Shown piece after piece: positions 1 through 64,000 of a DNA stretch of 64,000 nt. The notes beneath the pieces are model-generated. The model was not told the DNA's origin. It made no database searches and saw nothing but the letters and a program-made list of their open reading frames with translations. A program made the position numbers and the translations under genes. The stretch lies in assembly GCF_014204755.1 (NCBI RefSeq), contig NZ_JACHLZ010000001.1, positions 3,100,001-3,164,000 of the forward strand. The letters run 5' to 3'. Numbering within the stretch: the first letter of the stretch is position 1; each line of letters begins with the position of its first letter. The DNA is from Brachybacterium aquaticum. Lineage in GTDB: Bacteria > Actinomycetota > Actinomycetes > Actinomycetales > Dermabacteraceae.

Positions 1-879
1 GTCGCCGACCAGCGGCGCCATCACCTCGAGGGTGCGCTCCACCAGCGGGGTGACCGCGGTGTTGAAGTTCTCGACGGGCAGCACGACGGGGTCGTGGTCG
101 TCCCCGAGGTCGATCATCATCCGGCGGGTCTGCGGGGTCAGGCGCTCCTTGGCGGCGCGGCACTCCTCGAGCAGCAGCGTCGCGCCCTGCTCCCCGAGGT
201 CCGCCTCGGTGAGGCCCGCTCGCTCGAGCACGAGCTCGGCGAGGGCGAGGTCGAAGTCGTCGCCGCCGAGGCGGTTCTCGCCGCGGCTGCCGAGCACGGA
301 GTGCCCGGCCCCGTCGGCCTCCACCAGGGAGCTGTCGAAGGTGCCGCCGCCGAGGTCGTACACCGCGATGCGGGTGCGGCGGGCGGTGAGGCTGCGGGAC
401 TGGTGGTGGGTGTACTCGAAGCCGGCGGCGGAGGGCTCGTTGAGCATCGCGATCACGTCGATGTCGGCGCGTCGGAAGGCCTCGAGCGTCATGACGCGCT
501 GGACCGAGTGGGCGTGGGCGGGGACCGAGACGGCGACCTGGCCGGGCGGGACGGGCAGCGCCTCGCGGACGGCGGTGAGGTAGGCGGTCATGAGGTCCAG
601 CAGCGCGAACTCGCGCCCGCCGAGCTCGACCGTGGTGCCGGGATGGGTGCCCGGGTCGCCGAGCAGGCGCTTGAAGGAGCGCAGGTGCGGGGCGCCGGCG
701 CGGGCGGCGCGCTCGGCCTCGAAGCCGTGCACGAGCTCCTCGCCGTCCAGGGCGATCAGGGAGGGGAAGTGCTCGTGCGCGTCGCCGTCGGGGTCCAGGA
801 AGTGCAGCACGGGGTAGTTGCCCCGGTCCGCCCCTGCCGCGATGGTCCTCGTGGTGCCCATGTCGATTCCGATCCGCAT
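1..879 (-). CDS. Hsp70/DnaK-family protein (C-terminal part outside window)
   Basis: Translating the minus strand gives an open frame running off the left edge, so only about 293 N-terminal residues are present. They show Hsp70/actin-fold ATPase signatures: an N-terminal IGIDMGTT phosphate-1 loop, NEPSAAGFEY, the phosphate-2 loop YDLGGGTFD, and GGDDFD. Family members are ATP-dependent chaperones; this is the ATPase half, and the substrate-binding half, if any, lies outside. ATG 879 is preferred over ATG 885 because a -10-like TAGATT (887-892) ends 7 nt upstream, fitting a leaderless mRNA; no Shine-Dalgarno is visible. It is probably a stand-alone Hsp70-like protein, since no grpE or dnaJ is nearby. 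Confidence 0.85.
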   Translation of the reverse strand, partial: MRIGIDMGTTRTIAAGADRGNYPVLHFLDPDGDAHEHFPSLIALDGEELVHGFEAERAARAGAPHLRSFKRLLGDPGTHPGTTVELGGREFALLDLMTAYLTAVREALPVPPGQVAVSVPAHAHSVQRVMTLEAFRRADIDVIAMLNEPSAAGFEYTHHQSRSLTARRTRIAVYDLGGGTFDSSLVEADGAGHSVLGSRGENRLGGDDFDLALAELVLERAGLTEADLGEQGATLLLEECRAAKERLTPQTRRMMIDLGDDHDPVVLPVENFNTAVTPLVERTLEVMAPLVGD

Positions 880-893
880 AGGCATGAATCTAG

Positions 894-950
894 CCGGGAC
901 GGGGTGCGGGGCGCCTGATGTTCCAGACTGTTCCCCGCACCCCGCCCCGG
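894..950. terminator. Long GC-rich stem-loop after aceB
   Basis: Bases 894-911 pair with 933-950, an 18-bp stem with one mismatch and a 21-nt loop. It lies just past the aceB stop and upstream of the Hsp70-like start. There is no T-tract, as is common in high-GC actinobacteria. It probably ends the aceA-aceB transcript and insulates the next gene. Confidence 0.6.
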
Positions 951-993
951 CGTTCATCCGCAGCGCTCACCGACGGTGGTCAGCGCGCCGGCA

Positions 994-2670
994 TCACCCC
1001 AGGTGACGGTCGTACGCGCCGGTGGTGAGGAAGGCCGGGAAGTCCTCCCCCAGCACCGCCTCCTTCAGCAGCTCGGCCGCCTCGGGGACGCGGCTGCCCT
1101 GCTCGGTGTCCAGCTCGAGCACGGCCCGGTCGATGAAGTACTCGACCCGCTCCCGGGTGACCGGCATGCCCTCGTCGGTGAGCATGCCCTGGGTGATCCA
1201 CTGCCACAGCTGCGAGCGGGAGATCTCCACGGTCGCCGCGTCCTCCATGAGGTGGTCGATCGCGACCGCCCCGGAGCCGCGCAGCCACGCGTCGAGATAG
1301 CGCAGGGACACCCGGATGTTCTGCCGGATCCCGGCGGCGGTGATGGTGCCGCCCTCGACGGTGAGGTCGAGCAGGTCCTCGGCGGTGACGTGCACGTCCT
1401 CCCGCAGGCGCTCCAGCTGGTTCGGGCGCTCGCCCATCACCGCGTCGAACTCGGCGCGCGCGGCGGGGACGAGGTCCGGGTGCGCCACCCAGGTGCCGTC
1501 GAAGCCGTCGCCGGCCTCGCGGCGCTTGTCCTCGGAGACCATGACCAGCGCCTGCCGGGTCACCTCCTCGTCCCCGCGGTCGGGGATGAAGGCGCTCATC
1601 CCGCCGATCGCGTGGGCGCCGCGACGGTGGCAGGTGGAGACCAGCAGCTCGGTGTAGGCGCGCATGAAGGGGACGGTCATGGTCAGCTGCGAGCGGTCCG
1701 GCAGCACGCGGCGCCGCCCGCGGTCGCGGAACATCTTGATGATGGAGAAGAGGTAGTCCCACCGCCCCGCGTTCAGGCCCGCGCAGTGCTCGCGCAGCTC
1801 GTAGAGGATCTCCTCCATCTCGAACGCTGCCGGCAGCGTCTCGATGAGCACGGTCGCCCGGATGGTGCCGTGGGTGATGCCCAGCTCCTGCTCGGCGAGC
1901 GTGAACACCTCGTTCCACAGCCGCGCCTCCAGGTGCGACTCGAGCTTGGGCAGGTAGAGGTAGGGGCCGGAGCCGCGGGCGATCAGCTCGGCCGCGTTGT
2001 GGAAGAGGTACAGCCCCGCGTCGATCAGCGACGCCGAGGTGCGCGAGGTGCGCCCGTCGGCGCGGACGTAGCGCAGGTGCTGCTCGGGGAGATGCCAGCC
2101 GCGGGGCCGGAACACGATCGTCGCGGTCTCCTCCTTCAGCCGGTACTCCTTCCCGTTCGCGCCGGTGAAGTCGATCTGCCGACGGATCGCGTCGCGCAGA
2201 TTCAGCTGCCCGCCGATGACGCCGTCCCAGGTGGGACTCAGGGCGTCCTCGTGGTCGGCCAGCCACACCTTCGCCCCGGAGTTCAGGGCGTTGATGGTCA
2301 TGCGCCGGTCGGTGGGGCCGGTGATCTCCACGCGCCGGTCCTCGAGGCCCGGGCCGGCGCCCGCGACCCGCCACGTCGGATCCTCGCGGATGTGCCGGGT
2401 GGTAGGCAGGAAGTCGAACATCGCCCCGCCGGAGATGGACTCGCGGCGCATGGCCCGGGCGGTGAGCAGCTCGGTGCGGCGCACCGCGAAGCGGTCGTGC
2501 AGCAGGGCGAGGAAGTCCAGCGCCTCGGGGGTGAGGATCTCCTCGAAGCGGGGCTGGAGCGGGGCGGTGATCTCGATCCGTCCGCGCGGGGCGGGCCGGG
2601 GCGCGGCCGACGGGGTCTGGCCGGGGCGTCGCTGCTCGGAGATCGGGCGGCGGTAGTCGATGAGGGTCAT
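994..2670 (-). CDS. aceB: Malate synthase A
   Basis: Product of 558 aa, close to the usual length of malate synthase A (about 530-560). It condenses glyoxylate with acetyl-CoA to malate in the cytosol, the second glyoxylate-shunt step. The family core is visible around residues 265-310, with [20 protein letters not shown] followed by GLNAGRWDY, the region holding the catalytic and Mg-binding acidic residues. The N-terminal 30 residues are Arg/Pro-rich and not conserved. The gene lies about 150 bp downstream of aceA on the same strand, so the two shunt enzymes are likely co-transcribed and controlled by the divergent RamB-type regulator upstream. Confidence 0.97.
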
Positions 2671-2821
2671 GGCGGGATCCTTTACGGGGAGATGCGGTGA
2701 TGATCGGGAGGTGGCCCGGCGCGGGGTGGCGGGCCTGCGGTGCAGGTCAGAAGGGTGCTGAGGGATCGACCGGGGGCGGCGGGGTCTCCGCTCGCTGCCC
2801 CGGCTACGGGGCCGTCGGCGC

Positions 2822-4150
2822 TCAGTGGAACTGCGCCGTCTCGGTGGAGCCGGCGAGCGCCAGCGTGGACGAGGTGGGGTTCAGGGCGGTGGCGACCCGG
2901 TCGAAGTAGCCGGTGCCGACCTCGGCCTGGTGCTTGTGGGCGGTGAAGCCGTGGGCGGCGGAGGCGAACTCCGCCTCCTGCAGCTCGACGAAGGCGCTCA
3001 TCTGCCGATCCCGGTAGCCGCTGGCCAGCTCGAACATGGCGTGGTTCAGGGAGTGGAAGCCGGCCAGGGTGATGAACTGGAAGGCGTAGCCCATCGCGGA
3101 CAGCTCGCGCTGGAAGCGGGCGATCTGGTCGTCGTCGAGATTGCGCTTCCAGTTGAAGCTCGGCGAGCAGTTGTAGGCGAGCTTCTGGTCCGGGAACTGC
3201 GCGTGGATCTCCTCGGCGAAGCGGCGGGCGAGCTCGAGGTCCGGGGTGGCCGACTCGACCCACAGCAGGTCCGCGTACTCCGCATACGCGAGGCCACGGG
3301 CGATGACGGGCTCGATGCCGGGGGTGACCTCGTAGAAGCCCTCCGCGGTGCGGTCACCGGTGAGGAAGCGCCGGTCCCGCTCGTCGACGTCGCTGGTCAG
3401 CAGCGTCGCGGCGAGCGCGTCGGTGCGGGCGATGATGACGGTGGGGGTGCCGGCGACGTCCGCCGCGAGCCGGGCCGCGTTCAGGGTGCGCACGTGCTGG
3501 GAGGTGGGGATGAGGACCTTCCCACCCATGTGCCCGCACTTCTTCTCGCTGGCCAGCTGGTCCTCCCAGTGGACCCCGGCCGCGCCCGCCTCGATCATCT
3601 GGTGCATCAGCTCGTAGGCGTTCAGCGGCCCGCCGAACCCGGCCTCGGCGTCGGCGACGATCGGGGCCATCCAGTCGCGGCTGGTGGTGCCGGTCTCGGC
3701 GAACTCGATCTGCCCGGCGCGCTTGAGGGCGTTGTTGATGCGGCGCACGACGGCGGGGACGGAGTTGGCCGGGTACAGGGACTGGTCGGGGTAGGTCTGG
3801 CCGGAGAGGTTCGCATCCGCGGCGACCTGCCAGCCGGAGAGGTAGATGGCCTTCAGCCCCGCCCGGACCTGCTGGACGGCCTGGTTGCCGGTGAGCGCGC
3901 CGAGCGCGTAGACCCACGACTCCGGGTCCTCGGTGTTGCGCTGGATCATCTCCCACAGCGCCTCGGCGCCGCGGCGGGCGAGGGTCCGCTCCTCGCGGAC
4001 GGGACCGGCGAGGGAGACGACGTCGGCGGCGGTGTGGTCGCGGCGCACGTTCGCCCAGCGGGAGTCGATCTCCCAATCGCGGGCGAGCTCCTCGGCGGTC
4101 ATGGTCGGATCGCCGGGTCGGGGGGCGGTGCGCGGGGTCGAGTCGGTCAT
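2822..4150 (-). CDS. aceA: Isocitrate lyase
   Basis: Product of 442 aa, the usual length for bacterial isocitrate lyase. It cleaves isocitrate to glyoxylate and succinate, the first glyoxylate-shunt step, needed for growth on acetate or fatty acids. The active-site signature KKCGHMGGK is present near residue 205, as are the flanking conserved stretches [15 protein letters not shown] and [10 protein letters not shown]. It is the first gene of an aceA-aceB pair and diverges from the ramB-like gene, with 168 bp between the starts. That gap holds regularly spaced repeat half-sites, so acetate-responsive control is likely. Confidence 0.98.
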
Positions 4151-4245
4151 CGTCGGCTCCTCGGGGGTGCTGCGGCAGCCGGTGGGGCTGCCGTCCTCGG
4201 CGAACTTCGTCGAGTGGTCACACTCTGTCGGCTGCGCAAGCCCCT

Positions 4246-4296
4246 CAGAAGACCTTGTTCCGGAGAACTTCTGCGATATTTCTGTTCTTCAGAAGT
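4246..4296. promoter_or_regulatory. Three CAGAAG/CTTCTG half-sites in the aceA-ramB gap
   Basis: CAGAAG occurs at 4246-4251 and 4290-4295 and its complement CTTCTG at 4268-4273. Starts are exactly 22 bp apart, two helical turns. The last two form the wider inverted repeat ACTTCTG/CAGAAGT. The array sits between the divergent aceA and ramB starts. RamB of corynebacteria binds AACTTTGC-like sites; the copies here have a related (A)ACTTCTG core, so they are candidate RamB operators. The assignment is inferred. Confidence 0.5.
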
Positions 4297-4318
4297 AACC
4301 TGTGTCACTCTGTCCCGC

Positions 4319-5851
4319 ATGGCCCAGAGAACCCAGACCCAGGCCCCGTCGGCCGTCATCCCGTCGGCCGACGACGAGGAGTTCGATCCGCTGCTGATCG
4401 GAAGGCGCATCCGCGCCGTGCGCACTGCGCGCGGTCTGTCCCTCGCCGAGCTCGCCGCACGCCTGGACCGGGCGCCCTCGCAGCTGTCGGTGATCGAGAA
4501 CGGCCGGCGCGAGCTGCGGCTCGGGGAGCTGCGGCGCATCGCGCGGGTGCTCGAGGTGGGCGTGGACGAGCTGCTGGACCCCGAGCCGCCCACCCGTCGG
4601 GCGGCGCTCGAGATCGCGCTGGAGAAGGCGCAGGCCGGAGCGCTGTACCAGGGGCTCGGCCTGCCAGATCTGCCGGTGCGCAAGTCGCTCTCGGACGCGG
4701 CGATCGAGACGATCCTCGCCCTGCACGGGGAGCTGCGGCGCCTGCACGAGGAGCGGGCGGCGACCCCGGAGGAGGCGCGGCGCGTGAACGGGCAGCTGCG
4801 CGAGGAGCAGTCCGCCGCGGGGAACTACTACCCGGACCTCGAGGAGACCGCCCGGGACCTGCTGGGCAGGATCGACCACACGGGCGGGCCGCTCTCGCAC
4901 CGCAAGGTGTCGCTGCTGGCCGAGCGCCTCGGCTTCAGCCTGCACTCGGTGCCGGACCTGCCGCACTCGGCCCGCTCGATCACCGACGCGGCGTCGATGC
5001 GGATCTACCTGCCGCTCGGGCGGGGCGCCGCGGATCCCCGCACCACCGTGCTGCAGGCCCTGGCCGCGCACCTGCTGGGGATGGCGGAGCCGGCAGACTA
5101 CGGCGAGCTGCTGCGCCAACGGGTGGCAGTGAACTACCTGGCCGCGGCGATGCTGGTGCCCGAGGCGGGGGCGAGCGAGTTCCTCCAGCGAGCGAAGGCG
5201 CAGCGGGAGCTGTCGGTCGAGGACCTGCGCGACGAGTTCGCGGTGACCTACGAGCTGGCCGCGCACCGCTTCACGAACCTCGCCACCCACCATCTGGGGA
5301 TCCCCGTGCACTTCCTCAAGGTCCACTCCTCCGGCACGATCGTGAAGGCTTACCAGAACGATCAGGTGCACTTCCCGACCGATGCGCTCGGCGCGGTCGA
5401 GGGGCAGCTGGTGTGCCGGTGGTGGAGCGCGCGGCGCGTGTTCCGCAGCGAGGACCGCATGGCGCAGTACAGCCAGTACACGGACAAGCCGGGCGGCACC
5501 TACTGGTGCACCTCCCGCATCGAGTCCGGCTCCGGCGGGGAGTTCTCGATCTCGGTGGGCACCGCCTTCGCGCACACCAAGTGGTTCCGCGGCCGGGAGA
5601 CGAGCGTGCGCCATTCCTCGAGCTGCCCCGACCCGGACTGCTGCCGCCGCCCGTCCCCCGAGCTGGTCGAGCGCTGGCACGGCTCGGTGTGGCCGGTCGC
5701 GCGCCTGCACGCCTCGCTGCTCGCCGCGATGCCGACGGGCACCTTCACCGGGGTGGACCGGGTGGCGATGCTCGAGTTCCTCGAGCGGCACGCGCCCTCG
5801 GAGCCGCAGGCGCCGGCACAGCCGCAGGCGCCGTCGGCCGACGGGAGCTGA
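4319..5851 (+). CDS. ramB: RamB-type XRE/ImmA-IrrE transcriptional regulator of acetate metabolism
   Basis: Product of 510 aa. An XRE helix-turn-helix occupies about residues 27-85 (RRIRAVRTARGLSLAELAARL, then SQLSVIENGRREL), followed by an IrrE-like domain and a DUF2083-type C-terminal region with a CPDPDCC cysteine cluster near residue 440. This layout matches RamB, which in corynebacteria and mycobacteria represses or tunes aceA/aceB and other acetate genes. ATG 4319 is the first codon in register with the HTH after the intergenic repeats; the open frame extends further 5' only because it is antisense to aceA. Its position divergent from aceA supports the assignment. The C-terminal 20 residues are a Pro/Ala/Gln tail ending PSADGS. 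Confidence 0.9.
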   Translation: MAQRTQTQAPSAVIPSADDEEFDPLLIGRRIRAVRTARGLSLAELAARLDRAPSQLSVIENGRRELRLGELRRIARVLEVGVDELLDPEPPTRRAALEIALEKAQAGALYQGLGLPDLPVRKSLSDAAIETILALHGELRRLHEERAATPEEARRVNGQLREEQSAAGNYYPDLEETARDLLGRIDHTGGPLSHRKVSLLAERLGFSLHSVPDLPHSARSITDAASMRIYLPLGRGAADPRTTVLQALAAHLLGMAEPADYGELLRQRVAVNYLAAAMLVPEAGASEFLQRAKAQRELSVEDLRDEFAVTYELAAHRFTNLATHHLGIPVHFLKVHSSGTIVKAYQNDQVHFPTDALGAVEGQLVCRWWSARRVFRSEDRMAQYSQYTDKPGGTYWCTSRIESGSGGEFSISVGTAFAHTKWFRGRETSVRHSSSCPDPDCCRRPSPELVERWHGSVWPVARLHASLLAAMPTGTFTGVDRVAMLEFLERHAPSEPQAPAQPQAPSADGS

Positions 5852-5919
5852 GCAGACGGGGACTGGGCGCAAGGACCGGCTCGGAGACGTCGCCGGACCG
5901 GGTCGAGCGAACGCGCCGG

Positions 5920-6195
5920 TCAGGGCGATCCCGGGATCCCTCGGAGCTCGTCGGGCGCCCAGGACGGCCAGTCCGGATCCCCGATCCGCACCCCATGCTC
6001 GAACCTCGCGCACAGCCGGAACGGCGCCAAGGGTCGGGAGTTGTCACGCATCTCCGCCACGTCGGCGAGACGTATCGCCCTCTCGACATGACCCCACAGC
6101 CGCGCATGCCGCTCGCGGATGTTCTGCGTCGGCGTTGACGAAGGGCAGGCCCTGCGTCCACGACGCACGACACCCCGGGACCGCGCAGAGCGCAT
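5920..6195 (-). CDS. Small protein of unknown function (91 aa) or gene remnant
   Basis: This reading frame holds a protein-like stretch of about 70 residues, rich in Trp, Asp and Arg, with no low-complexity sequence (ending WAPDELRGIPGSP). Nothing in the other frames of this 367-bp gap looks like protein. The ATG at 6195 and a GTG at 6168 are both weakly placed, with no clear Shine-Dalgarno, and the N-terminal 20 residues look non-coding. It may be the 3' part of a gene that lost its start. No family was recognised. Confidence 0.4.
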   Translation of the reverse strand: MRSARSRGVVRRGRRACPSSTPTQNIRERHARLWGHVERAIRLADVAEMRDNSRPLAPFRLCARFEHGVRIGDPDWPSWAPDELRGIPGSP

Positions 6196-6218
6196 CGGTC
6201 CCGGGGCCGTCGGCCTGC

Positions 6219-6911
6219 TCACCAGGTCAGCTCGCGGCGGGGTCGGACGTGGATGTCCGTGAGCTGCACGTCCTCGCTCGCGGTGATGGCCATGACCACC
6301 GCTCTCGCGACGGAGGAGGGCCGGATCAGCTCGCGCCGGTCGACGTCCCCTCCGAACATCGGGGTGTCCGTGGGGCCGGGGTACACGGTCGAGACCCGCA
6401 CTCCGTTTTCCTCCTCCTCGGCGCGCAGGCCGTTCGCGAGCGCCCGGAGCGCGTGCTTGCTCGCGGCGTACGGGGCATTGCGGGGACGGGCGGCAGTGCC
6501 GGCGCCCGAGTTCACGAGCACCACGGTGCCGCGCGCGTCGCGCAGGGCGGGCAGGGCGTTCCGGACGAGCGCCGCACCCGCGGTGACGTTGAGGGCGAAG
6601 ACCCGTTCCCAGTCCGCATTGGCCGTGTCCTCGACCCGGGTGGAGGGAGAGATCCCGGCGGCGTGGACCAGGGCGTCCACGCGGTCGGGCACGAGCGCGG
6701 CGAGGTCGCCCGTGAGCAAGTCCGCGGCGCGCGGGGTGATCAGCGCGGAGGCCTCCGCGAGATGCGCGAGGGCCTCGCGGTCGCGGCCGACGGCGATCAC
6801 CCTCCAGCCGAGCTCGGCGAGCTGCAGGGCGACCTCGCGGCCGATCCCGCTGGTCGCGCCGGTGACGAGAGCCGTGCGAGGGGTGGTGCTGTGCTGTTCG
6901 GCGGTGGTCAT
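6219..6911 (-). CDS. Short-chain dehydrogenase/reductase (SDR)
   Basis: Product of 230 aa with the classical SDR pattern: the nucleotide-binding motif TGATSGIGRE near residue 18, NSGAG near 133 and the catalytic YAASK near 147. It should be a cytosolic NAD(P)-dependent oxidoreductase. The basic residue after the first strand (AVGRDRE) is compatible with NADPH preference. Substrate cannot be told from sequence. It lies 33 bp downstream of the LysE-family gene on the same strand and may share its transcript. Confidence 0.93.
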   Translation of the reverse strand: MTTAEQHSTTPRTALVTGATSGIGREVALQLAELGWRVIAVGRDREALAHLAEASALITPRAADLLTGDLAALVPDRVDALVHAAGISPSTRVEDTANADWERVFALNVTAGAALVRNALPALRDARGTVVLVNSGAGTAARPRNAPYAASKHALRALANGLRAEEEENGVRVSTVYPGPTDTPMFGGDVDRRELIRPSSVARAVVMAITASEDVQLTDIHVRPRRELTW

Positions 6912-6944
6912 GCGTCCAGTCTGCTACCGACCGGCGGCGCGGGT

Positions 6945-7574
6945 CTAGCCGTGCACGACCCCGAGCACGAGCAGCACCGCGAGCGCGCCGTAGACGGTGC
7001 CTGCCGCGCCGTCGAGCAGGTAGCGCAGGCGCGGCCGGCTGAGCACGGCGTCGCGGAAGAGCCCCGCGGCGCTGCCGATCGCGAGATCGGTGAGCAGGCC
7101 GGTCAGCTGCAGCAGCAGGCCCAGCATGAGGATCTGCGCGAAGGGGTTCTCCCCGGAGCCGCCCGTCGTGCCCAGGAACTGGGGCAGGAAGGCGACGAAG
7201 AACAGCGCGATCTTGGGGTTGGTGATGTTGACGACGAAGCCGCGGCGGAAGACGTTCGGCACGACCGAGGCCTCCGCGAGCGGCCCGCCGGCCCGGCGCC
7301 AGGTCGTGACCCCGAGGAACGCCAGATAGCCGGCGCCGGCCAGGCGGATCGCGTCCAGCGCAGCCGGCAGCTGGGTCAGCGCGACGCCGAGACCCGTCGC
7401 CGCGACCAGCACCCAGATCGTCATCGCCGAGGTGACCCCGAAGGCGCCCTGGACGGCGGCGCGCCTGCCCTGGTTGATGCCGGTGGCGACCATGAACGCC
7501 ATGTCCGGTCCGGGAGTCACGAGGATGACCGTGACGGCCAGCAGGAAGGCGGGCAGGACGGACACGTCGAGCAC
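6945..7574 (-). CDS. LysE-family amino-acid exporter (RhtB/LeuE type)
   Basis: Product of 209 aa, typical for the family, with the N-terminal signature VTPGPDMAFMVATGINQGRRA and about six hydrophobic membrane segments. The FVVNITNPKIALFFVAFLPQF stretch is also characteristic. LysE/RhtB proteins export amino acids or related metabolites at the inner membrane. It is transcribed divergently from an Lrp/AsnC regulator, the usual arrangement for such exporters, so it is probably controlled by that regulator in response to an amino acid. The gene ends in TAG. Confidence 0.93.
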   Translation of the reverse strand: MLDVSVLPAFLLAVTVILVTPGPDMAFMVATGINQGRRAAVQGAFGVTSAMTIWVLVAATGLGVALTQLPAALDAIRLAGAGYLAFLGVTTWRRAGGPLAEASVVPNVFRRGFVVNITNPKIALFFVAFLPQFLGTTGGSGENPFAQILMLGLLLQLTGLLTDLAIGSAAGLFRDAVLSRPRLRYLLDGAAGTVYGALAVLLVLGVVHG

Positions 7575-7598
7575 TTCTCACCACCTTGATCTCACTGC

Positions 7599-7611
7599 GG
7601 GAGGAGCTCCC
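7599..7611. promoter_or_regulatory. Inverted repeat in the lysE-lrp gap
   Basis: GGGAG-GAG-CTCCC forms a short dyad 25 bp upstream of the LysE-family start. It could be an Lrp operator, but it does not match the AT-rich Lrp consensus and may be chance in GC-rich DNA. Confidence 0.25.
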
Positions 7612-7722
7612 GGAATCACGCCCTCACCTGGGCCGACAGTGACTCTAGGAGGCGGCGATGCGGCGTCGCAACGATCGAGATGCCGGACAGAACGGCATCA
7701 TGACGAGCAGTCTGCTGGGCGG

Positions 7723-7728
7723 TATTAG
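7723..7728 (+). promoter_or_regulatory. -10 element for a leaderless lrp mRNA
   Basis: TATTAG ends 9 nt before the GTG start at 7738, which places transcription initiation at or within a few bases of the start codon. No Shine-Dalgarno precedes the GTG. Confidence 0.45.
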
Positions 7729-7737
7729 GCTGTCTGC

Positions 7738-8166
7738 GTGCTCGACGATCTCGACTACCGCCTCATCGCCCTCCTCCGCGCGAACAGCCGCACCCCGGTG
7801 GCCGTCCTCGCCCGCGAGCTCGGGGTCAACCGCTCCACCGTCACCTCGCGGATCGACCGCCTCGTGGACAACGGCGTGATCGAGGGGTTCACGATCCGGG
7901 TCAGCGGCGACATCGAGCACGACTCGGTCCAGGGCGTGATGCTGGTCGCGACCGAGAACAGCCGCAGCCCCGAGATCGTGCGCGAGCTGCGCGGCTATCC
8001 CGAGCTCGAGCAGGTCCACTCCACCACCGGCACCTGGGACCTCGTGCTGCAGATCCGGGCGCGCAACCTCGCCGAGTTCGACCTCGTGCTGGAGCGGGTC
8101 CGGGCGACCCCGGGGGTGCGCACCACGCAGACGAACCTGCTGTTCAGCTCGCTGCGGACGGTGTGA
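7738..8166 (+). CDS. Lrp/AsnC-family transcriptional regulator
   Basis: Product of 142 aa with the Lrp layout: an N-terminal winged HTH (LDDLDYRLIALLRANSR, then GVNRSTVTSRIDRL at about residues 28-45) and a C-terminal RAM/ligand-binding domain (GTWDLVLQIRARNL). These proteins form octamers or hexadecamers that sense amino acids. It diverges from the LysE-family exporter, its likely target. The start is GTG, and the spacing of an upstream TATTAG suggests a leaderless message. Its 3' end abuts the decayed MFS transporter gene, which is convergent. Confidence 0.95.
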   Translation: MLDDLDYRLIALLRANSRTPVAVLARELGVNRSTVTSRIDRLVDNGVIEGFTIRVSGDIEHDSVQGVMLVATENSRSPEIVRELRGYPELEQVHSTTGTWDLVLQIRARNLAEFDLVLERVRATPGVRTTQTNLLFSSLRTV

Positions 8167-9431
8167 CGCAGGGCTTCCCCCGGACTCCGGGCCGCCTCAG
8201 GCCCGTGCGGGACCTCCACCGCCTCGGCCGTCTCCCGCTCCCGGAACAGCGCCGCGAAGAACAGCGCGACGCCGACGGCGAGCGCCGCCGAGATGAGCCA
8301 GACGGTGCGCCAGTCGTGCGTGCCATCGGCCGCGAGGAAGGCGTCGACGATGGGGCCGGAGATCAGAGAGCCGATCAGCAGGCCGACGCCGTAGGTGGCG
8401 AGCGAGATCAGGCCCTGGGCGGCGCTGCGCACGTGCTTGGGGCGAAGCGGTCGGTGTAGATCTGCCCCGCGACGAAGAAGAAGTCGTAGCAGACGCCGTG
8501 CAGCACGAGCCCGATGATCACCAGCCACAGCAGGGAGCCGGCGTCCCCGAACGCGAACAGGGCGTAGCGCAGCGCCCAGGCGAGCATGCCGATCAGCAGC
8601 GTCCGCTTCACGCCGAGCTTCCTCAGCATCAGCGGCATGACCAGCAGGAACAGCGCCTCGGAGACCTGGCCGAGGGACTGCACCGCCGCGGCGGACTGCA
8701 CCCCGATCTCGTTGAGGTAGAGGTTCGTGAAGTTGTAGTAGAACGCCAGCGGGATGCAGATCAGGATCGAGGCGAGGAAGAACACCAGCTAGGAGCGGGA
8801 CTTCAGCAGCGCGAGGGCGTCCAGGCCCAGCACGTCGCGCACGGTGACGCGCTCCCCCGTGGTCTCCGGCGGGGTGTGCGGGAGGGTGGAGGCGTAGACG
8901 CCCAGCAGCGCCGAGCCGATCGCGGCCATGACGAAGGTGTTCTCGAGCGCTCCCCCGGCCTCCAAGCCGAGCCAGCCGATGAGGAGTCCCGCGACGATCC
9001 AGCCGATCGTGCCGAACACGCGGATCGCGGGGAACTGCCGCTCGGGGCTGGTCAGGCGGCGGAAGGAGATCGAGTTCGCCAGCGCGAGCGTCGGCATGAA
9101 CGAGATCATCGCCAGCAGCGCGAACACGAAGAACGCCCCGAACTCGCCCTGCCGGCCGGCGAGGAAGAGCATCACGGCGCTGAACAGGTGCAGCACGCCG
9201 AGGATGCGCTGCGCGGCGAACCAGCGGTCCGCGATCAGGCCCACGATGAAGGGGGCGAGGATCGCGCCGAGGGACTGGGTGAGAAAAGCCAGGGCGATCT
9301 GGCTGCCGCTCGCGCCGAGGTCCGCGGCGAGGTACGTGCCGAGCGTGACGAACCAGGCGCCCCACACGAAGAACTCCAGGAACATCATCGTCGAGAGTCG
9401 GAGGCGGATGACGGGGTCGAGTGTCGTGCAT
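8167..9431 (-). pseudogene. MFS nucleoside:H+ symporter (NupG/XapB type), disrupted
   Basis: A recognisable 12-TM nucleoside permease runs through two reading frames. It starts with MMFLEFFVWGAWFVTLGTYL and keeps conserved stretches such as RLTSPERQFPAIRVFGTIGW and CIPLAFYYNFTNLYLNE. There are two definite lesions: an in-frame TAG at 8789-8791, after LLKSRS and before LVFFLAS, and a one-base loss in the G-run at 8439-8442 (FAPKHVRS becomes FAPSTCAA). A third is possible: the ATG at 9429-9431 joins the transporter frame only if one base of the G-run 9413-9416 is removed. The homopolymer changes could be sequencing errors, but the TAG is a substitution. The original stop is not clear. Confidence 0.85.
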
Positions 9432-9579
9432 GGAGAATCTAGCCGACCGTCCACCGGAACGGGAGGGGGCGCGGCCACGGACTCCGCACGACCGGATCGC
9501 GGCCCCTCGGCGTCTCGGCGGGGCGGCCGACGGGCTGGACCCGCCGGTCGGTCCGCTCCTCCCCCGCGCGCCACGGCCG

Positions 9580-9585
9580 TACCCT
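9580..9585 (+). promoter_or_regulatory. -10 element for a leaderless glgC-like mRNA
   Basis: TACCCT ends 7 nt before ATG 9593 with no Shine-Dalgarno between, consistent with transcription starting at the A of the start codon. Confidence 0.4.
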
Positions 9586-9592
9586 GGCCCGT

Positions 9593-10729
9593 ATGCGCAT
9601 CCCCCGCACCCTCGCGATCGTGCTCGCCGGCGGACAGGGCTCCCGGATGGGAGCGCTCACCGACGAGCAGGCCAAGCCCGCCCTCCGCGTGGGCGGCTCC
9701 TACCGGCTGATCGACATCGCCCTGTCCAATCTCGCAAACAGCCACCTCAGGGCGGTGTGGGTGGTCGAGCAGTATCTCCCGCACTCGCTGAACGAGCACC
9801 TGTCGGCCGGCCGGCCCTGGGACCTCGACCGCACCCACGACGGGCTGCGCACCCTCACCCCCTTCGAGGGCGCCGAGGGCGAAGGCTTCGCCACCGGCAA
9901 CAGCGACACCCTGTGGAGGCAGAAGGAGCTCATCGCCGAGTTCGCCCCGGAGATCGTGCTGGTGCTCAGCGCTGATCACCTCTACACGATCGATCTGCTG
10001 GACGTGCTGGACACGCACGCGGCCGCCGACGCCGAGCTCACCATGGTCACCACCCGCCTCCCGCAGGACGCCTCCCGCCACGGCGTGGTGCGCACCGGGG
10101 AGGGCGGCATCGTCGAGGAGTTCTGGTACAAGCCGAAGTACCCGCCCACCGATCTCGTCGCCACCGAGATCTTCTGCTTCGACGCCCCCGCGCTGCTCGA
10201 GGCCCTGAGGACTCTGCCGGACCAGGTCGGCGAGCTGCAGGACTGGGGCGACGACCTCATTCCCCACTTCGTCGAGCGGCAACGGACCGTCGAGCACCGC
10301 CTCGAGGGGTACTGGAGAGACATCGGCACCCTCGCCTCGTACTGGGAGGCGCACATGCACCTGCTCGACGGCGACGGCGTGACCCTCGACGATCCCGACT
10401 GGCCGATCTTCTCCGCCCAGCCTCAGCTGCTGCCCGCCCGCGTCCGGGACGGCGCCGCGGTGAGCACCTCCCTGCTCGCCCAGGGCAGCGACGTGGCCGG
10501 CAGCGTGACCCGCAGCGTGATCAGTCCCGGCGCGGTCGTCGAGGCCGGTGCCGAGCTGGTGGAATGCGTCGTCCTCGACGGTGCGCGCGTGGGTTCCGGA
10601 GCCCGTCTGCGCGGCTGTCTCGTGCAGGACGATGCGCAGGTCCCGCCCGGGGCCCGTCTCGGCGACGACGACGTCGTCACGCTCGTGAGCGTCGACGGGA
10701 CGGTCGCGGAGACGACGGCGCGGGAGTGA
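9593..10729 (+). CDS. Nucleotidyltransferase of the glucose-1-phosphate adenylyltransferase (GlgC) family
   Basis: Product of 378 aa. The N-terminal domain has the pyrophosphorylase motif LAGGQGSRMGALTDEQAKP and the following RLIDIALSNLANS typical of GlgC. The residues SADHLY and YWRDIGTLASYWEAHM match the catalytic and sugar-binding regions, and a C-terminal left-handed beta-helix is seen as V/I-x-GA hexads. It should make ADP-glucose (or a related NDP-sugar) for glycogen or trehalose. It is somewhat shorter than typical GlgC (400-430 aa), so a paralogue with another role is possible. It is monocistronic, ending at a bidirectional terminator shared with tRNA-Ala. Confidence 0.88.
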   Translation: MRIPRTLAIVLAGGQGSRMGALTDEQAKPALRVGGSYRLIDIALSNLANSHLRAVWVVEQYLPHSLNEHLSAGRPWDLDRTHDGLRTLTPFEGAEGEGFATGNSDTLWRQKELIAEFAPEIVLVLSADHLYTIDLLDVLDTHAAADAELTMVTTRLPQDASRHGVVRTGEGGIVEEFWYKPKYPPTDLVATEIFCFDAPALLEALRTLPDQVGELQDWGDDLIPHFVERQRTVEHRLEGYWRDIGTLASYWEAHMHLLDGDGVTLDDPDWPIFSAQPQLLPARVRDGAAVSTSLLAQGSDVAGSVTRSVISPGAVVEAGAELVECVVLDGARVGSGARLRGCLVQDDAQVPPGARLGDDDVVTLVSVDGTVAETTARE

Positions 10730-10771
10730 GGCCGGCCCGAGTCGACGGCGGTGCGGACACGACCGGACACG

Positions 10772-10806
10772 CAGAAGGCCCCTCCTGGGGGAGGGGCGCC
10801 TTCGTC
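10772..10806. terminator. Bidirectional hairpin between the glgC-like gene and tRNA-Ala
   Basis: AGAAGGCCCCTCC and the complementary GGAGGGG...CCTTC arms form a stable stem. It is placed to end both the plus-strand glgC-like gene and the minus-strand tRNA-Ala. Confidence 0.75.
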
Positions 10807-10815
10807 TGTCCTGCC

Positions 10816-10891
10816 TGGTGGAGACTAGGGGGGTCGAACCCCTGACCTGAAGCTTGCAAAGCTACCGCTCTACCAACTGAGCTAAGTCCCC
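10816..10891 (-). tRNA. tRNA-Ala(UGC)
   Basis: A 76-nt minus-strand cloverleaf with encoded CCA. The anticodon loop TTTGCAA reads TGC, so alanine. The acceptor stem carries the G3:U70 wobble pair that specifies alanine. The T-arm has GGTTCGACC. The anticodon stem seems to contain one T:T mismatch. Together with tRNA-Ile it forms the pair normally found downstream of gyrA in actinobacteria. Confidence 0.95.
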
Positions 10892-10932
10892 GTGGGTGGT
10901 GCCGATCGTACTCGCTGCGGCACCGGTGTGGA

Positions 10933-11103
10933 TCAGGAGTGCTGCGCGTGCTTCCGCGCCGCCATGTCCTGCTCGACGGAGACGCGCTCCGCCTCGTTCC
11001 ACAGATCGTTGCGGATCCGGTCGGACTCGACCTTCCGCCACGTGAGGATCCCGGCGACAGCCGTGGTGAGCACGACAGCGGTGGTCGCGATGAACTTCTT
11101 CAT
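10933..11103 (-). CDS. DLW-39 family small membrane-anchored protein
   Basis: A 56-aa protein on the minus strand between the two tRNAs. It has an N-terminal hydrophobic segment (KKFIATTAVVLTTAVAGILTW), then a charged tail with the conserved DLWNEAE block that names the family. Function is unknown; the gene is a syntenic marker near gyrA and tRNA-Ile/Ala in many actinobacteria. The ATG at 11103 is preceded by AGGA and fits the hydrophobic N-terminus. It is probably a type II or tail-exposed single-pass membrane protein. Confidence 0.85.
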   Translation of the reverse strand: MKKFIATTAVVLTTAVAGILTWRKVESDRIRNDLWNEAERVSVEQDMAARKHAQHS

Positions 11104-11124
11104 GAGTTCCTCCGATCCTCGAAG

Positions 11125-11198
11125 TGGGCCTAGCTGGACTTGAACCAGCGACCTCTGTCTTATCAGGACAGCGCTCTAACCGACTGAGCTATAGGCCC
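11125..11198 (-). tRNA. tRNA-Ile(GAU)
   Basis: A 74-nt minus-strand cloverleaf without encoded CCA. A 7-bp acceptor stem (GGGCCTA/TAGGCCC), the anticodon GAT within CTGATAAG and a GGTTCAAGTCC T-arm identify an isoleucine tRNA. It lies upstream of DLW-39 and tRNA-Ala. Confidence 0.97.
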
Positions 11199-11302
11199 GT
11201 GCGGGGCGATCTCGGGACGAATCTCGGTGATCTCCGCCGACGCATAACGCTACCCCGAACAGCCCTACCCCGTCCAACCGACCCGGACCGCTGTTCGCGA
11301 GG

Positions 11303-12697
11303 TCACACCCCGTCCGGCGAGCCCCTGACCTCCTCGTAGGCGGCCAATGCGTCTCGCCGCGAGTCGCGCAGGTCCACGATCGGGTCGTCCCGACGCTCGG
11401 TGCCGATCTCGGGCACCCACCGACGCACGTAGTCGCCGTCGGGGTCGAAGCGCTCCTGCTGCCGGGCGGGATTGAACACGCGGAAGTACGGCGCGGCGTC
11501 GTCCCCGCTCCCCGCCACCCACTGCCAGTTGAACGGGTTCGAGGCCTCGTCGGCGTCCACCAGCGTGTCCCAGAACCACTCCTCCCCGCGCCGCCAGTGC
11601 TGCCGGAGATTCTTGGTGAGGAAGGAACCGGTCACGAGCCGCACCCGGTTGTGCATCCACCCGGTCTCCCAGAGCTGTCGCATTCCGGCGTCGACGAGGT
11701 CGATGCCGGTGCGTCCCCGCTGCCAGGCGCGGAGTTCCTTCGAGTCCTCCCGCCAGTCGAAGCGGTCGAACTGCCGGCGGACATTGCGGGTCGCGAGCTC
11801 CGGCAGGTGGAACAGCCGGTGCCACGCGAACTCCCGCCACAGCAGCTCCCTGCGGAAGGACTCCGGGCCCGTCCCGCGGCCGCACTCCACGCTCCGATGC
11901 CACACCTCATGAGGCGAGACCTCGCCGAAGCGCAGATGCGGGGACAGGCGGGTGGTCCCCTCCATGGCGGGCCGTTCCCGATCCTCCGCGTACGCGCCCA
12001 GCACCCCGTCGAGGTCCTCGAGGCGCTGCCGGGCGACCTTCTCCCCCGGGGACCAGGCCTCGCGCAGCCCACCCGCCCAGTCCGGCGACGTCGGCAGCCA
12101 GCCCCGACGGTCGAGGGCCTGCCCGAAGTGCTCCGCGCGGAGCCAGGTGCGCATCTCGTGCCCGCCGGCGCGCACTCCGTCGGGCGGTCCGGCCAGACGC
12201 GGCGGGAGGCCGGCGGCGGCGCGGGGCGGACCCGCCTCACCGCAGGCGCGGGCGAAGGCCGAGTACACCTTGTACGGGTCGCCGGACTGCGTGGTGATCG
12301 TCCAGGGTTCGTGCAGCAGATAGCCGTCGAAGCTCTCCGCCCGCAGGCCCTGCTCGCGCAGCGCGCCCTTCAGCCGAGCGTCCACGGCCCTGCGGGGGGC
12401 GTGGTACCGGCGGTTCCACAGCACGGAATCGGCGCCGCTGTCACGCACCAGCTGGGGGATCAGCTCCTCCGGGTCCCCGCTGACGAGCACCAGCGGGACG
12501 CCCAGTGCGCGCAGCGCGGCGCCGAGGCGCGTCAGCGAGTGGTGCAGCCACCACAGGGTCGCCCCGCCCAGTTCCCGCACGCCCTCGATGCGCTCGTCGA
12601 TGTGCACGGCGATGACGTCGCCGTCCTCCGCGGCGGCGGCGAGCGCGGGATTGTCGTGCAGGCGCAGGTCGTCGCGCACCCACCAGAGAGCGGTCAT
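11303..12697 (-). CDS. phrB: Deoxyribodipyrimidine photo-lyase (cryptochrome/photolyase family)
   Basis: Product of about 464 aa. It repairs UV-induced cyclobutane pyrimidine dimers in light, using FADH- and an antenna chromophore. The N-terminal photolyase domain starts at WWVRDDLRLHDNPAL, and the C-terminal FAD-binding domain shows FAWHRLFHLPEL, DAGMRQLWETGWMHNRVR and the class I block ASNPFNWQWVAGSG. ATG 12697 is chosen over the ATG 17 codons earlier because it begins directly at the conserved MTALWWVRDD and has an upstream AGGAG. It is a single gene. A tandem 13-bp repeat lies about 60-90 bp upstream and may be an operator. Confidence 0.95.
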   Translation of the reverse strand: MTALWWVRDDLRLHDNPALAAAAEDGDVIAVHIDERIEGVRELGGATLWWLHHSLTRLGAALRALGVPLVLVSGDPEELIPQLVRDSGADSVLWNRRYHAPRRAVDARLKGALREQGLRAESFDGYLLHEPWTITTQSGDPYKVYSAFARACGEAGPPRAAAGLPPRLAGPPDGVRAGGHEMRTWLRAEHFGQALDRRGWLPTSPDWAGGLREAWSPGEKVARQRLEDLDGVLGAYAEDRERPAMEGTTRLSPHLRFGEVSPHEVWHRSVECGRGTGPESFRRELLWREFAWHRLFHLPELATRNVRRQFDRFDWREDSKELRAWQRGRTGIDLVDAGMRQLWETGWMHNRVRLVTGSFLTKNLRQHWRRGEEWFWDTLVDADEASNPFNWQWVAGSGDDAAPYFRVFNPARQQERFDPDGDYVRRWVPEIGTERRDDPIVDLRDSRRDALAAYEEVRGSPDGV

Positions 12698-12759
12698 CGG
12701 AGGTGCTCCTGTCCTCGACGGATCATGGGTCGGCGAGGCACCCGTCATTACGTAGCCTA

Positions 12760-12785
12760 GCTAACGAATGATGCTAACGAATGAT
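12760..12785. repeat. Tandem 13-bp direct repeat upstream of the photolyase gene
   Basis: GCTAACGAATGAT is repeated twice without a gap (12760-12772 and 12773-12785). It is AT-rich compared with its surroundings and overlaps the likely promoter of the minus-strand photolyase gene, where TAGGCTACGTAAT follows. It is a candidate binding site for a stress or light regulator; no regulator gene adjoins it. Confidence 0.5.
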
Positions 12786-12840
12786 CGCCGTGAGGCCTCT
12801 GTCGCCCCCTGTCCCCGCACTGCGCGGGCTCGCGCGGAGC

Positions 12841-13719
12841 TCAGGACCTCGGCAGCCCGTCGGCGACCACGAGGCGGTGCTCGCGGGCGAGGTCGTGCAC
12901 CAGGTCGGGCTGCGCGGCGAGCCGGCCGCAGACCTCCGCCGCGTCGCCGATCAGGCGCGTCTCGCCGGTGAGTCCTTGGAGCTCGTCGAACAGCTCCTGC
13001 TGCCGGTGCCGCAGCGGGATCGGCACCCCGTCGCGGGCCAGCACGCCCCAGCGCGAGGCGTAGACGTCCACGCGCGCCGGCCGCTCGCCCGTCGCGAGCA
13101 CGAGGGGGAGGTCGGCCGCGGCCAGACGCAGCCGGTCGTAGTTCGGCTCGGTCCGATCGACGACAGCCAGCTGCTCCTCGTCGAACCAGGTCGCGACCAG
13201 CTCGATCCGCTCACCCTCGGCGCGATAGGGCGCGGCGGGCACGTAGCCGGGAGCGGCGGCCCGCGCGACATGGCCGACGGCGAGGCCGTGCACGGTGCAG
13301 CGCACGAAGGGCGTGGTCACGTCGAGCTCGCGCCCAGCACGTCGGTACTTCCGCGCGATGGTCCGGGGAGTCTGGTTGGAGCCGACGGCGAGGACCAGGG
13401 TCCGTTCGGCCAGCGGCGCGGCGCCTGCCGCGGCGAGGGCCCGCTCGATCTCCCCTCGGTCCACGAACGGGCGGTCCTGGTCCTCGGCCGGACGCGCCCG
13501 GGCGACGCGGTCGGCCTCCCGACCGGCGTGGTGCAGGCCGTCCCCGGCCGATCCGCCGTCGTACGCAGCGTCGTCGTGCCGCCCGCCGCCGTCCGTACCC
13601 GGTTCGAGACCCACCACCCCGTCGGCCAGCAGGAGAGCGGAGGTCGCCGACGGCCCGAGCCACGGGTACTCCTCGGGGGCGACTGCAGCAGGCAGGGAAT
13701 CGGGACACGCGACGGACAT
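12841..13719 (-). CDS. Conserved hypothetical protein, 292 aa
   Basis: A 292-aa protein of unknown function with no obvious signal peptide or membrane segment. It contains LVLAVGSNQTPRTIARKYRR near residue 110, a VDVYASRWGVLARDGVPIPLRHRQQELF block, and an HDLAREHRLVVADGLP C-terminus. The composition is that of an ordinary soluble protein, apart from a Gly/Asp-rich segment at about 45-75. ATG 13719 is supported by a TACGGT -10 element ending 6 nt upstream, suggesting a leaderless mRNA. I do not recognise the family with confidence. Confidence 0.75.
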   Translation of the reverse strand: MSVACPDSLPAAVAPEEYPWLGPSATSALLLADGVVGLEPGTDGGGRHDDAAYDGGSAGDGLHHAGREADRVARARPAEDQDRPFVDRGEIERALAAAGAAPLAERTLVLAVGSNQTPRTIARKYRRAGRELDVTTPFVRCTVHGLAVGHVARAAAPGYVPAAPYRAEGERIELVATWFDEEQLAVVDRTEPNYDRLRLAAADLPLVLATGERPARVDVYASRWGVLARDGVPIPLRHRQQELFDELQGLTGETRLIGDAAEVCGRLAAQPDLVHDLAREHRLVVADGLPRS

Positions 13720-13725
13720 CCCTCG

Positions 13726-13731
13726 ACCGTA
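13726..13731 (-). promoter_or_regulatory. -10 element for a leaderless mRNA
   Basis: On the minus strand TACGGT, then 6 nt, then the ATG at 13719. No Shine-Dalgarno is present, so the message is probably leaderless. Confidence 0.4.
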
Positions 13732-13790
13732 GCGCGGCGCCCGCGAGCTCCCCAGGTCAGCGCGACCGCGCTCACGTCCACCGCCGACCG

Positions 13791-14012
13791 CGTCACCTTG
13801 GCCAGGCTCGCCGAATCGATCGTGGCTCCCGCGCACAGGGGACGACGACTGGGCGCCGCCCAGGTCGACCGCGTCCGGGAGGACCTGGAGCCGATGGGGC
13901 CGAACCGAATCGTGCTGCAGGCGTGTCCGAGGCGGGCAGGCCGCTGTACGAGAGGGCGGGCTGGACGCCGCTCGAGGGTCCCGACGGCCGGATGGAGCTT
14001 CGCTCTCAGTGA
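13791..14012 (+). pseudogene. GNAT acetyltransferase C-terminal remnant
   Basis: Two overlapping plus-strand frames together spell the end of a GNAT N-acetyltransferase. The first gives an acetyl-CoA-loop-like stretch (VAPAHRGRRLGAAQVDRVREDL, then RIVLQA). The second, entered through a 2-base gain or 1-base loss near 13923, gives SEAGRPLYERAGWTPLEGPDG and stops with TGA at 14012. No N-terminal half is visible upstream, where the DNA belongs to the divergent 292-aa gene. It is most likely a truncated, frameshifted relic. Confidence 0.65.
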
Positions 14013-14049
14013 CTGCGCGCCCGGAGACTGCGTGCCCGGGCTCGGGGCC

Positions 14050-14055
14050 TACGCT
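14050..14055 (+). promoter_or_regulatory. -10 element for a leaderless ybaK mRNA
   Basis: TACGCT ends 6 nt before ATG 14062, with no ribosome binding site in between. Confidence 0.4.
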
Positions 14056-14061
14056 GGCTTC

Positions 14062-14541
14062 ATGAGCGAGCAGCGTGCGACCGACGCCCTGGAGGCCCTG
14101 GGCCTGCCCCACGAGATCACCCGGCACGGGAGGGTCGGCTCCCTCGCCGAAGTCGCTGCGGCGCGCGGCGTCGAGCCCCGGGACATCGTCAAGACCCTCG
14201 TGGTGCGACGTGGCGAGGGCGACTTCCTCTTCGTGCTGGTGCCCGGCGACCGGGAGATCTCCTGGCCGAAGCTGCGCGCGCTGCTGGGCGTGAACCGCCT
14301 GTCGATGCCAGACAAGGAGGTCGCCAAGGAGGTCACCGGCTACGAGCGCGGCACGATCACGCCCTTCGGCGCGACCACGGCCTGGCCGGTGGTGGCCGAC
14401 GCGTCCCTGGCCGGGGATCCCGAGCGGCGGATCTCGATGGGCGCCGGCGCGCACGGCGTCGCCGCGACCGTCCCCGCCGAGGAGACCCTCGCCCGCCTCG
14501 ACGCCCAGGTCGCCGACGTCACCGAGCTCCAGCAGCCCTGA
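14062..14541 (+). CDS. YbaK/EbsC-family aminoacyl-tRNA deacylase
   Basis: Product of 159 aa spanning a single YbaK/prolyl-tRNA editing domain. Conserved elements include DIVKTLVVR with the key lysine, the FLFVLVPGDREISWPKLR strand-helix unit, and the GYERGTITPFG loop. Relatives hydrolyse mis-charged Cys-tRNA(Pro) or other mischarged tRNAs in trans. The exact tRNA substrate cannot be assigned. ATG 14062 is favoured by the upstream -10-like TACGCT and by alignment with the family start. Monocistronic. Confidence 0.9.
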   Translation: MSEQRATDALEALGLPHEITRHGRVGSLAEVAAARGVEPRDIVKTLVVRRGEGDFLFVLVPGDREISWPKLRALLGVNRLSMPDKEVAKEVTGYERGTITPFGATTAWPVVADASLAGDPERRISMGAGAHGVAATVPAEETLARLDAQVADVTELQQP

Positions 14542-14939
14542 CCCCGGGCGGACGGCAGATATCCGGCACCCCGCCCTGGACCACCGACACCCGACATCCG
14601 CCACTGGCCGGCGGATCCCTGTCCCTAGCGAACCAGGGCCTTCGGGACCGCCATCCTCCAATGTTTGCTGCGCTGGCGACTCATGTCGACCCCCGCATGA
14701 GTCCTCCGGGCCACAAAAGGTGCTCACCAGGGGGCCGCGCCGACCCGAGCCGGCCCCTCGGGGCACCGGGCGAGGGTCGGATGGTCCCGGACACGACGAC
14801 GCCGCCGGCCTCGGGGAGGCGCGGCGGCGTCGAGGGAGTCGTCGCTGCTCTGCGGGCGAGCCTGTCACCTCCGCCGGGCGGGTCAGTGCCCGGCAGGGCG
14901 GGCGGGCGTCGCGGAGGACATGCCCGCCGGCCCCCGGAC
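14542..14939. other. Gene-free gap between ybaK and the DUF3566 gene
   Basis: A stretch of 398 bases with no convincing coding region on either strand. The only structured element I see is the stem-loop at 14797-14832. A 19-codon minus-strand frame at 14625-14684 is too short to support. Confidence 0.6.
14797..14832 (-). terminator. Hairpin downstream of gyrB-gyrA-DUF3566
   Basis: An 11-bp perfect stem (14797-14807 with 14822-14832, arms CGACGCCGCCG/CGGCGGCGTCG) lies about 110 bp after the DUF3566 stop. It lacks a T-tract but is the only strong stem before the next gene. Confidence 0.5.
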
Positions 14940-15509
14940 TCACTCGTCGGTGAAGGTCATCTTCAGTCCGCCCAGCAGCGCCGCCACCAGGTTGTACAGG
15001 AAGGCGAGCAGCGTGCCGAGCGCGGTGATGATCACGACGTTCACCACGGCGACGATGGTGCCGTAGCTGGTCATCTTCGAGAAGCTGAAGAACTCCATGA
15101 AGGGCAGCGGGTCGCCGCCGTTGAGGTCACGGCCCAGCTGGTCGATCTGGTCCCACAGGCCGATGGCCTCGACGAGGTTCCACAGCAGCACCACGGCGAT
15201 GACGGTGGCGATGCCGATCGCGATGGCGACCAGGAAGGACAGCTTCATCACCGAGAACGGGTCCAGACGCGCGAGGGTCAGGCGCACGCGGCGCGGGCCG
15301 CGGCGCTCCTTCTCGGTGCCCTTGCCGCTGCCGGCCGACTTCTGCGGGCTGCGGCTCGCGCCGCGGCTGGCGGAGCCCTTGCCCGTGCCGAGCCCCTTCT
15401 CCGCGCCCTTCTCCGACGGGGAGGAGGCGCTGTCGAAGGCCGGGAGCTTCGTGGTGGACTCGGCCGCGGGGGCCTTGGCGGAACCCGCTCGGGAGTCGCT
15501 GGTGCTCAC
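14940..15509 (-). CDS. DUF3566 transmembrane protein
   Basis: Product of 189 aa. Residues 1-70 are Ser/Ala/Lys-rich and disordered, then RRVRLTLARLDPFSVMKLSFL introduces a DUF3566 domain with two hydrophobic segments (about 87-115 and 150-180). The family is found next to gyrA in actinobacteria (for example Rv0007). Its function is not established, although cell-envelope or division roles have been suggested for neighbours. Its start follows the gyrA stop by 3 bp, so it is translationally coupled and part of the gyrB-gyrA operon. Confidence 0.9.
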   Translation of the reverse strand: MSTSDSRAGSAKAPAAESTTKLPAFDSASSPSEKGAEKGLGTGKGSASRGASRSPQKSAGSGKGTEKERRGPRRVRLTLARLDPFSVMKLSFLVAIAIGIATVIAVVLLWNLVEAIGLWDQIDQLGRDLNGGDPLPFMEFFSFSKMTSYGTIVAVVNVVIITALGTLLAFLYNLVAALLGGLKMTFTDE

Positions 15510-15512
15510 GGG

Positions 15513-18428
<2,916 letters not shown>

Positions 18429-18535
18429 GGGGCGGAGGGCCTTTCGGGTGGGGCCGGTGGTTCAGGGTGCCCCCGGGGGCGCGCCGCGAGGGCGCCGCGC
18501 CGGGGGCCGACGGGACCTGGGGTCCGACGTCGGGG

Positions 18536-21157
<2,622 letters not shown>

Positions 21158-21663
21158 TCAGCCCGCGACGGGCACCTCCTCGGCGGGCGCCGGGTCCCCG
21201 AGCTCCGCGAGCAGCCCGGCCGTGGCGAGCGCGGCGGCCGCCGCCTCGTGCCCCTTGTCCTCGTGTGAGCCGGCAAGCCCGGCGCGATCCCGGGCCTGGT
21301 CATCGTCGTCGCAGGTCAGAAGGCCGAACCCGACGGGGACTCCATGGTCGAGGGCGACGCGGGAGAGCCCGTCGGTCGCCGCGGCGCACACGTACTCGAA
21401 GTGCGGGGTGCCTCCGCGGATCACGACGCCGAGGGCGATCACCGCGTCGTGGTCGCGGGCGAGGCGGTCCGCGACGAGCGGCAGCTCGAAGGAGCCGGGG
21501 ACCCGTACGAGGCGCGGCCGCTCGATCCCGGCCTCGGCGCAGGCGCGCAGGGCCCCGCTGACGAGGCCGTCCATCACCTCCTCGTGCCAGGACGCGGCGA
21601 CGATCGCGACGCGGGTGCCGGGGCGGGCGGGGGTGATCTGCGGGGCGGGGGCTCCGTGGCCGC

Positions 21664-21667
<4 letters not shown>
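21158..21667 (-). CDS. ribH: 6,7-dimethyl-8-ribityllumazine synthase
   Basis: Product of 169 aa. It condenses 5-amino-6-ribitylaminouracil with dihydroxybutanone phosphate to lumazine, the penultimate riboflavin step, in a 60-mer or pentamer. Family motifs are [35 protein letters not shown] and the catalytic-loop region [15 protein letters not shown]. It overlaps the ribBA stop by 4 bases (ATGA), so it is translationally coupled as the last gene of ribD-ribE-ribBA-ribH. Confidence 0.96.
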
Positions 21668-22967
<1,300 letters not shown>

Positions 22968-22971
<4 letters not shown>

Positions 22972-23690
22972 CGCACGGCCCCCGCGACAGAGGTCGCCGG
23001 GACAGAGGTCTCCCCGACGGGAGTCGCTGCACCCCGCGCAGCCGCCGGAAGGAGTCTGCCGGTGAGCCGCTCGACGTACTTGGCCAGCACGTCGACCTCG
23101 AGGTTCACGCCCTCGCCGACCGCCCGGTGGCCGAGCGTGGTGCGCGCGAGGGTCTCGGGAATCAGCCCGATCGTCACCCGGGCGCCGCCGTCGGCCGTGA
23201 CCTCGTCGGCTGTGCCCACGTCGATCGCGCCGTCCTCGAGACCGGCGACGGTGAGGCTCACCCCGTCCACGGCGAGGGAGCCGCGGTCCACGACGTAGCG
23301 GGCGAGCCCGGCGGGCAGGGCGATATCGATCAGGGTGGTGCCGTCCTGTTCGCGTCGGCCGACGATCTCGCCGACGGCGTCGACGTGGCCCTGCACGATG
23401 TGGCCGTCGAGCCTCCCGTCCGCGCGGACGCAGCGCTCGAGGTTGACGCGGTCGCCGGAGGTGCGGCGGCCGAGGGTGGTGGCGGCGAGGGTGGTGGCGA
23501 TGACGTCGGCCGTCCAGACCTCCCCCTCGTGGGAGGTGACGGTGAGGCAGCAGCCGTCCACGGCGATCGAGTCGCCGAGGCGGATGCCGTCCAGGACGTG
23601 CGGGGAGCGGATGCGCAGGCGTGCGGGACCGTCCGCGTCGTGGGTGAGGGACTCGACGGTGCCGAGCTCCTCGATGATGCCGGTGAACAT
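22968..23690 (-). CDS. ribE: Riboflavin synthase, alpha subunit
   Basis: Product of 240 aa. It dismutates two lumazine molecules into riboflavin and the ribitylaminouracil substrate. The protein shows the two internally repeated barrels: [14 protein letters not shown] with [12 protein letters not shown] in the first half, and [15 protein letters not shown] with [13 protein letters not shown] in the second. A 25-residue Ala/Pro-rich tail is added. It lies 32 bp after ribD and overlaps ribBA. The short upstream sequence AGGAAGGAC provides the ribosome binding site. Confidence 0.97.
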
Positions 23691-23722
23691 GGGCGTCCTT
23701 CCTGGTGGGAGCGGTGGGGTGG

Positions 23723-24811
23723 TCAGCGGGTGCGGGGCTGCAGCAGCAGGCGCAGGTCGGTGGGGCCGTCCGGGGTGGGGAGCGGGCGGAGGTCGCGCAG
23801 CTCGAGGTCGAGCCGGTCGGTGATCGTGGTGATGCCGAGGTCTCCGATGCCGGCGGGGCCGGCGCCGAGGAGGCTCGGAGCGAGGTGGACGATCAGCTCG
23901 TCGACGAGGCCCGCGGTGAGGAAGGCCGCGGCGAGGGTCGGCCCGCCCTCGACCAGCACATGGCGGATGCCTCGGTCGAAGAGGTCCTCGAGTGCGGCCT
24001 CGGGGTCACGGGTGCGCAGGCGGAGGGCTTCACCGGCGCCAGGGAGGGTGGGCAGGGCCGGCGCCTCGCCCTCGCCCATGACGACCCGGAGGGGCTGGCG
24101 GGCGCGGAGGGTGCCGTCCTCATGGCGGGCGGTGAGCTGCGGGGCATCGAGGCGCGCGGTGCCGGTGCCGACCAGCACCGCGTCGCAGCATTCGCGCAGG
24201 TCGTGGACCTCGGCGCGGGCGGCGGGGCCCGTGATCCAGCGGCTGGTGCCGTCGGCCGCGGCGGCGCGGCCGTCGAGGGTGAGGGCGAGCTTGGCGGTGA
24301 CCAGGGGGCGGTGGTGGACCAGTCCGTGCTCCCAGCCGCGAAGCAGCTCCTCGGCCCGCGCGGTGAGCTGCGGGTCCTCGCTGACGGCGACGTCGATCCC
24401 GGCCTCGCGCAGGGTGTCCAGGCCCCCGGCCGCGACGGGGTTCGGGTCGCGGCGGGCGACGACGACGCGGGCGATGCCGGCGTCACGCAGCGCCTGCGTG
24501 CAGGGGCCGGTGCGGCCGTGGTGGTCGCAGGGCTCGAGGGTGACCAGGGCGGTCGCTCCGCGGACGGGACCGGTGGCGCTGCGCAGCGCGTCGACCTCGG
24601 CGTGGGCGGTGCCGGCGCCGCGATGGCGGCCCTCGCCGAGGATCCGCCCGTCGGGGGCGAGGAGCACGCAGCCGACGCGGGGGTTCGGACCGGCGGGCAC
24701 TCCCGGAGCTGCGGCGAGGTCGAGGGCGTGGTGCAGTGCGGCGCGCTCCGCCTCGGTGGTGCACGACATGGTGGTGCACGGGGTGGTGGCCTCGGTATCG
24801 GCCCTGCTCAT
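23723..24811 (-). CDS. ribD: Bifunctional diaminohydroxyphosphoribosylaminopyrimidine deaminase / 5-amino-6-(5-phosphoribosylamino)uracil reductase
   Basis: Product of 362 aa. The N-terminal deaminase has the zinc site HAEVDAL plus EPCDHHGRTGPC; the C-terminal reductase shows KLALTLDGRAAAADGTSRWI and LVEGGPTLAAAFL. It carries out the second and third riboflavin steps. ATG 24811 is chosen because GGAGGAG lies 6 nt upstream; an open frame continues further 5' into the riboswitch but cannot be coding. It is the first gene of the rib operon, directly behind the FMN riboswitch. Confidence 0.96.
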   Translation of the reverse strand: MSRADTEATTPCTTMSCTTEAERAALHHALDLAAAPGVPAGPNPRVGCVLLAPDGRILGEGRHRGAGTAHAEVDALRSATGPVRGATALVTLEPCDHHGRTGPCTQALRDAGIARVVVARRDPNPVAAGGLDTLREAGIDVAVSEDPQLTARAEELLRGWEHGLVHHRPLVTAKLALTLDGRAAAADGTSRWITGPAARAEVHDLRECCDAVLVGTGTARLDAPQLTARHEDGTLRARQPLRVVMGEGEAPALPTLPGAGEALRLRTRDPEAALEDLFDRGIRHVLVEGGPTLAAAFLTAGLVDELIVHLAPSLLGAGPAGIGDLGITTITDRLDLELRDLRPLPTPDGPTDLRLLLQPRTR

Positions 24812-24936
24812 CTGCTCTCCTCCGGTCCGCGGCTCGCGGTCCGAGGAGAGGGAGGGGCGACGAGGGCGACGTCCGCAGGGTGCGGCGCGGACGGTGCACG
24901 GAAGCACCGACGGCGGACCGTCCCATGGACGTCGTC

Positions 24937-25062
24937 GCGTGCTCTTCCCATCCGGACTCTCACCGTCGGTCCAGGAGTTCCACCTGGTCAACCGGGGGCC
25001 TGAGAGCCCTCGGGTCGCGGACTGTCACCGCCGGCTCGGAATTTCACCGACCCCAGTGCACG
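24937..25062 (-). promoter_or_regulatory. FMN riboswitch (RFN element)
   Basis: The minus strand carries the conserved RFN core: GGTCGGTGAAATTCCGAGCC, GGCGGTGACAGTCCGCGACC, then TTGACCAGGTGGAACTCC, GACCGACGGTGAGAGTCCGG and the closing GATGGGAAGAGCACG. It ends about 125 nt before ribD. It binds FMN and lowers expression of the rib operon, by termination or by hiding the ribosome site. No gene lies in 24812-25173 apart from this leader. Confidence 0.95.
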
Positions 25063-25173
25063 CGAGCTGTGTCAGCTCGACTCCCACACCGTAGCAAGCG
25101 CACCCGGGTGCGTGTCCTCCTGTGAACGCGGGACGAGACGCCGCAGGTCAGCCGCGCAGCCCCACCATGCTGC

Positions 25174-26061
25174 TCACCCGTAGGTGTCGCGCGGGCCGCG
25201 CCAGGTGACGGTGCGGCGTCCCTTCTTCCAGCTGCGCTCGGCCGCGGCGGGCCCGGTGACCTTCAGCTCGGAGACCACGTGGGAGCCCACGTGCTCCTCG
25301 ATGGTGGTGATCAGCTGCGGGGTGAGCATCCGCAGCTGCGCCGCCCAGGCGGAGGAGGAGGCGCTGACCACGAGCACCCCGTCCTCGAAGGACACGGGCC
25401 GGCAGTGGGTCGCGATCCGTTCGCCCACGATCTCGTCCCACTCGTCCAGGACCCGGCCGGTGCTCATTCCCTCCATCCAGCCGAGGTTGCCGAGCACCTT
25501 CTTCAGCACCGACTGGATGCCCTGCGGGTCGCGGGGGTCGGGGCGGGAGCCGGAGTAGCCCGGCGCCCGGTCGGACCGGTCGCGCAGATCCCTGGCCTGA
25601 GTCTTCGCGGAGATGGGGAAGAGTCCGCGGTCGCGGGCGGCGGCGCGGGAGCGGTTCACCGTGCGGCGCGCGAGCTCGAAAGGATCGGCGGGGGTGGGCA
25701 GGTCCGGCGGGTCGTAGAGCTCCTGGTCGGGCTCGGGCCCGAGCGCGGGGGCAGCCCCGTCGCCGGGCTCGGCCGGCAGCGCGACGCGCGGCGCACGGCG
25801 GCCGACGGGGGCCTCGACGCGGGGTGCGGCGTCGGCCGGGACATCGCCTGGGACACCGGCCGCGGCGCCGAGCTGTGCGGTCCCGTCGGCTGGACCCGCC
25901 TCTCCCGGCCCCGCCGCTCCCGCACCTCGCCAGGTGCCGAGGTCGTAGGGGTTCGCGAGCCGCGGCCGCGCGGGGCCCGCGGCCCTGCCGCTCCCGCCGG
26001 CGGCTGCACCGCCCTGGCCGGCGCGCCCCGCCCCGCCCCGTCGGCCGCCGCTGCTGCTCAC
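25174..26061 (-). CDS. dciA: DUF721/DciA-family protein (replicative helicase loader type)
   Basis: Product of 295 aa. A DUF721 domain occupies about residues 185-285 (WDEIVGERIATHCRPVSFEDGVLVVSASSSAWAAQLRMLTPQL). DciA proteins load or support the replicative DnaB helicase in bacteria lacking DnaC/DnaI. The N-terminal 150 residues are Gly/Ala/Pro/Arg-rich and probably disordered. Its GTG start overlaps the recF stop by 4 bases, so it is coupled to dnaN-recF. The position between recF and gyrB matches the conserved actinobacterial origin region. Confidence 0.9.
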   Translation of the reverse strand: MSSSGGRRGGAGRAGQGGAAAGGSGRAAGPARPRLANPYDLGTWRGAGAAGPGEAGPADGTAQLGAAAGVPGDVPADAAPRVEAPVGRRAPRVALPAEPGDGAAPALGPEPDQELYDPPDLPTPADPFELARRTVNRSRAAARDRGLFPISAKTQARDLRDRSDRAPGYSGSRPDPRDPQGIQSVLKKVLGNLGWMEGMSTGRVLDEWDEIVGERIATHCRPVSFEDGVLVVSASSSAWAAQLRMLTPQLITTIEEHVGSHVVSELKVTGPAAAERSWKKGRRTVTWRGPRDTYG

Positions 26062-27299
26062 CGCGGCACCGCCTCGCCGAGGCGCACGTCGACCACGTGG
26101 ATCTCCCCGTCGAGCGAGGCGGGGATGTCGGTGTCGTTGGCGGTGGTGATGAGGACCTGGGATGCGCCGGTGACGATCCGACCGAGGCGCTCGCGGCGGT
26201 GCACGTCGAGCTCGCTGAACACGTCGTCGAGGATGAGGATCGGCTCACCGTCGCCGAGGTCCCCCTCCTCCAGGCGCAGCAGGTCGTAGCTGGCCAGGCG
26301 CAGAGCGAGGGCGAGGGACCAGGACTCGCCGTGGCTGGCGTAGCCCTTGGCGGGGAAGTCGTGCAGGCGAATCTCGAGGTCGTCGCGGTGGGGTCCGGTG
26401 AGGGAGGCGCCGCGGTCGATCTCCTCGTCGTGCCGGGCGGCGATCATCTCGAGCATGGCGTCGTGGATCTCGCGCAGCCCGGGCAGCTCGCCGGGCGCGG
26501 TGCCGAGCTCGTCGAGGACCGCGGAGCGGTAGCGGACGTCGGCCGGGGAGCTGACCTCGCCGCGCTGGGCGGGCGGCAGATCCAGTGCCGCCTCGGCACC
26601 TTCGTCGGTCGCGACCCGCAGGTAGGAGTAGCCCAGATGCGGGCGGAGGCGGTTGACGAGGTGGAGCCGGGCGCGCAGCAGGTCGGCGCCGTGGCGGGCG
26701 AGCTGCTGGTCCCACACCTCGAGCGTGCTCGCCGCGGACTCGGCCGGGTCGAGCCCGCCCACGCTGCGGCCGCTGCCGCCGCGGCGCATGGAGCGCATCT
26801 GCTTGAGCAGGTTGCCGCGCTGCTTGAGGACGCGGTCGTAGTCGGCCTTCACCGAGGCGTAGCGGGGGGCGATGACGAACAGCAGCTCGTCGAGGAAGCG
26901 GCGCCGGCCCTCGGGGTCGGCCTTGACCAGGCCCAGGTCCTCGGGGGCGAAGAGCACCGCGCGCACCTCGCCGAGCAGGTCGCGCAGGCGGGAGACGTTC
27001 TGACCCTGCAGTCGGGCGCGGTTGGAGCGCCCGGGGGTGAGTTCGAGGTCGACCTGGAGGGGACGCCCGGCGCGCACGAAGCTCGCCCGGATGATGGCGG
27101 TCGACTCCCCGCGGTGCACGAGCGCCGCGTCGTGGGGGACGCGATGGCTGGAGAGGGTCGCGAGGTACCAGACGGCTTCGACGATGTTGGTCTTGCCCTG
27201 GCCGTTCGGGCCCACCATGACGGTGATTCCGGGCTCGACGGGCAGGCTCAGCCGCTGGTAGGAGCGGAAGGCGGTGAGATCGAGGGCGGTCAGCTGCAC
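26058..27299 (-). CDS. recF: DNA replication and repair protein RecF
   Basis: Product of 413 aa, an SMC-like ATPase that loads RecA at gaps. Walker A is GPNGQGKTN near residue 31, the ABC-type signature is LTGPHRDDLEIRL, and Walker B is PILILDDVFSELD. It follows dnaN after 19 bp and overlaps the dciA start. The N-terminal MQLTALDLTAFRSY is typical. Length is slightly above the usual 370-390, owing to loops in the arm region. Confidence 0.97.
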   Translation of the reverse strand: MQLTALDLTAFRSYQRLSLPVEPGITVMVGPNGQGKTNIVEAVWYLATLSSHRVPHDAALVHRGESTAIIRASFVRAGRPLQVDLELTPGRSNRARLQGQNVSRLRDLLGEVRAVLFAPEDLGLVKADPEGRRRFLDELLFVIAPRYASVKADYDRVLKQRGNLLKQMRSMRRGGSGRSVGGLDPAESAASTLEVWDQQLARHGADLLRARLHLVNRLRPHLGYSYLRVATDEGAEAALDLPPAQRGEVSSPADVRYRSAVLDELGTAPGELPGLREIHDAMLEMIAARHDEEIDRGASLTGPHRDDLEIRLHDFPAKGYASHGESWSLALALRLASYDLLRLEEGDLGDGEPILILDDVFSELDVHRRERLGRIVTGASQVLITTANDTDIPASLDGEIHVVDVRLGEAVPR

Positions 27300-27318
27300 G
27301 GAGGGAGCTCGACCTCCC

Positions 27319-28443
27319 TCAGATCCGCATCGGCATGATCAGGTACTTGTACGAGTTGTCGGGCTCGCCCTCGAGGGACTCCTGGCCGGTCATGACGGAC
27401 GGCTTGATGGAGTCGGTGAAGGTCAGGCGCGCGAACTCGGTGCCGAGCGCGCCGAGGCCGTCGAGCAGGAAACCGGAGTTGAAGCCGACGACCAGGTCCT
27501 CGCCCTCGAGCTGCGCCTCGAGCACCTCGCTGGCCTGGGCGTCGTCACCGGCGCCGGCCTCGAGGGCGACCTGGCCCTCGGTGAAGGACAGGCGTACGGG
27601 GGTGTTGCGCTCGGCGACGAGGGAGACGCGCTTGACCGCGTCGATGAGAGCGCCGGTGGAGACCACGGCGGTGATCGCGGTCGTGTCGGGGAACAGGCGC
27701 CTGACCGGCGGGTACTCGCCGTCAACGAGGGTGGAGGTGGTACGGCGACCGCCGGCCTCGAAGCCGATGAGGTTCGCGGAGTCGTCGTCGTTCAGAGCGA
27801 TCTCGACGCCGCCGCCGGTGGCCAGCGAGCGGGCGACCTCGTGCAGGGTGCGGCCGCGGACCAGGGCGGTCAGCTCGGTGCCGGGGGTCGAGGGGTTCCA
27901 CGTCAGCTCGCGCAGCGCCAGGCGGTAGCGGTCGGTGGCCATGAGGGTCATGGTCTCCCCGGCGATCTCGACCTTCACACCGGTGAGCAGCGGAAGGGTG
28001 TCATCCTTCGACGCCGCGACGGTGACCTGGGAGATCGCCTCGGAGAAGAGGTCGGCGGCGACGGTGCCGGCGACCGGCGGCATCGCGGGCAGCTGGGGGT
28101 ACTCCTCGACGGGGAGGGTGGCCAGGGCGAAGCGGGCGCTGCCGCAGCGGACCTGGAGCTTTGTGCCCTCGAGCGCGATGGAGACGTCCTTGTTCGGCAG
28201 GGCCCGGACGATGTCGGAGAGCATGCGGCCCTGGACCAGCACCTCGCCGGGCTGCTCGACCTCGGCCTCGAGCCGGATCTGCGCGCTGACCTCGTAGTCA
28301 AAGGTCGACAGCTGTAGCTCACCGCCGGCATCGGCGACGATGCGCACGCCCTGCAGGATCGGCATCGCCGGACGGACGGGGAGGGTACGGGTGGCCCAGG
28401 AGACGGCGTCACCGAGGACGCCGCGATCGAGGTGGAACTTCAC
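27319..28443 (-). CDS. dnaN: DNA polymerase III beta subunit (sliding clamp)
   Basis: Product of 374 aa, the standard clamp length, made of three repeated clamp folds (KFHLDRGVLGDAVSWATRTL..., then LPLLTGVKVEI, and the C-terminal YLIMPMRI). It forms the ring that tethers polymerase to DNA. GTG 28443 is preferred over GTG 28452, three codons earlier, because AAGGAG (28453-28458) is then about 9 nt upstream. With the earlier start the Shine-Dalgarno would abut the codon. It is followed by recF and preceded by oriC. Confidence 0.97.
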   Translation of the reverse strand: MKFHLDRGVLGDAVSWATRTLPVRPAMPILQGVRIVADAGGELQLSTFDYEVSAQIRLEAEVEQPGEVLVQGRMLSDIVRALPNKDVSIALEGTKLQVRCGSARFALATLPVEEYPQLPAMPPVAGTVAADLFSEAISQVTVAASKDDTLPLLTGVKVEIAGETMTLMATDRYRLALRELTWNPSTPGTELTALVRGRTLHEVARSLATGGGVEIALNDDDSANLIGFEAGGRRTTSTLVDGEYPPVRRLFPDTTAITAVVSTGALIDAVKRVSLVAERNTPVRLSFTEGQVALEAGAGDDAQASEVLEAQLEGEDLVVGFNSGFLLDGLGALGTEFARLTFTDSIKPSVMTGQESLEGEPDNSYKYLIMPMRI

Positions 28444-29048
28444 CGTTTCCACTCCTTCGCAGTGGTCGAATGCCAGAACGTGATCGACGTCGTCGAACGG
28501 TGCACAGCGTATCGGGTCTCGAGCCCTGCCGCCGACACACCGGCGCCGATCCTTGACATCCGATCCCCTCCTCGTCCGTGCTCCTCGCTCCGCCGCTGCC
28601 CTCCGCCGGCCGTCGCCGCCCGGCCCTCCCCGTCCACATCCCCGTCGAGCAACTACCTGCAGTCCTCATCATCACGGCTGTGGATTCCGTGGAAAAGTGT
28701 CATTCGCGCAGGTCGCAATCGGAACTGACGGCGTGGGTCGCTCGTGGAGAATGACAACTCCTCCGTGGGCGGACTGTGCACGGATCAGCGTGCTCCGCCG
28801 GTTCCTGTCATTTCTCCATGCACATCGGCTCCTGCGCGGATGCTCGTCGTTCCACACTGTCCACAGAGTTATCCACAATTGGGGAGAGCGACAGGATGAC
28901 CTGGACTGTCATTCGCTCGTCCCCAGAGCATCCACAGCTCCCCTTCGTCGCGGTTCCGCGCACTTCCCGCCGCTCGTCGGCCGACGGAAGCGTTGCCGAC
29001 GTCACGCGCAGCGGCGCCTCACGGCTGTCCCACACTGCGCGAGGGCGA
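28444..29048. other. oriC: oriC candidate: dnaA-dnaN intergenic region
   Basis: A 605-bp gene-free gap of visibly lower GC. DnaA-box-like 9-mers: TTATCCACA 28869-28877 (perfect), CTGTCCACA 28857-28865, GCATCCACA 28928-28936, and on the minus strand GAATCCACA at 28679-28687 and TTTTCCACG at 28688-28696. The first two are spaced 12 bp, a spacing seen again in dnaA and at 40.6 kb. Gene orientation switches around dnaA-rpmH, and its place between dnaA and dnaN is the standard actinobacterial origin. A CGTCGGCCGACG palindrome occurs at 28975. Confidence 0.75.
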
Positions 29049-30836
29049 CTACTGACGGCTCGAGGAGCTCTTGATCCGTGCGGTCAGCTCGGTGACCTGG
29101 TTGAAGATCGCCCGACGCTCCTTCATGAGCTCGCTGATCTTCTTGTTCGCGTGCATGACGGTGGTGTGGTCGCGGCCGCCGAACTCCTCGCCGATGCGGA
29201 TCAGCGGCATGTCGGTGAGCTCCCGGCAGAGGTACATGCCGATCTGGCGGGCGGAGACCAGGCGCCGGCTGCGGCCGGTGCCCACGATCTCCTCGACCGA
29301 GAGCCCGAAGTAGGTCGCGGTCTGCGCGATGATCGTCGACGCCGTGATCTGGGCGCCGTCGTCGTGGGAGAGCAGGTCCTTGAGCACCGACTCGGCGAGG
29401 GTGACGTCCATGGGCTGGCGCGACAGGGAGTGCAGCGCCTGCACGCGGATCAGCGCGCCCTCGAGCTCGCGGATGTTCGTGGCGATGTGGGAGGCGATGT
29501 ACTCCAGCACGTCGTGCGGGACCTCGCCGGTGTTCTCCTGCGCCACCTTCTTGCGCAGGATGGCGATGCGGGTCTCGAGGTCCGGCGGCTGCACGTCCGT
29601 CATCAGGCCCATCTCGAACCGGGAGCGCATCCGGTCCTCGAAGCCGCCGAGCTCCTTCGGGGGCAGGTCGGAGGTGATGACGATCTGCTTGTCCGAGTTG
29701 TAGAGCGTGTTGAAGGTGTGGAAGAACGCCTCCATCGTCTCGGGCGCGCGCTGCAGGAACTGGATGTCGTCGATGAGCAGGATGTCGATGTCGCGGTACC
29801 GGCGCTGGAACTCCTGCGCCTTGCCGAACTGACCGGACTGCACGGAGTTGATGAACTCGTTGGTGAACTCCTCGGAGTTCACGTACCGCACCACCACGTT
29901 CGGGTACAGGCTCTGCGCGTAGTGGCCCACCGCGTGGAGCAGGTGCGTCTTGCCGAGGCCCGAGCCGCCGTAGATGAACAGCGGGTTGTAGGCCTTCGCC
30001 GGCGTCTCCGCCACGGCCGACGCCGCCGCCTGGGCGAATCGGTTCGAGGACCCGATCACGAAGGTGTCGAAGGTGTACTTGCTGTTCAGGCGCGAGTCCT
30101 CGCCGAGGGTCGAGCCGCCCGCGGACGGGGCGGGCCGGGAGGGAGCCGGCATCGGGGAGGGGGCCGACGAGCCCGTCAGCGCCGAGAGTCCCGCGTAGGC
30201 GCTGGGGTCGTCGGCCGCGGAGCCGTGGAATCCGGTGTCCAGGCGCGCGCCGCCGCGCGTGAAGGGTCCGGCCGACGGGGAGGCGCCGGCCGAGCCGGCC
30301 GACGTGCTCGAGGGCAGGGCGGCCCGGCCCAGCTCGCCGCTGCGGGGAAGGACCGAGCCGCGGCCGCCGTCGGCGTCCGAGGGGCCCGCGGAGTAGCCGT
30401 CCCCACGCCGGAACGGCGCGTTGTGGACATCCTGTCCGGCACTGTCCACATCGTTGTCCACAGAATGTGCACCGGAGGAGGTGGAGGAGGAGGTCAGCGG
30501 GGCCGACGGGGCCGCGGAGGCGGTCTGTGCGGACGGTGCCGCGGCGGGCGCCTCGTCGTCGTCGCCCTCGAGCAGCAGCGACTCGTCCACCGTGACCGCG
30601 AAGCGCAGGTCCTTGCCGGTCGCCTCGCTGAGCGCGGCCTTGAGCGAGCCGGCGATCCGGTGCTCGATCAGCTCCTTCGCCGAGGTCGAGGGCACGGCGA
30701 GCAGGGCGGTGTCCGCCACCACGGCCATCAGACGGGACAGGGTCAGCAGGGCGATGACGCGCTGCGACACGGTGTCGTCGCGGCGCAGCGTGCTGAGCGT
30801 GCGCTCCCAGATCGCGTCGGCGTCAGCCTCGGACAT
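29049..30836 (-). CDS. dnaA: Chromosomal replication initiator protein DnaA
   Basis: Product of 595 aa. Domain I covers about residues 1-85. A long Ser/Ala/Pro/Gly/Asp-rich domain II covers about 90-255. The AAA+ domain III has Walker [10 protein letters not shown] and Walker [10 protein letters not shown]. Domain IV carries the DnaA-box-binding signature [15 protein letters not shown]. It opens oriC and loads helicase. The long domain II is usual in high-GC actinobacteria. The domain II DNA itself contains three DnaA boxes (30422-30462), encoding the [16 protein letters not shown] stretch. Three more boxes lie upstream, suggesting autoregulation. Confidence 0.99.
30422..30462. promoter_or_regulatory. 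DnaA-box cluster inside the dnaA coding sequence
   Basis: Three boxes occur within 41 bp of the domain II coding region: TGTGGACAT (30422-30430, minus), CTGTCCACA (30442-30450) and TTGTCCACA (30454-30462), the last two 12 bp apart. TTGTCCACA is the preferred box in high-GC actinobacteria. Such density within a GC-rich gene is unlikely by chance. Confidence 0.6.
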
Positions 30837-31194
30837 CAGTCACTCCCTACAGGTCGGGCGCGGGTCGGAACAGTTTTCCACAAGATCCCCAGTATTGTGG
30901 ACAGGAGATGTGGATAGAAGGTGGGCGTCCCCACAGGACCCCCTCCGCGCCGTGCCAGGCAGTGAGAATCGGGCCACAACCAGGCCTCTCCGGGGATCTT
31001 CCATTGACCCCGTGCACCCTCGCGCCTAAAATCGTGCAGTCAGCGCTGCGCGCCGCCCGTTCCGGCGCCGTCCCTGGGCTCCCAGGGGCCATGGCAGCCG
31101 CCCCGCTCACGCGGGTGCGCCCGGACACCCGTCCGCGCAGCAGACCACACGCCACCGCGAGGGGCACGTCCGTGCCCGACCATCGAGGAGAACC
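30837..31194. promoter_or_regulatory. Divergent dnaA / rpmH promoter region with DnaA boxes
   Basis: A 358-bp gap between divergent dnaA and rpmH. DnaA-box-like sites are TTTTCCACA 30874-30882, TGTGGACAG 30896-30904 and TGTGGATAG 30909-30917, just upstream of the dnaA start, fitting autoregulation. A strong rpmH promoter lies at 31004-31032. No gene is seen. Confidence 0.7.
31004..31032 (+). promoter_or_regulatory. rpmH promoter (-35 TTGACC, -10 TAAAAT)
   Basis: TTGACC (31004-31009), a 17-bp spacer and TAAAAT (31027-31032) form the best sigma70-type promoter in the window. Transcription would begin about 155 nt before rpmH, leaving a long leader that may hold control elements. Confidence 0.8.
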
Positions 31195-31332
31195 ATGAGC
31201 AAGCGCACGTTCCAGCCGAACAACCGTCGCCGCGCCAAGAAGCACGGCTTCCGCGCCCGCATGCGCACCCGCGCCGGCCGCGCCATCCTGAACGCCCGTC
31301 GCGCCAAGGGCCGCTCCGAGCTCTCCGCCTGA
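31195..31332 (+). CDS. rpmH: 50S ribosomal protein L34
   Basis: A 45-aa basic protein, [20 protein letters not shown] to the end [11 protein letters not shown], matching L34 along its full length. It is part of the large ribosomal subunit. ATG 31195 has GAGGAG 5 nt upstream. It is the first gene of the rpmH-rnpA-yidD-yidC-jag-rsmG-parA-parB block and diverges from dnaA, as in most bacteria. Confidence 0.99.
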
Positions 31333-31360
31333 GCGGCGAACCGGGCCGGAGCCTCACGGC

Positions 31361-31729
31361 GTGTACTGGTCCGCTCGTCGACTGCACAGCAGCGACGAGT
31401 TCCGTGCGGTCACCCGCGGTGGTGTGCGCAGCGCCCGATCCCACGTGGTCGTGCATCTGACCCTGCTGACGCAGGGGGAGCACGCACCCCGCGTGGGATT
31501 CGTCGTGTCCAAGAAGATCGGCAACGCCGTGGTGCGCAACCGCGTCACCCGTCGGCTGCGCGAGATCGTGCGCCCGCACCTCGAGACCCTGCCCCCCGGC
31601 AGCGCGCTCGTGCTGCGGGCGCTTCCGGGCATCCAGGACCAGTCCTTCGCCGAGCTCCGGGACGATGTCGACTCGGCGCTCGGCACCGCCGAGCGCAAGC
31701 TCGAGCGGCGCACGGCGGCAGTGCCATGA
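31361..31729 (+). CDS. rnpA: Ribonuclease P protein component
   Basis: Product of 122 aa, the usual size. It assists the RNase P RNA in 5' maturation of tRNAs. The conserved RNR motif is in NAVVRNRVTRRLREIV, and the N-terminal LHSSDEFRAVTRGGVR is typical. The start is GTG 28 bp after the rpmH stop. It overlaps no gene and is followed after 10 bp by yidD. Confidence 0.96.
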   Translation: MYWSARRLHSSDEFRAVTRGGVRSARSHVVVHLTLLTQGEHAPRVGFVVSKKIGNAVVRNRVTRRLREIVRPHLETLPPGSALVLRALPGIQDQSFAELRDDVDSALGTAERKLERRTAAVP

Positions 31730-31739
31730 GGGCCGCGCC

Positions 31740-32036
31740 GTGACCGCCCCCGGTCCGCTCCGCTCCCTCACGAGGCTACCTCGCCGGCTGCTGATGCTGC
31801 CGGTGCGCGCCTATCAGGTGGGCATCTCTCCCTACACCCCGCCCGCGTGCCGGTACGACCCGGTGTGCTCGCAGTACGGCATGGACGCCCTGCGGACCCA
31901 TGGCGCGGTGAAGGGGACCCTGCTCACCACCTGGCGCATCCTGCGCTGCAACCCCTTCACCAGGGGCGGGCTCGACCCGGTGCCCGCGCCCGGCATGTGG
32001 AGCAATCCACGCCGACTGCGGCACCCGGCCCCTTAA
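31740..32036 (+). CDS. yidD: Membrane protein insertion efficiency factor YidD
   Basis: Product of about 98 aa with the YidD signature: YQVGISPYTPPACRYDPVCS, then LRTHGAVKGTLLTTWRILRCNP. It is a small membrane-associated protein aiding YidC-dependent insertion. GTG 31740 is chosen because it lies 10 bp after rnpA and gives the usual N-terminus; a longer frame opens within rnpA. It sits between rnpA and yidC as in other bacteria. Confidence 0.93.
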   Translation: MTAPGPLRSLTRLPRRLLMLPVRAYQVGISPYTPPACRYDPVCSQYGMDALRTHGAVKGTLLTTWRILRCNPFTRGGLDPVPAPGMWSNPRRLRHPAP

Positions 32037-32121
32037 GGCCTACCCTTGTCCAAGACTCCCGACCACAGCCGTCACCTCGCATGAACGACATGCGCATCCG
32101 TGCGGCAGGAAGACCAGGCCG

Positions 32122-33231
32122 ATGAATCCCCTGTATCCGATCGAATGGGCCGTGGCATGGCTCATGGTCCAGTTCCATGCGCTGCTGTCGCTGTTCATGG
32201 AGGCGGACTCCGGCCTCACCTGGGCCCTGTCCATCGTCGGCCTCACGGTCGTGGTCCGCACCCTGATCATCCCGCTGTTCGTGCGCCAGATCCGGGCGTC
32301 GCGGGCGATGCAGATGGTTTCCCCGGAGCTGCAGGCCGTCCAGAAGAAGTACAAGGGCAAGACGGACCCGGACTCCCGCCAGAAGATGGCCGAGGAGACC
32401 ATGGCCATCTACAAGGACGCGGGCGCCAGCCCGTTCTCCTCGTGCCTGCCGGTGCTGTTGCAGATGCCGATCTTCTTCGGCCTGTTCCGAGTCCTGTTCA
32501 ACAAGCTGCCCCAGGCCGCCGCGGGTGAGGGCTTCGGCCCCCTGACCCCGGAGCTCGCGCGCTCCGCCAGCAACTCCACCTTCTTCGGCGACGTCACCAT
32601 CGCCGACAGCTTCCTGAACTCGGGCGACGGCGGGATCACCACCAAGATCGTCGCCGGCATCATCATCGCGGCCATGTGCGCGGTCACCTTCTTCACCCAG
32701 AAGGAGCTGACCATGAAGAACATGCCCAAGGCGGCCCTCGAGGGTCCCATGGCCAGCACCCAGAAGATGATGCTGTACATGCTCCCGTTCATCTACGTGA
32801 TCACGGGACCGGGCATGCCGATCGGTGTGCTCATCTACTGGCTCACCACGAACGTGTGGACCTTCGCCCAGCAGTACATCGTCATCCGCGCGACCCCGAC
32901 CCCTGGCTCCGACGCCGAGAAGGACCGCCAGGAGCGGATCAACGACAAGCGTGCGAAGAAGGGTCTGGAGCCGCTGGACTTCACCCCGCCGAAGAAGGTC
33001 TCCGAGCCCGATCCGGAGCCGGAGCGCCAGATCCGCGTCCAGCCCTCCGCCAAGAACACTGGCGGCAAGAAGCTCTCCGACGAGGAGAAGCTGCAGCGCG
33101 CCCGCGAGGCGCGCGCGAAGGCCGCCGAGGAGCGCCGTGCGGCGCAGGAAGCCGCCGGAGAGACGCCCTCCGCTCCCCAGAAGGGCTCCAGCGCGCTGGA
33201 CAAGGGCGCGAAGAAGAAGCGGAAGAAGTGA
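32122..33231 (+). CDS. yidC: Membrane protein insertase YidC
   Basis: Product of 369 aa of the actinobacterial YidC/OxaI type without a large periplasmic domain. Hydrophobic segments lie at about residues 28-55, 100-125, 175-200, 215-235 and 240-260, with conserved GLTVVVRTLIIPLFVRQI and SSCLPVLLQMPIFFGLFRVL. It inserts and folds inner-membrane proteins alone or with SecYEG. The C-terminal 100 residues are highly charged (Lys/Arg/Glu), probably a ribosome-binding tail. Confidence 0.97.
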   Translation: MNPLYPIEWAVAWLMVQFHALLSLFMEADSGLTWALSIVGLTVVVRTLIIPLFVRQIRASRAMQMVSPELQAVQKKYKGKTDPDSRQKMAEETMAIYKDAGASPFSSCLPVLLQMPIFFGLFRVLFNKLPQAAAGEGFGPLTPELARSASNSTFFGDVTIADSFLNSGDGGITTKIVAGIIIAAMCAVTFFTQKELTMKNMPKAALEGPMASTQKMMLYMLPFIYVITGPGMPIGVLIYWLTTNVWTFAQQYIVIRATPTPGSDAEKDRQERINDKRAKKGLEPLDFTPPKKVSEPDPEPERQIRVQPSAKNTGGKKLSDEEKLQRAREARAKAAEERRAAQEAAGETPSAPQKGSSALDKGAKKKRKK

Positions 33232-33297
33232 CCTCACCCCCGGGAGCACGGTCGCTCCCGGGAGACATCCATCCCCAGCATTCCCGGAGGACCCCGA

Positions 33298-34017
33298 ATG
33301 AACGAGACCACCCCCGACGCGCCCGCGGTCGACGACGACGTGCAGCAGGAGATCGCGACGCAGGGCGAGGCCGCATCGCTGGAGAGCGCTGCGCCGCAGG
33401 AGAGCACTGCCCCGCAGGAGAGCGCCGCGCCGTCGGCCGTATCGGCTGACACCGACACCGACGCAGACAACGACGCCGACGACCAGGCTGCGGAGGAGCG
33501 GGCCGGCGGCGACCCGTCCGACGACGACCAGGCCGGCGAGAGCGCGGAGGAGCGCCTGCGCCGCCTGGAGGAGGAGGGCGACATCGCCGCCGACTACCTC
33601 GAGGAGCTGCTGGACATCGCCGATCTCGACGGCGACATCGACATCGATGTGGACGGCGACCGGGCCTCCGTCGAGATCCGCGGCGCCGACCGCCTCGCCG
33701 AGCTGAACCGCCCCAAGGGCGAGCTGCTGGATGCCCTCCAGGAGCTCGCGCGTCTGGCCGTGCAGACCCGCACCGGCAGCCGCTCCCGCCTCATGCTCGA
33801 CATCGGCGGCTTCCGCGCCGAGCACAAGGGCGGGCTCGAGGAGCTCGCGGCCACCGCGATCGCGGAGGCGAAGGAGACCGGCGCCCCCGTGCCGCTGCGC
33901 CCGATGAACCCCTTCGAGCGCAAGGTGGTCCACGACGTCGCCAAGCGCGAGGGCCTGCGCTCCGAGTCCGACGGCGACGGCAAGGGCCGCCACGTCGTGA
34001 TCTACCCGGCCTCCTGA
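33298..34017 (+). CDS. khpB: Jag/KhpB-type R3H RNA-binding protein
   Basis: Product of 239 aa. The first 80 residues are an acidic, Ala/Asp/Glu-rich extension. A KH-like region follows (DYLEELLDIADLDGDIDIDVDGDRASVEIRGADRLAELNRPKGELLDALQELARLAV), then the R3H domain (PMNPFERKVVHDVAKREGLRSESDGDGKGRHVVIYP). KhpB pairs with KhpA to bind RNA and affects cell division and size. The Jag N-terminal domain seems absent or replaced. It lies between yidC and rsmG, the usual place. Confidence 0.92.
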   Translation: MNETTPDAPAVDDDVQQEIATQGEAASLESAAPQESTAPQESAAPSAVSADTDTDADNDADDQAAEERAGGDPSDDDQAGESAEERLRRLEEEGDIAADYLEELLDIADLDGDIDIDVDGDRASVEIRGADRLAELNRPKGELLDALQELARLAVQTRTGSRSRLMLDIGGFRAEHKGGLEELAATAIAEAKETGAPVPLRPMNPFERKVVHDVAKREGLRSESDGDGKGRHVVIYPAS

Positions 34018-34025
34018 GGCTCCCC

Positions 34026-34691
34026 GTGCTGCCTCTTCCCGATCCGCTGCGACCGGCGGCCGAGCGCGTCCTCGGGGACCGTCTCGAGTTCGCCGAGCGT
34101 TTCGTCGACCTGCTCGCCGAGCAGGGTCCCGAGCGCGGGCTCATCGGTCCCCGTGAGGTGGACCGGCTCTGGGAGCGGCATCTGCTCAACTGCGCGCTGA
34201 TGGCCGATGCGATCCCGTCGGACGCCCGCACCCTGGCCGACGTCGGCTCCGGCGCCGGCCTGCCCGGGGTGGTCCTCGCGATCGCGCGCCCGGACCTGTC
34301 GGTCACCCTGATCGAGACCATGCAGCGTCGTACGACGTGGCTCGAGGAGGTCGACGCCGAGCTCGGCCTCGGCCTCGAGGTGGTGCGCGCCCGGGCCGAG
34401 GACCTGCACGGGCAGCGGACCTTCGAGGTCGTCACCGCCCGGGCGGTCGCGGCGCTGGACAAGCTGGCCCGCTGGACCCTCCCCCTGGTGGAGGACGGCG
34501 GGGTGCTGCTGGCGATGAAGGGCTCCTCCGCGGCCGACGAGATCGTCAAGGCCGAGAAGGTCCTCACGAAGCTCGGCGGGGTCGATCCCACCATTGCGCA
34601 GTACGGGACGGGCGAGGTCGAGGTTCCCACTACAGTGGTCCAAGTGCGTCGCCGAGCGAAGGCGAGCAGGAAGGGAGATGCGCGTGGCTGA
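34026..34691 (+). CDS. rsmG: 16S rRNA (guanine-527-N7)-methyltransferase
   Basis: Product of 221 aa. It methylates G527 of 16S rRNA using SAM. The SAM-binding motif ADVGSGAGLPGVVLAIARP is near residue 68, and conserved LWERHLLNCALMAD and ARAVAALDKLARWTLPL follow. GTG 34026 begins 8 bp after khpB. Its 3' end overlaps the parA start by 14 bp, implying translational coupling. Confidence 0.96.
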   Translation: MLPLPDPLRPAAERVLGDRLEFAERFVDLLAEQGPERGLIGPREVDRLWERHLLNCALMADAIPSDARTLADVGSGAGLPGVVLAIARPDLSVTLIETMQRRTTWLEEVDAELGLGLEVVRARAEDLHGQRTFEVVTARAVAALDKLARWTLPLVEDGGVLLAMKGSSAADEIVKAEKVLTKLGGVDPTIAQYGTGEVEVPTTVVQVRRRAKASRKGDARG

Positions 34692-35607
34692 GAAGCGCGA
34701 CGACTCCTCCCAGGGGGCGGGGTCGATGGACGACACCCCGCTGATGCGGGAGCTCACCCGGGATCACGCCCGGCGCAGGCAGCTCGAGGGCGTGGAGTTC
34801 ACCGCCCCGGAGAGCACGAGGATCATCACGATCGCCAACCAGAAGGGCGGCGTGGGCAAGACGTCCACCGCCGTGAACCTGGCGGCAGCGCTGTCGATGG
34901 GTGGCCTGCACGTGCTGGTGATCGATGCGGATCCGCAGGGGAACACCTCCACCGCGCTGAACATCGAGCACCATGCCGAGGTGCCCAGCATGTACGAGGT
35001 GCTTGTCGAGTCCGCGCCGATCTCCGACGTGGTCCAGGACGTCCCGGACATGGAGCGCCTGCAGTGCGCGCCCGCCACGATCAACCTCTCCGGCGCCGAG
35101 ATCGAGCTGGTCTCGCTCGTGGCGCGGGAGAACCGGCTGCGCAACGCCATCCGCGACCACCTCGAGGACCGCGCCGCCCGGGGTCTGCCGCGGCTGGACT
35201 ACGTGCTCATCGACTGCCCGCCGTCTCTCGGCCTGTTGACGGTGAACGCCCTGGTCGCGGCCCGCGAGGTGATGATCCCGATCCAGGCGGAGTACTACGC
35301 GCTCGAGGGTCTGACGCTGCTGCTGAACAACATCGATCTGATCCGCCAGCACCTGAACCCGGAGCTGGTCGTCTCCACGATCCTGTTGACGATGTACGAC
35401 GCCCGCACGCGGCTGGCGGCGCAGGTCGCCCAGGACGTGCGCGAACACTTCCCGGAGCAGACCCTGGAGGCCACGATCCCGCGGTCGGTGCGGATCTCCG
35501 AGGCGCCCAGCTACGGCCAGACCGTGCTGACCTACGATCCGAGCTCCAGCGGAGCCCTGGCGTACCGTGCGGCGGCGTACGAGCTGAACACGCGTCCCGC
35601 TCCCTGA
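34678..35607 (+). CDS. parA: Chromosome-partitioning ATPase ParA (Soj)
   Basis: Product of 309 aa. It has the deviant Walker A NQKGGVGKTST near residue 50, a DADPQGN motif, and the Walker B-like VLIDCPPSLGLLTVNAL. It binds DNA non-specifically as ATP dimers and moves ParB-parS complexes. ATG 34678 begins inside rsmG; GTG 34684 is an equally possible start and is better spaced from GGGAG. It is followed by parB after 116 bp. A 30-residue N-terminal extension before the ATPase domain is common in actinobacteria. Confidence 0.97.
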   Translation: MRVAEKRDDSSQGAGSMDDTPLMRELTRDHARRRQLEGVEFTAPESTRIITIANQKGGVGKTSTAVNLAAALSMGGLHVLVIDADPQGNTSTALNIEHHAEVPSMYEVLVESAPISDVVQDVPDMERLQCAPATINLSGAEIELVSLVARENRLRNAIRDHLEDRAARGLPRLDYVLIDCPPSLGLLTVNALVAAREVMIPIQAEYYALEGLTLLLNNIDLIRQHLNPELVVSTILLTMYDARTRLAAQVAQDVREHFPEQTLEATIPRSVRISEAPSYGQTVLTYDPSSSGALAYRAAAYELNTRPAP

Positions 35608-35723
35608 TCCCGACCACGACCCCACTCCTGACATTCACCCCGCTGGGCCGCAGCACCGCGCGCACGCCGCGCTGACATCGAGGTCTCCGCGACGATGACG
35701 ATCTCTCCCGGAAGGACAACGGC

Positions 35724-37583
35724 ATGACGCAGAAGCGAGGACTCGGCAGAGGTCTCGGCGCCCTGATCCCGGGAGCGGGCACCTCGCCCGCCCCCGAGCA
35801 GGAGCTGCGCACGCGCACGCGCCCGTCCGCTGGGGAGGGCGGTCGCAACGGCACCACCCGCCCCGTGGACATGTTCTTCTCCGGCGAGAAGGTCGCGGCC
35901 GACGAGGCTCCCCAGCGCGGCAGCGAGAGCGCGCGCGATCTCGCCACCGGCATGGCCCGCGCCGCCGCCGAGCGCCGCGGACGGAACGGCTCCCGCAGCA
36001 GTGCTGCCAAGGGCAGCACCACTGCGTCCGCCTCCGAGAAGGACAGCGCTGAGGCGAAGGCGCCGAGCTCCTCGAAGACGGCCTCCTCGAAGAGCAGCAC
36101 CGCCAAGACCAGCACTGCCAAGACCAGCACTGCCAAGTCCGGCACTGCGAAGGCCGGCACCGCCAAGAGCGGTACTGCCAAGACCAGCACCGCGAAGTCG
36201 ACGGGCTCGACGACTGCCACGAAGAGCTCTGCGTCCACGAGCGCCCCCGCGAAGAAGGCGGCGCCGAAGAGCGCTCCGGCGAAGAGTGCGCCTGCGAAGA
36301 CCCCGGCCTCGAAGACTGCCGCGTCGAAGACCGCCACGTCGAGGTCCGCTGCTGCGACGACCACCCCCGCGAAGGCGACGGAGGCGACGACGTCGGCGAC
36401 TCCTTCCCCCGAGGCCACCTCCGCCGCATCGGAGCCGGCCGAGGCGTCGACCCCCGCGACCTCGACCCCGCAGCAGCCCGCCGGCGCGGCCGCCGAGGCA
36501 CCGAGCGCGCCCACCGCCGCCGAGCCGGCCGCGGAGGAGCGCGAGCAGAGCCCCGTCGTCGATGTCGAGAAGGTCGAGTCGACTCCCGTTGTGGAGGCGC
36601 CCGCGCCCGCAGAGGAGTCCGCTGACGACTCCGCGGACGAGTCGACTGACGTCTCTGCCGAGGAGCCCGCCGAGGAATTGGCCGAGACCTCGCCCGCGGA
36701 GTCGGCTGACTCCGGAGCTGACCACCAGGGCCTGGTCAGCGTCCCGGGTGCCGAGTTCGCCGAGATCCCGATCCACGAGGTCCGCGAGAACCCGCGCAAC
36801 CCTCGCACGATGTTCGACGAGGACGAGCTCGACGAGCTGGCGTACTCCCTGCGCGAGGTGGGCGTCCTGCAGCCCGTCGTCGTGCGACCGATCCCGGTCA
36901 CCGAGGACGGGGAGTCCTTCGAGCTGGTCATGGGCGAGCGCCGCTGGCGTGCCGCGCGGCGCGCAGGACTCACCGCGATCCCGGCGATCATCCGCGAGAC
37001 CAGCGATGACGATCTCCTCCGCGACGCTCTGCTGGAGAACCTGCACCGTGCCCAGCTGAACCCGCTGGAGGAGGCCAACGCCTACCAGCAGCTCCTCGAC
37101 GACTTCGGCTGCACGCAGGACGAGCTCGGAGAGCGCATCGGCCGCTCGCGCCCGCAGATCACCAACACCCTGCGCCTGCTGCGCCTGCCGGCCCTCGTGC
37201 AGCGGCGCCTGGCCAGCGGTGCCCTGAGCGCCGGTCATGCCCGCGCCCTGCTCTCCCTAAACGACCCGGCGCTGATGGAGGAGCTGGCGCAGCGGATCGT
37301 CAGCGAGGGCCTCTCTGTCCGCGCGGTGGAGCGCCTCGTGGCGAGGGGAGGGCAGCAGCAGACGGGCACCCGGACCGTGCGTCGCAGCACCTACGATCCC
37401 CACGTCGTCGACCTCACCAGCCGTCTGTCCAACCGGCTTGAGGCACCCGTCCGGATCGATGTCGGCAAGCGCAAGGGCCGCATCACGTTGGAGTTCACGA
37501 ACCTCGAGGATCTCGAGCGTCTCGTGGAGAACATGGGCCTCGACATCCCGCTCCCCGAGCAGCAGCAGACCAGCGAGCACTGA
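35724..37583 (+). CDS. parB: Chromosome-partitioning protein ParB with very long N-terminal linker
   Basis: Product of 619 aa, nearly twice the usual 290-350. It begins with the ParA-contact motif KRGLGRGLGALIP. From about residue 347 it has the normal ParB/Spo0J core: EIPIHEVRENPRNPRTMFDE, the CTPase motif GERRWRA near 405, box II-like DALLENLHRAQLNPLEEA and the HTH TQDELGERIGRSRPQITNTL. The C-terminal dimer domain ends the protein. Between about residues 20 and 345 is a low-complexity linker: Ala/Lys/Ser/Thr-rich and basic, including seven STAKT-type pentads at 125-159, then acidic Ala/Glu/Ser/Pro. It faces a 2.3-kb array of parS-like sites directly downstream. Confidence 0.97.
   Translation: MTQKRGLGRGLGALIPGAGTSPAPEQELRTRTRPSAGEGGRNGTTRPVDMFFSGEKVAADEAPQRGSESARDLATGMARAAAERRGRNGSRSSAAKGSTTASASEKDSAEAKAPSSSKTASSKSSTAKTSTAKTSTAKSGTAKAGTAKSGTAKTSTAKSTGSTTATKSSASTSAPAKKAAPKSAPAKSAPAKTPASKTAASKTATSRSAAATTTPAKATEATTSATPSPEATSAASEPAEASTPATSTPQQPAGAAAEAPSAPTAAEPAAEEREQSPVVDVEKVESTPVVEAPAPAEESADDSADESTDVSAEEPAEELAETSPAESADSGADHQGLVSVPGAEFAEIPIHEVRENPRNPRTMFDEDELDELAYSLREVGVLQPVVVRPIPVTEDGESFELVMGERRWRAARRAGLTAIPAIIRETSDDDLLRDALLENLHRAQLNPLEEANAYQQLLDDFGCTQDELGERIGRSRPQITNTLRLLRLPALVQRRLASGALSAGHARALLSLNDPALMEELAQRIVSEGLSVRAVERLVARGGQQQTGTRTVRRSTYDPHVVDLTSRLSNRLEAPVRIDVGKRKGRITLEFTNLEDLERLVENMGLDIPLPEQQQTSEH
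36096..36200 (+). repeat. Seven 15-bp repeats encoding (S/G)TAK(T/S/A) in parB
   Basis: Seven consecutive 15-bp units encode STAKT, STAKT, STAKS, GTAKA, GTAKS, GTAKT and STAKS at ParB residues 125-159. The Lys/Ala/Thr pentads resemble histone H1-like or mycobacterial HupB-like tails. Copy number may vary between strains. Confidence 0.85.
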
Positions 37584-37604
37584 GCTCGAGTAGCACGACC
37601 ACGG

Positions 37605-37638
37605 AGGGACCCGCCGGACGACGGCGGGTCCCTCTTCT
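37605..37638 (+). terminator. Intrinsic terminator after parB
   Basis: A perfect 12-bp stem (AGGGACCCGCCG with CGGCGGGTCCCT) and a 5-nt loop, followed by CTTCT, start 22 bp after the parB stop. It is the clearest terminator in the window and ends the rpmH-parB block. Confidence 0.9.
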
Positions 37639-37719
37639 GCATCGGACGGCGGTCATCCGGCGAGGAGCGAAGGGGCGGACAGCTCCCCTCGGGAAGGGCC
37701 ATCCCCGGAGATGACGGAA

Positions 37720-37746
37720 AGTAGATATAACGTCAGATAAGCGAAT
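37720..37746. other. AT-rich island after parB
   Basis: A 27-bp patch with GTAGATATAA and CAGATAAG cores, unusually AT-rich for this genome. It lies about 150 bp before a DnaA box. It could be an easily melted element or a promoter; no gene starts nearby on the plus strand. Confidence 0.35.
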
Positions 37747-38002
37747 CCCCGCTCCCCCGGAGGCACCGACAGCGGATAGGAGAGTTCCTCGGACGGACTC
37801 TGTGCACCTGCAGTGGACGAGACGTCGCAGAGTGTGCAGGTGTGCAGGTGAGAGGGCTGCGCAGCGGTTCTCCACCACTGTGTACAACAGTGTGGACAGC
37901 GAGGTCGAGCATGCGTTGTGACGCTTTCGTGAGTGCCAGACACGCACAACTCGCGGAAGGCCTTTTGACCACGAGTTCCGGCGTCGTACTCCCTGGCTGT
38001 GG

Positions 38003-40356
38003 GTTTCACGCGAAACCTCACCTGCCCTGCTGGAGAGTATGGACGAAAGGGGGTCGGGACGCCAGGTCATGGGAAGCTCCTCGTCGCCGCATCCCGTGGC
38101 GGTGAGTGCGCGGGTGTTCACGTCATGTGCAGCCGTCTCGACCATCGCCCACCACTTCCACTGGTGTGGACCTCGTCGTTCACCCTGGGGTCGAGGTTTC
38201 ACGCGAAACCGCGGCATCGTACGTCGGGTCCGCTGGCGAACGGGCCATGGGGCCGGCACGTCGAAGCTCTTGATCACCCTCGCGAATCGGTCGATCGGGA
38301 GATGAAATTCTTGAGGCTATCTCTCCAGGGGAGGAGTCGCGTGAGGTTGTCGAGCTCCTGGCGACCAGAAGCGTGTGAACTGTTTACCACTGCAGAGATT
38401 CACGTGAAACGCGCGCGTGCTTCTCCGCCGTGCAGAGCCCACCCCTCTCTCGTAGTTCACCCTATTGCGGACCAAAAGATGATGTGGACGCCCTCGGTCC
38501 ATCCCGTGAGCACCTCGGCGTATCTCCCCCCGGTGCGTCCGCTCCTCGGAGAGTTGGCTGAGTTTCACGGGAAACACTCCTTGTTCGTCACAGGAGATGG
38601 CGTCCTCCACCGATCGCAGCAGACGACATCTCAAGCGAGCGGTACGAGGCACAGCCGCCTGTCGCAGCAGAGAGATTCAAAGGCGCTTATGCAGAGCCCA
38701 CTTCGTGGTCTGACGGAGCAGTGCAAGCGATGATGATCGCGTTGGAAGTGAGGATGATTCACGTAGAACTACGTCTGAAGAGCTCTGAGCCTTCCTCTAG
38801 GTGAGAGAGAGTTTCACAACCAGCTGCACCGAACCCTTGGTTTCCCGTGAAACATGGACGACTGCACCAGAATCGCCCCTCTGCCCCAGGGGAGTGGGTT
38901 TCCCGTGAACCGCTGGCGGCGTCATGAGCACCTGCCCGAGTGGCAGGGCATGCCAGGGGCTGTGCAATCGGAACAGCAGACAGGCCACTGCGTGGTTTCC
39001 CGTGAAACACCGCATTCGTCGGGCTTGCGATGCGAAGAGAGTCGGTGTGTCTCTGCTCGGGGTGCATCCACGGCGGGAGCAGATACCGTCGATGGAGTGG
39101 ACTGGTGCCGGCGCTACTTCGCTCGTCACCCTGCTAGTCAGCAGCGTTTCCCGTGAAACGTAGTTCCTACTCCTCCTCCACCTCCAGCCTCCTCCTCCAG
39201 GAAGGGGAGACGGATTCACGTGAAACTTCTTGCCCGGCTTTCCAGGACGATCGGTCTCCGACTCGAGTGTGATCCCCACGCAGTACCCGACAGGACTCTC
39301 TGGCACTCAGGGATGGCAGCGCCGGCGCTCGACAATGAACTGAACCAAGCTACATGCCTACACTGGTTTCCCGTGAAACCTCGACGATGGAACATCGCAT
39401 GTTCGACCTGTTCAAGCGGCGTGCTGCGCATCCCCTACCCTCCCCCAGGGGAGTGCCCCACTCCCGCCGTTCCGTGTGTAGTGCCTTCATTGAAGGAGGT
39501 CGCGGTTGAGGTAGTACAGCGAGGCACGTTTCCCGTGAGACGCCGTGGGCTGCCGAGATGGCATCCGCCATCCCTGGAAGACTTCAGCCCCCAATGTCCA
39601 ATTGATTACTCCATTGCCGTGCGCGCGCCAGCGGGTTTCACGGGGAACATCCGTGACTGGCTCGAGCGTCGTCGCCTTCTGCACACGGTGGAGCATCGCT
39701 GGTCGCACGCAGATCAGTGTTAGCAGCACTGACTCCAGCGGAGTTTCCCCACGCTTTTTTCGCCTGCATCCGGGTATCGGGCTCACGAGTCGAGGCGTTC
39801 CACGGGAAACGTCACCATCGAGCGGCCTGGTCCACGCTGACCTCCACGCCCTCGGGGCCGGGCTGCGCTCCGATCTCAGGGGTTCCTACACCCCACGCTC
39901 ACGCCCGCTAGGCCGGCCGGTACACGGCACTGCCGTCCACCATGCCGCAAGAGGGAGGACGAAGTGCAGAGCTGGGCATGAGGGGACTCCGCAGTGGTGC
40001 CAACCGATCCACATTGGCGAGGACCATGGGTGTGCCAGGCAGCGACCCCTGCCCCTGGCCTTGCGCCTGTCCGGGAGCCGAACCTCGATGCCCGCCCCCA
40101 CTGCCGCCCGAGGTGGTCGCCGACTGGTCAGCACAGACTGACGTTTCACGGGGAACATCCTTCTCCGGTAAATGAACGGGGAGTGGCCGAGTGATGGCCG
40201 GTCGGGTCGGTCCTCACGGTCCGTTGCGCCGCGCAGCGAGATCGAGGGGGTTCACGTGCAACGCCTTCGGCCCCGCTCTACTGGGTCGCACATGCAGTTC
40301 GGCTCTGCGGGGGATGCGCTCGATCTACGTGACCGATCGGCCGTTCCACGTGGCGC
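38003..40356. repeat. Array of 17 imperfect parS (ParB-binding) sites
   Basis: Start positions of 14-mers related to GTTTCACGTGAAAC: GTTTCACGCGAAAC 38003, 38196; GATTCACGTGAAAC 38397, 39213; GTTTCACGGGAAAC 38562; GATTCACGTAGAAC 38756; GTTTCCCGTGAAAC 38840, 38995, 39146, 39366; GTTTCCCGTGAACC 38898; GTTTCCCGTGAGAC 39528; GTTTCACGGGGAAC 39635, 40143; GTTCCACGGGAAAC 39797; GGTTCACGTGCAAC 40249; GTTCCACGTGGCGC 40343 (weak). All keep the outer G and C and most of both arms; none is the perfect palindrome. Spacing is mostly 60-200 bp, the first four near 165-200 bp. It lies immediately downstream of parB and should be the main chromosomal centromere. Confidence 0.88.
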
Positions 40357-40595
40357 CTTGTACGCCCGGCACGGTCTGCCCGATGTCGCGAGAACGGCGT
40401 CGTCGCGTGTTCGTGCACAGTGTGCAGAACCTTGTGGACAACTCGATTCCGACGCGTGTCAGGAATCTGTCCGGAGCCTCCCCGCGGCCATACCACCGAT
40501 GGTCCAGGCGCGGCAAGCCGCGCCCCCGTGGAGAGAGAACGCCCAGGTCAGCGGCACAATCCGGCCGCCGAGGATGGCTGATCCCTCACGCCGAG

Positions 40596-40677
40596 TTATC
40601 CACATTCTTCTGTGGACAACTCTGTGGACAGGGGCGTGCGACAGTGTGGACATCGTTGTGGACGACACTGTGGACAG
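40596..40677. promoter_or_regulatory. Six-box DnaA cluster with 12/22/12/12-bp phasing
   Basis: One plus-strand TTATCCACA (40596-40604) faces five minus-strand boxes read as TGTGGAC at 40611, 40623, 40645, 40657 and 40669. Their 9-mers are TTGTCCACA, CTGTCCACA, ATGTCCACA, TCGTCCACA and CTGTCCACA on the minus strand. The pair at 40611-40631 equals the oriC pair at 28857-28877 except for one base. The cluster lies between convergent genes, so it is not a promoter. It may be an accessory origin, a DnaA titration site or a coordination element with parS. Confidence 0.75.
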
Positions 40678-40706
40678 TCAGTTCGTGCACGTCAGAAGGG
40701 TCGTTC

Positions 40707-41168
40707 TCAGGTGATTTGACAGTCCCCGGGAACCGGCTTCACGGCGGCATCGGGCACGGCGAGCGGACCCAGCTCGGCATCGACGACATGCTTGGGCAGG
40801 GCGCCGCTTCGTCGCACGTCCAGCCGCCAGGGTCCGGGGAGGAGACTCTCCTCCCCGCGCGGGGAGAGTCCCCGCAGCTCCGCCTCGACCACGGGAGCAG
40901 CTCCCTCGCTGCCCTCCGGTCCCTCACAGCCGAGCGGCTCATCCGCGCCGCCCTCGTCGGCCGGGACGAACCGCAACCACGTCGGAAGGTGCTCGACCTG
41001 CCACCGATCGAGGATCCCGTCGTCGGGATCCTCCACCAGGAGGGTGTGCATGGAGGAGCCCCAGCGCCGCGCCAGCTCGCGAAGGAGCGTCGGCGCGGGG
41101 CGGGAGGGCCCGGCCCAGTCGGCGCTCAGCAGCACCAGGACGGGGACCCTCCCCTCCGCCGCGGTCAC
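40707..41168 (-). CDS. Thioredoxin-fold protein without the active-site cysteines
   Basis: Product of 153 aa. The N-terminal half aligns with thioredoxin: VPVLVLLSADWAGPSRPAP in place of the usual WCGPC, and HLPTWLRF with the cis-proline. Both catalytic cysteines are replaced (Ala and Ser), so disulfide reduction is not expected. Two cysteines occur elsewhere, in PLGCEG and the C-terminal GDCQIT. Its GTG start overlaps the trxB stop by 4 bases, the place normally held by trxA. It may act as a redox-inactive partner or scaffold for TrxB. The C-terminal 60 residues are not thioredoxin-like. Confidence 0.75.
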   Translation of the reverse strand: MTAAEGRVPVLVLLSADWAGPSRPAPTLLRELARRWGSSMHTLLVEDPDDGILDRWQVEHLPTWLRFVPADEGGADEPLGCEGPEGSEGAAPVVEAELRGLSPRGEESLLPGPWRLDVRRSGALPKHVVDAELGPLAVPDAAVKPVPGDCQIT

Positions 41169-42244
41169 TGCGCGGCGACCTCCACCGCGACGTCGTCCGC
41201 CGCGGCCTCCTCGGAGGCGTCGATGCCGGCCGCGCGGTCGGCGAGCCAGCGCTCCGCGTCCAGCGCTGCCTGGCAGCCGGTGCCCGCGGCGGTGATGGCC
41301 TGGCGGTAGGTGTGGTCCACGACGTCGCCGGCGGCGAACACGCCCGGCACCGAGGTGTAGGTGCTGCGACCCTGGCAGACGATGTAGCCCTCGTCGTCCA
41401 GCTCGAGCTTGTCGCGCAGCAGGTCGGTGCGGGGCAGGTGTCCGATCGCCTCGAACACGGCGTTGGTCGCGACCTCGCGCTCCTCACCGGTGACGGTGTC
41501 CCGCAGGGTCACGGACTCGACCTTGTCCTCGCCGTTGATGGAGACGATCTCGCTGTTCCACGCGAAGCTCAGCTTCGGATCGGCTTCGGCGCGGCGTGCC
41601 ATGATCTTCGAGGCGCGCAGCGCGTCGCGGCGGTGCACGAGGGTCACGGACTTGCCGAAGCGGGTGAGGAAGGTGGCCTCCTCGACCGCGCTGTCACCGC
41701 CGCCGACCACGATGATGTCCTGGTCCTTGAAGAAGAACCCGTCGCAGGTCGCGCACCAGCTGACGCCCTTGCCGGAGAGGGTCTCCTCGCCGGTCACGCC
41801 GAGCTTGCGGTACGCGGAGCCGGTCGTGATGATCAGGGCCTTCGCCCGGTACACGGTGCCGTCGTCGAGGGTGACGGTCTTGATGTCGCCCTCAAGCTGG
41901 AGATCCACGGCGTCCTCGTAGACCACCTCGGCGCCGAAGCGCTCGGCCTGCTCCTGCAGGGAGGCCATGAGCTCGGGACCCTGCACACCCTCGGGGAATC
42001 CGGGGAAGTTCTCCACGTCGGTCGTGGTCATGAGCGCGCCGCCGGCGTCGAGAGCACCCGCGATGACGATCGGGCTCATCTCGGCGCGGGCGGTGTAGAT
42101 CGCGGCGGTGTACCCGGCGGGGCCGGACCCGACGATCACGACCTCGTGCACGGTGCCGTCGCCGCCGTCCTGGGCGACGGGGGCGGGCTGCGCGGCCGGG
42201 GCGGGGCTGCCGAGGATGTTCAGCGCCTGGATCGGCTGGGTCAT
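41165..42244 (-). CDS. trxB: Thioredoxin reductase
   Basis: Product of 359 aa. It reduces thioredoxin with NADPH via FAD. The FAD-binding motif VVIVGSGPAGYTAAIYTARA, the redox-active WCATCDG, the NADPH-binding VVGGGDSAVEEATFL and C-terminal GVFAAGDVVDHTYRQA are all intact. A roughly 30-residue N-terminal Ala/Pro extension and a 20-residue acidic C-terminal tail make it longer than the usual 310-320. GGAAGG precedes ATG 42244. It is coupled to the degenerate thioredoxin-like gene. Confidence 0.97.
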   Translation of the reverse strand: MTQPIQALNILGSPAPAAQPAPVAQDGGDGTVHEVVIVGSGPAGYTAAIYTARAEMSPIVIAGALDAGGALMTTTDVENFPGFPEGVQGPELMASLQEQAERFGAEVVYEDAVDLQLEGDIKTVTLDDGTVYRAKALIITTGSAYRKLGVTGEETLSGKGVSWCATCDGFFFKDQDIIVVGGGDSAVEEATFLTRFGKSVTLVHRRDALRASKIMARRAEADPKLSFAWNSEIVSINGEDKVESVTLRDTVTGEEREVATNAVFEAIGHLPRTDLLRDKLELDDEGYIVCQGRSTYTSVPGVFAAGDVVDHTYRQAITAAGTGCQAALDAERWLADRAAGIDASEEAAADDVAVEVAAQ

Positions 42245-42344
42245 GGAATGTCCTTCCGGGGTGAGGTGCGGTGGACGGTCAGCGGGAGGACCGTCGTCCA
42301 GTATGCGGGTGCGAGGAGCAACGCGGGAGGGGTCGTGAGCGAGG

Positions 42345-42911
42345 TCAGAGAGAGCCGATCATCACGTCCCCGGACCAGATGCGGTCCTGGCCCGGGTCGT
42401 CGGTGTGGACGCCCGTGCCGCATTCGGGGAGCACCACGGTCGCCGAGATGACACCGCCATTGGCGCGCAGCGTCTCGCGGTCCACAGGACCGTGGACAAG
42501 CAGCCAGCCGGGAGCCTCCTCCCCGCCCCATGCGATCTCGTCCATAATCAGGATCGACTCGTCGACGCCCTGCTCGCGCAGGCACTGGGCGGCATCGAAG
42601 CTGGTCATCGGCTGGATCGTTCCGGTGTCGACCAACCGCTGCACCTCGGCGCCGAGCGTCGTCTCCGTGACAACGGGCAGGCCGGTGGAATTGTTCCCGG
42701 TGCCCGTCAGGGAGTCGACCGAGGCCCCGGACATGTGGGAGCGGCTGGTCGTGGACTGCTCGAGGGCGCCGGCGAGCTGGGCACCCAGCAGGGCGGCGAG
42801 CACGAGCGCGATCACGATCAGCGGCAGGGGGATGCCCAGCACCGTCGGGAAGCGCGAGCGACTGCCGCCCGCACTGCGTGCGGACGAGCCCCGGACGGCG
42901 CGAGGGGTCAT
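42345..42911 (-). CDS. Single-pass membrane protein of unknown function
   Basis: Product of 188 aa. An Arg/Ser-rich cytosolic start is followed by a hydrophobic segment at about residues 27-50 (LPLIVIALVLAALLGAQLAGAL), then an extracytoplasmic domain of about 135 residues with two cysteines (AAQCLREQG and PECGTG) that may form a disulfide. I do not recognise a family. It overlaps the pseudokinase stop by 4 bases and is followed by trxB after 100 bp, so it belongs to the murJ-pseudokinase operon. In related genomes sigM and its anti-sigma lie near here, but no sigma factor is present. Confidence 0.75.
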   Translation of the reverse strand: MTPRAVRGSSARSAGGSRSRFPTVLGIPLPLIVIALVLAALLGAQLAGALEQSTTSRSHMSGASVDSLTGTGNNSTGLPVVTETTLGAEVQRLVDTGTIQPMTSFDAAQCLREQGVDESILIMDEIAWGGEEAPGWLLVHGPVDRETLRANGGVISATVVLPECGTGVHTDDPGQDRIWSGDVMIGSL

Positions 42912-45634
42912 TCGACGCGGATCTCCGCGATCCGGGCGCGGAAGCGACCGGCCTCGTTGCTGTCCGCGGGCAGCTCGGGGATGTAGAGCGCGACAGCGCT
43001 CGCGTCCACGGGCTCATCGGGCTGGAGCAGCATCTCGCCGTCGCCCACCAGCTCCCCGCTGTCCAGCACGTCGCCGAGCGAGCCGTCGTCGTTCACGGCG
43101 CGCAGCTCGAGGGTGCCGCCGTTGTTGCGGGCGGTGGTGACGGTGACGGTGGTCAGCTGCGAGGGCTCGGCGAAGTCGATCCGCACGCCCACCCCCTCCT
43201 TCAGACCGCCGTAGTCGGGGCTGGCGTAGTGCTGGGTGGACCAGAAGGTCGCAGGGTCGCCGTCGGTCATGCGGTCGAGCTGGTCGGCGTTGTCCGGCGG
43301 GTTGTCGCTGCCCTGTGCGAACAGCTCGATGCCGGAGACCTCCGGCGCAGGCAGCTCCGGGGTCTCGGTGTCCGTCGGGGTCGGCTCGACCGGCGCCTCG
43401 CCGGTGTCCTCCTCCGCGGGCGGCTCGGTGGTCTCCGCCTGCGAGGTCGCCAGCGGGTCCGAGACGATCTCCCTCAGGTCCCGGGTGACGGCGGTGATTG
43501 CGAAGACAAGCGCGAACATCACCACGATCACGCCGCCGACGATGATCCATTGCGACTGCAGCGAGCGCTTGTCCTCGTCGCGCGGACCCATCGTGAAGGT
43601 GTCCGGATCGTCCGCATCCACGGCCACGCCCACCACGTCGCGCAGCAGGGACCCGCGCGAGAGCGGGACCGTCGACTCCTCCGGAGCGTCGTCGAGCAGG
43701 GACGTGCGCCGCCCCTGCACCACGATCGGCCGGTCCTCGTCGACCTGCGCCATCGGGACTGTGCGACCGGAGACCGCGACCGGCACGGTCGCCGAGTCGT
43801 CGGCCGACGGGTCGTCGGCGCCTACCGCGCCGGCGAGCTCCTCGGCATCCGGCGTGGGCGCGGAATGGTCGGCGGTCGCGGTCTCCGCGCGGGCGGCCGA
43901 CGGGGGCTGCTCGGCACGGCCGTCGGTCCCCTGGGGGGCCCGGGCCGGGCTCAGGGTCCACTGGGTGCCGGAGGTCGCCGACGGGATCGCGTCCTCGTCC
44001 GCGGCTGCACCACCGGCGGCGGCCCCACCGGCGACGGCCCCGCCGGCTGCCGCGCCGCCCGCGAGGGCAGCGCCCGCCGCGGCAGGAGCGGCCGACGGGG
44101 ACTGCGTCCCGGCGCCCGGCGCGCCCTCGGCGCTCCCGGCCTCGTCCGCGGGCTCGTGAGCGGGCCCGGGCTCGACGGGGGCGACCGGTGCGACGATGTC
44201 CAGCCGGCCGGGGAACGGGCTGGTGCTGCGCTTCTCGTTCAGGTGCAGGTCATCGACCAGCGCCTTCGCCTCGCGGGAGGTCTCCGCCGCGGCGGCGGAC
44301 GTGGTGGGGGCGGAGGTGGTGGCGGTCGGCGTGGGGTCGGACTCGGGCGCGTCGGAGCTGCTCGGGGCAGACGCCGCCGAGCTCGCGGCCGCGTCGCCGC
44401 CCTCCCCGTGCGCGTCCTGCGCGGCGACAGCCGCGGCTCCGGCGACGCCGGCACCCGCCGCAGCACCCGCAACGGCGCCCGCCACCGGGCGGGCCACGGT
44501 GTCGTCCTCCGGCAGCTTCTCGGACGCCGCCGCGGAGTGCTCGCGGGCCTGCTCGTCGACGGGATCCTCGTCGTCGGCAGACGCCTCGGCGTCGGACCCG
44601 TCGGTCGCCCCGACGGGGCGCGCGACCGTGTCGTCCTCGGGAAGGCTCTCGGCCTCGTCGACGCCGGCCTCGTCGACGCCGGCCTGCTCGCCGGCGGGCT
44701 CCTGCGCGACCGCGCCCTCCTCCGCCGACCCTGCGGCGGATGCCGCTGCCGCCGCTGCGCCCGTCCCCGTTCCTGCGCTGCGCCCCCCGCGGGGGTACGC
44801 CTCGAGGGTCACGGGGATCGACTGCCAGGGCTCGAGCGCCTCGATGAGGCCGCGGGTCGTCTCCGGGACGTCCTCGTCGGTCTCGTTGAGCACGAGCTCG
44901 CACAGCAGATCGAGGTCCGCCGGGATGTCGATGTCGACCACGGTGGAGGGGCGCGGCACGACGCCGTCCTCCCCAGGCTGCGGGGTGCGGCCGGTCAGCG
45001 CCCGGTAGAGCAGGGCGACCAGCGCCGCGGTGTCCTGGAAGGACGCGGTCTCCCGCGAGCGGTCCAGCCCCGGGTGCGCGGCGGCCTCCACCCCGACGCC
45101 GAGCACGGTCACCGCGCCGGAGCGGGTGTCCACGAACACGCGGTTGGAGTCCAGGAACTGGTGGCGCACACCGCGACGACGGGCGGCCTCGAGCCCCTGG
45201 GCGGCCTCGCCGATGATCGCGCGAGCGGTCTCGGGGTGCAGTGGACCGGAGCCGAGCAGCGCCGCGAGCGGCGGCGCGGGCGGCAGGGGGTACTGCACGA
45301 CGGTGGTCGGGCCCTCGTCGGCCGCGCCCTCATCGCTCGGGCCCCCGTCGGCCGCAGAGTCCTCGCCGCCCTCGGAGTCCTCGCGCGGATCGTCGAGCAC
45401 GACGATCTCCTGGACCGGAAGCAGGCGCGGATCCTCCACGAGGTAGGCGCGGCGCACCGCGTCGGCCGCCTCGAGGGCGGCCTCCCCGCGCACGATGAAG
45501 AGCACGACGCCCTCGCCCGTGGCGACCGAGCGGGCGCGGCACCATTCGGCACCGTCGGCGACACCGGACAGCGGGATTCTGCCCTCCAGCGTCCACCTCG
45601 CGCTCAGCGCATCCTGCTCAGGGCTCGCGTTCAC
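42908..45634 (-). CDS. MurJ-associated pseudokinase with extracellular discoidin-like domain
   Basis: Product of about 908 aa. Residues 1-250 resemble a protein kinase fold without catalytic residues (the HRD position reads RHQFLDSNRV, and no DFG is present). A linker of over 350 residues, rich in Ala/Asp/Glu/Ser, contains LPEDDTVARPV twice. One TM segment follows (IIVGGVIVVMFALVFAITAV), then a C-terminal F5/8-type or discoidin-like domain (TDGDPATFWSTQHYASPDYG). In mycobacteria the same modules are fused to MviN/MurJ, where the phosphorylated pseudokinase recruits FhaA. GTG 45634 is supported by GAGGAGAGGGAGGG upstream. It is 55 bp after murJ. Confidence 0.85.
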   Translation of the reverse strand: MNASPEQDALSARWTLEGRIPLSGVADGAEWCRARSVATGEGVVLFIVRGEAALEAADAVRRAYLVEDPRLLPVQEIVVLDDPREDSEGGEDSAADGGPSDEGAADEGPTTVVQYPLPPAPPLAALLGSGPLHPETARAIIGEAAQGLEAARRRGVRHQFLDSNRVFVDTRSGAVTVLGVGVEAAAHPGLDRSRETASFQDTAALVALLYRALTGRTPQPGEDGVVPRPSTVVDIDIPADLDLLCELVLNETDEDVPETTRGLIEALEPWQSIPVTLEAYPRGGRSAGTGTGAAAAAASAAGSAEEGAVAQEPAGEQAGVDEAGVDEAESLPEDDTVARPVGATDGSDAEASADDEDPVDEQAREHSAAASEKLPEDDTVARPVAGAVAGAAAGAGVAGAAAVAAQDAHGEGGDAAASSAASAPSSSDAPESDPTPTATTSAPTTSAAAAETSREAKALVDDLHLNEKRSTSPFPGRLDIVAPVAPVEPGPAHEPADEAGSAEGAPGAGTQSPSAAPAAAGAALAGGAAAGGAVAGGAAAGGAAADEDAIPSATSGTQWTLSPARAPQGTDGRAEQPPSAARAETATADHSAPTPDAEELAGAVGADDPSADDSATVPVAVSGRTVPMAQVDEDRPIVVQGRRTSLLDDAPEESTVPLSRGSLLRDVVGVAVDADDPDTFTMGPRDEDKRSLQSQWIIVGGVIVVMFALVFAITAVTRDLREIVSDPLATSQAETTEPPAEEDTGEAPVEPTPTDTETPELPAPEVSGIELFAQGSDNPPDNADQLDRMTDGDPATFWSTQHYASPDYGGLKEGVGVRIDFAEPSQLTTVTVTTARNNGGTLELRAVNDDGSLGDVLDSGELVGDGEMLLQPDEPVDASAVALYIPELPADSNEAGRFRARIAEIRVE

Positions 45635-45689
45635 GGACCCTCCCTCTCCTCGTCCGGCGGGACCGTGCCCGCCACCTGGCTCGACCATG

Positions 45690-47429
45690 CTACGAGGTCA
45701 CCCCCGCCCCGCGCCGACCCAGCCGTCCGGCCAGTCGCTGCGCGGCGCCGACGAGCTGGCGCACCTCCGGCACCTTCAGCGCGTACGCGACCGCGGCGAA
45801 GACCGCGACCATCACGCCGCCCACCAGCATCCCCAGCACCACCGCGAGGGCGCGGTGCAGCCAGAACAGGTCACCGAGCAGCAGCACGAGCCCCGTGCCC
45901 ACCGCCCAGCTCACCACGCCCGCGCCGATCAGCTTCGCGAGCACGGGACCGCCGGACAGCGACGCCTTCGGGGCCGCGTCGTGGGCGACGGCCACCTTGC
46001 GCAGGCGCCACACGCCGTACAGCCAGCCCGCGAGATTGCCGAGGCTCGAGGCGCCCGCCGCGGCCGCCGCTGCGTACATCGGATCCACCACCGTGAGGAT
46101 CACCGGCACCGAGACGAGCGTGACCACCGCGATCGGGATCTGCGCCATGAAGGGGGTGCGGGCGTCCTCGTAGGCGTAGAACACGCGCTTGATCAGGTAC
46201 AGCGACGCGAAGGGCACCAGGCCCAGCATGTAGGCGACCAGCACGGCGCCGTTGGCGCGCGCCCCGATCTCGCCGGTGCCGCCGCCGATCACCCACATGA
46301 TCGGCCCGGACAGCGCCACGAACACGGCGGTGCACAGCACCATCGGCACCGCGAGCATGCGGTTGGTCTCCGCGTAGCGGGCGAGCGCCCCGGTGTGATC
46401 GTGCTCCGCGGCGCTGCGGGAGATCGACGGGAACGCTGCGGTGACCAGGGTGACCGCGATGATGCCCTGCGGGATCATGAAGGCCAGGTACGCCCACTCC
46501 AGGGTGAGCAGGGCCGGGTAGCGGGCGGCGAGGTCCGGCTGCTCCTGATACTGCTCTGTCAGGGCGACCGCGCCGCCGGTGGCCCAGCGGGTCGCCCAGA
46601 TGCCCAGCTGCCCCAGGCCCAGCATCGCCAGCGACCACAGGCCGATGCGGGAGAGCTTCCCCAGGCCCAGTCCGCGCAACCCCCACTTCGGGCGCAGGCG
46701 CAGGTCGAGCTTCTTGACGTACAAGAACAGGAACAGCACCTGCGCGGCGGAGCCGCCGACGTTGATCAGCGCCATCGCGACGATCATCTGCAGCGTCCAC
46801 TGCTCGGGCTCGCCGACGGTCCCCCACAGGCCGAGGAACAGGGCCGCGCCGAGGATGCCGACGAGGTTGTTCAGCACCGGCGCCCACTGGTACGGCCCGA
46901 AGGAGTCGTGGGCATTCAGCAGCTGCCCGCACATCACGTACAGGGCCGAGAAGAAGATCTGCGGCATCATCCAGTAGCCCAGCTGCACCGCGAGCGCGTA
47001 CGTCTCGGTGGGCAGCACGCCGCTGGTGACCGTGAGCAGCACCGGCACGGCGACCATGCAGATCGCGGTGAGGCCGAGCGACACCGTCGCCACCAGCGTC
47101 ATCAGCTTGGAGATGTAGTCGCTGCCGCGGTCGGGCCGCTTCACCGCGCGCACGATCGCGGGGACCAGGATCGCGTTCAGGGTGCCGCCGCCCACCAGCA
47201 GCCAGATGGTGTTGGGCAGGGTGTTCGCGGCGGAGAAGGCGTTCGCCGCGGCGGACATCGAACCGCCGAGGATCGCGCCGAACAGGAAGTTGCGCACGAA
47301 GCCGAGCAGGCGCGAGACCATCGAGCCCGCGGCCATGACCACGCTCGCCTGCAGCAGGCGGGAGCGGCTGGACGGGGTGCCGTGGCGACGGTGACGGGGG
47401 ACGTGGTGGACCCGGCGGGTGGTGCTCAT
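45690..47429 (-). CDS. murJ: Lipid II flippase MurJ
   Basis: Product of 579 aa with about 14 hydrophobic segments. It moves lipid II across the inner membrane for peptidoglycan synthesis. Family features include the N-terminal ASVVMAAGSMVSRLLGFVRN, NTIWLLVGGGTLNAILVPAI and LIKRVFYAYEDARTPF. It lacks the C-terminal pseudokinase of mycobacterial MviN, which is encoded by the next gene. It overlaps the DUF6049 stop by 4 bases (ATGA) and has GAGGACC upstream. Confidence 0.97.
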   Translation of the reverse strand: MSTTRRVHHVPRHRRHGTPSSRSRLLQASVVMAAGSMVSRLLGFVRNFLFGAILGGSMSAAANAFSAANTLPNTIWLLVGGGTLNAILVPAIVRAVKRPDRGSDYISKLMTLVATVSLGLTAICMVAVPVLLTVTSGVLPTETYALAVQLGYWMMPQIFFSALYVMCGQLLNAHDSFGPYQWAPVLNNLVGILGAALFLGLWGTVGEPEQWTLQMIVAMALINVGGSAAQVLFLFLYVKKLDLRLRPKWGLRGLGLGKLSRIGLWSLAMLGLGQLGIWATRWATGGAVALTEQYQEQPDLAARYPALLTLEWAYLAFMIPQGIIAVTLVTAAFPSISRSAAEHDHTGALARYAETNRMLAVPMVLCTAVFVALSGPIMWVIGGGTGEIGARANGAVLVAYMLGLVPFASLYLIKRVFYAYEDARTPFMAQIPIAVVTLVSVPVILTVVDPMYAAAAAAGASSLGNLAGWLYGVWRLRKVAVAHDAAPKASLSGGPVLAKLIGAGVVSWAVGTGLVLLLGDLFWLHRALAVVLGMLVGGVMVAVFAAVAYALKVPEVRQLVGAAQRLAGRLGRRGAGVTS

Positions 47430-49807
47430 CGGGGGTCCTCCTCGGGATCCGTGCGGTCGGGGTTGTCGGGGCTGTCGGGGCTGTCGAGGGGTTCAGGGGT
47501 GCCGGGCTCCTCCGCTCTGCGGGCGGCCCACACCTTCGCGCTCGGCCCGGTGTCCGGGGTGGAGCGTCCTGTGCGGGCCAGCACCTCGGGGTCCTCGGGG
47601 CCGCGCATCGCGGGGGCGCGCGTGCTCGACCCGGTGCGCCGGGCGCGGGCGACGCCGACGACCACCAGCAGCCCCATTGCGATGACCAGCACCAAGGTGG
47701 TCCAGTTCTCCCAGGACGGGTTCACGGTCAGCGGCACGTCCACGGGCTCGGAGAGCTCGCGGCCGTCCTGTGTGGCGAGGGTGGTGGTTAGGGTGACCCG
47801 GCCGTTGGCGACGGCCTCCACGGAGACGGAGGCGTCGACCTGGCCACGCGCAGGGACCTCGACCGTCTGCGGCTCCCCGACCTGCACGAGCGGCTTGTCG
47901 GACGCGACCACGACCTGCACCGTGATCGGGGTGTCCAGGTCGTTCGTGATCGTGATCGGGACCGCGGCGCTGTCGGAGATGACGTTGTAGCCGGAGGCGG
48001 GGAGCACCTGGATCCTCTCGCGCAGCGCGGCGGTCCGCTCCGCGGCATCGGCGGCGCGGGTCGCCGTCGCCTCCGCGTCGCCGCGCCAGCGCTGCGAGGT
48101 CGCGCCGAGCACCTCCAGCCGGGGACCCTCGAGCGGGGCGCGGTCCTCCATGACCTCGGCGAGCACGTCCAGGTGCTCCCACGTGCCCTGGAGCGCGGTG
48201 AGCGCGTCGGGGTCCAGCAGCGTGCGGGCGCGCACCGCCTCGAGGTGGCGCCAGGTGCCGTCGGCCGGACCGCTCGGGACCACGGAGCCCGCGGCCACGG
48301 TCCCGAGCGCGAGGAGGTCCTCCCCGGTCGCGCTGGGGTTCGTAGTCAGATCGCCGTGCTCCGCCGCGTCGAGCAGGCGCGAGGTCGGGCCGGTCTCGAT
48401 CCACGGCGCCTCGGAGAAGGCGTCGAGCACCGCCCCGGCCGCTGCGGGGTCCAGGGCCGCGTCGGCCGACGGGGCGATCAGCAGGTGGCGCGGCGCCTCG
48501 GTGAACTCCGAGGCGATGGTCGCGGTCTCGGCGAGCAGTCGCTGACGGGTCTGCTCAGTGTCCGAGCGCCCGGTGAGCAGGGAGAACTCGTCGGAGAGCA
48601 CCGGATCCGGGGCGAGCAGCGCGAGCTGCGCCCCCTCGGTGCGGGTGGACTCGTAGACCCCGATCGAGCTCGGGGTGATCCCGGCCGACGGGTCCGCGCG
48701 CAGCGAGCTCGACGGCACGATCACCGAGGTGGCGCCCGCGTCGAGGGCGTCCTCGAGGGCCTCGGCGTCGGCCTCCTGCCCGTCGATCCGCAGGGTCGTG
48801 CTGCGCGGGGAGATGCCGTGCTCCTCCCACACCCGGTCGCCGGCGTCCCGCACCGCGCCCTGGAGCGTCTCCGTGCCGGCTGCCTCGAGGCTCACGGTGT
48901 CCGCCCCGGCGTAGGGCATGGCCAGGACGGTGCGCTCCCCGACGGCGCCGTCCAGCGCGTCCGCGAGCGCGGTGGCCTGCGGCGACGCGGCATAGGTGAG
49001 GACCGTCGAGGCCGACTCGTCCGCGTCGGGACCGCCGGCGGGGTCCTCCGCGACGGCGGGCGGGTCCAGCAGGGCGGGGTCGAGCCACCAGTCCACGTCG
49101 GCGCGGGCGGCGAGCTGCCCCAGCTGGGCGAGGCGGCCCTGGTCGAGCGAGGCGGCCTGCTCCTCGGGGGCGAGGACGGCGGCGGCCGGATCGGGGTCGG
49201 ACACCGGCAGCAGCACCGACTGGGTGATCGTCGTGTCCGTGCCGCTCGGCCGCCACACCACGAAGCTGCGCAGGCTCGCGAGGCCCTCGTCCCCGGCGGT
49301 GACGGTCAGCGAGATCCGGCGGGTCCCCCAGTAGTAGGCCTCGGGCGAGTAGCCGAGCTCCTCCGCGTCGAGGCTGACGGTGAGGGTCGCGGACTCGCCC
49401 GGGGCGAGCGTCGGATGTGAGGGCGAGGTCGTGAGCGCCGCGCCCTCGGCGTCCGGGGCCGTGTCGGCCTGCCAGGAGGAGAGCACGGCGCGGTCGGTGA
49501 CGCGGGAGTCGCGCGTGCGCAGCTCGAGCGCCACGTCGCTCAGCGGGGCCGAGGAGGTGTTGGTCACCTCCACGGTCGCCTCGAGCGTGCCGCCGGGGGC
49601 GAGGGAGGTGGGAGTCAGGGAGACCAGATCCATGCTCACCGGCGCGTCGGCCGACGGGGCGGGCGGCGCGGCGGGGACGTCGGCCGATGCCGCCGAGGCC
49701 GCCGGAAGAGGGAGCGCCATGCCGCCGACCAGCACCGACGCGGCCACGAGCAGCGCCGTCAGCAGTGCCGCGAGCGCAGGGCGCACGGCAGGGAGGGACG
49801 ACGGCAT
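47426..49807 (-). CDS. DUF6049 family secreted/membrane-anchored protein
   Basis: Product of 793 aa. It has an N-terminal signal peptide (ALAALLTALLVAASVLVGGMALPLPAASA), a large extracytoplasmic region, a C-terminal TM segment (LVLVIAMGLLVVVGVA) and a short charged tail. Ig-like beta regions occur at both ends (MDLVSLTPTSLAPGGTLEATVEV; PITITNDLDTPITVQVVV). The family is always next to murJ in actinobacteria and is presumed to act in envelope biogenesis. ATG 49807 is preceded by TACAGT, ending 6 nt upstream, suggesting a leaderless mRNA. It is the first gene of the murJ operon and diverges from pcnA. Confidence 0.9.
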   Translation of the reverse strand: MPSSLPAVRPALAALLTALLVAASVLVGGMALPLPAASAASADVPAAPPAPSADAPVSMDLVSLTPTSLAPGGTLEATVEVTNTSSAPLSDVALELRTRDSRVTDRAVLSSWQADTAPDAEGAALTTSPSHPTLAPGESATLTVSLDAEELGYSPEAYYWGTRRISLTVTAGDEGLASLRSFVVWRPSGTDTTITQSVLLPVSDPDPAAAVLAPEEQAASLDQGRLAQLGQLAARADVDWWLDPALLDPPAVAEDPAGGPDADESASTVLTYAASPQATALADALDGAVGERTVLAMPYAGADTVSLEAAGTETLQGAVRDAGDRVWEEHGISPRSTTLRIDGQEADAEALEDALDAGATSVIVPSSSLRADPSAGITPSSIGVYESTRTEGAQLALLAPDPVLSDEFSLLTGRSDTEQTRQRLLAETATIASEFTEAPRHLLIAPSADAALDPAAAGAVLDAFSEAPWIETGPTSRLLDAAEHGDLTTNPSATGEDLLALGTVAAGSVVPSGPADGTWRHLEAVRARTLLDPDALTALQGTWEHLDVLAEVMEDRAPLEGPRLEVLGATSQRWRGDAEATATRAADAAERTAALRERIQVLPASGYNVISDSAAVPITITNDLDTPITVQVVVASDKPLVQVGEPQTVEVPARGQVDASVSVEAVANGRVTLTTTLATQDGRELSEPVDVPLTVNPSWENWTTLVLVIAMGLLVVVGVARARRTGSSTRAPAMRGPEDPEVLARTGRSTPDTGPSAKVWAARRAEEPGTPEPLDSPDSPDNPDRTDPEEDPR

Positions 49808-49813
49808 GGGGAC

Positions 49814-49819
49814 ACTGTA
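49814..49819 (-). promoter_or_regulatory. -10 element for a leaderless DUF6049-murJ mRNA
   Basis: On the minus strand TACAGT, then 6 nt, then the ATG at 49807. There is no Shine-Dalgarno. Confidence 0.45.
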
Positions 49820-49921
49820 AGCGGCGGCTACCGTAGTAGGGCCGAGGCGGCACCGGACCTCCACAACCGTCGCCCCGCCCGCTCCCCGCCCCAGACCGCC
49901 GACCTCCGGACAGGACCGCCC

Positions 49922-51448
49922 GTGACCGACCCCGCAGCTCCCGACACCGCAGCGCGCGACGCCGCAGTGCCCGAGACCGCAGCGCCCGACGCCGCAGTGC
50001 GGCTCGGGACCGCCCGCACCCGCGCCGCCTCGATGTTCCGCGCCCTGCCCGCGGAGGTCCATGAGCTGGGTCGGATGTTCGAGGCCGCCGGGCACGAGCT
50101 CGCCCTCGTCGGCGGTCCCGTGCGGGACGCGGTGCTGGGCCGCTCGAGCGCGGACCTCGACTTCACCACCTCCGCTCGCCCCGAGCAGACCGAGCAGATC
50201 CTGCGCGGCTGGACCCGCGACGGCGCGATCTGGGACATGGGCCGCGACTTCGGCACCCTCGGCGGGGTGCGCGACAGGGTGAAGGTCGAGATCACCACCT
50301 ATCGCACCGAGTCCTACGACCCCTCCAGCCGCAAGCCGCAGGTGGCCTACGGCGACACCCTCGAGGGCGACCTGTCCCGCCGCGACTTCACCGTGAACGC
50401 CATGGCGGTGCGCCTGCCCTCCCTCGAGCTCGTGGACCCCTTCGACGGGCTCGCCGACCTCGCCGCGACCCGCCTGCGCACCCCCGTCTCCCCGCAGCAG
50501 TCCTTCGACGACGACCCGCTGCGGATGATGCGGGCGGTCCGCTTCGTCGCCCAGCTCGGCTTCATGATCGAGGACGCCACGGCCGACGCGATCGAGCAGC
50601 TCGCCGAGCGGATCACCATCGTCTCCGCCGAGCGGGTGCGCGAGGAGCTGGTCAAGCTCATGCTCGGCGCTCACCCCCGCGGCGGCCTCGAGCTGATGAC
50701 CGAGCTGGGCCTGGCCGCGCACGTGCTGCCCGAGCTGCCGGCCCTGCAGCTCGAGATCGACGAGCACCACCACCACAAGGACGTCTACGAGCACACCCTC
50801 ACCGTGCTCGACCAGGCCATCGACCTCGAGAGCCCCGCCGGTTCCGGCGGTCCCTGCGAGGGCCCCGACCTGGTGCTGCGCCTCGCCGCGCTCATGCACG
50901 ACGTGGGCAAGCCCGCCACGCGCCGCTTCGAGGAGGGCGGGGTGGTCACCTTCCGCTTCCACGAGACCGTGGGCGCGAAGATGACCGCGAAGCGGATGAA
51001 GGCGCTGACCTTCGACAAGGACACCACCAAGAAGGTGGCGCGCCTGGTCGAGCTGCACCTGCGCTTCCACGGCTACGTCGACTCGCCGTGGACCGACTCG
51101 GCCGTGCGCCGCTATGTCACCGACGCCGGCGACCTGCTGCAGCACCTCCACCGCCTCACCCGCGCGGACGTCACCACCCGCAACCGCCGCAAGGCCCGCT
51201 CCCTCGCCCGCGCCTACGACGAGCTCGAGGCCCGCATCGACCACCTCGCCGAGCAGGAGGAGATCGGCCGGATCCGTCCTGACCTGGACGGCAACCGGAT
51301 CATGGAGATCCTGGACCTGCCCCCGGGGCGTGAGGTCGGCGAAGCGTACAAGCACCTGCTCGAGCTGCGGATGGAGCACGGACCGCTCGGCGAGGAGCGC
51401 GCCGAGGCGGAGCTGCGCGCCTGGTGGGAGGCCCGCGGGAGCGCCTGA
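49922..51448 (+). CDS. pcnA: CCA tRNA nucleotidyltransferase / poly(A) polymerase family
   Basis: Product of 508 aa. It adds or repairs the 3' CCA of tRNAs, needed here since tRNA-Ile has no encoded CCA. The nucleotidyltransferase head has ALVGGPVRDAVLGRSSADLDFTT, followed by RRDFTVNAMAV and the RNA-binding stretch DPLRMMRAVRFVAQLGF. A C-terminal HD domain is present (ALMHDVGKPATR, EHHHHKDVYEHTLTVLD). The first 30 residues are an Ala/Pro/Asp-rich repeat. The start is GTG. It diverges from the DUF6049-murJ operon, as in other actinobacteria. Confidence 0.95.
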   Translation: MTDPAAPDTAARDAAVPETAAPDAAVRLGTARTRAASMFRALPAEVHELGRMFEAAGHELALVGGPVRDAVLGRSSADLDFTTSARPEQTEQILRGWTRDGAIWDMGRDFGTLGGVRDRVKVEITTYRTESYDPSSRKPQVAYGDTLEGDLSRRDFTVNAMAVRLPSLELVDPFDGLADLAATRLRTPVSPQQSFDDDPLRMMRAVRFVAQLGFMIEDATADAIEQLAERITIVSAERVREELVKLMLGAHPRGGLELMTELGLAAHVLPELPALQLEIDEHHHHKDVYEHTLTVLDQAIDLESPAGSGGPCEGPDLVLRLAALMHDVGKPATRRFEEGGVVTFRFHETVGAKMTAKRMKALTFDKDTTKKVARLVELHLRFHGYVDSPWTDSAVRRYVTDAGDLLQHLHRLTRADVTTRNRRKARSLARAYDELEARIDHLAEQEEIGRIRPDLDGNRIMEILDLPPGREVGEAYKHLLELRMEHGPLGEERAEAELRAWWEARGSA

Positions 51449-51545
51449 GCAGATGTGAGCGGCACCGCACCGGACGTGCACACCCTGTGTGTTTCGCCGC
51501 CGGGTCGTTCCGTCCGTGCGGGGGGCGTGCTCATACTGGGGAGCT

Positions 51546-51561
51546 GGGTGCCGCGGCACCC
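51546..51561. promoter_or_regulatory. 16-bp perfect palindrome upstream of the PBP gene
   Basis: GGGTGCCGCGGCACCC lies 36 bp before the PBP start and 11 bp after a CATACT -10-like element, so it would be in the 5' leader. It could be an operator or an RNA hairpin. Confidence 0.45.
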
Positions 51562-51597
51562 GACCATGTCCGTGCCCCCGAAGGACCAGGAGCAGCC

Positions 51598-54225
51598 ATG
51601 AGCGACTCTCGACGCTCGACCAACGGCGGCGGTGCCCGCCGTGCCGCCGGAGTGCGCCGCGCCCCCTCGGGGAAGTCCGGCGCCGCGAAGCCGGCGAAGA
51701 GCCCGGGCAGCGCCAAGGGCAGCAGCCGCACCGCCAAGTCCTCGTCCGCGACGGGCTCGTCGGCCGCGAAGACCCCGTCGGCCGCAGGCGCCGCCGCCTC
51801 CGGTGCCGCCGCCTCGGGCGCGTCGAAGAAGCCGGTCGCCCGCACCTCCGTCGCCGCGCGCCACGCCGGTGCCGCCCCCAAGGGCGCAGGTGCCGCGAAG
51901 GGCGACAAGAAGAAGGTCGCGGCCACGAACTTCCTGAACTACCCGCGCGCCGGGAAGAAGAACCCCTGGCGCTGGATCCCCTCGCTGCGCATGATCGTCG
52001 GCGCGATGGCGCTGTTCGTCCTGGCCGGCCTCGGCTTCGCGGTGTGGCTGTACAACGACACCGCGGTGCCCGAGCCCTCCGACTTCGCGCTCGCGCAGAC
52101 CAGCCGCGTCTACTTCGCCGACGGCGAGACCGAGATGGGCTCGTTCAGCGAGATCAACCGCACCGAGCTGCCGGCCGACGAGATCCCCGACAACATCAAG
52201 CAGGCGGTCGTCGCCAGCGAGGACGACAGCTTCTACGAGAACCGCGGCGTCTCCCCGCGCGGCATCGTGCGCGCGCTGGTCAACAACCTCCAGGGTGGGG
52301 CCCGACAGGGCGGATCGACCATCACCATGCAGTACGTCGAGCGGTACTACACCGGCACCGAGACGTCCTACCTGGGCAAGGCCAAGGAAGCGATCATGGC
52401 CTTGAAGATCGACCAGGAGCTCAGCAAGGACGAGATCCTCTCCCGCTACCTCAACACCATCTACTTCGGTCGCGGCGCCTACGGCGTCCAGGAGGCCTCG
52501 CAGGCCTACTTCGGAAAGGACGCCGCCGAGCTCACCGACGCCGAGGCGGCGCTGCTGGTGGCCGTGATCCCCAGCCCCTCCACCTACGACCCGGCGAACA
52601 GCCCCGAGGACGCCACGCGCCTCTGGGACCGGGTGATCACCCGGCAGGTCGCCGAGGAGCAGATGACCCCGGCCGAGGCCGACGCACTCGAGTTCCCCGA
52701 GACGATCGAGCCGCGCAGCGAGAACTCCCTCGGGGGCACCGAGGGCTACCTCCTGGCCGAGGTGCGCAGGGAGCTGCTCGCCGAGGGATTCACCGAGGAC
52801 GAGATCAACACCGGCGGCTTCACGATCGTCTCGACGATCGATCCGTCGATCCAGGAGAACACCGTCCAGGCCGTCGAGAACCTGCCGGACGACCGCCCGG
52901 AGAACAACCGCGTCGGCACGGTGACGATCGATCCCGCGACCGGGGCGATCCGCGGCATGTACGGCGGGCCGGACTACGTCTCCCAGGCGCAGAACGATGC
53001 CACCCAGTCCCGGATGCAGGCGGGCTCGATCTTCAAGACCTTCACCCTGATCGCGGCCCTCGAGGACGGCTACCCGCTGGACTCCCGCTGGGACGGGAAC
53101 TCCCCGAAGACCTTCCCGGGCGGCTGGGAGGTCAACAACTTCAACAACACCGACTACGGCCGCGTGACGCTCCAGAAGGCCACCACGAGCTCGATCAACA
53201 CCGCCTACGCGGAGGCGAACATCGAGATCGGCCCGCAGCGCACGATGGACACCGCGATCGCGCTCGGACTCCCGGAGGACACCCCGGGCCTGACCGCCGA
53301 CGCCTCCAACGTGCTGGGCTCCGCCTCCCCGACGGTCGCCGAGATGGGCGAGGTCTACGCGACCATCGCCGCGGGCGGCGTGCACCGGGACTCCTACATC
53401 GTCGAGTCCGTGACCCGGCCGGACGGCTCCTCCCGCTATCAGCACGAGGAGGAGGAGACGCGGGCGATGGACGAGGAGGTCGCGATCAACGCGACCGTCG
53501 CGCTCCAGGGCCCGCCGACGCAGGGCTCCGCCCGGAGCCTCCGGAGCACCATGGACGGCCGTCCGGTGGCGGGGAAGACCGGCACCTCCGAGAAGTTCCG
53601 CTCGGCCTGGTTCGTCGGCTTCACCCCGCAGCTGGTCACGTCCGTGGGCATGTTCCAGCCGGGCGAGGACGGCTCCGAGCAGTCGCTGACCCCCTTCGGC
53701 GGCGTGGAGAACATGACCGGCGGCAACTTCCCGACCACGATCTGGGGCGACATCATGGCGCCCTCGCTGGAGGGCCAGGAGGTGCTCGAGTTCCCCGAGG
53801 AGGTCAGGCTCGACAACGAGAACCGCGAGCGCAGCTTTACGCCGCCGCCTCCGCCGCCCACCACGCAGGCGCCCGAGCCGACGGAGGAGCCGAGCGAGGA
53901 GCCCAGCGAGGAGCCGTCCGAGGAGCCCAGCGAGGAGCCGTCCGAGGAGCCCAGCGAGGAGCCGTCCGAGGAGCCCTCGGAGGAGCCGTCCGAGGAGCCG
54001 AGCGAGGAGCCGTCCGAGGAGCCCAGCGAGGAGCCGTCGGAGGAGTCGAGCGAGGAGGCCTCCGAGCCGGCCCAGCCCGGCGGCGGCGGGGATGACAACG
54101 TCCAGCCGACCGAGGACCCGACGAACGAGGCGCAGGGCGGCGGGACCGCCGATACCGGCCGCGGCCAGGGTTCGGGGCGCGGCGGCGGGACCGGCACGGA
54201 CGCCGACGTCATCGGCGCGCTGTAG
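51598..54225 (+). CDS. Class A penicillin-binding protein (transglycosylase/transpeptidase)
   Basis: Product of 875 aa. About 125 N-terminal cytosolic residues are Ala/Ser/Lys-rich, then a TM segment (IVGAMALFVLAGLGFAVWLY). A GT51 transglycosylase follows, with the catalytic-Glu motif ASEDDSFYENRGVSPRGIVRA and QGGSTITMQYVERYY. The transpeptidase has SIFK (SxxK), SIN (SxN) and KTGTSE (KTG). It polymerises and cross-links peptidoglycan outside the membrane. A C-terminal tail has 13 EEPS repeats plus two variants, then a Gly-rich end. ATG 51598 has an AGGAGC ribosome site. Monocistronic. Confidence 0.96.
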   Translation: MSDSRRSTNGGGARRAAGVRRAPSGKSGAAKPAKSPGSAKGSSRTAKSSSATGSSAAKTPSAAGAAASGAAASGASKKPVARTSVAARHAGAAPKGAGAAKGDKKKVAATNFLNYPRAGKKNPWRWIPSLRMIVGAMALFVLAGLGFAVWLYNDTAVPEPSDFALAQTSRVYFADGETEMGSFSEINRTELPADEIPDNIKQAVVASEDDSFYENRGVSPRGIVRALVNNLQGGARQGGSTITMQYVERYYTGTETSYLGKAKEAIMALKIDQELSKDEILSRYLNTIYFGRGAYGVQEASQAYFGKDAAELTDAEAALLVAVIPSPSTYDPANSPEDATRLWDRVITRQVAEEQMTPAEADALEFPETIEPRSENSLGGTEGYLLAEVRRELLAEGFTEDEINTGGFTIVSTIDPSIQENTVQAVENLPDDRPENNRVGTVTIDPATGAIRGMYGGPDYVSQAQNDATQSRMQAGSIFKTFTLIAALEDGYPLDSRWDGNSPKTFPGGWEVNNFNNTDYGRVTLQKATTSSINTAYAEANIEIGPQRTMDTAIALGLPEDTPGLTADASNVLGSASPTVAEMGEVYATIAAGGVHRDSYIVESVTRPDGSSRYQHEEEETRAMDEEVAINATVALQGPPTQGSARSLRSTMDGRPVAGKTGTSEKFRSAWFVGFTPQLVTSVGMFQPGEDGSEQSLTPFGGVENMTGGNFPTTIWGDIMAPSLEGQEVLEFPEEVRLDNENRERSFTPPPPPPTTQAPEPTEEPSEEPSEEPSEEPSEEPSEEPSEEPSEEPSEEPSEEPSEEPSEEPSEEPSEESSEEASEPAQPGGGGDDNVQPTEDPTNEAQGGGTADTGRGQGSGRGGGTGTDADVIGAL
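53884..54063 (+). repeat. Fifteen 12-bp repeats encoding EEPS in the PBP tail
   Basis: Thirteen units encode EEPS and two are variants (EESS, EEAS). Synonymous changes (CCG/CCC, AGC/TCC/TCG) separate units, so it is an old repeat rather than an assembly artefact. It makes a very acidic extracytoplasmic tail. Confidence 0.9.
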
Positions 54226-54312
54226 CGAGACCGGGCGATCAGCCGACCGGTCGACCCGTGACCCGCGTCGTCCCTCGGCCGTACCCTCCTGCACATCGAG
54301 CAAGGAGGACGG

Positions 54313-55056
54313 ATGCTGGACCGCGACGTCGCCCCCGGCGTGCACCGGATCGCGCACGCCCAGGTGAACTGCTATCTCATCGAGGGCGGGGACGGGCTGC
54401 TGCTCGTGGACGCCGGGCTCCCCGGCGTCTGGCACGAGCTCGGTCTCGCCCTGCGGACCCTCGGCCGTCGTCCCGAGGACCTGCGCGCCCTGGTGCTCAC
54501 CCACGCGCACTTCGACCACGTCGGCGTCGCGCGGCGCCTGGTGGAACGACTGGGCATCCCGGTCCTCGTCCATCACCAGGACGCGGAGCTCGCCGCCCAC
54601 CCCTACCGGTATGCGCACGAGAACCCGCGGGCGCTCTATCCGCTGCGCCACCCGCGCGCCCTGCCGGTCCTCGGGGCGATGGTCGCCGGCGGCGCGGCGT
54701 GGGTGCGCGGGATCGATCGCACGACGGCGCTGGGGGTCGACACCGTGCTCGACGTGCCCGGTGCACCGCGGGTGATCGCCACCCCCGGGCACACCTACGG
54801 CCACGTGGCCCTCCACCTGCCGGACCGGGACGCGGTGCTCACGGGTGATGCGCTGGTGACGCTCGATCCGTACACCGCCCGCACCGGGCCGCGGATCATC
54901 GCCGGTGCCGCGACGGCGGACAGCGCCATGGCGCTGCGCTCGCTGGATGCGATCGCCGGCACCGAGGCCACGACGGTGCTGCCCGGCCACGGCGAGGTCT
55001 GGCACGGCGGGGCGCGGGAGGCGGCGGCACGCACCCGGAGCGAGGGACCGGCGTGA
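54313..55056 (+). CDS. Metallo-beta-lactamase fold hydrolase
   Basis: Product of 247 aa with the MBL metal motif LTHAHFDHVG near residue 62 (HxHxDH), a further histidine in TPGHTYGHVALHL, aspartate in LTGDAL and a C-terminal PGHGEVW. These supply a di-metal site. It is cytosolic with no signal peptide. Substrate is unknown; such proteins include glyoxalase II-like thioesterases and others. AAGGAGGAC precedes ATG 54313. It stands alone between the PBP gene and a sugar-binding protein gene. Confidence 0.92.
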   Translation: MLDRDVAPGVHRIAHAQVNCYLIEGGDGLLLVDAGLPGVWHELGLALRTLGRRPEDLRALVLTHAHFDHVGVARRLVERLGIPVLVHHQDAELAAHPYRYAHENPRALYPLRHPRALPVLGAMVAGGAAWVRGIDRTTALGVDTVLDVPGAPRVIATPGHTYGHVALHLPDRDAVLTGDALVTLDPYTARTGPRIIAGAATADSAMALRSLDAIAGTEATTVLPGHGEVWHGGAREAAARTRSEGPA

Positions 55057-55176
55057 GGGCGGCGGACCGCTCGGACGGTTTCGTTGCCGCTCGTACCGTG
55101 CAGTCCTAGCCTGCGACCAGGAGCGATACGAGCCGTCCCGGCCGGTGCCGACCGTACGCCCCGGGAGGAGATCATT

Positions 55177-56547
55177 ATGCTGAGTCGACGACGTGCCCTG
55201 CAGATCGGAGCTGCGACCTCCGTCCTGGGGCTGGCCGCCTGTTCCCGCGGCGGCGGCGCCTCCGGTGATGCCGGCGGCGAGGGGCCGCACGAGTTCACCA
55301 CGACTGCGAGCGGGTCGCTGGCCTCGATGGGCTTCAATCCCTCGGACGAGGTGGGTCAGGCGCGCGCGGACTACGCCGCCGCGCAGCTTCCCGACCTCCA
55401 GGTCGAGATGGACACCACCAACTTCGATTCGCAGAAGTTCACCGCGCAGGCCGCCGCCGGTCAGGTCCCGGACCTCATCCAGTTCGATCGTGCCCTGGTG
55501 GCGACCTTCGCCGCGAACGGTCTGATCATGCCCTTGGACCAGGGGTTCGAGGTGCACGGGGTCGATCCTGCCGCGCAGTACTACGACGCCGCCCTGCGGG
55601 ATGTCACCCATGACGGCGCGATCTATGCGGTCCCGCAGTTCTTCCAGCCCAGCGCCCTGCTCGTCAACACCCGGGCGGCGGAGGCCGCGGGGCTGGCCCC
55701 GGGGGACTTCGACACCTCCGACCCGGACGCGCTGCTGCGCGTGGTCGAGAAGGGCACCACGATGGAGGGCTCCGCCCCCGTCACCCTGGGGTTCGACGGC
55801 GACATCCCCGGCTCGGCCGAGATGTGGATGCAGGTGTTCGGCGGGGGGAGCGTGGGCGAGGACGGGGCCCCCACCCTCGACCGGGCCGAGAACGTCGAGG
55901 CGCTCACCTGGATCAAGGAGCTGCTCGACCTGCAGGGAGGGTACGCCGAGGTCACCTCCCTGAAGAACGCGATGGACGTGTTCGGCGAGCAGAACCAGTA
56001 CGTGACCGATCAGGTCGTCGCGCAGTCCTGGGCGCAGTGGTACCTCAACGTCCTCACCGACTTCGCGGACGCCGTGGAGATCCAGGCGGTGCCCGTCCGC
56101 AGCCTCGACGGCACCGCGATCGGCTTCGCCGGCGGTTCGGCCTTCGCGGTCCCGACGGCTGCCGCCAACGCCGACGGCGCGCTCGCCTGGGCGCTCGCGG
56201 CGACCTCCACCGAGGCCTGGCTGAAGGCCGGCGAAGCGCGTCAGGCCACCGCGGCCGAGGCGGGCGGGATCAACACCGGACTGTTCACCGGCTCCCCGGA
56301 GGCGGACCAGCAGGTGCGCGAGCAGTTCGTGGACCCCTCCGGCGATCCCGACTTCGATCAGGCGATCTCCGTCTACTACGACGTCCTCGCCGAGCCCCGG
56401 TCCACCGGCTCGTCCCCGGTCGGGGAGCAGATCAAGCAGGCGCTGCTGGACGCCACGACAGCCGCTCTCAACGGTGAGAAGGAGCCCGCCCAGGCGCTCG
56501 CCGACGCGCAGGCGAGCGCGCAGGGAGATTTCGAGAGCGCCTCCTGA
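55177..56547 (+). CDS. Sugar ABC transporter substrate-binding lipoprotein
   Basis: Product of 456 aa. The N-terminus SRRRALQIGAATSVLGLAAC combines a Tat-like SRRR motif with a lipobox ending in Cys, so it is a lipoprotein probably exported folded. The rest resembles family 1 extracellular solute-binding proteins for sugars. ATG 55177 has GGGAGGAG upstream. It is convergent with two sugar permease genes, 9 bp apart, which is unusual. The ligand is likely an oligosaccharide, but this is inferred from the family only. Confidence 0.9.
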   Translation: MLSRRRALQIGAATSVLGLAACSRGGGASGDAGGEGPHEFTTTASGSLASMGFNPSDEVGQARADYAAAQLPDLQVEMDTTNFDSQKFTAQAAAGQVPDLIQFDRALVATFAANGLIMPLDQGFEVHGVDPAAQYYDAALRDVTHDGAIYAVPQFFQPSALLVNTRAAEAAGLAPGDFDTSDPDALLRVVEKGTTMEGSAPVTLGFDGDIPGSAEMWMQVFGGGSVGEDGAPTLDRAENVEALTWIKELLDLQGGYAEVTSLKNAMDVFGEQNQYVTDQVVAQSWAQWYLNVLTDFADAVEIQAVPVRSLDGTAIGFAGGSAFAVPTAAANADGALAWALAATSTEAWLKAGEARQATAAEAGGINTGLFTGSPEADQQVREQFVDPSGDPDFDQAISVYYDVLAEPRSTGSSPVGEQIKQALLDATTAALNGEKEPAQALADAQASAQGDFESAS

Positions 56548-56556
56548 GGGAGTCGC

Positions 56557-57552
56557 TCAGCCCTTCACCCCGACACCGGCGAGGCCGCCGACGAAGTAGC
56601 GCTGGCCGAACGCGAAGAGGATCAGCATCGGCAGCGTGACGGCCACGGACGCGACCATCACGTACTGGTAGTCGCCGTGGCCGCCGGCTGTCGGGGAGAA
56701 CAGCGTCATCGCGTAGTTGATGCCGAGCGGCACCGTGTACTCCTCGGGCGTGCCGAAGTTCAGGTAGATCAGCGCTCCCTGGAAGTTGTTCCAGGACGCC
56801 TGGAACTCGAACAGCCACACGATCACCGCCGAGGGCAGCGCGAGTGGGAAGGCGATCCGGCGGAAGAGCCCGAAGTACGTGCAGCCGTCCACCCGGGCGG
56901 CCTCGAACAGCTCCCGTGGGATGCCGCGATAGAACTGACGCATGAGGAAGATGTAGAAGGCCGAGCCGAACAGCGCACCGCCCCACAGCGGCACGGTGGT
57001 GCCCAGGAATCCCAGGTACTTCCAGATCAGGTAGTTCGGCACCAGGGTCACGGCTCCCGGCAGCATCATCGTGGCCAGCACCAGGCCGAACAGGACGTTC
57101 TTCCCCGGGAAGCGGAAGTAGGCGAAGCCGAAGGCGACCATCGAGCTGGCCAGGGTCATCAGCGTCGCGCCTGCCACGGCGATGAACACCGAGTTCAGGA
57201 ACCAGCTCGCCAGCGGCAGCTGCGACCAGACCTCGGTGTAGTTCTCGAAGGACCAGGTCTTGGGGATCAGCCGGTTGTCGAACACCTCTGCGCGGGGCTT
57301 GAGACTCGCGGCCAGCAGCCACACCAGCGGGTAGAGGAACATCGCGCCGATCGCGAGGGTCAGCGCCCAGCGCAGCACCGTGCCGATCCGGCGCATCACC
57401 CGCCGGGGGCCGTCGGCGTGCCCGGTGACCGCCCCGGACAGCGCCGCGGTGCGGCGGTCGGGAGCAGCGGCGACGCGGGCTCCGAGGGCTCCCGCGTCCT
57501 GGATCGCGGACTGGGCGGGCTTCGCGGGCATCGTGCGCTTGACCGTGGTCAT
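56557..57552 (-). CDS. Carbohydrate ABC transporter permease (MalG type)
   Basis: Product of 331 aa. A roughly 50-residue Ala/Arg-rich cytosolic start is followed by six TM segments. The EAA loop that contacts the ATPase is EAARVDGCTYFGLFRRIAFP. It forms the membrane channel with the MalF-type partner, which it overlaps by 4 bases (ATGA). No ATP-binding protein is encoded nearby, so a shared ATPase such as MsiK is likely. The gene ends near the convergent substrate-binding gene. Confidence 0.94.
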   Translation of the reverse strand: MTTVKRTMPAKPAQSAIQDAGALGARVAAAPDRRTAALSGAVTGHADGPRRVMRRIGTVLRWALTLAIGAMFLYPLVWLLAASLKPRAEVFDNRLIPKTWSFENYTEVWSQLPLASWFLNSVFIAVAGATLMTLASSMVAFGFAYFRFPGKNVLFGLVLATMMLPGAVTLVPNYLIWKYLGFLGTTVPLWGGALFGSAFYIFLMRQFYRGIPRELFEAARVDGCTYFGLFRRIAFPLALPSAVIVWLFEFQASWNNFQGALIYLNFGTPEEYTVPLGINYAMTLFSPTAGGHGDYQYVMVASVAVTLPMLILFAFGQRYFVGGLAGVGVKG

Positions 57553-58496
57553 CGGGACTCCCCCTGGTAGTGCACGAGGCGTTTCGAGACTTTCACCTGG
57601 ACCAGCGTGATCACCATGATGATCGCGAACAGCACCCAGGCCATCGCGGCGGCGAGACCGAAGTTGAACTGCTGGAACGCCTGCTGATACAGGTAGATGC
57701 CGTAGAAGAGCGAGTCGGACGGGGCCGAGCTGCTGGTGTCGCGATAGAAGAGCAGGTACGCCTGGTCGAAGATCTGCAGGGACGAGATGGTGTTGGTGAC
57801 GACCAGGAAGAACGTGGTGGGCGAGATGAGCGGCACCGTGATCCGCCAGAAGCGGCGCACCGCTCCGGCGCCGTCGAGAGCCGCCGCCTCGTACAGGTCG
57901 GCCGGGACGGCCTGCAGCGCTGCCATGTAGATGATCATCGAGCCGGCCACCGCCCAGGCGGACATCAGCACGATCGAGGGGATGATCCAGTCGGGATCGA
58001 GTAGCCACTGCGGTCCCTGGATGCCGAACAGGCCCAGGAACTGGTTCACCGCCCCCTGATTGCCGTTGAGCAGGAGGAGGAACACCGCGGCGGTGGCGAC
58101 GGCCGGTGTCATCTTCGGCAGGTAGTACAGCACCCGGAAGAACCCCTGGCCGCGGGGTATGGACATCAGCAGCATGGCCAGCAGCAGCGCGAACGCGGTC
58201 TCCAGCGGCACGGACATCAGCGCGAAGGTGAAGGTGTTGCCGAGCGACTGCAGCACCTTCGGGTCCTCGATCAGCTGGGCGTAGTTCTCGCCGCCGACCC
58301 AGGGGGCGGTGTTCGTGGCGAGGTCGTAGTCGGTCGCCGAGAGGTAGGCGCTGTAGCTCATCGAGATCACCGTGAAAACCAGGAACCCGATGATCCAGGG
58401 CGAGATGAAGGCGTAGCCTGCCAGGGCCTCCCGGTCGAACCGCCGTCGTCGTCGACGGGGGATCGCCGTGGGGGCGGTCCGTGCCGCAACGCTCAT
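57549..58496 (-). CDS. Carbohydrate ABC transporter permease (MalF/UgpA type)
   Basis: Product of 315 aa with six TM segments and the EAA motif YEAAALDGAGAVRRFWRITVPLISP. The Arg-rich start (PRRRRRRFDREALAGYAFISPWI) is typical of this subfamily. It pairs with the MalG-type permease, whose start it overlaps. Upstream, a sigma70-like promoter is followed by a perfect AGAAGCGCTTCT palindrome, so LacI-family repression by sugar availability is likely. Confidence 0.94.
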   Translation of the reverse strand: MSVAARTAPTAIPRRRRRRFDREALAGYAFISPWIIGFLVFTVISMSYSAYLSATDYDLATNTAPWVGGENYAQLIEDPKVLQSLGNTFTFALMSVPLETAFALLLAMLLMSIPRGQGFFRVLYYLPKMTPAVATAAVFLLLLNGNQGAVNQFLGLFGIQGPQWLLDPDWIIPSIVLMSAWAVAGSMIIYMAALQAVPADLYEAAALDGAGAVRRFWRITVPLISPTTFFLVVTNTISSLQIFDQAYLLFYRDTSSSAPSDSLFYGIYLYQQAFQQFNFGLAAAMAWVLFAIIMVITLVQVKVSKRLVHYQGESR

Positions 58497-58549
58497 GTCG
58501 ACTCCTCCCGAGCGGAGGTTCTCAGGGGGACCTCGCCTCCGCGAACACT

Positions 58550-58561
58550 AGAAGCGCTTCT
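58550..58561. promoter_or_regulatory. LacI-family operator upstream of the sugar permeases
   Basis: AGAAGCGCTTCT is a perfect 12-bp palindrome with the central CG typical of LacI/GalR operators. It lies just downstream of a minus-strand -10 (TATTGT, 58570-58575), where a bound repressor would block transcription. No LacI gene lies in this window. Confidence 0.75.
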
Positions 58562-58569
58562 CCGCACGG

Positions 58570-58597
58570 ACAATACTCGACACGACCGTTCGGTCCA
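58570..58597 (-). promoter_or_regulatory. Promoter of the sugar permease operon
   Basis: On the minus strand TGGACC (58592-58597), a 16-bp spacer and TATTGT (58570-58575). It is followed by the LacI-type operator and a leader of about 60 nt. Confidence 0.55.
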
Positions 58598-58678
58598 GTC
58601 CGTCCGGTACCGGTGTCCCGCGCCGCGCGCCTCCGTAGGGTGGCCTGACCATGCCCGGCGACCGATGGAGGAGGGCGG

Positions 58679-60211
58679 ATGCGCTCGCTCTGGCTCGACA
58701 CCCTGGACCGTTCCGAGATCCCGGTCGGGGAGATGCCGCGCGGGATCTCCTTCGACGTCGCCGTGGCGGGCGCCGGCCTCACCGGCCTCGCGACGGCCGT
58801 GATGCTGGCGCGCGCCGGCCTCCGCGTCATCGTCCTGGAGGCGCGGGAAGCGGGCGCGGGGGCGACCGGGAGCACCACCGCGAAGCTCACACTTCTGCAG
58901 GCCACGCGGCTCTCGGATCTCCGCTCCCGCCACTCCTTGGAGACGGCACGCGCCTATCTCGCGGCCGGCGCCGAGGCCCAGCGCTGGCTGCTCGCCGCGT
59001 GCGCGGCCCAGGACGTCCCCGTCCAGCGCCGTCCCGCCACGACCTATGCGACCACCCCGGAGGGGGCGGAGCAGGTGCGCGAGGAGTGGCGGACGGCCCG
59101 GGAGCTCGGACTCGCGGCCTCCTTCACGCAGACCACCGAGCTGCCCTTCCCCGCCACCGGCGCGGTGGTGCTCGAGGACCAGGCGCAGTTCGACCCGATG
59201 CAGGTCCTCGTCGGCCTCGCGAGGGAGCTGCACGCCCTGGGCGGGGTCCTGGTCGAGGGCGTGCGCGTCACCGGCGCGGGCCGGCGCGGCCCGTTCACGC
59301 TCACCACCTCGCGCGGTGAGGTGCGCGCGGAGCGACTGGTCCTCGCCACCGGCAGCACGATCCTGGACCGCAGCGGGCATGCCGAGCGCATGACGGCGCG
59401 GCGCTCCTACGCCATGACCTACCGGGTGCCGGCGGGCGCCTGGGTGCCGCAGGGGATGCACATCGCCGCCGACGGCCCCTCCCGGACCCTGCGCTCCGTC
59501 CCGCACGAGGGCGAGGAGCTGCTGCTCGTCGGCGGCGGCGACCACGTCACGGGCCGCGCCGAGTCCCCGGCCGGCCGCGTCCAGGAGATCGACGCCTGGG
59601 CCCGCGACCTCGTCCCAGGCGCCGTGCGCACCCATCACTGGGCCGCGCAGGACTACCACAGCGCCTCGGGGCTCCCGCTCGTCGGCGCGCTGCCCGGCAG
59701 CGGCGGCACCCTCGTCGCCGCCACCGGATTCGCGAAATGGGGGATGACGGGCGGCGTCGCCGCCGCCCTCGCCATGACCGGACTGCTCCAGGGGCGTGCG
59801 CCGGACTGGTATGCCGGGCTCACCAGCGGCACGGGCCCCAGGGCGATCGCGTCAGGAGCGGCGATGGCGGCCCAGGTCGGCGCCCACCTCGCGAAGGACT
59901 GGGTGCAGGCCGAGCTGACGGCGCTCCCCTCGGAGGCACCGGCCGAGGGCGAGGGCGTCGTCGGCCGCTCCGACGGGGCGCCGGTCGCGGTCTCGACCGT
60001 GGACGGACGCACCTGCGCCGTCTCCGGCGTCTGCACCCACCTGGGCGGCGTCCTGCGCTGGAACGATGCGGAGCGCTCCTGGGACTGCCCCCTGCACGGC
60101 TCGCGCTTCGCGGCCGACGGGGCCCTGCTCGAGGGGCCCGCCGTCGAGGACCTCACCCCTCGGCACCTCCCTCCTCCGGACGCCGCTGCATCTCCCGGCG
60201 GCCGTGGGTGA
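58679..60211 (+). CDS. FAD-dependent oxidoreductase with C-terminal Rieske domain
   Basis: Product of 510 aa. The N-terminal DAO-type FAD domain has VAVAGAGLTGLATAVMLARAG near residue 27 and ends with a GLPLVGALPG-type C-terminal FAD contact. The C-terminal 85 residues are a Rieske [2Fe-2S] domain with VCTHLGG and WDCPLHGSRF supplying Cys-His pairs. Such proteins are cytosolic oxidoreductases of unknown substrate. GGAGGAGGGCGG precedes ATG 58679. The 3' end overlaps the convergent membrane-protein gene by 59 bp. Confidence 0.92.
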   Translation: MRSLWLDTLDRSEIPVGEMPRGISFDVAVAGAGLTGLATAVMLARAGLRVIVLEAREAGAGATGSTTAKLTLLQATRLSDLRSRHSLETARAYLAAGAEAQRWLLAACAAQDVPVQRRPATTYATTPEGAEQVREEWRTARELGLAASFTQTTELPFPATGAVVLEDQAQFDPMQVLVGLARELHALGGVLVEGVRVTGAGRRGPFTLTTSRGEVRAERLVLATGSTILDRSGHAERMTARRSYAMTYRVPAGAWVPQGMHIAADGPSRTLRSVPHEGEELLLVGGGDHVTGRAESPAGRVQEIDAWARDLVPGAVRTHHWAAQDYHSASGLPLVGALPGSGGTLVAATGFAKWGMTGGVAAALAMTGLLQGRAPDWYAGLTSGTGPRAIASGAAMAAQVGAHLAKDWVQAELTALPSEAPAEGEGVVGRSDGAPVAVSTVDGRTCAVSGVCTHLGGVLRWNDAERSWDCPLHGSRFAADGALLEGPAVEDLTPRHLPPPDAAASPGGRG

Positions 60212-61223
60212 GCTGGCGCAGATCCGTGGACTCGTCGAAGCTCGTGCCCAGACCACCGGCGACCACGCCCATCGCCGCGCTCAGCCAGGCGAGGTCCACG
60301 TAGTTCGTGAGCCCCACCGATGTCCCCATGATGTCGGTCATGTAGTCGGGGTCGATCACCACCAGGCTCGCGCCCAGGATGACCACGAACAGCGCGAGGT
60401 ACAGGGCCAGGACGCACAGGAACAGCGTGAGCAGCGTCGAGAGGTTGTAGTAGACGAAGACCTCACCGGGCGCCGTGCGGCCCGCGCGCTCCCAGAGCCC
60501 GTTGCTCAGCAGCAGCCACAGCACCATCAGGGTGATGGCGAGCAGTCCGATCAGGAGCAGGCGCGTCGTCGGCAGCGCTGCGGACATCTGCCAGATCGAG
60601 GTGTAGAAGATGCCGAACGCGCCGACCGCGGCGGCCGCGGCCAGCGCCGAGGACAGCTGCGGGGCGGTCCGCCACGGTGCGTTGGTCGCGACCATGCCGA
60701 GCACCGTGCGGGGCATCCCGGTGATCGTGTGCGAGTGCAGGTACCCCGGTGAGCCCTCCCGAGGCTCCGTCCAGCGGTTCCATCGCAGCGCGTAGCGCTC
60801 GCGCTCCTCGGCGGGGGCGCCGTCGACCAGCCGCAGCACGCAGGACATGAACAGGCCGACCAGCCGTCGCTCCCCGGCGAGCACCCCGAGGGCCGGATAC
60901 GAGAGCGCCGCGGCGGACTCCTCGGGGAAGAGCTTCGCGATCTCCGGCCTGCCGTGGGAGAGGCGCGGCATCTCGGTGAGGATCAGCACCGCGTCGACGC
61001 GGTCGAACCCGCCGCGCAGCGTGTCGATCGGGGCGAAATCCAGGGTGCGGGTGTCGCTGACGCCGAAGAACTGGGGGCGCACCCGGACCGTCGCAGCGCC
61101 GAACACCCTGGTGAGCTCCTGTTCGAAGCGCTCCTGCACCACCTCCGCGCGCGCGGTGCACTGCCCCGGATCGCTGAGCACCAGCACGCTGACGCCGGAG
61201 CGCGCGGCGGGCGCATCGTCCAT
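60153..61223 (-). CDS. Multi-pass membrane protein of unknown function
   Basis: Product of 356 aa. The first 180 residues form a soluble part, including VSVLVLSDPGQCTARAEVV, which resembles a nucleotide-fold start, and RVDAVLILTEMPRLSHGRPEI. They are followed by four or five hydrophobic segments (about 190-310) and a charged tail. I do not recognise the family. A GGAGGGACC sequence precedes the ATG. It overlaps the end of the Rieske oxidoreductase gene by 59 bp in the convergent sense. No operon partner. Confidence 0.8.
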   Translation of the reverse strand: MDDAPAARSGVSVLVLSDPGQCTARAEVVQERFEQELTRVFGAATVRVRPQFFGVSDTRTLDFAPIDTLRGGFDRVDAVLILTEMPRLSHGRPEIAKLFPEESAAALSYPALGVLAGERRLVGLFMSCVLRLVDGAPAEERERYALRWNRWTEPREGSPGYLHSHTITGMPRTVLGMVATNAPWRTAPQLSSALAAAAAVGAFGIFYTSIWQMSAALPTTRLLLIGLLAITLMVLWLLLSNGLWERAGRTAPGEVFVYYNLSTLLTLFLCVLALYLALFVVILGASLVVIDPDYMTDIMGTSVGLTNYVDLAWLSAAMGVVAGGLGTSFDESTDLRQLTHGRREMQRRPEEGGAEG

Positions 61224-61433
61224 GGTCCCTCCTCGGTCGGCTCCCGGTCGGCACGGGCGCGGTCGGCACGGTCACGCCCACGGTAGGCACATCGGGGGCA
61301 GTGCCGGCAGGGACGGACCGACCGTCCGGTGCCGACGGACCGATCGGTCTCCTCCCTGTCCCGGGCGGTGCGGCCGGACCTACGGTGGACGGGGTCAACG
61401 GCGATACGTCCGACCCTCCAGGAGGAGCGCGTC

Positions 61434-63653
61434 ATGACCTTCCAGAAGAACACCCCCACGCCCGCTCCCGGCCGGCCCGGAGCCCGCCCGCCCTCGCTCG
61501 AGGAGCCCACGCGGCCCACCGGCCCGCTCCCTCCCGCGCCCGATCAGCAGGGGGCGCAGCCCCGCACCGCGACCGGCGCCGATCCCGGCCCCGACCGCAC
61601 CACCACCGCCCAGCAGGGCGCCTTCCTCACCACCTCGCAGGGTGCGCGCCTGCGCGACACCGACCACTCGCTGAAGGCCGGTCGCCGAGGCCCCGTCCTG
61701 CTGCAGGACCACCACCTGCGCGAGAAGATCACCCACTTCGACCACGAGCGGATCCCGGAGCGGGTGGTGCACGCCCGCGGCGCCGCGGCCCACGGCGTCT
61801 TCGAGGGATACGGGACCGCGACCTCCGTGTGCCGGGCCGGCTTCCTCGCCCAGGGGAAGCGCACCGAGGTGTTCACCCGGTTCTCCACCGTCGTCGGCTC
61901 CCGCGGCTCGATGGACACCGCCCGCGACACCCGCGGCTTCGCGACGAAGTTCTTTACCGACGAGGGCACCTTCGACCTGGTCGCCAACAACATCCCGGTG
62001 TTCTTCATCCAGGACGGCATCAAGTTCCCCGACATCGTCCACGCCGCGAAGCCGCACCCCGACCGGGAGATCCCGCAGGCGCAGAGCGCGCACGACACCT
62101 TCTGGGACTTCGTCTCCCTGCACACCGAGGCCCAGCACCACACCCTGTAGTTCATGGGCGACCGCGGCATCCCGCGCTCCTACCGGATGATGGAGGGCTT
62201 CGGCATCCACACCTTCCGGCTCTCGAACGCCGACGGCGAGACGAGCCTCGTCAAGTTCCATTGGAAGCCGAAGCTCGGCGTCCACTCGCTGACCTGGGAG
62301 GAGGCCCAGCTCCTCGGCGGCACCGATCCCGACTTCCACCGTCGCGACCTCGCCGACGCGATCGAGTCCGGAGCCCATCCCTCCTGGGAGCTCGGCATCC
62401 AGGTGTTCCCCGACACCGAGGAGCAGACCTTCGAGGGCATCGACCTGCTGGACCCCACGAAGTTCGTCCCCGAGGAGCTCGCACCGGTGCAGGGCGTCGG
62501 CCGCCTCACGCTGGACCGCAACCCCAGCAACTATTTCGCCGAGACCGAGCAGGTCGCCTTCCATCCCGGTCATCTCGTCCCGGGGATCGACGTCACCGAC
62601 GACCCGCTGCTGCAGGTGCGGCTGTTCTCCTACCTCGACACCCAGCTCACGCGGCTGGGCGGGCCGAACTTCGCCCAGCTCCCCATCAACCGCGCCCATG
62701 CCCCGATCAACGACATGCTCCGCGACGGCTTCGGCCAGCAGGCCGATCACGCCGGGGTCGCGCCCTACCACCCGAACTCCCTGGACGGCGGCTGCCCCTT
62801 CATGGCCGGGGAGCACGACGGCGCCCTCACCGACCTGCCGGTGCGGGTGCCCGAGGGCGTGAAGGAGCGGGAGCTCTCGGCGACCTTCGAGGACCACTAC
62901 AGCCAGGCCCGCCTGTTCTGGCGCAGCATGACCGAGGTCGAGAAGGACCACATCGTCGACGCCTACTCCTTCGAGCTCGGCAAGTGCTTTGAGGACACGA
63001 TCCGCGAACGCCAGCTGCAGTGCCTGGCGAACATCGACGGCGAGCTCTGCGCCCGGGTCGCCGCGGCGCTCGGCATGCCCGCCCCGGAGCCGACGATCGC
63101 CGCCGATCAGGGGGCCGACGGACCGGTGGTCACCAGCGGGCCGCTGTCCCAGCTCGGCGGCAGCTGGCCCGTCGACGGCCGCATGATCGGCATCGTCGTC
63201 GACCCCGACGCCGACAACGAGGACCTGCTCGCCCTGCACGAGACGATCGTCAGCGCCTCCATGACCCCCGTGGTCATCGCGCCCCGCGGCGGAGAGGTCG
63301 CCGGGATCCCGGTGGGCCGCACCCTCGGCACCGCGGCCTCCGTCGAGTTCGACGCCCTGCTGCTCGCGGGCAACCCGCTGATCGCCCCGGACTCGCGCCC
63401 CTCGGTGGATCCGAAGGCCGGGGCACCGGGATCCGGCGAGGTCGAGCCCCGGGTCGGGAAGCTGATCGACGAGTGCTGGCGCCATGCGAAGGCGATCGGC
63501 GCCTGGGGCACCGGCCGGGAGGCGCTCGAGGCGCGCACCGCCCCCCGGGGCGCGGGCCTCGTCGCCGGGGAGGACGGGCAGGCCGTGCTCGGCGAGATCA
63601 TCCCGCTGCTGGAGAACCACCGCGTCTGGGAGCGGTTCCCGGCCGGCCTCTGA
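61434..63653 (+). pseudogene. katE: Large-subunit catalase (KatE/HPII type) interrupted by an in-frame TAG
   Basis: One continuous frame of 740 codons with a single internal TAG at 62148-62150. The front part (238 aa) has the catalytic-His region [18 protein letters not shown] and the Asn-containing [16 protein letters not shown]. The rear part has RGIPRSYRMMEGFGIHTFRL, the heme-ligand RLFSYLDTQLTRLGGPNF and a GATase1-like C-terminal domain, as in E. coli HPII. The stop replaces the position of a tryptophan in relatives (MWAMSDRGIPRSY in E. coli), so TGG to TAG is likely. Re-initiation at ATG 62154 would give a 499-aa product without the distal His. It is either a recent null mutation or a sequence error. 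Confidence 0.9.
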
Positions 63654-63666
63654 CCCCGCGGCCTGC

Positions 63667-64000
63667 TCAGGCGGCGTCGACCCGCCCGGCCTCCTCGGCC
63701 GGGCGACGGCGCCGCCGCCACGCGGCGATGCCGGCCAGCAGCGCCGCCACCGCGAGGAACGGCAGTCCGAGCCGCCAGACCGCCCACTCCACCTGCGTCA
63801 TCAGCAGCAGGCACGAGACCAGGCCTCCGATCGGCAGCACCACGGGCACCCGGTAGTGACGGTGCCCCGGCCGGTCGCGGCGCAGCACCAGCACGGCCGC
63901 GTTCACGGAGAGGAAGACGACCAGCAGGAGCAGCACCATCGTGCCGGCGAGCACGTCGATGGTGCCGGTGAGGGCGAGGACGATCGACAGGGCCGTGGTC
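63667..64000 (-). CDS. APC-family amino-acid permease, C-terminal part
   Basis: The frame is open to the right edge, so only about 110 C-terminal residues are seen. Hydrophobic segments (TALSIVLALTGTIDVLAGT; MVLLLLVVFLSVNAAVLVLR; LPFLAVAALLAGIAAWRRRR) and the motif HRHYRVPVVLPIGGLVS match the end of APC transporters. It is convergent with katE, 13 bp apart. Substrate cannot be assigned. Confidence 0.8.
   Translation of the reverse strand, partial: TTALSIVLALTGTIDVLAGTMVLLLLVVFLSVNAAVLVLRRDRPGHRHYRVPVVLPIGGLVSCLLLMTQVEWAVWRLGLPFLAVAALLAGIAAWRRRRRPAEEAGRVDAA

Follow-up and report, generated by a model that had tools for sequence, protein, structure and literature searches.

A phase-locked array of DnaA boxes at the edge of the Brachybacterium parS region, a candidate origin-distal DnaA-control locus

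What might a compact group of DnaA boxes do that lies outside the replication origin, at the border of a centromeric parS array? This question is raised by a locus in a Brachybacterium chromosome, which we analysed in a window of 64,000 bp (the whole stretch of DNA under study, corresponding to positions 3100001-3164000 of a single-contig genome of 3,449,336 bp). An earlier note on this DNA had described a cluster of six DnaA boxes and offered three readings: an accessory origin, a DnaA reservoir of the datA/DARS kind, or an element coupling the start of replication to segregation. All six sites were recovered at 40596-40677, one facing box followed by five boxes in the same direction, and the reported 12/22/12/12-bp phasing was borne out, with TGTGGAC cores at 40611, 40623, 40645, 40657 and 40669 (Table 1). 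The cluster is also, as had been stated, denser in boxes than the dnaN-dnaA gap (six in 82 bp versus five TGTGGAY in ~600 bp), and the proposed distance of ~12 kb from oriC holds, the cluster being ~9.8 kb away from the start of dnaA and 11.7 kb away from the oriC pair. It indeed lies at the end of the parS array, whose final parS-like sites are found at 40143 and 40249. The flanking genes are convergent, in agreement with the initial description, but the end of parB is 3.0 kb away and only a 153-aa ORF, for which Pfam returned no family, adjoins the cluster. The sites of the parS array are imperfect, with 11 of them within three mismatches of TGTTTCACGTGAAACA and none matching it perfectly, and several parS-like sites have TTTCCCGTGAAA or TTTCACGGGAAA centres.

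Table 1. Features of the DnaA-box cluster and its surroundings, in window coordinates.
Feature	Position	Strand	Basis or remark
dnaN	27319-28452	-	
oriC DnaA pair	28857-28877	+	dnaN-dnaA gap; 12-bp spacing, CAGGTCA at -26 from the strong box
dnaA	29049-30836	-	Pfam Bac_DnaA, Bac_DnaA_C
yidC-type insertase gene, then R3H-domain gene	between dnaA and ParA-like gene	+	Pfam
ParA-like gene	34594-35607	+	
parB	35724-37583	+	Pfam ParB_N, HTH_ParB
DnaA pair, weak TTGTACACA and CTGTCCACA	37879-37899	-	parB end of the array; spacing of 12 bp
parS array, 16 sites with up to 3 mismatches to GTTTCACGTGAAAC	38003-40262	+	between parB and the DnaA cluster
Upstream DnaA sub-site	40414-40441	-	TTGTCCACA at 40433-40441; ~160 bp from the cluster
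Sub-site partners	40421; 40414		weak TGTGCA core 12 bp before TTGTCCACA; facing TGCACA half
CAGGTCA motif	40544-40550	+	upstream flank
Facing DnaA box TTATCCACA	40596-40604	+	sequence inspection; same offset in relatives
Five DnaA boxes	40611-40677	-	minus-strand reading, TGTGGAC on the plus strand; 12/22/12/12 spacing
GCACGTCA motif	40687-40694	+	downstream flank
153-aa ORF	40707-41168	-	adjoins the cluster
TTGACAG motif	40716-40722	+	overlaps the 3' end of the 153-aa ORF
Thioredoxin-reductase-like gene (trxB by place)	41165-42244	-	Pfam Pyr_redox_2; synteny anchor

The cluster is not a chance assembly of boxes. TGTGGAY occurs 110 times in 464 kb of the chromosome, and at the background of 0.19 per kb outside the origin region, the Poisson chance of finding six boxes in 80 bp is ~2e-14 per place. 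The whole 3.45-Mb genome contains just five same-strand pairs with 12-bp spacing (TGTGGAY-N5-TGTGGAY), three of which lie in the cluster, one in the dnaN-dnaA gap and one inside dnaA; a search with the reversed control pattern found no match anywhere in the genome. When gaps of 2-32 bp are admitted, seven of the 14 same-strand pairs in the genome map to oriC/dnaA or the cluster. Bins of 500 bp with at least three boxes are limited, in the 464 kb, to oriC, dnaA, the cluster and a distal locus next to a rhomboid-protease gene, and the phased array itself is present in a single copy in the genome.

Conservation across the Dermabacteraceae, which the earlier note had suggested as a check, is seen at the level of the genus. 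With up to three mismatches allowed, the exact 12/22/12/12 pattern is present in one copy each in 25 of 38 Brachybacterium genomes and in none of nine genomes from other genera of the family, and reversed control patterns gave no matches in the family genomes. An order-wide sample of 297 genomes from 94 genera yielded ten matches, every one in Brachybacterium. All 25 genome-wide matches share one syntenic locus, and a facing NTCCACA stands at the same offset in each of them, although it was absent from the search pattern. Over the 25 full copies, the mean pairwise identity amounts to 0.97 for the 36 core columns, a value partly given by the way the copies were selected, and to 0.42 for the other columns. 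As the search itself was defined by the cores, the independent signs of conservation are the shared locus, the facing box and the flanking motifs described below. Selection seems to hold the predicted boxes and their spacing, not the intervening sequence.

The locus was further taken from 45 genomes, 36 of Brachybacterium and nine of other genera (a trxB match was lacking in G029 and G032), and scored by its six cores, with a maximum of 36. Among the 36 Brachybacterium loci, 25 score 33-36 and six partial copies score 27-30; the latter comprise two decayed copies (G033, G035), three with boxes 1-4 in 12/22/12 phase (G010, G012, G034) and one that keeps the facing box (G018). Scores of 24 or less were obtained for five Brachybacterium loci (G004, G006, G011, G017, G022) and for all nine loci from other genera, which lack the rigid phasing. 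In a tree built from pieces of DnaN, ParA and TrxB, the full copies and the two decayed ones form one clade of 27 (support 95/93), with the other four partial copies branching outside it. Loss of the cluster from relatives that retain parS, which the note had considered evidence against its proposals, is thus seen in part: the five low-scoring members of the genus have 10-17 parS sites but no phased array, and two to four single boxes still lie beyond their last parS. In this sample, predicted boxes at the array edge are family-wide, whereas rigid phasing is confined to Brachybacterium. For comparison with the order's other families, 40 loci were taken out of 104 genomes with a trxB match (38 of the 40 with a ParB match in the stretch taken), and in none of them does a dense parS array have a similar phased array next to it. 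Weaker look-alikes in these families include three boxes just 3' of parB (L211) and four boxes in 150 bp (L194). In a second locus set, of which 26 of 80 loci were inspected, four Brachybacterium loci have the cluster and two Dermabacteraceae loci have boxes beyond the parS array; the remaining 20 have no cluster of at least three boxes beside trxB.

The putative element is larger than first described: inspection of the sequence adds a DnaA sub-site with a box at 40433 and weaker partners, the pair at 37879/37891 near the end of parB, and flanking motifs. A TGTGGA core at -200 to -120 relative to box 1 is found in all 31 element loci scoring at least 27, and in 24 of them it follows a loose TGCACA-TGTG pattern. 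CWGGTCA lies at -80 to -40 in 24 of the 25 full copies, in 23 of these at -65 to -68; on the other side, GCACGTC or a one-base variant is found at +70 to +92 and TTGAC at +98 to +116, each in 21 of 25. Across all 31 element loci, the counts are 30 for CWGGTCA, 23 for the GCACGTC type and 24 for TTGAC. CWGGTCA is frequent enough (237 in 464 kb) that most of its copies are unrelated to DnaA. TTGACAG occurs three times in 464 kb; since it shares bases with the end of the adjoining ORF, there may be a coding reason for its presence in this genome. Its use as a promoter -35 element was considered and rejected, as a by-eye reading of the flanks revealed no -10-like partner. At the opposite end of the array, 25 of 34 Brachybacterium loci and one of nine others have a loose 12-bp pair (TGTGNA-N6-TGTGNA) no more than 900 bp from the parB match, a count that omits two loci without a ParB match and includes two (G017, G027) in which this match stops early.

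It is very improbable that the cluster serves to control the transcription of its neighbours or that its facing boxes specify an RNA hairpin or terminator. DnaA can act as a transcription regulator, according to the available text of PMC13220808, and the facing box and box 1 form an inverted repeat, but the cluster sits at the 3' ends of convergent genes. A hairpin or terminator was discarded, as there is no covariation: at the variable position of the repeat, A stands unpaired against C in 10 of 25 genomes, compared with 14 in which the bases could pair. A search of Rfam with the element returned two matches at E values up to 1, both far under the cut-offs. A coding function was likewise dismissed, given that there is no common open frame; 16 of 25 genomes have no frame open across the 313-bp element, and the other nine have one or two of the six frames open over this length.

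The suggestion that the cluster forms an accessory origin found no support in the analysis of strand composition. Over 464 kb, both the extremum of the cumulative GC skew and the best two-segment split fall at window position 30925, the 5' end of dnaA, and a split at the cluster scores 13.9 units worse. The skew is weak in this stretch of 464 kb and has its maximum rather than its minimum at dnaA, which is inverted relative to the usual rule. The cluster is also placed away from dnaA and dnaN, and the dnaA/dnaN genes and those from the yidC-like gene to parB diverge from 30925. The idea that the cluster represents a remote part of oriC, or a second region of DnaA oligomerization that opens DNA or loops to the origin, therefore appears improbable. 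It would account for the box density, which is above that of the dnaN-dnaA gap, and for the 12-bp pairs and CAGGTCA motifs common to the cluster and oriC. Furthermore, duplex stability is as low as at oriC, with a mean percentile of 0.90 versus 0.87 in 20 genomes, although this score may merely reflect the non-coding nature of both regions.

The features common to the cluster and oriC can be traced through 31 Brachybacterium loci with an anchored dnaN-dnaA gap. A second core is located at +12 of the strong oriC box in 22 of the 31 loci, another at +21 in 21 and one at +9 in nine. CWGGTCA is found at -45 to -5 of the strong box in 18 loci, 16 of which have it exactly at -26, and is missing from this interval in 13, whereas GACCTGC lies on the far side of oriC, at +140 to +180, in 24 of 31. 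The motif flanking the predicted cluster is thus also placed at fixed positions in oriC, in many though not all genomes. Inside the dnaA coding region, window positions 30422-30462 hold a 12-bp DnaA pair and a third box, and a similar pair ~1.4 kb from the oriC pair recurs in many Brachybacterium genomes.

A related arrangement exists at a second distal site, 172 kb away from oriC in the direction of dnaN (C1:2956370-2956770), where four TGTGGAY boxes with CAGGTCA between them are flanked by rhomboid-protease and pyroglutamyl-peptidase genes, in a gene order kept in all seven relatives first compared. A rhomboid match was obtained in 43 family genomes and lacking in four of the 38 genomes of the genus; 40 loci were taken, 34 of them from Brachybacterium. 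At least three same-direction boxes are present in 27 of these 34, as is a 12-bp pair (27/34); a 21-bp pair is found in 24 and TGACCWG within the box span in 26. Relative to the 21-bp pair, TGACCWG lies 138-141 or 151-153 bp beyond in 20 of 24 loci, at 161 bp in one, and is missing in three. Many Brachybacterium genomes have box distances of 54, 21 and 12 bp with a central TGACCTG; the pattern is absent from G028, G018 and several early branches. No parS site (up to two mismatches) was detected in any of the 40 rhomboid loci within the 1.6 kb taken from each. Nine genome stretches were inspected for other DnaA-box pairs. One of them (L287, C1:1139500-1142600, around 1337-1578) has four DnaA boxes and TGACCTG, lies ~1.46 Mb from oriC along the shorter arc, assuming a circular chromosome, and may be a further member of this set of DnaA boxes with CAGGTCA. 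A 33-bp sequence that includes a DnaA pair occurs in identical form at three places (C1:402779, 1106258 and 3289753), two of them in lower-GC DNA (0.67); these are possibly copies of a repeat element.

Since the same box logic and the CAGGTCA motif recur at oriC and at a second conserved distal locus without parS, we favour a role of the cluster as an oriC-distal DnaA-control locus, one of a dispersed set that would resemble datA/DARS or the clusters of Bacillus subtilis. Of the three readings offered initially, a reservoir or control function appears best supported by these sequence comparisons, and we consider it to have an even chance of being correct. The cluster is, by sequence, a conserved non-coding group of DnaA boxes outside oriC, as expected for loci of the datA/DARS kind. 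Plain titration by number is a weak explanation, because six boxes are few compared with ~110 TGTGGAY in 464 kb, and it leaves the placement beside parS unexplained. The case rests on geometry: the conserved 12-bp step suggests an ordered DnaA oligomer, and the function of oriC depends on the orientation and helical spacing of its boxes, as summarized in the available part of a review (PMC4285127). Counting against a DnaA-control function are the absence of the phased array from five of the 36 Brachybacterium loci and all nine of the other genera, and the lack of the CAGGTCA motif in the tested interval of 13 of the 31 oriC regions.

From these features, we infer that DnaA could bind the cluster and assemble head-to-tail on its phase-locked boxes, perhaps starting from the facing high-affinity box and assisted by a candidate CAGGTCA-binding partner, whose putative sites are also present at oriC and at the DnaA-box locus 172 kb away. 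The upstream TTGTCCACA corresponds to the high-affinity box reported for Streptomyces coelicolor and Mycobacterium tuberculosis in the accessible part of the same review (PMC4285127). Only 10-12 kb from oriC, the cluster is copied right after initiation. Its early copying would immediately double the number of high-affinity sites and withdraw DnaA from the newly formed origins, or convert DnaA-ATP. Such a withdrawal could potentially limit re-initiation, so that the effect of the cluster would be negative and the element would act as a brake.

The main rival of this DnaA-control function is a coupling to the centromere, in which DnaA on the boxes bordering the array would act on ParB or ParA, or limit ParB spreading or SMC loading, with rising DnaA activity triggering or licensing origin segregation as reported for Caulobacter. 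We regard this as a tentative possibility, to which the distribution of boxes around the array lends weight. Each of the 44 family loci whose parS sites are in view has one or more DnaA boxes past its final parS. In Brachybacterium, box density changes from 2.02 per kb before the first parS to 0.37 inside the array and 7.46 after it, compared with 1.55, 0.52 and 2.75 per kb in the other genera (sums that omit G026 and G030, which have no ParB match). The 12-bp pair at the parB end, common among the Brachybacterium loci, adds boxes on the inner side, so that boxes flank the parS array, an arrangement of the Caulobacter type. In Caulobacter, DnaA binds parS and promotes partitioning, as stated in the accessible part of a review (PMC6399470). 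However, the five members of the genus without the phased array keep their parS sites, which counts against the coupling to segregation proposed in the note. Moreover, the combination of boxes and CAGGTCA recurs 172 kb away, with no parS in the 1.6 kb taken, and the control of initiation by ParA in B. subtilis needs no parS near oriC, according to the available text of PMC7614844. Position alone cannot tell a linkage to parS from one to trxB or oriC, because parB, the parS array and trxB stay together in all 45 loci. In one genome (G016, locus L069), parB and trxB lie ~8.5 kb apart and the parS sites form a split array, yet the DnaA array keeps its place at the trxB end.

It is also conceivable, if rather unlikely, that both functions meet in a replication-segregation junction specific to Brachybacterium, in which a phase-locked DnaA filament on the outer side of the array, together with the smaller pair at its inner end, would act on the centromere complex of ParB and ParA, and one CAGGTCA-binding protein would mark oriC, the centromere edge and the rhomboid locus and unite them into one regulatory set. 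Should the element act on the centromere, it would represent a Gram-positive counterpart of the DnaA-parS link of Caulobacter. Irrespective of its function, little is known about initiation timing in actinobacteria beyond the usual models, and an element of ~300 bp with a natural series of full, four-box, decayed and absent forms, together with a motif common to three loci, turns the issue into a directly testable question. A search for literature on Brachybacterium and DnaA, or on DnaA boxes and parS in Actinobacteria or Streptomyces, did not retrieve the element, with most subscription journals lying outside its reach. DnaA-box clusters outside oriC are already known; by the literature searched, the new aspects appear to be a phase-locked array bordering a parS array and a second motif common to oriC and a distal locus.

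Among the known systems, the D78, H69 and H24 loci of Streptomyces coelicolor provide actinobacterial examples of DnaA-box clusters outside oriC, one of which was reported to restrain initiation, and the cluster described here resembles them in both lineage and location. B. subtilis has six such clusters, whose deletion leads to early initiation (available part of PMC13220808). Like these, the Brachybacterium boxes lie away from oriC and are proposed to tune free DnaA, but they differ in their phase-locked, conserved spacing, their position at a parS array and the presence of a second motif common with oriC. The datA, DARS1 and DARS2 loci of Escherichia coli similarly control DnaA from outside oriC, with more than one per chromosome (same source, as far as it is accessible). 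Whereas they involve a site for a bending protein and nucleotide exchange or hydrolysis, the likeness of our cluster to them lies in its conserved DnaA boxes outside oriC. As to the second motif, the oriC of M. tuberculosis contains MtrA boxes in the form of two GTCACAgcg direct repeats (available text of PMC4285127), which likewise place a GTCA-containing motif among the DnaA boxes of an actinobacterial origin; unlike these repeats, the GTCA motif found here looks single in a by-eye reading of the flanks. Finally, the parS centromere of Caulobacter also has DnaA boxes beside parS near the origin (Mera et al., 2014, as described in the accessible part of PMC6399470), whereas in Brachybacterium the boxes edge an array of at least nine parS-like sites, and six of the boxes are joined in a phased array of their own.
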